Source: a virus
DNA: 32,527 bases
Virus record (IMG/VR): IMGVR_UViG_3300045125_000006
Span: 1 to 32,527 of that record
Strand: one strand, 5' to 3'
Part shown: positions 1 through 32,527 of the stretch, piece by piece
Numbering within the stretch: position 1 is the first letter of the stretch
How the letters are laid out: the number at the start of each line of letters is the position of its first letter
Position numbers and translations under genes: made by a program
Notes under the pieces: generated by a model
Told to the model about the DNA's origin: nothing
Seen by the model: only the letters and a program-made list of their open reading frames with translations
The model's database searches: none

Positions 1-11
1 GTTATTGCCAT
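1..11 (-). CDS. First codons of the tail gene that continues at 32527
   Basis: Read on the minus strand, bases 11 to 1 are ATG GCA ATA AC. Joined to the last base of the window they give MAITINNTPDNYQSF, which continues in frame into the open tail-protein frame at 32527. See the 31349..32527 entry. Confidence 0.75.
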
Positions 12-660
12 TTGGTCTAATATTTATCACTATTTCTTTACCTAATATTTTTGCTGCTGCTTCTTGTAAACTTCTTACCAAACGAGAACTCAATCGCTTT
101 ATCAAAGTAACCTGTCTTTTAAGTCCTCTACGTTTGAATAGATACCGATACAGCGCTAAGCCAATGATTTAATCTTTTATTTTGGCTCTATCATTGTAGA
201 TAGCTTTTTCCTCTTTCGTTGTACTGCTGATAAACCTTTCTTTTGAGATTCGTTTCTTCCAGATGCTCCATTTCGTTTTAACCATCCTGAGATTGCATCA
301 CGCATTGGTCCTCCTACTCGTTTCATTCTTAAAAGAATACGGAGGAGTTAATTGTTTTACGAGTTCCACTAACCTCCTTTGTTTACAAAGTCGCCAATAC
401 TTAGAAGCCTTTGAGCCTTGCGGATAACCTATACTCATAGAAAAACCTTCTGCGGTCTGTTCTACTGGAGTTATCTCTAACCCTCCACTAAGTCCTCCTG
501 TATCTATTGATCCAAGACTGAGCCTAAATTTTCTTGAACTTTAAGAACAAAATTCGCTCCGCTTTCTTCCAATAGTTTTTGAATACTCCTTATTGAGACA
601 GATTCATAGTTACAGATTTTCTTTTCTATTCCTATTGTCTCAAGGAAAGATGAACTTCAT
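1..660 (-). CDS. HK97 gp10-like neck/tail completion protein (3' end wraps to 32519)
   Basis: Pieces in several frames join into one protein of about 220 residues. Readable parts are a tract with LLEESGANFVLKVQE near the start, then GSIDTGGLSGGLEITPVEQT, GYPQGSKASKYWDFVNKGV, a middle part with AISGWLKRNGASGRNESQKK, and a basic end finishing EIVINIRPNGNN. The FVNKGV core followed by a basic C-terminal half resembles the gp10-like tail completion proteins of Bacteroidota phages. The likely start is the ATG at 660, overlapping the end of the gene before it. The frame is still open at base 1. If the contig is circular it ends NNK-stop at 32519, overlapping the next tail gene by 20 bases. The role at the head-tail joint is inferred from family resemblance and from its place before the tail genes. 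Confidence 0.55.
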
Positions 661-850
661 CTTGTAATTGTTTAACGGACTTTTTGCCATAAGCCTTTTT
701 TAACTGCTCTGCGTCGTATTCGCTTTTCGCTTTGAGGTAAGAAAGGTCATTAAGGAATTGGATTGTAGGTAAATCGTAAACCGCTTCCATAGAGATTCTC
801 TCGAACTCAGCCACCAATGAGGCTTGATAAATCCATCCAAAGTCTCGCAT
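632..850 (-). CDS. C-terminal or overlapping partner of the possible tail chaperone
   Basis: This 72-residue frame starts MRDFGWIYQASLVAE and contains YDLPTIQFLNDLSYLKAK, then a charged tail. It reads as real protein, while the competing frame (700..948) looks like noise after its DGFIKPHWW motif. It overlaps the 3' part of the upstream gene in another frame. It may be a separate small gene, the C-terminal half of the upstream gene joined by a sequencing indel, or the product of a programmed frameshift as in phage tail chaperones (lambda G/GT). No classical slippery heptamer is obvious. Confidence 0.45.
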   Translation of the reverse strand: MRDFGWIYQASLVAEFERISMEAVYDLPTIQFLNDLSYLKAKSEYDAEQLKKAYGKKSVKQLQDEVHLSLRQ

Positions 851-1440
851 AAAGTTTGATATAGGACTTCGGCTTGGTACTTCGTCAGGTCTTGCTCATC
901 ATTTCCGCTATCAAATAACTTTGAAACTTTTATCCAACTCCTGTACACGAGACAAAAACCACACTACCGAGAACCGCAGTTATAGGTGCTTCCAATAAAT
1001 CCTGTGCGTATTCTTCGCTTGCTCTATCGTACTTTGATACTGCCATCCGAATATTGTTTTCTTCATCGGCATAACCATACAAGCAGCAATCCGGTGCAGG
1101 TTAGCATTTACATCCTGAGCGAAGTATTTAGATTCAATGTAAATTTGCTAAGCCGGTATCTTACGGACATCGCAGATGCACTTGTACCGCTTTTTGTTCA
1201 CACGAATACACTTTTTCAGGTTGTGGCTTGATTTCTGTATGTATGAAATCAATCGACTTCAGCAAAGGATTGAGTTCTCCGAGTGGCATAGAATCAATCT
1301 GATGCTCGGTCATCATTCCCTTAAGGATGGCTACGCATTTAACCGCTAAGTCCAGTTCGGTCAGGTCTTTCGACTTAGTGAATAGGTCAACGATTTGCTG
1401 CCATTGGAATACGTTTACATTTTTTCCAAGTCATATCCAT
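700..1440 (-). CDS. Conserved phage protein, possible tail assembly chaperone
   Basis: The start is the ATG at 1440 (MDMTWKK), and a one-base indel follows at once. The reconstruction reads NVFQWQQIVDLFTKSKDLTE, LDLAVKCVAILKGMMTEHQI, then KRYKCICDVRKIPAAQYIES and KYFAQDVNANLHRIAACMVM, then YAQDLLEAPITAVLGSVVF, and finally KYQAEVLYQTLCETLDGFIK. I recognise the DVRxIPAAQYIExKYF...NLHRIAxxMVxPMKK pattern from Bacteroidota phages, where such proteins sit among tail genes, but I have no proof of function. Here it lies between the large terminase and the gp10-like gene. The overlap with 632..850 in another frame resembles the two-frame layout of tail chaperones. Confidence 0.4.
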
Positions 1441-1585
1441 AAATAGAAATTTTTAGAGTTTAGTCCTATGTTCGCTGTTTGCAAACCGCAATAATTCATT
1501 TCATTAGAAAATACTTTTAGATACTTTTTTGATACCAAATTATTGATAGTCATTTATTTATCTATTTTTCTAAACTGAAATTTTC

Positions 1586-1599
1586 CCGCAAATTTGCGG
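1586..1599. repeat. 14-bp perfect palindrome CCGCAAATTTGCGG
   Basis: A perfect palindrome in the 230-base gap between the terminase gene (ends 1670) and the next gene (starts 1440). No T tract follows on either strand, so an intrinsic terminator is unlikely and an operator is more likely. The rest of 1441..1585 is AT-rich with nothing I can assign. Confidence 0.6.
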
Positions 1600-1614
1600 A
1601 GAATAATACCGCAT

Positions 1615-1669
1615 TGTAACAGGTGTAACAAGTGGTAACCAGGCGTTACAAGTGTTACAGAGTGTTACA
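1615..1669. repeat. Six-copy TGTAACA/TGTTACA inverted array
   Basis: Three copies of TGTAACA or GGTAACC (1615..1621, 1624..1630, 1634..1640) are followed by three in the opposite orientation (GTTACA 1645..1650, TGTTACA 1653..1659 and 1663..1669). The whole can fold as an imperfect cruciform with a short CAGGC centre. It begins right at the terminase stop codon and continues into the gap. A protein-binding array or transcript-end structure is inferred. Confidence 0.65.
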
Positions 1670-2844
1670 CTACCCGAACGAATATCTGCCCATCCCTGAG
1701 TTCCGAGTATATAATGATGCCAAGCTAAAGCCAAAACTCATTACGCAGTCATCGTGAAATCATCCTGGAGGTGCTGAATACCTCGACCCCTGTTGGGTGT
1801 GTGACTGATACCGAAAACCCTCCAGTTCGTTGGTAATGTGTCCTCTCCGGGAAAGTAATTTCCGCTGCTGGATGGCTGAGGAAAGTCCCTCCATTATCTG
1901 CTGCTTTTGATGTGGAACTGAATTTAAAGCCATTTATAGCCAATCCTTCCCTCTGTAAATCTTCGAAGATTGGGTCACCTACTCCTGTGCTATCTATCAA
2001 AATTGGGGCTTTAAACAGGCTTAGAATCGATTGCTTGGTTTGTCCTCCAATCCTTCTTGAAACCTATCGAAGTGGCAGACCGAGCCATTTCGGTCCAGTC
2101 CGATAATGACTGTCCAGTCTACCGCTTTGGCTAAGTCGATTCCATACACTATTGGTTGCTCTGTACTTAATCCGTATGTGCATTGCTTGATATAGGCAGA
2201 GCCGAACGGATTTGAGGAGTTTTCCGCAGGGTTAGCCATATACTCCTGCTCGAATACCACCTCAGGGGAGTTGGGTGCGTGCATCGTCTATCTCCTCTTT
2301 GCCTATGTATGGATTTGTCATAGGCAGAGAACTGGAAGGATTCCTCAACTCAGGCTCCTCCCGCTCTTTGTAGGAATAGCGAGTAAAAGAAGCTTTACCC
2401 CTTAGGGGTTGATAGGAATAAGGCTCGTCCTTTGTAGTCCGTTAAGGTAGGTCGAATTGAATTGGAGCCATCCGTCCTCAAGGTTTGGAATGAATGAAGC
2501 CTCGTCTATTACAACAAGATGGAACTTGCGACCACGAAGATTATCCAATCTCTCCCGGTAAAGAAATCAACCGAACCTCCGTTCGGAAACTTAATAGTCA
2601 ATTCTGACTTATTAGATTCAAACGGAACGGATTGAGTTAACTTCTCAAGAATACTCTTGCAAGCTGATATGTTGGCGTCACATATGCAACTGAATCTCCT
2701 TTAAGTGCAGATATGACCATTTCAATAGTAGCCAGTCTCTGACTTACCAAATCCTTCTTCCTGACATCATTACTCTGAAACGAGCCTTGCTGTCTAATAC
2801 TTTTTGCCGAGTTAATATGTGTTGCTGGTAGTTCAACTCCTCAT
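1670..2844 (-). CDS. terL: Terminase large subunit
   Basis: The packaging motor ATPase/nuclease, reconstructed to about 390 residues from several frames. N-terminal half: KARFRVMMSGRR, then FGKSQ as the arginine-rich Walker A region (about 2740..2800, broken by one indel), then ATIEMVISALKGDSVAYVTP, the Walker B strand LVVIDEASFIPNLEDGW (2464..2520) and LFLSTPKG as coupling motif. C-terminal RNase H-like nuclease: YGIDLAKAVDWTVIIGLDR (about 2100..2150), MIDSTGVGDPIFEDLQ and, near the end, SAPPGFHDDCVMSFG with its catalytic HDD. The order and residues are those of viral terminases. The start is the ATG at 2844, overlapping the TerS stop in ATGA, and needs one missing base just downstream. The stop is TAG at 1670..1672. 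Confidence 0.9.
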
Positions 2845-3203
2845 AGGATGCTTTTACCCTGCACGAATACTACTTCTATTTTAGAATCCTGAGTAACCTC
2901 TTGAACTTCTTCGGTTTACCATATACACGTGTGAGTAGTGTCTCCATCGAATATAGGCTACCATTTTTCAGAGATTTAATCATTGCGGTAGCGATAGTCA
3001 ATTCAAGGATAGTGGCTTTCGGATTCTCCAATACTGATTTAAGTTCTTCTATATCCATAGACATAAGAGCTTGGATAGCATCGTTTACCTCAGATAGCTG
3101 ATACCTTGCTCCTTGCTAGTGAAACATACTTACGAGGTCTGCCATTTGGGTTAGCTACTTCTCCTTTTTGAATTGATGCGGTATGATATCCCTTTGCAGC
3201 CAT
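2841..3203 (-). CDS. terS: Terminase small subunit (DUF5681-like)
   Basis: About 120 residues, beginning MAAKGYHTASIQKGEVANPN. The KGEVANPNGRPRKY motif is the hallmark of the DUF5681 group annotated as small terminase or packaging proteins. After an indel the helical part reads SMDIEELKSVLENPKATILE and continues through MIKSLKNGSLYSMETLLTRV, then YGKPKK. A second indel leads to the end IEVVFVQGKSIL. The stop TGA overlaps the terL start, which supports the pairing. It would recognise viral DNA and load the large subunit; this is inferred from family and position. Confidence 0.75.
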
Positions 3204-3224
3204 TGTGCTATTTCTGTGCTATTT

Positions 3225-3575
3225 TTAATCAAGTTTGTTCTTATAGTGTTCGCAGATGCGTTCCATCTCTCCTATGTAGTAGGTATTGAAGTCTGAGTAC
3301 CCTTTGTTGTCCTGCTCATAATTCCTAAATAGAACTGCTCGTAACCTTTGGCTCGGTGTTTTGGCTGAGTCTAGGTCTGATTTGAGTGAGCCGATTAGGT
3401 CGCTTTCATCCTTTGTAAATGGCTCAGGTTTTAAAGCCATATAGCAGAACTGCTGGTTAAGGTAGAACATTTTAGCAGCATCTGCTGGCCCAAGTTCCTG
3501 AGTTCCGATAGTTACTTTAATTGTTTTGTCTTTCCGGGTGGTAATGCTTTCGATTTGTGCAGGTAGTAGAATCAT
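3225..3575 (-). CDS. Conserved phage protein next to terS, unknown function
   Basis: One of the few unbroken genes (116 residues, MILLPAQIESITTRKDK to ICEHYKNKLD). It has a short beta-rich N-terminus (TIKVTIGTQELGPADAAKMF), then helices with TPSQRLRAVLFRNYEQ, and no cysteines in a metal-binding pattern. I recall similar proteins beside terminase genes in Bacteroidota phages but no known role. The ATG overlaps the stop of the methyltransferase gene in ATGA, so the two are translationally coupled, and terS starts 22 bases after its stop. Confidence 0.75.
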   Translation of the reverse strand: MILLPAQIESITTRKDKTIKVTIGTQELGPADAAKMFYLNQQFCYMALKPEPFTKDESDLIGSLKSDLDSAKTPSQRLRAVLFRNYEQDNKGYSDFNTYYIGEMERICEHYKNKLD

Positions 3576-4126
3576 TTTAGCTTAAATAGTTTGGTGTAAT
3601 TTGTAGGGTATTGTAGTGGTCTTAGATATTCATATCCTTTGGATTCAAAGAATTTTATCCATTCGTCTTGGAACTTAATGTTAACGTGTCCCCAAGCTAA
3701 ATCCCATTCTCCTGAAACATCCGAAGTAGAAGAGAATACAATATACTTTGGTTTGATTAGGTTAAATAAGCTATCAAGTTCTTTATCGTACATATGCTCT
3801 GCTACCTCAATGAAATTCATAAGGTCAGTAGTGAATACCATATTAACAAGTTCTACCTGAGTGTTCTTTCTGATATATTCACGATGCTCTTCCCATATTT
3901 CAAATGCATAAACCTTATATCCTAACCTTCGATATGCTTCTGCATAAACTCCTGTCCCTGCTCCGTAGTCTAATACTGTCTTAATTCCTAAGTCAGCTAT
4001 CTGTTCTGCGGTATGCTTACACAGATTATAGAATGCTTCGTTTTGAATATCTATACCCATTTCAAGTTCTGCTTTTAAGAACTCTGCTGGACTTATTCGC
4101 TTCGTTATGTCTATGTTAGGTTTCAT
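3572..4126 (-). CDS. SAM-dependent class I methyltransferase
   Basis: An unbroken 184-residue gene. Motif I is VLDYGAGTGVYAE near residue 50, followed by GYKVYAFEIWEEHREYI with the acidic residue that normally binds the ribose of S-adenosylmethionine. Later EVAEHM and GHVNIKFQDEWIKFFESKGY resemble the Methyltransf_23 group, which often acts on small molecules or glycans. No DNA methylase DPPY/NPPY motif is present, so a DNA base methylase is unlikely. It sits two genes after a glycosyltransferase, so joint modification of a glycan or virion surface is possible. The substrate is unknown. Confidence 0.8.
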   Translation of the reverse strand: MKPNIDITKRISPAEFLKAELEMGIDIQNEAFYNLCKHTAEQIADLGIKTVLDYGAGTGVYAEAYRRLGYKVYAFEIWEEHREYIRKNTQVELVNMVFTTDLMNFIEVAEHMYDKELDSLFNLIKPKYIVFSSTSDVSGEWDLAWGHVNIKFQDEWIKFFESKGYEYLRPLQYPTNYTKLFKLK

Positions 4127-4241
4127 CTACCTTGACCACGATAGTTGCGTTCTTCCGGTTGTGTTTATTCCTACTCTTTTGAGCCTTTCCACCTTTCCGT
4201 TTTCCGAAGCTGACTTTTGTTTGTCCTGATACCTTAGCCAT
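4127..4241 (-). CDS. Small basic protein
   Basis: Starts MAKVSGQTKVSFGKRKGGKA and continues with lysine, arginine and asparagine residues; about 37 residues. With one indel corrected it ends RNYRGQGR and a stop at 4127. Read without correction it runs on to end KVDET at 4115, inside the next gene. The composition suggests nucleic-acid binding, but no fold is recognisable. It lies six bases after the glycosyltransferase stop. Confidence 0.5.
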
Positions 4242-4247
4242 CGAATT

Positions 4248-5656
4248 TTACCCTTTAGATATTTCGTTTATTTTATCAATCACGTCCTGATTATTGTCGT
4301 AGTGTCTTGCGATTGCTAAGTCTTTAATCTTCTTAACCTTTGCACTATTTGAACCAGTTGCATAAACTCTTGACTCAGGGATTCCTAAATCCTTAGCTAC
4401 TCCGAGCATTCCTTCATTATCTCTACGAGCCGAAATTATATAAAGAGTTACTCCTTCTGAGATTAACCGTTTCGCAAGTTCTTTCCCCTTGTCCGTACTT
4501 AGAACATCGTCATAGTCTATTGATACTTTCAAAGCACCATAAGCACCGGAAGCAAGAATAGCTTGCCAAACTTCGACAGCTTTTTCTCTGGTCTCGTATT
4601 TACATCTCGAACCTATTCTCCACTTTCCGTTTGATTCACATTTTATTACTGGGTATAGACTTTCAAATAATTGTTTTCTAACTACGTTTACTTTATGGAG
4701 ATTGAAGTTTTCGTTACACCATTCGTAATTCGCTTCTCCTAACTCCTGTCTATAAATAGCATCTTCCGTGATTTTTTTAATCGCAGAGTACCATTCGGTT
4801 TGTTTATTAATCTTGATAACGTGCGGAGCATCGTCATACGGAGGTACATTAGAAACAATAACCGGTATCTTTTTACAAGCTGACTCTAAAATCTTCAGGT
4901 TGCTTTTCATTGAATTAAAAGTAGAATGAACCAAAGGAACGATAGTCGCATCTGCGTTATTGTAGAAGTTCATATACTCAGTTACCGGTAGATTGCGTTC
5001 TTACATCCCTAATTTAAGTCCGCAGGTAAAGTAGTGAATCATCTTGTGCCAAATCATCCGTGAGTATTCATTTGGGTCATCAAAGCCACACAAACGAAAA
5101 TGTACTCTTTTGATTTCAGATTAGAATCTGAAGCAACCTTCTTCAATGGGTTCTGTAAAATCTGAAGGTCTTTTTCGTGCGTTATCGAACCTGCGTAAAT
5201 GAAACGGACTTTATCCGATTCTGTTTTAACGGAAGTGAATTGGTCTTCACCATAAGGTAGAGCGTTAGGTAGAATAGCGACATTAGAATTAATATCACGA
5301 ATATATTTGCAGAGCCTTTCATTTGTTGTAGTTACAAGGTCAGCAATCTTTATGTGTTCTAATATAGCTTCAGTAGGATAAACCGACTTTAGAATGTGCC
5401 AACTATCCAAGTGCCAATAATCGTCAATGTCAATCACTAACTTAAATCCGTATCTTTCTTTGAAATCCTCTAATACTGAAATATGAATCGAAGGAATAAA
5501 ACCGATTGATATAAACAATATCCCATCCTTCTTCAAAGTTTCCTCCTGGAGTACATCAGTTATTAGAGCATAACTCTTTGGAAGGAAATGCACCGGGAGC
5601 ATCAATCTATGATACCCGACTCCAGAGTTCTTTTGAGTGATTACAAGTATTCTCAT
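4248..5656 (-). CDS. Glycosyltransferase (GT-B type) fused to a HAD-like domain
   Basis: About 470 residues in two main frames. The start is the ATG at 5656 (MRILVITQKNSGVGYHRLML), whose G-x-G-Y-x-R pattern is usual for the N-terminus of GT4-like enzymes. The acceptor half includes LVIDIDDYWHLDSWHILKSV, followed by NVAILPNALPYG and VRFIYAGSITHEKDL at the donor half. The donor half continues after a break (4974..5053) as NNADATIVPLVHSTFNSMKS and ILESACKKIPVIVSN. A short linker NGKWRIGSRCKYETREKAVE follows, then a HAD-like part VSIDYDDVLSTDKGKELAKR, TLYIISARRDN and HYDNNQDVIDKI, giving DxD and the late acidic motif. The sugar and acceptor are unknown. Its 4714..4786 segment is copied at 11763..11835. 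Confidence 0.75.
4714..4786 (-). repeat. 73-bp segment of the glycosyltransferase gene with a second copy at 11763..11835
   Basis: On the minus strand this encodes AIKKITEDAIYRQELGEANY and a few more residues. The plus-strand copy at 11763..11835 has the same length with 69 of 73 bases identical. All four differences are synonymous third positions (Thr, Leu, Tyr, Cys codons). Confidence 0.9.
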
Positions 5657-5937
5657 TTCTTTGGTCTGCCTCTTTTTAGGTTGCACATTCGGTTGTGCAG
5701 GATTCATCGCTTGATTGTATTCGTCTTGTTCTTCGCAGTATCTAATCAATCTTTCAAGCATATCGAAAACACAAGCACCGCACCAATAAGTCAAAACGAA
5801 CTGAGCATCTAAATACTTACGATAGATTCGTTCGTATTCTCCCAATACTTCAAAAGGTACATTCCGAGTGAATCCAGTTTTACCGATTCAAAGTTTATCC
5901 GATGCTGAACTAAAAAGTCAATCTCTTGCTTTGTCAT
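5653..5937 (-). CDS. Conserved phage protein with CxxC and a GRPKK end
   Basis: About 95 residues. It starts MTKQEIDFLVQHRINFESVK, and after an indel continues LGEYERIYRKYLDAQFVLTY, then WCGACVFDMLERLIRYCEEQ and a proline-rich linker. With one A removed from the AAAAA run near 5676 it ends KRGRPKK and a stop that overlaps the glycosyltransferase ATG in ATGA. The WCGAC motif may bind metal or form a disulfide. The GRPKK tail resembles an AT-hook. I recognise the family from Bacteroidota phages but know no function. Confidence 0.6.
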
Positions 5938-6200
5938 CCTCTGAAATTTGAATTGAAGTTATATAGATTCATTAGGAAATTCTTAAAGTAAGGAGCGAAC
6001 ACTCCTGAACCGAACATTGCCAAAGTTCCGTAAGTAACAAACTCAGGAAGCAAAAACAAAGCAAGTCCAGTCCAAGCCGTTAAACATAGGGGGCAATTGA
6101 ACGGGCGAAAATTAATACGCCACTTCTCAGGAAATCGGTTCTGAGTAATGAAGTAGAATGTAAATAGGTTTGCTGCTAAAATGATGCTAATCGTTTGCAT
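5934..6200 (-). CDS. Small membrane protein with a CPLC motif
   Basis: Unbroken, 88 residues. Hydrophobic segments are IILAANLFTFYFI near the start, LTAWTGLALFLLPEFV in the middle and a weaker third one at GTLAMFGSGVF. Between the first two lies RPFNCPLCLTAW, a CxxC motif facing one side of the membrane. The stop overlaps the next start in ATGA. It is not an obvious holin, and the lysis genes lie elsewhere. Unknown function. Confidence 0.65.
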   Translation of the reverse strand: MQTISIILAANLFTFYFITQNRFPEKWRINFRPFNCPLCLTAWTGLALFLLPEFVTYGTLAMFGSGVFAPYFKNFLMNLYNFNSNFRG

Positions 6201-6676
6201 TGCGTATTTTGTATTTAAGTAATAATCGAACTTTCTTAATCGTTTTCAGTAAAGACCTGTAAGGAATACCGGTATCTCTCGACACTTGTAGCAAATTACC
6301 ACACTCCGCCCAGAGCCTGAAGATTTCTTTTTCGTACCAATGAAGTATCCTCCATCGAAGTAGTTAGCCTTTCGGTTAGTGATTCATCATAAGGCTCTAC
6401 ACTTCCTAAGTCTCCGACTTCCTCGTAAACCTTCCGGAATGTACGAGCAAAGTTACTGCGGTCACTCTTAGCCATATTTACGATAGTCCGAACAACAAAG
6501 TATTTGAGATAGCCATCTTCGTACATTTTCAAAAGCCTTTCCTCATCCATTTCACAAAGGACCAGAAAGACTTCTTGCCTCAAATCATCCTGTAATTCGT
6601 AAGGCTGCATCTTACCGATAGCCTGATTGATATCCGCAGATTCGTAGAGTTCTGTTATGATTTCTGAGCGATTCAC
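6187..6676 (-). CDS. Sigma-factor-like regulator
   Basis: About 163 residues with one indel near 6330. The N-terminal part is ELQDDLRQEVFLVLCEMDEE and LKYFVVRTIVNMAKSDRSNF, resembling sigma-70 region 2 (helices ending in an R-x-I-x-N core). After the indel a region 4-like helix-turn-helix reads WYEKEIFRLWAECGNLLQVS and RDTGIPYRSLLKTIKKVRL. Such short sigma-like proteins are common in Bacteroidota phages. It is the second gene of the late arm, so a role in switching on late promoters is a fair inference. The start is GTG, overlapping the preceding stop (GTGA). Confidence 0.65.
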
Positions 6677-7176
6677 TTATCTTTTTTGATAGCCTCAAAT
6701 CTTTGAAGCATCGTTTGTGATATTTTATATTTTGTTTCTTCAGAACGTTTTGCTCCAAGTGCATTTCTTTTTCCTTTCATCTTTTCACTTATACTCTTTT
6801 TTGTATCATCGCTTCTTTTAACACCTAATGCACATTTCTTATTCTTCATTTTTTCACTTGCATTTTTCTTAAACTCATCACTTCTTATTGCACCATATCC
6901 ACCTTCTCCACCATCAGTTAGATTGCATAAGCTTCCTTTAGATAAATCTTTTCTTCCGTAAAGTTTAATGAACTCTTTTTCTTTTTCACAAGCCTGTTCG
7001 TATGTCAATTCATCTACTAAAATTTCAACTTCGTAATCTGTTTTTGAAACTATGTTTTTCCAAAATTTATTTCTTCCTGTTTTTGAAAATGCTCTTGAAT
7101 AGTATTTGTCATTACCAATACCGATATAGAAAGGTTGATTTTTGTCTAACCGAATATGTCTGTACAAATAAGCCAT
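6673..7176 (-). CDS. GIY-YIG homing endonuclease with NUMOD3-like repeats
   Basis: Unbroken, 167 residues from the ATG at 7176. A TTG four codon-like bases further upstream is less likely. The GIY-YIG nuclease core is YLYRHIRLDKNQPFYIGIG, with the arginine helix RAFSKTGRNKFWKNIV and KEFIKLYGR, and the glutamate near CEKEKEFI. After LCNLTDGGEGGYG come three repeats of the type KRSDDTKKSISEKMKGK, which match NUMOD3 DNA-binding modules. It is free-standing, first gene of the late arm, and its stop overlaps the sigma-like start. A selfish element or a nuclease against competing phages are both possible. Confidence 0.85.
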   Translation of the reverse strand: MAYLYRHIRLDKNQPFYIGIGNDKYYSRAFSKTGRNKFWKNIVSKTDYEVEILVDELTYEQACEKEKEFIKLYGRKDLSKGSLCNLTDGGEGGYGAIRSDEFKKNASEKMKNKKCALGVKRSDDTKKSISEKMKGKRNALGAKRSEETKYKISQTMLQRFEAIKKDK

Positions 7177-7186
7177 ACCCAAATAT

Positions 7187-7280
7187 ACTTCCTTGTCCTT
7201 GTCTTTTTCCTTGTCTTTATATTATACCATATCCATATCTTATTCTTACAGGGTATCCAATCACCCTATCCAATACCCTA
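7187..7280. repeat. Iteron-like short direct repeats
   Basis: Bases 7187..7219 have three to four copies of CCTTGTC separated by T runs. Bases 7226..7282 have CCATATC, GGGTATCC and two CCCTATC copies, with GGGTAT (7251..7256) and ATACCC (7273..7278) as an inverted pair. Such clusters occur at origins and at repressor sites; which one applies is unknown. Confidence 0.5.
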
Positions 7281-7301
7281 TCTGATTCTAACTAAGTTCT
7301 T

Positions 7302-7315
7302 TAGTAAAAATACTA
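7302..7315. repeat. Inverted repeat TAGTA-AAAA-TACTA
   Basis: Five-base arms around AAAA in the control region. It is short, and the AT-rich context makes chance possible. Confidence 0.35.
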
Positions 7316-7335
7316 TTATTTACCTAACTATTTGA

Positions 7336-7353
7336 TTTTCAATAGATTGAAAA
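7336..7353. promoter_or_regulatory. Operator-like 8-2-8 inverted repeat TTTTCAAT-AG-ATTGAAAA
   Basis: Perfect 8-base arms with a two-base centre, 37 bases upstream of the rightward -33 box. A second, smaller pair TTGAA (7358..7362) and TTCAA (7368..7372) follows. The spacing and symmetry fit a dimeric regulator binding site; no regulator gene is identified. Confidence 0.5.
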
Positions 7354-7389
7354 ATAATTGAAAAAAGTTCAAAAAAAGTGCCCGAAAAA

Positions 7390-7420
7390 TTTGGTTTGTG
7401 TAAAAAAAGGTCGATATTTG
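7390..7420 (+). promoter_or_regulatory. Rightward early promoter, Bacteroidota type
   Basis: TTTG at 7390..7393, 19 bases, then GATATTTG at 7413..7420. This fits the Bacteroidota consensus (TTTG, 19-20 bases, TAnnTTTG) with one mismatch in the -7 box. The first rightward gene starts 40 bases downstream, so the start site would give a leader of about 30 bases with a small GCC-GAAA-GGC hairpin at 7435..7444. Confidence 0.6.
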
Positions 7421-7460
7421 TTCTATAAAAACACGCCGAAAGGCACTAAAAACTAAACCG

Positions 7461-7691
7461 ATGACAAACACAAAACGCAGATTCAAACTTCCATTTAGTC
7501 CTCTTTTAGTAAAAAGAATTGACAAAGAAAATGGTAGTATTGCTAATGAGTTAATAGCTGATGCTTCATTCAGGATTGCTCGTTTTAATGGTGCTACTGA
7601 TGAAGATTATCTTAATAAGACAATGTCAATAATGAGTAAATTAGTTGATGGAGAAACTTTTGAAACAGATTTCGCTATCTATAAATTCTAA
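7461..7691 (+). CDS. First early gene, unknown function
   Basis: Unbroken, 76 residues, starting MTNTKRRFKLPFSPLLVKR. The basic N-terminal third gives way to an acidic remainder with DEDYLNKTMSIMSKLVDGET. No known motif. Its leader has AAAAACTAAACC before the ATG, an A-rich leader of the type Bacteroidota use instead of a Shine-Dalgarno site. Being first behind the early promoter, it could be an anti-host or regulatory protein; that is a guess. Confidence 0.65.
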   Translation: MTNTKRRFKLPFSPLLVKRIDKENGSIANELIADASFRIARFNGATDEDYLNKTMSIMSKLVDGETFETDFAIYKF

Positions 7692-7703
7692 AAAACTAAA
7701 CCA

Positions 7704-7793
7704 ATGAAAAAAAGCCAAGACCTAAACCCAATGCTCTTTGTAGCAATCTTTCTGGTAATTCTTTTTTTAGCTTCTAAACTTGAGCAACTATGA
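7704..7793 (+). CDS. 29-residue single-span membrane peptide
   Basis: Reads MKKSQDLNPMLFVAIFLVIL then FLASKLEQL. One hydrophobic helix follows a short basic start. The leader AAAAAACTAAACCA repeats that of the preceding gene, and the stop overlaps the next ATG (ATGA), which supports real translation. Unknown function. Confidence 0.55.
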   Translation: MKKSQDLNPMLFVAIFLVILFLASKLEQL

Positions 7794-7946
7794 AAGAAAT
7801 AATCTTATACTCTTTTCTGATTATCGGATTTGGATTGTATATTTGGATGCTCTTTAGATATTTGGAAGTTCAATAAAAACTCCAAATCAGAATGGGACCA
7901 GTATTGGGAAAATGTATTTAATAACGCCAAAAACAATAAACAATGA
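7790..7946 (+). CDS. Small membrane-anchored protein
   Basis: Starts MKEIILYSFLIIGFGLYIWM, a single membrane helix. Without correction it stops at 7876 after 28 residues. One indel near 7860 would extend it as DIWKFNKNSKSEWDQYWENV to a stop at 7946 that overlaps the next ATG. The extension keeps the ATGA coupling seen across this arm, so I favour the longer form of about 51 residues. Unknown function. Confidence 0.45.
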
Positions 7947-8248
7947 AAGTAACACTCCTTGACAAGCGAACTCCAAGCGGAGTTCTTGAAGAACTATGAA
8001 AATGTAGGTATCGAATCAGTAGTATCTGATGGAAGCAGAAGAAGGTGGATTCTACAACACTACGATTCGAATTCAGAAAATTCTGCGATGCTGATTTAAT
8101 TGCTCAGATAATGTTCGGAGCAGGTATCTCTTGGGGACTTGACTTAAATACTCTTCCTATGACAACAACGTACCCAGATAATCCTCCAAAGGATTTCAAT
8201 GAGTGGATTCGTTATATCTACTCACAACTTGATAGACCATCTCGCTGA
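7943..8248 (+). CDS. Conserved small protein, unknown function
   Basis: About 101 residues rebuilt from three frames: MKVTLLDKR, then ELQAEFLKNYENVGIESVV and SDGSRRRWILQHYDSNSE, then CDADLIAQIMFGAGISWGLD and a proline-rich tail DNPPKDFNEWIRYIYSQL. No known domain. The breaks lie near 7970 and 8080. It is followed by a terminator-like hairpin, so it may end a short promoter-proximal transcript. Confidence 0.5.
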
Positions 8249-8269
8249 GGTCTTTAATCTGAAGCGAAC

Positions 8270-8326
8270 ACAGGTAGAGGGGTTTAGTTTGCACGGGTTT
8301 TGGTCAGTCCCTCTCCTGTTCTTTTT
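8270..8326 (+). terminator. Terminator or attenuator hairpin before the annealing-protein gene
   Basis: ACAGG (8270..8274) pairs with CCTGT (8315..8319) and AGAGGG (8276..8281) with CCCTCT (8309..8314), with one bulged T. The result is an 11-bp stem with a 27-base loop, followed directly by TCTTTTTC. The long loop is unusual for a simple terminator, so an attenuator or leader RNA is possible. Confidence 0.55.
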
Positions 8327-8345
8327 CAAAATCAAAATAAAATAT

Positions 8346-8896
8346 ATGTTAGCCAAAATTCAAAGTTTAATCAAAGCACCGAAAGGTCAGTTCAATTCAT
8401 TCGGTAAATACAAGTACCGAAGCTGCGAGGACATTGTCGAAGCAGTAAAGCCAGTTATTAATCCACTCGGATTCTATCTTACTCTATCAGACGAAGTTGT
8501 CTCAATAGGCAACCGCTTCTACATCAAAGCAACCGCCCGGATTTCAAACGGAACGGAAGTTTATGAATCACTAGCTTACGCAAGAGAAGAAGAAGTTAAG
8601 AAGGGAATGGATGGCTCTCAGGTAACCGGAGCAGCTTCATCCTATGCTCGCAAGTACGCACTCAACGGACTATTCGCCATTGACGATACTGCCGATTCCG
8701 ATGCTACAAACAAGCACGAAATACCTACCGAAGAAGAAAACAAATACTTCGTAACTTAGTACACAATACTACCCTGACCGAAGAGCAAAGAGCGAATGCT
8801 TGGGATAGCATAGATAAGTGCGTGAACTACGAAACTTATTCCAAGATACAGTTCAGGCTTGAAGATTTACAGTTACCTTTAGACCAGATATCCTAA
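8346..8896 (+). CDS. erf: ERF-family single-strand annealing protein
   Basis: Promotes recombination by annealing single strands. From the ATG at 8346: MLAKIQSLIKAPKGQFNSFG, then GKYKYRSCEDIVEAVKPVIN, LGFYLTLSDEVV, and the most conserved block VTGAASSYARKYALNGLFAI followed by DDTADSD. These are the classic ERF signatures (N-x-x-G-K-Y-x-Y-R-S and G-A-x-S-Y-A-x-R-Y-A-L). After a frameshift near 8750 the C-terminal region reads LVHNTTLTEEQRANAWDSID to a stop at 8896, giving about 183 residues, close to the usual ERF length. It forms a recombination module with the NinG gene downstream. I chose this start over the upstream frame because the hairpin lies before it. Confidence 0.85.
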
Positions 8897-8938
8897 TCCG
8901 AATCAAAAAGACATTTCTAATCACATAAAAAAACTGAA

Positions 8939-9184
8939 ATGAGACGCGGAAAAATCGTTGGATAAAAATACCAATCTACGATGATAACGATGATGCTATC
9001 ATTTACGAACTTCTTAGTAGAATGGGAATATGACCAACACGGAGGAAACGAACAATGCGTTTACTGGTTTGATTGTTGGATAACTGAATATCCAGAGAAT
9101 GCAAGTTGGGAACTTAAAAACCAATTAGACCAAGAATTATCTGAGATTGATATGGAAAACATAATGACAACCGAATATGATTAA
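8939..9184 (+). CDS. Acidic small protein, unknown
   Basis: Starts MRRGK at 8939, then with indels RWIKIPIYDDNDDAIIYELL, and continues WEYDQHGGNEQCVYWFDCWI and an acidic tail LDQELSEIDMENIMTTEYD. About 80 residues, strongly acidic at the end. Alternatively it begins at the ATG at 8981, giving 67 residues. No known motif. Confidence 0.45.
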
Positions 9185-9215
9185 CTTTTTTTCTTAACCC
9201 TTAAAATGCCCAATT

Positions 9216-9365
9216 ATGGCAACAATCACTTACAAGCGAGTAGCTACGAACATTTCAAAAGAGGACAACTCATACCGGGTTCGCCTCAAAGTCAAAGGAA
9301 AGCAAATCAGCCGAAACTTCGCCACGAAGAAAGCTGCTCTGGAGTTCCGAGCAAAGTACAAGTAA
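9216..9365 (+). CDS. Orphan arm-type DNA-binding domain (integrase N-terminus-like)
   Basis: Unbroken, 49 residues: MATITYKRVATNISKEDNSY, then RVRLKVKGKQISRNFATKKA and ALEFRAKYK. The three-strand pattern xYRVRLKVKGKQISRNFxTKKxAxEF looks like the AP2-like or arm-type binding domain found at the N-terminus of tyrosine recombinases, but the gene stops there and no catalytic domain follows. A separate small DNA-binding protein, for example an excisionase-like factor, is plausible. Too short to be listed by common gene finders. Confidence 0.6.
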   Translation: MATITYKRVATNISKEDNSYRVRLKVKGKQISRNFATKKAALEFRAKYK

Positions 9366-9425
9366 TTGTACCCTGAAAACAAAGGGGAGAGCAATCCCCA
9401 CTTTTTAACTCTTAATCAAAAACAA

Positions 9426-9661
9426 ATGGAAAAGAAAATCTACTGCGGAAGCGGAAAAAGAAAAACGATACTTGGCTTCAAATCACAATCAACCCGGACA
9501 AGATTCAAGACCACATCAAAGAATACAACGGAAACAAATTTATCAAGTTAAACATCAATATCCTTAATATGCCTGATAAGTTCGGTAAGGATGTTCAGGT
9601 CTCAGTTGATACGTTTGAGCCTAAGAAATCTAAACCTACTGAAACTGACCTTCCGTTCTAA
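9426..9661 (+). CDS. Small protein with SSB-like DLPF tail
   Basis: About 78 residues with one indel near 9465: MEKKIYCGSGK, then NDTWLQITINPDKIQDHIKE, NIKYLNINILNM-like strands (written KLNINILNMPDKFGKDVQV) and the end TFEPKKSKPTETDLPF. The acidic end followed by LPF recalls the tail by which single-strand DNA-binding proteins recruit partners. The beta-rich core could be a small OB-like fold, but I cannot show that. It lies between the annealing protein and NinG, consistent with a recombination role. The stop overlaps the next ATG (TAATG). Confidence 0.55.
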
Positions 9662-9829
9662 TGTATCTAAACTCAAGATATAATCGGTGCATCTTCCAGA
9701 ACTGGTCTACGGTCGCAAAGGAGATATGGTTGATATTACTCAGATATGATGTTGACTTATGTTTGCTTACTCAATAAAGGAGTTAGATTCTTCGTTCGCT
9801 ATGACAAAACTCTCAAAAGAAAAAGTTGA
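9661..9829 (+). CDS. Short unknown protein overlapping the ninG start
   Basis: Starts MYLNSRYNRCIFQNWSTVAK. With indels near 9730..9755 it continues LCLLNKGVRFFVRYDKTLKR to a stop at 9829, about 55 residues. Without correction it ends at 9777 (TQ-stop). The start is convincing because its ATG overlaps the preceding stop. Unknown function. Confidence 0.4.
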
Positions 9830-10194
9830 CCCCGATACCGAAGCTATTAAAGAAAGCACAGGAAAAGTTCAACGCTCACGTACGACAAAGAGACGAAGAA
9901 CTGGGTTGCATTAGCTGCGGAGCAGAAGTTCAGCAAGCCGGGCACTATCATTCACAAGGTCAGCACTCAGCTTTGAGATTCGACTTCCTGATTCATTAGC
10001 TTACTACAATACGAACGGACAATGTATTCGCTGCAATATGTTTCTGAGTGGTAATTTGATTAACTACTGGCACGGACTTATTGCGAGATATGGAGAAAAG
10101 TTCGTAGAAGAACTGGAGGAATACGCATTGGAAAACAAACTAAAGAAGTGGTCACGATTATGAACTTGAAGAAATAATCAGTTTCTATAAATGA
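9801..10194 (+). CDS. ninG: NinG-like recombination protein
   Basis: Reads MTKLSKEKVDP, and after an indel in the CCCC run continues IPKLLKKAQEKFNAHVRQRD, then ELGCISCGAEVQQAGHYHSQ, SALRF, NTNGQCIRCNMFLSGNLINY and GEKFVEELEEYALENKLKKW. The two CxxC pairs (CISCG and CIRCN) and AGHY are those of lambda NinG (Rap), which binds Holliday junctions and D-loops with the annealing system. At about 131 residues it lacks much of lambda's N-terminus (204 residues). The end YELEEIISFYK overlaps the next ATG. It works with the ERF protein encoded 0.9 kb upstream. Confidence 0.75.
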
Positions 10195-10540
10195 AACATT
10201 CATCCTCTTTTATTATGACCTTGACTTTGCAGAGAAAGCAGAAGATTGGGCAAAGGCATTATTCACAGGAGGATATAAGGTAGAAGTCAAATGTGATAGA
10301 CTCGCTCATAAGACCGGGAATATATATGTTGAAGTTTATAGCCGAAACAAACCTTCAGGAATAAGCACAACACAAGCCGACTACTGGTTGTTTATTATCT
10401 ACGGACGAGCAGTATCAATAATTATTTCTACCGATAGACTCAAAGAAATATGCAGAGAAATCTTCTCAGGTCAATATACCAAAGGAGGTGATAATGATAC
10501 ATCACTTGGAATCTTAATACCAATAACAATTATACTATGA
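10191..10540 (+). CDS. PD-(D/E)XK-like nuclease
   Basis: About 116 residues. After a short start (MKHSSS) with an indel, the frame reads FYYDLDFAEKAEDWAKALF, then GGYKVEVKCDRLAHKTGNIY and VEVYSRNKPSGISTTQADYW, ending with hydrophobic strands LFIIYGRAVSIIIS. The E-V-K core after an upstream acidic residue, followed by GNIYVE and KPSGI, fits a PD-(D/E)XK fold; many phages have such a resolvase- or exonuclease-like gene beside ninG. Holliday-junction resolution or end processing is inferred. The stop overlaps the next start. Confidence 0.5.
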
Positions 10541-10947
10541 ATCAAGAACAAGCAAAAACATTAATTAATCTCGTAGATGAATACTGCGAATCTTACGGAA
10601 TCAAACGTAAGGATTTATTCAATAAGAAACCCGGTAAGGCAAAAGTCAAACTCATTAACAATAAAGGAGCGACTTCACTCGTCAGCTTATCATCAATGAG
10701 GATGGCTCTTGGATATTATATCTATCAGAATTATCCTTTGACATTAACCGCCATCGCTCAAATTGTAGGCTACTCAGACCATTCCGTAATGAGTTACCAC
10801 TACAAAAAAATACATCACTACATCAAGACGGATGATTATTTGTTTATGCCTTATTACAATAACCTACTGGAGATAGCTAATAAGTATCCTGCTCCGGAAA
10901 AGATTATTCGTGTTCCTCAAAAGTATTATGTAGTTTTATCAAAATAA
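10537..10947 (+). CDS. DnaA domain IV-like DNA-binding protein
   Basis: Unbroken, 136 residues. The C-terminal half MALGYYIYQNYPLTLTAIAQ then IVGYSDHSVMSYHYKKIHHY matches the DnaA signature (helix, xxIGxxFGxRDHSTVxxAxxKI), with the DHS of the DNA-binding loop conserved. It lacks the AAA+ domain. The N-terminal part is short (MNQEQAKTLINLVDEYCESY). It could bind DnaA-box-like sites or compete with host DnaA, and so start phage replication or block the host's. It is the best candidate for a replication initiator here. Confidence 0.65.
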   Translation: MNQEQAKTLINLVDEYCESYGIKRKDLFNKKPGKAKVKLINNKGATSLVSLSSMRMALGYYIYQNYPLTLTAIAQIVGYSDHSVMSYHYKKIHHYIKTDDYLFMPYYNNLLEIANKYPAPEKIIRVPQKYYVVLSK

Positions 10948-10950
10948 TTT

Positions 10951-11337
10951 ATGGCTAAGAGATTCACAGATACAGAGATATGGGATAAGGATTGGTTTAT
11001 GCAGCTAAATCCTAAACAAAAATGTTTAGTAAAGTACGTCAGAGATAAGTGTGACCTTGCAGGAATCTGGTCACCGAATTATAGATTGGCTTCAGTTTAT
11101 ATCGGTGATTCAGTAACCGAAGATGAACTGCTTTCGATTGATAACGGAAATCAATTTAGCAAACTCAAAGATGGGAAGATTTATTGCTCAGGATTTATTG
11201 ACTTCCAATACGGACTAACTCTTAACCCCGGTTCTCCGATTCATAAAAAGATTATGCAGATACTTGAAAAGAACGGAATTGAATACAAATCAAATAAAAC
11301 AATCAAGCCAATTAAAAATTTAAACAAACAACTATGA
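10951..11337 (+). CDS. Conserved protein of Bacteroidota phages, possibly replication related
   Basis: Unbroken, 128 residues: MAKRFTDTEIWDKDWFMQLN, then PKQKCLVKYVRDKCDLAGIW and SPNYRLASVYIGDSVTEDEL, with NGNQFSKLKDGKIYCSGFID and a lysine-rich end. I recognise this from phages and prophages of the phylum, where it sits in replication regions like the N-terminal part of DnaD-like proteins, but the role is unproven. Its stop overlaps the next start in ATGA. Confidence 0.6.
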   Translation: MAKRFTDTEIWDKDWFMQLNPKQKCLVKYVRDKCDLAGIWSPNYRLASVYIGDSVTEDELLSIDNGNQFSKLKDGKIYCSGFIDFQYGLTLNPGSPIHKKIMQILEKNGIEYKSNKTIKPIKNLNKQL

Positions 11338-11561
11338 AACAACAAACAGCAGTAGATTGGCTTTATAATATCCTTTGTGATAAAGGATACTTTAAAAAGT
11401 TACCAGTATCAGAGTTCAAAGAAGCTTTACAAATGGAGAAGGAGCAGAAAATTGAAGCCTACTTACAAGGTAGTTTTGATGACGGACCAAACCTAAGTGC
11501 AGCAGAACAATATTACAACAGAACATACGGTCAGGGAAGTAATGACACTAACACAAAATAG
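11334..11561 (+). CDS. Conserved small protein, unknown
   Basis: Unbroken, 75 residues: MKQQTAVDWLYNILCDKGYF, then KEALQMEKEQKIEAYLQGSF and a polar tail. Helix-rich, no known motif. It ends this coupled run of genes, and a hairpin follows five bases later. Confidence 0.6.
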   Translation: MKQQTAVDWLYNILCDKGYFKKLPVSEFKEALQMEKEQKIEAYLQGSFDDGPNLSAAEQYYNRTYGQGSNDTNTK

Positions 11562-11565
11562 CACA

Positions 11566-11584
11566 CTAACATAAAAAATGTTAG
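11566..11584 (+). other. 7-bp hairpin after the replication block
   Basis: CTAACAT (11566..11572), loop AAAAA, ATGTTAG (11578..11584). No T run follows, so it is a weak terminator at best. It lies between the replication genes and the next leader. Confidence 0.4.
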
Positions 11585-11592
11585 CGTAAAAA

Positions 11593-11620
11593 CCACTTAC
11601 CTACAACAAATAAAACAAGT
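11593..11620 (+). repeat. Leader repeat, first copy (partner at 13174..13200)
   Basis: CCACTT followed by ACAACAAATAAAA and, after seven extra bases, AATATG. The second copy at 13174..13200 has the same blocks without the extra bases. The two copies lie just before and after the cassette-like block. Confidence 0.55.
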
Positions 11621-11624
11621 AAAT

Positions 11625-11913
11625 ATGAAAACTTACAAGTATATAGGATTTTTCAAAAGTGCAGAAGGGCACAATTATCAATTAGAGGTTAATTGTAACG
11701 GATTTATTCAAGCGTTTTTCTCCTAACCGCTGATGCAATTAGAAGTGCAAGACATTATCAACCTGCGATTAAAAAAATCACCGAAGATGCTATTTATAGA
11801 CAGGAGTTGGGAGAAGCGAATTATGAATGGTGCAATTTAATAAAATTATAGATGAAAAAGGTAATGAAAAAATGGTTGATGACATTATTAAGTGTGGTAC
11901 TTTGTTGTCATAA
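11625..11913 (+). CDS. Conserved small protein interrupted by a glycosyltransferase fragment
   Basis: Starts MKTYKYIGFFKSAEGHNYQL, then NCNGFIQAFF and, after an indel, LLTADAIRSARHYQ. Here 11763..11835 (PAIKKITEDAIYRQELGEAN) is a piece of the glycosyltransferase gene of the late arm. The frame then returns with FNKIIDEKGNEKMVDDIIKC and GTLLS. The flanking parts read as one small phage protein of about 72 residues, DEKGN being a natural continuation of RHYQ, so the 73-base piece looks inserted. The result may be nonfunctional or a new chimera. Unknown role. Confidence 0.5.
11763..11835 (+). repeat. 73-bp copy of the glycosyltransferase segment at 4714..4786
   Basis: Inverted relative to its partner, 69 of 73 bases identical, no indel. 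Differences are C/G, G/A, T/C and C/T at third codon positions. The encoded residues are unchanged. Confidence 0.9.
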
Positions 11914-11914
11914 C

Positions 11915-12060
11915 ATTGCCACTAACGGCATCTGCTTTGCGAAGTGGCGGATTTTCAGCACGAAAGCCCAATACAAAGCACAAAAAGTTTGAATTAGTAA
12001 AAATGTTTAATCGAAGCACTTCACCCGCCATTTTGCAAAGCAAGTGTTAGCAGATAGTGC
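11915..12060. mobile_element. attC-like inverted-repeat element, copy 1
   Basis: CTAAC (11922..11926), GCTTTGC (11934..11940) and GAAGTGGCGG (11941..11950) face CCGCCATTTT (12025..12034), GCAAAGC (12035..12041) and GTTAG (12046..12050). That is an imperfect hairpin with a 74-base centre. The CTAAC...GTTAG ends with unpaired spacers resemble integron attC sites, though they do not match the canonical RYYYAAC/GTTRRRY exactly. I recall similar elements in uncultured Bacteroidota sequences. Confidence 0.5.
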
Positions 12061-12097
12061 ATTTATTCTTAAATATTAACAATTAAATTTTATAAAA

Positions 12098-12491
12098 ATG
12101 GCTTTAGAATCAAGTAAACAAAAAATTAGCAAATCTAATACAAGCGTATGAGAACGTCGTTAGAGTAGCAAGAAGCATCTATAATGATGAAGAATTAAAA
12201 GATTGGGCAATTCAACATTCTATAAAACAGGATGAGAAAATTTTAGATGTAAAAGAAAAATTGAAATCAAAATTTTCAATTGATTACAATTCTACCGATG
12301 CGAAAGCAAAAGTGATTAAAGAAGGTTCAGAGGTTGAAGTATTAGTTAATCACATGGATGGAATGAAAGGAAGCAAGGCAATTGTAAAATCATATTCTAT
12401 TCCTGCAATGCTTTCAGATATAACAATGAAAGACGGAATGAAAATGCTTAATCATAAATGGGTTACCAATGATGAAGTGAAATTAAAATAG
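12098..12491 (+). CDS. DUF1541 (YdhK-like) protein with helical N-terminus
   Basis: About 131 residues. The N-terminus MALESSKQKI, then IANLIQAYENVVRVARSIYN and KDWAIQHSIKQDEKILDVKE (indel near 12125) is helical. The C-terminal part KEGSEVEVLVNHMDGMKGSK, then KMLNHKWVTNDEVK, carries the HMxGMKGxxA and NHKWVxxxE signatures of DUF1541, a domain of cell-envelope proteins often linked to copper or other metals. No signal peptide is seen. It is not a usual phage gene, and it lies between two attC-like elements, so it looks like imported cargo. Function in infected cells is unknown. Confidence 0.6.
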
Positions 12492-12542
12492 GAGAATCAA
12501 AATGCCTTTAAATTTTTGAGTAATAACTAAATTAGTAAAGTT

Positions 12543-12608
12543 ATGGGAAAACCAAAACCAATGACAATGCCAATGAAACCAAAACCGAAGCCAAAACCTA
12601 AAAAGTAA
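12543..12608 (+). CDS. 21-residue Lys/Pro/Met-rich peptide
   Basis: Reads MGKPKPMTMPMKPKPKPKPK plus one lysine, then TAA. Composition is extreme. It follows the DUF1541 gene by about 50 bases within the same cassette. Only the strict repeat pattern supports translation. Confidence 0.3.
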   Translation: MGKPKPMTMPMKPKPKPKPKK

Positions 12609-12660
12609 CTTCTGTTTTAAAATGTAACCAGTTCTATTCGGTTCTGGCTGCATTTCTTAG

Positions 12661-12798
12661 CTAACGTAAAAGCATTGCAGAAGGCAGGGAAATTGGAATA
12701 CGTCTGCCCGATGCGGTATAGATGAAGTTTAATAGTATTCCTATTGTTGAAAGCACAACGTCAGCCCTGCTTTTGCAATGCACTGCCAGCGGCTGGCA
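12661..12798. mobile_element. attC-like inverted-repeat element, copy 2
   Basis: CTAACG (12661..12666), then GCATTGCAGAAGGCAGGG (12672..12689) facing CCCTGCTTTTGCAATGC (12765..12781) with one mismatch and one gap; the centre is 75 bases. Layout and several bases match copy 1 (CTAACG, a short spacer, GCxTTGC, GAAG; AAGCAC before the second arm). The expected GTTAG is replaced by a perfect small hairpin TGCCAGC-G-GCTGGCA (12784..12798). Nothing coding is seen in 12609..12816. Confidence 0.5.
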
Positions 12799-12816
12799 AT
12801 TGTCAAATTTTAAAAG

Positions 12817-13112
12817 ATGAAAGCAAAACAAATTATTTACAGTCGCCCCTAATATCTAAAGGCAACTACGAAAATGAAAGAATTGAAATCTGTATTGAAG
12901 TTGAAGAAGGCGAAAAAGCTCCGATGTTTACAATGCTGCAAAAGCATTTGTTGAAAAACGTGTAGCGGTTGCGAAATTGTCTGATTGCACTATTCAAAGA
13001 GCAAAGCAAGTATTGGAAAATAAACGCAACCACACCTTAGCACAAATCGAAGAAAGCGGAAGAAGTTAATATTGCAAAGTCAACGGCAAATGATGACGAA
13101 CTGCCTTTTTAG
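12817..13112 (+). CDS. Small protein with DDELPF tail
   Basis: About 96 residues with three indels: MKAKQIIYSR, LISKGNYENERIEICIEVEE, then DVYNAAKAFVEKRVAVAKLS, IQRAKQVLENKRNHTLAQIE, and the end NIAKSTANDDELPF. I recognise a conserved family of Bacteroidota phages. The acidic DDELPF end resembles SSB tails and the gene at 9426. A link to single-strand DNA handling is inferred. Unlike the DUF1541 gene it looks like a native phage gene even though it lies inside the cassette-like block. Confidence 0.55.
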
Positions 13113-13130
13113 GGTGGTTCGTCTGCTTGC

Positions 13131-13200
13131 CGCTAACTTGCGTATAGGTCTATAATCATCGGGAAGTAATGACACCACTTCCCACAACAAATAAAATATG
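13131..13200 (+). promoter_or_regulatory. Junction and leader: third CTAAC end, hairpin and leader repeat
   Basis: CGCTAACTTGCG at 13131..13142 resembles the start of the attC-like copies but has no second arm. It is followed by a perfect hairpin GGGAAGT (13161..13167) / ACTTCCC (13177..13183) and by the leader block ACAACAAATAAAA up to the ATG at 13198. The leader repeats that of the gene at 11625. Confidence 0.45.
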
Positions 13201-13740
13201 AGCAACCCAGCTTTTGATTATCTGCGTTCCTTCCGTAACGTAAGCCAAGAAACTGAGGACTTGGTAATCCGTAAGATACGAAGTCGTTATCCGGAACTAA
13301 CTCTTGAAAGCAAGTCATTGAGTGCTTTGAGAACGGAGTCATGCGGAGACTACGGAGAGTTTCTATTCGCTTGACCCTCGCACTTTACTCAGTTGGATTA
13401 GTAAATTTGTCTCGACTAATGAACGAGCAGATAGGTATATGAATCATCCTTTGATTAATCCTGCGTTAAAGAACACAGATGCAGTGTTATCCATCTCAGT
13501 CAGACCAATGGATGCGAGAAACTAATAAGGCTTATTCTTTTTATTTAGATAACGAAGATGTAACTAAATACCATCCGGATATTTATGACCGCTTGGCTCT
13601 GGATGGAAGAATAGATAAAGATTCCTGCACTCCGTATATTCAAAAGAATTACCCACATTCCTTACGCAAAGCAAACAGCAGTAGGAGATTACTTTAAGAT
13701 TTGTAAAGAGAAAGGAATAAATAAAATCTACTCTATATGA
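13198..13740 (+). CDS. Conserved phage protein, unknown function
   Basis: About 180 residues in several frames: MSNPAFDYLRSFRNVSQETE, then DLVIRKIRSRYPELTLES, ECFENGV, LDPRTLLSWISKFVSTNERA, NHPLINPALKNTDAV, a block with DVTKYHPDIYDRLALDGRID, and the end AVGDYFKICKEKGINKIYSI. It is a recurring protein of early regions in Bacteroidota phages; I know no demonstrated function. Its stop overlaps the next ATG in ATGA. Breaks at about 13310, 13350, 13480 and 13640 agree with indel errors. Confidence 0.5.
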
Positions 13741-13996
13741 CAGTAAGCAAAAATAATAGACGAGCAAATGATTGACCTGAGTATTTATTATGCAAAAGAA
13801 TATAAGAAAGACGGAAAGAATTTCGTTAATACATACAGAAAGCTTCAATCTATACGTTCAGTCTGCGAATCAATCGGAGCTGCATACAAGAGGTGGAGCA
13901 TACGCAGAAATGAATCAGGAAGAAATCAGCTTCAAACCTTACGCATACAAATACTTCGATGGTAAAGAAGCAAGACTTTCGCTGATATCCTTCTAA
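13737..13996 (+). CDS. Small conserved protein, unknown
   Basis: About 86 residues: MTVSK, then IIDEQMIDLSIYYAKEYKKD, GKNFVNTYRKLQSIRSVCES, IGAAYKRGGAYAEMNQEEIS and KYFDGKEARLSLISF. Two indels. No known motif. It is coupled to the gene before it. Confidence 0.45.
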
Positions 13997-14015
13997 TCAT
14001 CTACAACATAACGAA

Positions 14016-14223
14016 ATGAAAAAGTGCATATCTTGTCAAAAGCATAAACACATTGGATATTTCTACTTATAGCCGTTCGGATAACAGATATTCCAGCTAT
14101 TGTATCGAATGCCATAAGAAGCTAAGAACCGAACGCAGAAGAAAGGATAACGATGAATGGATGACAATAATCTGCGGAGAGCCATCATTTATGCGTTATT
14201 ACTTCGATTTAGAGGCTATTTAG
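14016..14223 (+). CDS. Small zinc-finger protein, last gene of the early arm
   Basis: Starts MKKCISCQKHK, and after one indel near 14045 continues DISTYSRSDNRYSSYCIECH then KKLRTERRRKDNDEWMTIIC. The two C-x-x-C pairs (CISC, CIEC) spaced by about 25 residues form a likely zinc ribbon, with a basic arginine cluster after it, which fits DNA or RNA binding. About 69 residues, stop at 14221..14223. Only 20 bases separate it from the convergent late gene. Confidence 0.55.
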
Positions 14224-14243
14224 AGGCGATTTAAGCCATTATT

Positions 14244-14695
14244 TTAGTTCTACCAGCCGAAACCCCATAGACCACAAAAATCGGGCTGTTTTGGAACTTT
14301 CTCGAAGTACCTTAGTTTCCGACCAGTCCGGGTGCTTAATATGGAAATGCTCGTGCAAAGCATAAAGCAAGATATCTATATCCACTTAGAGACACTTCCA
14401 GTTCAATTAAGTTATCGTCAGTGTGAGCCAATCCGTAGGCTCGTTCTTTACCTAACTTCCGGTGGATTACTTTGTGTGGATTCTTTTTTGAGTCATAGAA
14501 GTTAGAATTGTAGATTTCGCAAATACCGATGTGAATAATATACAGACTCATCATTTTGATCTCCTTCAGAATTTGCTTTTCTTCTTCATCGCACATTCCA
14601 GAATCGAACTCTCCGATTGCGTGAATAGCATTGAAAGCTGCACCTATATCTTCGTGCGGAGACTTGAAATCAGGTATCTGCTCATCCACTTCCAT
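14244..14695 (-). CDS. Last gene of the late arm, unknown function
   Basis: About 150 residues. It starts MEVDEQIPDFKSPHEDIGAA, continues CDEEEKQILKEIKMMSLYII, then KVIHRKLGKERAYGLAHTDD. After an indel near 14380 it reads DILLYALHEHFHIKHPDWSE and KTARFLWSMGFRLVELK to a stop at 14244. The H-E-H-F-H run could bind metal, but I cannot name a family. Its ATG overlaps the preceding stop (TGATG). Confidence 0.5.
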
Positions 14696-15068
14696 CAGTA
14701 GTCAGTTTTGATACGAGGGATTCCTTTCTTCCGCTTGAACTCCTGGACTTCTCGTTCTACATTGGCTCGGCTTTCCTTTCGGTATTTATCACAAAGAGGT
14801 TCTAAAATCGTCAATCTCTCCGCTGCTTCCAGCTTGCTTAATAATTCCTGAATCTGCTTCTTTAGAATCGGTGCGTCTTTTGTGTCCCATTGGTTAGTAA
14901 TTGTATTTTTTTTAAATATATTATCGCATCTTGAAGTTCCTCTATGAAATGCTGAATCCACTCGTGAGAGAGTAGGTCATCCCTATCCATAGTTACTCCG
15001 TACTTCATTATTCCTCTCTGCTCTCGCTTACGGAAGTCATCTATAACCTCATCTAATATCTTACTCAT
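14695..15068 (-). CDS. Conserved helical phage protein with a homopolymer frameshift
   Basis: Begins MSKILDEVIDDFRKREQRGI, then KYGVTMDRDDLLSHEWIQHF and IEELQDAIIYLKK. An eight-A run here shifts the frame. The second part reads NTITNQWDTKDAPILKKQIQ, ELLSKLEAAERLTILEPLCD and ends KGIPRIKTDY. I join both as one gene of about 124 residues because the frames meet exactly at the A run; two separate genes remain possible. The first part resembles small phage proteins with an EW-x-x-H-x-x-EEL core. Unknown function. It overlaps neighbours on both sides. Confidence 0.5.
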
Positions 15069-15799
15069 TTGTCGGTTTTTTTCGTGATAGTGATGGCAGG
15101 TCTTACATTGATACTGAATCTTTTAAGACCTGAGGCAGTTGTCTTTCGCTTGTTGATAGTCAGTTCATCGCTACCACATTCCGGACAAGTACCTCTGTCT
15201 TGACCAAAGATAACTCCGTAGTGCGTTTTCTTTTCTATGTGTGTGGATAATTTCTTATGCACCTGCTCTAAAAGAACTACATCCTGTTTACAATACTTGA
15301 CCATATACTCCAGAGCCTTCTTGTCTTTATTCAGGACAATATCCTTCCAAAGATTGAACTCCGTCTTAATCTTACCACCTATGCCTAAGAACTTAGCTAT
15401 GTAATCTAACCGATTTGAATTGAAACGAAACTTAGACCGAGCGATTTTTAGAGTGTCTATTGTAACATATTTAGGAAACATTTGTAACTGATGATAAACG
15501 CACCGAGTACGAATCCAAGCTAAGTCGAATTTATCTCCGTTGTGTCCTACTAACTCATCAGCCTGATTTGCTATCTTGACGAACTCCTGAAGCATCTTCT
15601 TATCGTCTTGCTTGGAATCCCACGTTAGTCCGTAAACTTCCTTCTCATCTTCCCACTTGTAACAGATACAAATGATGGCTCGTTCCTTAATGATATTTGA
15701 ATAATCTATACTTATCTTTCTGCCTACATTCCAAGACATTACTATATTACCGGAAGTTTCAATATCGAAGTACAGTCGCTTTCGTTTCGTTTTAAGCAT
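15065..15799 (-). CDS. 3'-5' exonuclease (RNase H-like, DnaQ/YprB type) with zinc ribbon
   Basis: 244 residues, almost unbroken. Exo I is LYFDIETSG at residue 9 (D-x-E). Exo II is ELVGHNGDKFDLAWIRTRC (N-x-x-x-F/D). Exo III is YMVKYCKQDVVLLEQVHKKL with the last aspartate. The C-terminal part has CPECGSDELTINKRKT. The following residues look wrong in this frame; allowing two compensating indels gives CKTCHHYHEK, which completes a four-cysteine zinc ribbon. There is no polymerase domain. A role in genome processing or repair is inferred. It lies after the lysis genes near the end of the late arm. Confidence 0.75.
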   Translation of the reverse strand: MLKTKRKRLYFDIETSGNIVMSWNVGRKISIDYSNIIKERAIICICYKWEDEKEVYGLTWDSKQDDKKMLQEFVKIANQADELVGHNGDKFDLAWIRTRCVYHQLQMFPKYVTIDTLKIARSKFRFNSNRLDYIAKFLGIGGKIKTEFNLWKDIVLNKDKKALEYMVKYCKQDVVLLEQVHKKLSTHIEKKTHYGVIFGQDRGTCPECGSDELTINKRKTTASGLKRFSINVRPAITITKKTDK

Positions 15800-15802
15800 A
15801 GG

Positions 15803-16269
15803 TTATTTATTGAGTTCAAGTGCATTGAATCGTAATTTCTTCTTTGCCATAACTCATAAAACCATTCGCATAGAAAATATCAATCATTGGCTTATACTCA
15901 GGTTTTGAGAACTGAGAGTTCGCCCAATTAGTTTTTAGACCATTACGAGCAGGGTCAATATCAATAGCGATTCCCCAACTATGCCTACTCCACTTTGAAG
16001 TAGAGCCACGCATCTTCCGGATATTAACGCATCCACCGAATAGGTCAATGCCTAATCTTTGGATTTCATTGAATCCGTAAGTCGAAAGAAGTTGAGTGAA
16101 TACGTTTGTAAAGTCCTGAGCAGCTTTCAATCTATGGCATTGCATTCTGAGTAACTTTCTTAGATACATCCCAAGCAATCCGCATAGGATAAGGAAGATT
16201 GATAATAGTGAAATTGTCTAAATCTCCGGGTTCGCCATACTTGGCAATTATCTGAGCATCGGTAAGCAT
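15803..16269 (-). CDS. Endolysin, M15-family peptidase
   Basis: About 155 residues. From the ATG at 16269: [20 protein letters not shown], then [20 protein letters not shown] and [20 protein letters not shown]. The zinc site is [12 protein letters not shown] (H and D), with [20 protein letters not shown] and GFMSYGK after it. With an indel corrected the end reads DSMH(F)ELNK, giving the last zinc histidine. This is the VanY / L-alanyl-D-glutamate peptidase pattern of phage lysins. It cuts the peptide part of host peptidoglycan. It follows spanin- and holin-like genes, which supports the call. Breaks near 16130 and 15840. Confidence 0.8.
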
Positions 16270-16748
16270 AGTTTCATTATAGGTTTTCGCAGAAGGTATA
16301 AAATAGTAAATAGAATAATCCAAAATAAATACCACCACCGAGCCTTAGCAAGTGCTTTCCATCCTTGCGATTCGGTTTTAAGTTTATCTAATTCTTTTTG
16401 CAGAAGTAATACTCTCGCACCATCCACAACCATCACTTTTAATCGTATCACGAATAGTGATAGTTCGAGTGATAACTTTCTTCGGAAGTTTGACATACTG
16501 AGTATCTTTTTTATTGTTTTTAAGTCAATTAAAGTATCTATCTCGTAAGTGGTATCGTGAACAATCGTAGTATCACTCTGGTAATTATCGTAGTATCGTT
16601 AGCACAATACCCATTAGAAATAACTACCTTCAGCGACTTTATCTAACTTGTGCTTATCCTTCAGGACTTGCTTTACTGGATTACAAGCCAATAAAAGCAG
16701 GAATAGAAAATATCCTAACCATAAAATAGTATAGGTATTATCCTTCAT
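16248..16748 (-). CDS. Spanin-like lipoprotein with C-terminal membrane helix
   Basis: About 165 residues with several indels. N-terminus [20 protein letters not shown] then [18 protein letters not shown]: a signal peptide whose LLAC fits a lipobox. A threonine-rich, aspartate-rich middle includes [19 protein letters not shown], then [13 protein letters not shown]. The region [20 protein letters not shown] is a coiled-coil-like helix, followed by the membrane segment [15 protein letters not shown]. Such proteins occur beside holin and endolysin genes in Bacteroidota phages and are thought to breach the outer membrane; that is an inference. Overlaps the genes on both sides. Confidence 0.6.
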
Positions 16749-16933
16749 CAGTAAAGAAGTTTGATATAAACTTTCCTACGATAGCTACAACCATAACAAC
16801 CGTACCAGCTATCTGGATGACCATTGAGAATTACAATCCCTGCACCGAATGTTCCAGCAGCAGCCAAAGAATCTCCGAGAACTCTTACCCTTTTAGGAGT
16901 AGGTGCGAAGTAATGTTTCCATCCGAATTTCAT
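16738..16933 (-). CDS. Small holin-like membrane protein
   Basis: About 65 residues. It starts MKFGWKHYFAPTPKRVRVLG, then DSLAAAGTFGAGIVILNGHP; with indels near 16790 it ends [11 protein letters not shown]. The basic start and two hydrophobic stretches are holin-like, and KHYFAPTPKR is familiar from Bacteroidota phage lysis regions. Its ATG overlaps the preceding stop, and its stop overlaps the spanin-like start. Confidence 0.55.
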
Positions 16934-17149
16934 TCTCTGTCTTTTTTATTTTGTAATTCAATGGCGATAGTTATTGATGGCTCTCTCAATTTTATCGAGC
17001 TTCTGCATCATATAGTCATCTTCTTTCTCGATAACTTCAACCCTGATTTCTAACTCCTTTAGCTTGAGAGTTATCTTTGCATAAATCGTTATCAGACCAG
17101 CAATAATAGCTATGGCTTGACCTACGAGAAAAACTACCACTTCGTTCAT
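16930..17149 (-). CDS. XhlA-like membrane/coiled-coil protein
   Basis: About 72 residues. MNEVVVFLVGQAIAIIAGLI is one membrane helix, followed by KLKELEIRVEVIEKEDDYMM and QKLDKIERAI, a coiled coil on the other side. With one indel it ends ELQNKKDRE and a stop overlapping the next ATG. The arrangement resembles the hemolysin XhlA group that helps holins, with the helix order reversed. A lysis accessory is the likely role. Confidence 0.5.
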
Positions 17150-17568
17150 TTTTTAGAATCTATCAAGTCAAATAATTGCGGATAGAATTCATCTGTCTCA
17201 ATAGAATCTAAATGCATCCAAAGTCAAAGTCTGCTACCCCAAAGAGTAGAGATATCAATAGTACGTTCAGCGAGTAAGCAGGTCGAAATGCTCCTTATTG
17301 AAAGCCTCAATATCCTGAGCCTCGATAACTAACCCTCCGTCCTGCTCTTTGCCATACTTTGAGAACAACTCTTTTTTAGCATCCTCGTATAGCTTTTACT
17401 CTCGTCTGAAACTACCTTGTTAAGCCTTTGCAGATAGACCTTGTTTTTCAAAGCCATCTTCTGCTTTAAGATTCCGAGAGAGACTACTTCATCTCCGTCT
17501 TTTGTTTGCTTCGTTACTCCGTTCAGTTCGTAGTAGAGATTGATTACTTCGTGCAGTTTGAGTGTCAT
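17146..17568 (-). CDS. Conserved phage protein, unknown function
   Basis: About 140 residues: MTLKLHEVINLYYELNGVTK, then GILKQKMALKNKVYLQRLNK and VVSDESK. With indels it continues DAKKELFSKYGKEQDGGLVI, EAQDIEAFNKEHFDLLTAER, TIDISTLWG and the acidic end ETDEFYPQLFDLIDSKK. It is a family I recall from Bacteroidota phages with no assigned role. Its stop overlaps the XhlA-like ATG. It lies between tail fibre and lysis genes. Confidence 0.5.
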
Positions 17569-17596
17569 ATTAGGTATTTTAAGTAAATAGAAAAAC

Positions 17597-17872
17597 TTAG
17601 ATAATTGTCAGGTTTAACTTTCCTGCTCCCCAAACATACGCAGAATCGTTTGAATCATCCCAATTTTGGTACTCCTGACCATCCATAGTCAAGTTACCGA
17701 CCGCTACTGACATTGTTGATTCGTTACCTTCAGCATCTACTAAAACCTCCAAAAGCTGATAGTAGAAAGTAGCTGAACTTTCCAAGTTGTCATAAACGAT
17801 GTTCAAATCGAATTTACTTGCGGTCTTTACTTGTCCGTTAGACCAAATCTGTACTGGTTGAATTGTTTTCAT
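17597..17872 (-). CDS. Conserved protein after the tail fibre, unknown
   Basis: Unbroken, 91 residues: MKTIQPVQIWSNGQVKTASK, beta-rich middle LNIVYDNLESSATFYYQLLE, and the end AYVWGAGKLNLTII. I recall this family next to tail fibre genes. It may be a virion or fibre-associated protein, but nothing in the sequence proves that. The stop is 29 bases before the next ATG. Confidence 0.6.
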   Translation of the reverse strand: MKTIQPVQIWSNGQVKTASKFDLNIVYDNLESSATFYYQLLEVLVDAEGNESTMSVAVGNLTMDGQEYQNWDDSNDSAYVWGAGKLNLTII

Positions 17873-17890
17873 TTGTTTTTATTTTAAGAG

Positions 17891-20515
17891 TTAAAGTGCT
17901 ACCCAAGCAGTTCCGTTATAGTAGTTAAGTTTATTGTTTGTTGTGTCATATACCATAAGTCCAGAAGCAGGAGTTGCGATTGCAGTCATCTGAGCATTGG
18001 TCATCCTGCATAAAAGTAGCCCCTTCGTTGTGCTTGTCAAGTCCAACAAAGCAGAAGCATTAGGAGAGGTTGTTCCTATAGCTGTACTTCCATTTGTTGG
18101 GTTTAATATAATATTATTGTTTCCTCCATCAATTCTAAAAACAGGTGTTTCAATTGAAAGATATTGTTGATCTGCTATTGTGAAATCATATTCAGCAGAA
18201 CCAAAACTAGAATAAGAATATATCCTAAATTTTTCCGATGATGAATGTAAAAATCTAATAAGTCCACCTGTTCCACCATTAATATCAAAAATTCTATCAC
18301 CAGTACCAGTTCCAATAGTTGTACTTTCTACATATTAATCCAGTTACCTCTTGCACCCTTGCTGTTCCATTTACAATCACAGACTTGTAGCCTGCGTCTG
18401 TGGTTCCTACTCCGATACCGAGATTGCCAGTTGGGAATAAAGCCATTTTGAGAATCTGTGCGAGAACCACCTGTTGATGCATTTACACCACTCGCAAAGA
18501 ACATTCCTGCTTCAGCTATATTTATCCACCCTAACAGTTCCCCCAGCATTTATCCTTGTCCAAGATTGATTTCCAGCATCTGATGGATAAGCATTGTTAC
18601 CAATGAATGTGGCTTGTGATGAAAAATGCTGACCAGAATGTAGCCACATACACCAGTTTGAATAAAAGGACTTGATGAGCCTGTAAATAAAGCCTGTGCA
18701 GTATTTTGAGTTGAATTACTAACCCTTGCTGTTCCATTTACATCCAGCTTGTAGCCTGCGTCTGTGGATGTACCTATAAGTACGTTGCCTGATGTTGTAG
18801 CTAAATATGCAGACCTATCAACTCGCATAAATTGACCTGAAGCCAAACTAAATTCTGCATTTATCCCTGTCCCAAATAGGAAATCTTCCACCACTTGTAA
18901 AAGTTATAGTTACAGCACTATTTTGAATAAACTCTAAACGAGTTTCATTTCCACTATATACATAAAATGTTGCTCTGTTATTTGTTCCGTTAATATCAAA
19001 ACGTGCTGTTCCTGTAACTTGTAATTTATTCCCATTATCTGTTGAACTTCCAATCAAAATATTTCCCAAATCATTTATCCTCATTCTCTCTACCGCAGTA
19101 TTCAAGGATGAACCTGTTGTTCCTGCTGGGAAGTGTAGAAAGTAATAGGACCACCTACACCAGTACCAGTTCCCTGACCACCTTGAAACCTTAACTCCGC
19201 TCCTGCTATGTTTGTTCCTGAACCATCTGTTGCTTCTAAGATACCTGTTGTAGGAGTAGCAGAGGAAACACCATTTAGATATGCTCTTCCTGTGTTGTCA
19301 ATATACAATCTCTGATTCCCTTGTCCATCTGCGAGTATTATTGTATTGGAGAGGGAAGCGGAGAGACCTGTGATTCCTTGACCTATGATAGTGTTATTAG
19401 TTCCCGTAGTTACCCCGATAGAAGCAGAACCCAATACTGTGTTACCACTTCCCGAAGCCCCACCTTTACCTATATTTACTCCATCAAAATAAGCAGTTCC
19501 ACTATCACCATAGAATGAATTAACATAGAACGGACAGCAGTATTTATAGTCGATTGAAACGTAGTTGGTAGTGCCAGAGCCTGATACACACCAATCCCAA
19601 TGCAACGGTGAAACTTAACGCATAGTCAGAGATTCTATATTAGCCGAGAATGTAGTTGCTCCATTTGAACCCTGTGGTAGTTAAAGTGATTGTTCCTTGC
19701 TTATTGTTAAACGTATTCCAATCAGTAGAAGATCAGGAGACCATACTTGCAGAAGTAGAAGTTCGAGCAATCGAAAATGCACCTGTGAGATTATTGTAAC
19801 TGCAAAGGAGCAGAAGCACTCAAAGAAGTCAAAGAAATACCACCAAGACCTGCGAGAGTATAAGTCGGGATATTTAATGTATTAGAAACAAACGTAGCTG
19901 ATCCACTTGAACCTAGTAGTTGTCAGAGTAATAGCTGACTCTGCTTTGCATTAAAAGTACGCCAACTCGACGATAACGCACCACGATTCGTAGCTGAAGC
20001 AGTAGGAAGATTAAACGCATGAGTCTGAAGTAGTGAAACAATCGCAAAATCAGTTCCGCTTGCACCGGTAGCAAAAGTCTGAGCTAGCTGAGTTAATCCA
20101 TTCAAACTAACTAATCCCTGTATCTGTATCAGTTCCATTAACCCAAGCCGTTCCGTTGTATTTAAGAACCTGACCACTCGTAGGAGTTGTAATAGCAACA
20201 TCTCCGAGTTGTGTCAAAGTATAATCTCCCTCCGCAGCTACCACGTTCCCTGTCCTTCCGAATACACTCTTGAACAGGAACGGAGAGAGTTTGATTAACC
20301 CAATTAGTTCCGTTAAAAGTCAATACCTGACCATTGGTAGGAGAACTCAAAGCAATACCACCTAAGTCAGCGAACTGCAAGTTATTACCTACAAACGTAG
20401 TCAGAACATTCAAAGTAGCTTTATAGGAATAACCCGAAGCAGGGTCTCCCACAATCATCAAATCAGTTAAACTCGGAGTTCTCGGACTAAGTTCTGATAT
20501 CTTTTTATTAGGCAT
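17891..20515 (-). CDS. Long tail fibre / receptor-binding protein
   Basis: About 875 residues in many frames. N-terminus MPNKKISELSPRTPSLTDLM then VGDPASGYSYKATLNVLTTF. Next come repeated phrases of fibres: LSSPTNGQVLTFNGTNWVNQ, VFGRTGNVVAAEGDYTLTQL, and TPTSGQVLKYNG. The C-terminal half has three copies of a repeat like GNVLIGTSTDAGYKLDVNGT followed by ARV, at about 19015..19080, 18715..18795 and 18340..18430. The end reads GLMVYDTTNNKLNYYNGTAW and VAL. Glycine-, serine- and threonine-rich composition fits a beta-helical fibre. I see no S74 chaperone end. It would contact the host surface. The ATG at 20515 is preferred over an in-frame TTG at 20530. Confidence 0.8.
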
Positions 20516-20526
20516 TTTTAATTTCT

Positions 20527-20966
20527 TCAATAACTATAAGTAGAAGGAACTTGACATCTGTTCGCTATGTACGGAATATCCAAGTGATATCCGCACGAAC
20601 ACCAGCCAATAAATCAGGAGTATCTTCAGTAAAAAAGTCAGAGTAGCATTCAACCCTTCATCGAATTCAAAATTATTATATCGTCAACTGAGCAATAATA
20701 TCCTGACATACCTCAAGCATATCACTCAGAACTTCAGTCTCGTTAGTTTCTTCGTGAAGCATTCTATCAAAGAAGTAAAGAGAAAAATTCAATACAACAC
20801 TACGTTCCTGAACCTGACCTCCTGTTAAATCAAAATACAAAGAAGGATATTCGTTATCGCTTCCTTTGCTTAGGTAGTCCGGAAAGTCTCCGAAGTACAC
20901 ACTCTTTATCTGCTGATGTGCGTTCGCTAAGTCCTTGATTTGTTGAACCAGATTGTTGAGTGTCAT
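20527..20966 (-). CDS. Neck / tail-completion-like protein
   Basis: About 146 residues. It starts MTLNNLVQQIKDLANAHQQI, then KSVYFGDFPDYLSKGSDNEY and DLTGGQVQERSVVLNFSLYF. After an indel near 20685 it continues DIIAQLDDYNNFEFDEGLNA and ends DIPYIANRCQVPSTYSY. The pattern FDRMLHEETNETEVLSDMLE is one I recall from conserved head-tail connection proteins of Bacteroidota phages. The mixed alpha/beta layout also fits tail terminators. It lies between the connector and fibre genes. Confidence 0.5.
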
Positions 20967-21022
20967 TGTCTTGCTTTTGTAAATAGAGCCGTAGCTTCTT
21001 TTGATTCTTTAATGAATAAGTT

Positions 21023-21617
21023 TTATTTCCCACAGCATCGAGTTATGTTACCTTGATATTTTTTCCTCAAATGATTTCCCTGCACAACAATCATCATCCC
21101 CCAACCAAATAGAAGTAGTATAAGCCTCGTTATCAGGAACGATAACATCGTAACCACTTCCGGGATTGTTGTAAAGAGGAAAGATATTGGTACCTGATTT
21201 CTCCTTCAGATACATTACTAATCTTTGCTTATAGAACTCAGCACGAGATTTATATCTATTCGCTACATCAATCATATCCGAAGCAGAAGGATTCTCTTGA
21301 CCTCCTCTCCGCTCTTACGAATCAATCCTTTATTGTAGAACTGATAAGAAAGTCCCATCGGGAGTTCACTAATCACATAATAAACCAAGCAAGGAGTAAC
21401 GTAAGTATCTAACAAAACAGATTCGTCATTAGTCAAATCCTGATTCTGAATACCATCCTGCAATCTTTCGTAAAGACCTGTTCCCAAAGCTGGAAGAATG
21501 TACATATCCTGAGCAGTCAAAATCTCTGGATTGATTAACTTATCATCCACGTTATTATGAAGTCCGGTTCTGTCCCTTAATGGTTTGTACGGATATAAAA
21601 AGTATATTTCTGCTCAT
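21023..21617 (-). CDS. Head-tail connector protein
   Basis: About 198 residues. From ATG 21617: MSRNILFISVQTIK, then after an indel LHNNVDDKLINPEILTAQDM, YILPALGTGLYERLQDGIQN and LDTYVTPCLVYYVISELPMG. The second half, after a break near 21280, is MIDVANRYKSRAEFYKQRLV, then MYLKEKSGTNIFPLYNNP. The ILTAQDxxILPxLGTGLY block is the usual start of DUF6712-type connector proteins. The C-terminal end has CRCCGK-type cysteines (written ITRCCGK). It overlaps the portal stop region by TAAAATG. It would join the portal to the tail. Confidence 0.65.
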
Positions 21618-21618
21618 T

Positions 21619-23617
21619 TTATTTTTGTTTACGGACTACAACCTTAGAAACCCATTGATGCCTACACGAAGGAGAATTAACTCCACCGCCCATATCTCCA
21701 CCATCCGCCACCTCTGTCGAATACAGAATATCCCAAACGGCGTGAAATTTGTTCAATCTCAGAACGAGACCAGAACCTATCCAAAGCCATTAGTTTAGCA
21801 CAGAATGGGCGAGAAGGATGGGCAGATGTGTTCCTTTCTGAAGTCGGTACGATAGGCTTCCATTCGTACGAATAACGGACTAAAAACGTGGTCTTGACAG
21901 GTTTATCAATAATCTCAGCAAGTGGCTTAGTGAGGCTGGAAATGCCCTTAGAATTGATTTTAAGAACCTCCAACTCTACCAATTTGTTGATTCGCTCCTG
22001 AATGACCGCCAAATCCTCTTTAAGAGCCTTAGCAATATCCTCATTTTGAATACCTTTGTTTTTAGAAATCAAGTCCAAAATCTTCTTATCCAAAGTATCG
22101 TCAATCACTTCATCCCGGAAAGCCATCTCTTCTTGTTCTAAATCTTCACCAAAGACCTGACGAGTAGCCAAAGTTTTGTAGTTATCCACACTTTCTCCGT
22201 ATTCAGAAAAGACCTGAATAACAGCATCCATATCAGAACTAAATTCATCCGAACCTAACCAAGTGGACAGAGCCTCATCGTCAAGTCCATAGGCTTGTTT
22301 AAGCATCTGGGCAGCTTGCTCACGGGTACTTTTACCTTTGTTAAACTCACGAATAATACGCTGGAAGTTCTGCCATTCTCGACCTTTCATTCCCTTCAGA
22401 TGCTCGTTAACCATAGCCTGAGTAGGTTCAGGAGCAGAAGTAATTGCAGAAGGTTGATACTTAGACATATCAACTCCAATCTTCTCCAAATATCCACTCT
22501 TTAGAGCAAACTGAGATATGATATTCTCGCTGAACTCGTAGCTAATAGGTTCTACCGGTTTGATAGTGATATCTGAAGTCGCACCCTTGCTTTGCTAATT
22601 GATTGAAAACTCCCTCTAAGAATTGCTGCTTATCATTTACATACGTATTCTTTAAATACCTCGTATGCATCAACGAATTTGAGAACGAGAACCTAATGCT
22701 CCAGGAGTAGAGATACCGAACAAATCGGGAGAGGTAATCTGATGACCGGCAAAGATATTCTGGCTGAATCATCTCATCTACACGACCAAAATCCTCCTTA
22801 GTCAAATCTGAAGCACCCAAATCCTCTGACGATAGGCTTTGACGAGCAGAATCCTGAACGAAAGAAAGAAATGAACTTCACCATCCGAACCGCTAAATCT
22901 ATCCGTAAACCTACGTTCGATATTCCGCTTCTCATCAGGACTTGGCTCTCCGTTAGTAGGGTAATCAATTTAGAAGCAGAGAATCCCGTCTGTGCGCTCT
23001 CCTTAAAAACGTGCTTAGAAACCTCTACATCGCTTTCGATAAAGTTCAAAGCACCCATATATCCCGGAAGAGAATAAGCATCTAATCCCGGTCTATATTC
23101 TTTAATGTAAAGAATCTGCTTTCCTACTCGGTTCTGAGTATTGGTAGGAAGGAATAACCTTAGGCTCTTTCTTTTCTATCCGACCAATCACTCTTATACC
23201 AAAATTGAGTGTTATCCTTATTAGAACGAATCTTAGTGTAATCAATATGGCAAACCTCAGCCAAAAGTCCACCGACCTTAGACCAGATAACCTCTAAATA
23301 AGCACCAACCGAAAACCTCAATGTCAATGGAAACTTTACGAGTCAAATCAGCCAAACTCTCATAAGGATTAGGCGACTTAATGAAAAAAGTCTCTGCTCT
23401 GAGCATCTACATCCTTACTCAATGCCAACCATTTCCTATGATGTAGTTTACCTTACCTCGCACGATAGCATTATGCTTCGCACTCTTATTGTAAAGTCCC
23501 AAAAGATAATTAGGATAGCCGCTCTTATCTCCGAACTCAATATAACCGACACCTCTTTCTCGGTACTGCAGGCCGCTTCGCCTCAGCGAAACTTAATATC
23601 ACGATGTTGTCCATCAT
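21619..23617 (-). CDS. Portal protein with winged-helix-containing C-terminal extension
   Basis: About 666 residues in many frames. N-terminal half: VGYIEFGDKSGYPNYLLGLY, KHNAIVRGKVNYIIGNGW, RKVSIDIEVFGGAYLEVIWS, YRPGLDAYSLPGYMGALNFI, KHVFKESAQTGFSASKLITL, and EKRNIERRFTDRFSGSDG, a portal-like succession. Next come DYEVFKNTYVN-type and PVEPISYEFSENI blocks. The C-terminal part (22489..21677) is unbroken for 270 residues: LDKKILDLISKNKGIQNEDI then AKALKEDLAVIQERINKLVE looks like a winged helix, and EWKPIVPTSERNTSAHPSRP then FDRGGGWW is a block I know from phage head-assembly proteins. It forms the DNA entry ring. Start chosen at ATG 23617. Confidence 0.7.
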
Positions 23618-23657
23618 AAACTTATGAATGTATTATCAGGGATTGTTTGTAGTGTAG

Positions 23658-24134
23658 TTAGTAGGTTGATACTGCGTGAACGATATTAGCTGCATTATCA
23701 GGATTGTTAGTCAGATATCCACTATATTCTTCGTTGCTAATTAGCAAAGCTTCAGTGTTGTTATTGTTATAATCTTGACTATAAACATTCACCTCCAAAA
23801 GATTACCTAAATTCTTTAACCTCATTATCCCTGTTTCTAAAAAGCGAAGTAGCTAAAGCAGGGTCAGTATTCGTAGTCGAAGTCTGCTCATAGATTTCAT
23901 ACTCCCAATCTCCTTCCGGAGAATCAGCAAAATTAGGAATCTACATCTATATCGAACTTATTGTAACGAGTCTTAAAAGAACTCAAATCCGCAGCATTAA
24001 GAACCACAAAAGCCACCTCCTTGATTCGTTCCCCTGCTCTTAAACCAAAACAAATAGTTCGGACTTGTCAGAGTTTGCTTCTCAGTCAGAGTAAGAATAA
24101 TAGTCGAAGTGCTATTCTTAGTCAAATATATCAT
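23658..24134 (-). CDS. Conserved structural-region protein
   Basis: About 158 residues: MIYLTKNSTSTIILTLTEKQ, TLTSPNYLFWFKSRGTNQ, VVLNAADLSSFKTRYNKFDI, then WEYEIYEQTSTTNTDPALA and the end NPDNAANIVHAVSTY. Four frames are used. A beta-sandwich-like pattern is visible. I recall this family next to capsid and portal genes in Bacteroidota phages, with no proven function. It starts about 30 bases after the hairpin terminator. Confidence 0.5.
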
Positions 24135-24162
24135 ACTACTAAATAGCAAAATCTTTGAATTT

Positions 24163-24194
24163 TCCCAAAAAGAAACCCCCCGCCTAAGCGAGGG
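24163..24194 (-). terminator. Intrinsic terminator after the major tail protein gene
   Basis: On the minus strand CCCTCGC (24194..24188), loop TTAG, GCGGGGG (24183..24177), then GTTTCTTTTTGG. The 7-bp GC stem has one G-T pair and a T tract. Confidence 0.85.
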
Positions 24195-24225
24195 AATCTA
24201 CCTACCTATAACGAGCCACGAAAGC

Positions 24226-24740
24226 TTAGGTTGTCAAACCAGCAATGATACCGCTATTAACCTCAGGAGCGAGTTGTTTTTCACTACCTGTGATAGTCAA
24301 GGTATAACCATTGCGGTCTCCTTTGAGCAGTACCGGTTCCAGCAGTTCCGCCAGTCACATCACATCCCTGAGTTTTACCCAAGAGCCAATATTTATCATT
24401 AGCATCTTGAACAACAACCAACAGAGTGTTCTGAGCGAGAAGCAGAATCTCATTACGAGTATTCGCTTGAGTTTATTAAGAATGATACTCAGTTCTTGAG
24501 CATAGAATACAGTTCCATTTTCTACAGAAGCAGTAATCGTCTCAGTCAGAGAACCTGTGTTCTTAACTAACTCGTATTTGCGGGAATACCTTACCTGAAG
24601 ATTTAGTGATAGCAGAAACGATACCAGAAGCCTCCAGCGATTGCAGTCACGTTTCCGGACTCAATCAACCATACGGCTTTAATACCGCCCAAGCCATCTT
24701 TACAATCCAGAGTGTATCCTTGTGTAAGTGCGCAGGGCAT
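24226..24740 (-). CDS. Probable major tail protein
   Basis: About 171 residues: MPCALTQGYTLDCKDGLGGI, then KAVWLIESGNVTAIAGG, TKSSGKVFRKYELVKNTGSL, TETITASVENGTVFYAQELS, RNEILLLAQNTLLVVVQDAN, WLLGKTQGCDVTGGTAGTG and NSGIIAGLTT. The beta-rich layout, the length and the flanking terminators, which suggest high and separate expression, fit a major tail protein. I recognise the CALTQGYTLDC start from Bacteroidota phages, where the exact role has not been settled. Three indels. Confidence 0.55.
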
Positions 24741-24762
24741 ATTTATTAATTTATTCGAGTTA

Positions 24763-24788
24763 GAAAAAGTGGGGGGTTATTAGCCCCC
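24763..24788 (-). terminator. Intrinsic terminator after the capsid gene
   Basis: Minus strand GGGGG (24788..24784), loop CTAATAAC-like, CCCCC (24776..24772), then ACTTTTT. It lies 8 bases after the capsid stop. Confidence 0.85.
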
Positions 24789-24795
24789 TGATTTA

Positions 24796-25736
24796 TTAGA
24801 TAATGAAAGAAGCAACCTCATCCAAGAAGGCTACGTTCACACCCATCTTGAACTCAGCTACGAAGCGAACTTCATCAGCCTCTTTTGCGTAGAACAACTC
24901 GTAACGCTCTTCTTCATTGAGAAGGTCAGTTCCGAAGAAAAGATTGCTCAAACGAGCAGCGTAGATTTTGCTTACACCATTCAGACCTGCAGTAGATACA
25001 ACCTTGATAGAAGTACCAGGTAAGAGTGAACTCACTGTCAGCCTTACCATCGAAAGCATAGTTGAACATATTTGCGTTCTTCAATGCGATGGTATAAGTG
25101 CGGAATACACTATCAGACATAAAGATAGTCATATCGTCTTTTGCTACAACCTGAGAAGGGATAGCACGATACAGAGCATCTACGATAGCAACCACGTTAG
25201 CAGCAGTAATCGAAGTAGCAGGAGTTCCGTAGTAAGTGGTATTGTTAGCTTCAACAGCAGAAGAACCAATCAGCTTTACGAAACCATCAAACTTGTTCAG
25301 GTTTACGTTAGCAGAAGCAGTATCACCTGCCAAATAGCAGTCTCAAGTTGAGCAGCGATGCGAGCAGACTTCTTGTCTGTGTAGTCAGCATGAAAGCGAT
25401 AGAATCGTAACGGCTTCCTTCAGGAAGAGCCTTTTGGCAGATACTTAGCTTCCAAAGACTTAGGACACAGAGATTCGTTTACTTTAATCTTACCAACAGT
25501 CACAGTACGTTGTGTGAAAGTAGTAGTACCTGATGCGTTGAAACCGCAAGTACCACCGGCTTGGAAGATAGCATCGGTATCCATAATGTTGATTTTCTCA
25601 GCGGATTTAACTCCGACCATTACGTTACCTTGAGCCTTAATCAGAGAAGCGGTCTTGCACCCAGTACAGAACTGGTAACCAAGAGGGCTTCATTCTCTTT
25701 GGTATAGTTTGAAAGTGCGGAAACATCAAAAGCCAT
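24796..25736 (-). CDS. Major capsid protein
   Basis: About 313 residues. N-terminus MAFDVSALSNYTKENEALLV, then KTASLIKAQGNVMVGVKSAE, DTDAIFQAGGTCGFNASGTT, TFTQRTVTVGKIKVNESLCP, SLEAKYLPKGSSYDSIAFML. After breaks near 25400 and 25330 comes QLETAIWQ, then GDTASANVNLNKFDGFVKLI, VAIVDALYRAIPSQVVAKDD, MTIFMSDSVFRTYTIALK and NLFFGTDLLNEEERYELFYA. I recognise this as the capsid family of Bacteroidota siphoviruses, an HK97-type fold by inference. Gene context agrees: protease and scaffold before it, terminator after it. It forms the head shell after maturation. Confidence 0.8.
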
Positions 25737-25762
25737 TGTTATTGATTTTTAGGTTTTGTGAT

Positions 25763-26352
25763 TTAATTACGAGCATATTTAGACAAGAAAGAATCAATGC
25801 GTGAATCTTTGCTTGGCACTACTTTGTTGAACGTTTGTTTAGGTTTTTCGGTAGCATCAGCAGAAGGAGTCTGAATCAACTGCAGAACAACATCAGTCAG
25901 TTCTTTAATAGCAGAACTGAATTTAGCTTCAGCTTCTTCCATTTTAACTTCCTGTGCTTTTTTACCTTGCTTCATTTCCTCAATCTGAGCTTCCATTTCT
26001 GCAATCTTCTGTCATCTCAGCATCTACTTCAACTTCAGGAGCTTCAGGCGCTTCTTCAACAGGAGCAGCGATTTCTACGATTACAGAAGATTCATCAAGA
26101 GTGATAACTGTACCATCAGCGAGTTCGTGTTCTCCAGCAGGAGCAGGACTTTCATTACCTGCGTCATCTACCAAAACAACCTTACCGCCAACTTCCAATT
26201 TGTCAATCTTGACTTTCGCTCCGCTTTTCAGTACATATTCTTTGTACTCAGGAGCAACAGGTTCAGCCAAACTCAGCAGGAGCAGGTGCTTCTACCGGAG
26301 GCATCTCAGCGAACATCTGCTTAATTTTCAAGAGAGCTTCGAGTGGAGTCAT
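25763..26352 (-). CDS. Scaffolding-type protein
   Basis: About 196 residues. N-terminal part MTPLEALLKIKQMFAEMPPV then proline/alanine-rich residues; after an indel KEYVLKSGAKVKIDKLEVGG, GEHELADGTVITLDESSVIV, an acidic stretch, then MEAQIEEMKQGKKAQEVKME and IKELTDVVLQLIQ. The end RIDSFLSKYARN follows a flexible region. Acidic composition with a central coiled coil and a basic tail just before the capsid gene is the usual layout of scaffolding proteins. A promoter-like TATTTATG is seen at 26364..26371 on the minus strand with an imperfect -33 box, so this gene may have its own promoter after the terminator. Confidence 0.6.
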
Positions 26353-26395
26353 AAAAATTTATACATAAATAGAACTCTGAGCATCAAGTGACCAA

Positions 26396-26423
26396 TATAG
26401 AAAAGGGGGTAGAAACCACCCCC
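26396..26423 (-). terminator. Intrinsic terminator between protease and scaffold genes
   Basis: Minus strand GGGGGT (26423..26418), 7-base loop, ACCCCC (26410..26405), then TTTTCTATA. It lies 27 bases after the protease stop. Confidence 0.8.
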
Positions 26424-26449
26424 GATTAGCCAAAACTAAACACTATGGA

Positions 26450-27345
26450 TTACAAAGATACCTGATTCAAGATATCAATAATATCCTGCATCATTTTTTG
26501 TGGATTACTTATCTTGTCTTTGAATAATTAAATACTCCTTCAACCGAGAAACCTCTGACTTTTCCTTCCTTGACCATATTCCACATCGTCATTCTCTACC
26601 TTGAAAGAACCGAACCAACTATCCATCCTTCACATCCTCATATCCTTTCATCGGCTTGATTACCCCTCTTTTTCGTCCACTATCCAACTCTCGAACATAG
26701 TAACTCCATCAACTACCTGTCCGTTATCGTGCATCAGGTTTACGTTAGATTGATAACCCTTCTTAAAATACTTCTGAGCGATTTTCTTAATAGTATCTGC
26801 GGGTGAATACGACGTAATATTCTCCGCTTGAATCGTATCTATAAATTGGAGTATCTGCCAACATTAAAGGTCCAGAGATAATTCTTTCCTCCTCATCCTG
26901 AATCTCGAAACTCATCTTTTCGTGATTGGCGAATCTTAGACTCGCCCAACTCAAAGCTGACTTACCACCCCACAGAATCGTACATCAACTTACCGCATCC
27001 GTCTCCGTATCCTTTGGAGTTTTCTAAATCAACTTCGTGTCGGCTTAAGATAAGAGTACATTCTTTTACTGTCTCTAAAGAGATAGGCTCTCCGTTAGCC
27101 AACTGATTCGCTCTGACTTTACCTACCGGAGTACCGCAAGAACCCCATCCGTTTTCCTCTGCCCATTTTAAGGCTGATTTTGCGTTGTTCTTTACCGAGT
27201 CAGGGTAATCGTCAAATGATTCAGCAAAAGCCAAAAATGCACGTTCGATAGCCGGTCTATCTACGAGAGCGACAAAGTCCACCTCTACATTAGAGTTTTC
27301 ATCTTCGCTTATATCAAGTCGGTAAATTGGTAATTCTTTTTCCAT
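26450..27345 (-). CDS. XkdF-like prohead protease
   Basis: About 298 residues. MEKELPIYRLDISEDENSNV then EVDFVALVDRPAIERAFLAF is the start common to XkdF-type proteins. A middle insertion WAEENGWGSCGTPVGKVRAN carries a short conserved block. After an indel come SFEIQDEERIISGPLMLADT, PIYRYD, KIAQKYFKKGYQSNVNLMHD, GVTMFESWIVDEK and WFGSFKVENDDVWNMVKEGK with VRGFSVEG, the XkdF signature. In this family a serine and histidine do the cutting; the H of NLMHD is visible. It would trim scaffold and capsid proteins during head maturation. It lies just before the scaffold gene. Breaks near 26960, 26810 and 26620. Confidence 0.7.
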
Positions 27346-27361
27346 ATCCTTAAATAGATTT

Positions 27362-29263
27362 TTAGCTGAGCCTTGCTGCTCGGTTAATACGTCTGATTCT
27401 TTCCTGTGAATTTGTTACATCTGATTCTAATACATAAGAACGATTCGTAGCAGAACCAAGTCGGTTGATAGTTGATTGGTCTAACTGAGTTAAAGTAGCA
27501 CCTGGAGTTTCAGGAGCAATAGGAGCAGCACCACCACCAGTTATAGAAGTTGTAGGAGTTGTAATACCACCTCCACCACCAGGTACTTTTACCGCAGTAA
27601 TCGCTTTAACAGCTTTCAAACCGGAAGCAATAATAGCAGCTACATTAATAGCCTTAGCAGCAAAGTCAAATGGAGAAGGTAAAGTTGATTTTTGTTTAAG
27701 AGCCTCAGTAGCACCTTGATAAGTATTTATCAAAGCCCGAGCAATACTCAAAGCCTTACCGGCAGCAGTTTCTTTCCTACAATTTCTCCGAGTTTTCCTA
27801 ACGCATCAGTAGTTTCAGTTATTTGTTGCTTTTTGAATTTAGCCTCTTCTTCTGCTAATTTCATTTTCGCTTCGGTAGCAGCTTTAGCATCAGCAACAGA
27901 TTTCTCTAATGCAGCTTTTTGTTTATCAGCAAAATCTTTATCTTTCTTCTTCTTGCTCTTTTTTTATCTTAGCATTTACGTCAGCAATTTCATAACCTGT
28001 TTGAATTTCTGCCTGAAGCTTTAATTGTCTTTTTTGTGCTTCAGTTATATTAAGAGCATCAATTTCTAATTTTTTATTAGCTAAATCTATTTCAGCTTTT
28101 TTAATTGCTCTTTGATTTTCATCTTGTATTCCAAGCAAGAAATTTTCTTGCTTTGCTTTTCTTATATCTTCATCTGCTTTCTTCTGCTTCAAATCTTTCT
28201 TGTCTATTCTTTTCTTCTTCAGCAGCTAATTTTTCTGCATCAGCTTTAGCTTTTTCATTTGCTTTCCTTCTTCTTTCGTCAGCATCTTGTTCAGCCTTAG
28301 AAGTTTTTTCTAATCCTATTCTCCTTTGTTCTTGTTCTAACCTTGTATTTTTCAGATTCTAATCTTAGTTTTTCTTCATTTGAAAGCAATCCCTTTTTAG
28401 CCTCTAATTCTACCTTAATACCTGTAAGTTTATCATCAAGAATTTGCTTTCGAGTTTTATCTATTTCATCTTGATTCTTACTTGAATTTAATTGTAAATC
28501 TTTTAGCTTTCTTCATTTTTAATTAGTCTTACTTGTCTATCAGCATATCCTTGACTATTCTTAATAGCATCATCTATACCTTCTAATTGCTCTTTTAACT
28601 TCTTGGCTTTCTCTGCTGCCTCGTCTGCTGAATCTCCAACATTAAGTAATGAACTTGCTAAATATCCAAGACCAACTACAATAGCACCTATACCAGTAGC
28701 AACTAATGCTCCACTAAATGCTTTTACTCCTACTGATGCAGTAGTAGCATTTACACCAACTAAACGTAAAGCACTTGATACAAGTGTAGTAGTAGCTGCA
28801 TATATTTTTTGAATAGCACTTGTTATTCCAAGTTGTTTACCTAAATCTCCAAATGATTTATATGCTTCTTTAACACTTTTTAATCCTTCACTAACTGATA
28901 GAGCAGATTGAACTTTTAATAATGTTTTTTCTACATCTTTACTCTCTACTCCTAATAATCCTATTGCTCCTTGTACAGCACTAAATGCTCCTGCTATACC
29001 TTGAACAGAACCTAAAATAGCATCGAATCTTTGTTCAGCAGTAAATTGTTTTACCGCTTTTCCTCCATCTTCAATAGCTTTTTTAATTTAGCAACTCTTT
29101 CAGATGCTTCTTGAAACTTCTTAGAACCCTCTTGACCAGCAGCAGCTAATAATTCAGCTTCTTCTTTAGATTGTTTTAATAGTTTTTTTACATCACTAAT
29201 TGATGTTAAGACTTGCTCCTTACCATCAACTTGTATTTTTATACCTACTACCTCTGTTGCCAT
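27362..29263 (-). CDS. Tail tape measure-like protein
   Basis: About 634 residues. N-terminus MATEVVGIKIQVDGKEQVLT, then LLKQSKEEAELLAAAGQEGS. In a second frame LGSVQGIAGAFSAVQGAIGL and a membrane-like stretch VKAFSGALVATGIGAIVVGL. A very long charged coiled-coil part follows (about 28550..27770, many frames: RRKANEKAKADAEKLAAEEE and KKLEIDALNITEAQKRQLKL). The end is hydrophobic and glycine-rich, AAIIASGLKAVKAITAVKV, with ATLTQLDQSTINRLGSATN. If each residue spans about 0.15 nm the tail would be near 95 nm, a normal siphovirus length. It starts in TAATG with the previous stop. Confidence 0.65.
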
Positions 29264-31352
29264 TATGCGTATGTTTGTTCGATTACTTTAATAAATTCAC
29301 ATTTTGTGGTATCGTCTATCATTGGATTGTAGTCCACAATCTTGTTCAATCTCCATAGTGTACCATCAATCCAGATAGGCTTAGAGAAGTCAAGATTATA
29401 GATATCCATATCCGTTAATCGCACGTTGCAGGTAAGTAGCTTTGAATCTTTGTCTGAAATCTCAGCAACATAATCACTCCAATATCCGTTGAACAAATTA
29501 GCAGAAGGATAAGTAGTTGCGAGAGTAAAGTAAATCTCTTTGGGAGCACCGAAGTTAATATCAGCAGTAGGAGAATCTGGGTCGTCTAAATGTCCTCCGT
29601 ATCCATAAGAATTAAGATGATTAGCAGGAGCAGGACTTATATTAGCATTACCATCTTCCATTTTCCAATTAGCCACTCCAGTTACTTTCTTTACTTGAAA
29701 TATCCTAATAACCGAATCCATCGTATCTTCTGAAACTTGTGATGTATTCTGAGTATTTGACTTCTTGTAAATCGCAGTCATTACCTTATCGTCTCCTGAA
29801 TATCCAACCAAAGGAGAAGAAGCAAAAATTACTTCAGCCGTTTGCTTATCATTAGCGAATTCGAATCCTGTGTCCTCAATGTAATCAGCATATCCCTGAG
29901 CGAATTTCTTAGAGTAATTCTCGTTATAGAAATCTGCGTCTGTCTTGTACTTGTATTCAAAGTACCTTCCGTTCAGTTCGCTCATTGGCTTTAATCTGAA
30001 AGGCTTTGACCTATCTATCTTCAAAGACCAATCAATCGTATTAGCAAAGTTGTAATAGTCAATATACGGAGTGATGATTAAGTGCTTTGATTTCTCGGTG
30101 CTTTCAGTTACATAAAGATTAAACATCTTGATAACCGAAGCAAAGAAATCTTTTGGAAGATACCTTTAGGAATGCTTGTCTGATTGATTAAGATATTATC
30201 GTTCAGAGTCAAATCAACTGTAACAGGAGTAGGAGGTTGTATTCTCCAAACGCAACTACCTGCACCGATACTTAATCCAAAGTTTGTCGCTGTATTTTGA
30301 TTGAAATTAAATGAAAGCACATCTCCATTATTGACTGTAATGGCTACTTCGGTTTGTATGTTAAATACTTGCGGAGTTGTAGAGGTAGCAGATTCCCAAC
30401 TGATATTAGTAAGTGCAGTTCCGTTCTTTTTTACTTGAAGGACAAATGGAGTAGCTGAGTTCTTAAACCAGGTTCCTGTTACATCCAAAATCAAAGTACC
30501 TGTAAACGAAGTTCCTGTATAGGTAAAAGTGGTATTAGTTCCGTTAGGAGTAAAGTTCTGAACGATACTCTGAATAGCAAATGAAACGAGTTTATCCGTT
30601 CCATCAGCTTGAGTAAAAAGAATATCCTGTAGTGTTTAGGTCTAAAGTATAAGGCTTTAGAACTGAGAATGACTTTTTGATTATTCGGAATTACTAATCG
30701 CTTGAAAAGATTAGTATTGAAAAAGAACTCTCCCAAGTATATCCTGCTCCTTCGATAATCTTCTTCATATACTCACGAACGAACAAAGCAGGGCGGAAAG
30801 CCTTGTATTGATAGTGTTAAGCTTATTCGTACTGACTTGTCCGTAGTCAATCAATGGATAGAAATAACCGCTACCATCTACCTGATTCCACGAGTTTACA
30901 ATATTGGTAACAGTCCAAGAATGATTGTACGCAGAGAAATCTAAGTCCTCTAACTTGGCATTACCGATAGAAGAAACTAATCCTCCGAGTTCTCCGAATA
31001 CCGCACATTCGTATTCAATACTTCCGTTATCAATGATAATCTCTAATAATCTTAGAACTCCTTTGAATACTTGAATCTTATCTACATAGACAACACAAGC
31101 AGCCGACTTGGCTGCGTTGAAGTTGTAACCCACGTTACTCGTTGCAGGGTTGTAGAAATTGGCATTACCGAACTCGAATATATGACCGAATAACTTGTTG
31201 TTAGTTGCATTACCTGGTATTACGATTGTCTTGGAAAAGTTAGTATTCCGAGCAGAGAAATCTTTAACATCGTCAATGTTATAGGTAAACTCAGCCGAAA
31301 TGTCTTTATACAAATCAAGCCTTTGATTCTCTATGTAGATTTCAGTTCTCAT
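29263..31352 (-). CDS. Large tail protein before the tape measure
   Basis: About 696 residues. N-terminus MRTEIYIENQRLDLYKDISA then DVKDFSARNTNFSKTIVIPG, NATNNKLFGHIFEFGNANFY, AAKSAACVVYVDKIQVFKGV and GLVSSIGNAKLEDLDFSAYN. The middle carries TWFKNSATPFVLQVKKNGTA, and the last part (30126..29263) MFNLYVTESTEKSKHLIITP to TKCEFIKVIEQTYA is unbroken. I recognise this as a single gene conserved in Bacteroidota phages, likely distal tail or baseplate. Breaks near 30800, 30640, 30500 and 30130. It overlaps the preceding gene in ATGA. Confidence 0.65.
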
Positions 31353-32527
31353 CGGTACTGACTAAATTCTTTGTTTCCGAACTCAATGTCTAATTCAAGA
31401 TTGTAAACTTTATCAACGTATTGTTTTTTCTGCGTCCACGAACTTGTAGAAATCTTAACAGGAATAAACTCTCCGCTATTAAGTTCCATATAAACCTCTG
31501 GAGACATAATCAAATCCCTTAACCAAGTATAGTCAGTCAGATTAACCCAGTCGCTTGTTAATTTGTAAGTAATCGTCTGCTGAGTGTTGAACTGAACAGA
31601 ACCTCCGTTGAATACATTGTATTGATTCCACCTGTACATATCCGAAGAACGATACTGCCATTCGGCTTGGTCAAATGACTTTCTTTCTACATTGCGAGTC
31701 TCCCGATTAACGAGAGTGAACATCATAGTATCGTAACCACCTAAAGAATTAAGAAAGTGCAAAGGGATGTGAGTATGTCTTGGCTGACAAATTTTATTTA
31801 CTTGAATCGTTGCTACTATCCCTATGTTTGATTCTTCTACTTCAACTGTATATGAATCAGTAGCAGAAGTAATAAATGATGTACCTAAGTAAGTGTTAAT
31901 AGCTGAAGGAGAAATATCCAATACAGTCATTATATGAAATAGACACGTTACCTCCTGCACTTATATTCCTCCGTTGCTTCGTGTGATTGTCAAACCTCGC
32001 AGTTCTTAGGAATGTTTAAATCAAGGTTCTGTAAAGAAATAAAAAGCCTGTTCCCTGTTTGATTAGTTTGCAGTTGAAGTAAATCACGTTTGCTTAATAT
32101 TTCACCTGAATAAGTCGAATCAAACCAAGTACCATCGAAAAGCAGATTTACCAGTTGTTACACTCGGAACATAATTCAAAGCAAACAAATCACTTGAAGC
32201 TAAATTCGTATAAAGAGTGTTATTGTATTCCTCTCCGTAGAATATCTCGTAGTTGATTGCATTCCCTTGAGCCTACATAGTTGAAAGCAGTCTGCGTTCC
32301 GGATGGCTGAAAGTAACTGGACCAGTAATTACGAACAATCGAAGCTGCGTTAAATATACCTTTGTTTGTGTCAGGTTGAGGATAAGATTTAATCCGAGCG
32401 ACTAAATTACTCACCAACATACACATCGAACACATATTTGAAATTCGTTTGTGCTGTATTTGTAGAACTGACTACGCACCACAAGTCCTCGTGAAAGGAC
32501 TGATAATTGTCAGGAGTATTATTTATT
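31349..32527 (-). CDS. Tail protein spanning the circle junction (5' end at 11..1)
   Basis: The frame is open at base 32527 and reads NNTPDNYQSFHEDLWCVVSS, TNTAQTNFKYVFDVYVG, then LVARIKSYPQPDTNKGIFNA and ASIVRNYWSSYFQPSG. The later part is DISPSAINTYLGTSFITSAT, HIPLHFLNSLGGYDTMMFTL, VNRETRNVERKSFDQAEWQY and a C-terminal half with FIPVKISTSSWTQKKQYVDK. Joined across the junction to bases 11..1 it starts MAITI, a start I recall from its relatives. About 396 residues in all. Role in the tail tip is inferred from its neighbours; the stop overlaps the next ATG. Confidence 0.7.

Follow-up and report, generated by a model that had tools for sequence, protein, structure and literature searches.

Introduction

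Filler DNA, or templated insertion, at repaired double-strand breaks is well described, mainly in eukaryotes. Two other kinds of system are relevant to the locus considered here. Virulent phages carry CALINs, which are clusters of attC sites without an integrase (Qi et al. 2023, PMC9892861), and the array of phage TJE1 is bordered by a hairpin with inverted GTTRRRY-like boxes (PMC9892861). In 85% of cases, a chimera formed by MDA is an inversion in which the sequence between the joined segments is deleted (Lasken and Stockwell 2007, PMC1855051). Here we analyze a viral DNA record of 32,527 nucleotides (IMG/VR IMGVR_UViG_3300045125_000006; hereafter the window) in which a short piece of a glycosyltransferase (GT) gene lies inverted within a small gene. 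The type of insertion and phage-borne cassettes are both of known kinds.

Results

In the approximately 10.8 kb of the window that is covered by at least four relatives, we counted 87 small indels (51 insertions and 36 deletions, ~8 per kb), only 19 of which lie at runs of four or more. The window contains six ORFs of at least 200 aa in 32.5 kb, compared with 9–13 in ~18–20 kb of its relatives. We infer that the record is probably an error-rich, uncorrected long-read assembly, and given the density of small indels the frameshifted genes in it are not to be taken as biology. The two ends of the window (positions 1 and 32525) map side by side in one relative, L009 (16420 and 16423), and the record probably represents a complete, circularly permuted phage genome. 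A gene with a NUMOD3 motif (6673–7182, minus strand), which probably encodes a GIY-YIG homing endonuclease, lies between phage genes.

Bases 11763–11835 of the plus strand match the minus strand of the GT gene at 69 of 73 positions, without gaps and in inverted orientation (E = 4.6e-28 within the genome), reproducing the match on which the original prediction was built (table 1). No other inverted or direct repeat of comparable quality was found in the whole 32.5-kb window, and in comparisons of the window with four relatives (L006, L008, L009, and L011) the GT-derived piece is the sole match that is clearly out of order. Relative to most relatives the match extends to 74 nt, as these have the corresponding C, part of a proline codon, at position 11762. 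Both halves of the resident GT gene match the phrog_7162 profile (E = 2e-23 and 7.5e-32), and the last part of the region (~4248–4550, minus strand) is a separate downstream domain. This 4248–4550 segment, which is joined to the GT domain in the same ORF, has a VSIDYDDVLSTDKG motif, is HAD-type phosphatase-like, and has many viral-contig relatives of its own, with matches to residues 149–240 only.

Table 1. Positions of the inserted piece, its counterpart in the GT gene, and the cassette array in the window
Feature	Position	Strand	Remarks
Inserted GT-derived piece	11762..11835	+	74 nt; with the final CAA assigned to the target, minimal insert 11762-11832, 71 nt
Left CAA	11759..11761	+	Repeated at 11833-11835; read from sequence
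Right CAA	11833..11835	+	3-nt target duplication or microhomology; TAA in 20/21 relatives and in own GT
Interrupted small cassette gene	11625..11913	+	Homologue in L003 of 71 aa; insertion after residue 46
Resident GT gene region, phrog_7162	4248..5845	-	A frameshift separates 5054-5845 from 4248-4973
GT segment matching the piece	4714..4786	-	69/73 identity
Short hairpin with two inverted GTTAG boxes	11563..11587	.	Upstream edge of the array
Gene cassette 1	11581..12046	+	Bounded by TTAGCG in the upstream hairpin and by G in the R' box of the first attC
attC-like site, cassette 1	11918..12054	-	Bottom strand folds; R1 40.3 bits, E 7.8e-8
Cassette 2 gene, DUF1541 protein	12098..12491	+	PF07563, E 1.7e-10; homologues L096-L100; one indel near start
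attC-like site, cassette 2	12657..12793	-	R1 41.4 bits, E 4.3e-8
Third cassette gene (probable, frameshifted)	12874..13112	+	From sequence

CAA flanks both ends of the insert, and the donor has (T/C)AA at the corresponding place, so microhomology explains the CAA as well as a duplication does. Base 11833 is C in the piece, but the resident GT has T there, as do 20 of 21 aligned relatives; for this reason, the C may belong to the target and not to the donor, in which case the insert would be 71 nt long with three differences. Judging from these junctions, the locus is best drawn, in its simplest form, as a 71-nt insert with a 3-nt CAA duplication, and an insert of 74 nt joined through a 3-nt microhomology would fit as well. 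Terminal inverted repeats are absent from the insert, whose ends read CCTGCGAT... and ...GAATGGTG and which is GT coding sequence throughout. We considered and rejected a transposon insertion, given insert ends without inverted repeats; antisense control of the GT gene, given that the piece lies in GT sense on the transcribed plus strand; and a CRISPR-like capture, given the wrong size and the lack of repeats.

An alignment with homologues bears out the view of a small conserved gene split by the piece: the three homologues that were found (in L003, L004, and L087) are uninterrupted and lack this segment. In the closest of these, encoded by the 46.7-kb phage contig L003, the protein continues unbroken for 71 residues (...ADAIRSARHYQLNKITDEKGNEK...), with CATTATCAA running directly into CTTAATAAAATT at the window's insertion point. 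The DNA of the window and L003 is collinear, with 86–90% identity in both flanks of the insert and with zero target bases lost. The interruption had also been described as in frame, which holds for the left junction only; the right junction is out of frame and reads LIKL-stop. A second frame break in the small gene, a one-T deletion at ~11715–11719 relative to L003, is one among the many indels in the record. The predicted fold of the L003 protein is β-β-α-β-β-α (mean pLDDT of 85), with the insertion point at the beginning of its third strand; the C-terminal third is the least conserved part of the protein among the three homologues. Because the right-side frame is lost and a strand of the predicted fold is cut, the insertion probably truncates the small protein and breaks the gene.

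Two scans of bacterial genome contigs revealed no homologue of the cassette protein, and tblastn searches of phages and plasmids gave none. The predicted structure of the intact cassette protein (L003:6001–6213) is a small β-β-α-β fold like that of T7 Gp2 (Z of 6.7, 50 aligned, rmsd of 1.8), and it also resembles T4/RB69 Dmd (Z of 5.8). A host-takeover role for this protein is only a lead from the structure prediction, the Z scores being within the range of a common arrangement.

The four mismatches between the piece and the resident GT (11782, 11809, 11824, and 11833) each fall at a synonymous third position in the GT frame, in agreement with the original prediction, which took this pattern to mean that the donor was probably the GT gene of a related phage or that the piece stayed under selection. 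When the differences are polarized against the relatives, the change at 11782 falls to the resident GT rather than to the piece, that at 11824 falls to the piece, and site 11809 is not polarized, perhaps also having changed in the piece. By this polarization, only one or two of the differences (11824, perhaps also 11809) would surely have arisen in the piece. The probability that a random change in this stretch is silent is 0.18–0.26 for one change, and the probability that two are both silent is 0.03–0.07. The argument from silent changes is therefore weakened; a related-phage donor is plausible, and no sequence containing the exact piece was found by exact search of viral contigs, a collection that may leave out near-identical records. 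Selection on the piece finds no support, as its frame is shifted and half of the predicted sheet is removed. The all-silent pattern speaks less for a foreign donor than it does against random errors of sequencing, in that differences that are all silent in a 69/73 match make sequencing noise in one copied molecule an unlikely source. The sequence GACAGGAGTTRGG is common to the piece and the resident GT and is absent from all 21 aligned relatives, and on this basis we assign the donor to the window phage's own branch.

Described previously as an early gene, the interrupted gene is, by its surrounding features, an integron-type gene cassette, a setting that the original prediction missed; the phage appears to carry two or three such cassettes. 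Given that a simple box-and-arm score was borderline for a single window site (reached by 7 of 100 shuffles), we built a covariance model, R1, solely from the six attC-like sites of L003, a phage contig unrelated to the window. R1 finds two attC-like sites in the window, with the next match at 13.5 bits, and no such sites in five sister phages. Both window sites have R''/R' boxes, paired arms, and a bottom-strand hairpin; they are co-oriented, and each is accompanied by one small ORF on the plus strand, the gene beginning at 11625 and the DUF1541 gene, respectively. The DUF1541 gene is followed by a short Pro/Lys-rich ORF at ~12543. Farther downstream, an R''-like box (CCGCTAAC) at ~13131 has no partner box, and a hand-joined reading of the third cassette gene has no Pfam match. 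An Rfam search of the cassette region likewise gave no match.

The same cassettes are found in otherwise unrelated genomes. In the 12.2-kb piece of L003 that we examined, similarity to the window is confined to the cassette gene, and the L003 array (2944–6348) consists of six attC-like sites on one strand with small ORFs between them, including one for an N6/N4 DNA methylase. In L096, L097, and L099, R1 also places an attC-like site immediately upstream of the DUF1541 cassette homologue. These three homologues lie at ~2754–3390, and those of L097 and L099 are followed, like the window gene, by a short Pro/Lys-rich ORF. The window segment ~11271–13196 replaces the second half of a sister-phage gene. 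A tyrosine integrase (PF00589) was not matched in the window or in the L003 record, with positive controls detected, and the tyrosine recombinases in the L096 and L099 records score far below the integron-integrase cut-off.

Discussion

On balance, we think it probable that the locus records a real illegitimate insertion, in vivo, of GT DNA from the phage itself or a close relative. Such an insertion is most likely recent, inactivating, and homology-free, and located in a phage-borne cassette. In the mechanism that we propose, a short GT-gene fragment of the phage's own kind would have been pasted, inverted, into the coding region of the cassette. A staggered double-strand break may have taken up the fragment, with fill-in of its 3-nt ends leaving CAA on both sides, or the fragment may have been copied when synthesis moved briefly to the GT gene as template and then returned; either way, the event would have needed at most three bases of homology. 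As the insertion would enter in frame and exit out of frame, the small protein would be truncated. We infer the in vivo event, the donor (a close relative or an earlier resident GT allele), and the break-repair route from the arrangement described above.

The insertion is seen in one genome only and may thus represent a minor variant or else a chimera. A chimera would have arisen in the laboratory or during assembly, through an amplification template switch or a faulty low-coverage long-read consensus that introduced the GT fragment of a co-occurring strain. The error-rich state of the record is in keeping with this origin, as are the inverted orientation and the partner within 10 kb, which are typical of MDA chimeras, and neither junction was found in a second record by exact search of viral contigs, from which near-identical records may be left out. 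We nevertheless judge a chimera, the main rival reading, to be unlikely, if worth serious consideration, because it requires two jumps 71–74 nt apart with a return to exactly the same base, as well as a second template allele, the four silent differences not being random errors, and no other patch of this kind occurs in 32.5 kb. A precise return to the same base is what a single insertion event predicts, unlike one MDA template jump.

The donor could also have been the resident GT of the same genome, copied at an earlier time, with the two copies having diverged since. The window's own GT is the closest known sequence to the piece (94.5% identity, compared with 89% for the best relative), and at the position paired with 11782 it is this GT that has the derived base. 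A dead copy, however, would not be expected to collect silent changes only; chance can account for one or two of them in the piece but not for three or four, so that we consider this origin distinctly improbable. We give very little credence to the proposal that selection keeps the new C-terminus (PAIKKITEDAIYRQELGEANYEWCNLIKL) of the small protein: although the piece is entered in frame and keeps the donor reading frame open, and the replaced C-terminal third is the part that varies most among the homologues, the insertion takes the place of strands 3 and 4 and the terminal helix in a confidently predicted 71-residue fold, a second frame break lies upstream, and no relative has a retained fusion. 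Scarcely more than a speculation is the broader idea that phage-borne cassettes illegitimately capture gene scraps of co-infecting phages and so provide a site for new fused proteins, of which the window would present a fresh example, prior to decay.

If the insertion is real, as we favor, it provides a clean, base-level view of a homology-free insertion between phage genes in which the donor gene, the junctions, and the target are all identifiable; in this group, age generally obscures such events. With the cassette array, the short list of phage families in which integron cassettes are known gains a further entry, and the same small cassette gene is present in two unrelated phages. Error-rich records can contain unverified patches of this kind.

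The insertion resembles filler DNA and the illegitimate recombination of phage mosaicism in that a short distant piece is joined with at most 3 nt of homology and a small duplication, leaving the target otherwise intact. It differs from filler DNA in that it would have occurred in a phage, with the homologous gene of a close strain as the probable donor. Inverted MDA chimeras (PMC1855051) share with it the inverted orientation and a partner less than 10 kb away; in contrast to these, the window has two junctions that lead back to the same base and no deletion, and both sides continue the original sequence. The cassette array is similar to phage CALINs (PMC9892861) in having at least two co-oriented attC-like sites, small ORFs between them, and no tyrosine integrase, and to the TJE1 CALIN in particular in that inverted GTT boxes form a hairpin at the array edge (PMC9892861). 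Unlike the described phage CALINs (PMC9892861), this putative CALIN belongs to a phage family without a match in the phage records searched, and consists of different cassettes, one of whose genes carries a GT insertion.
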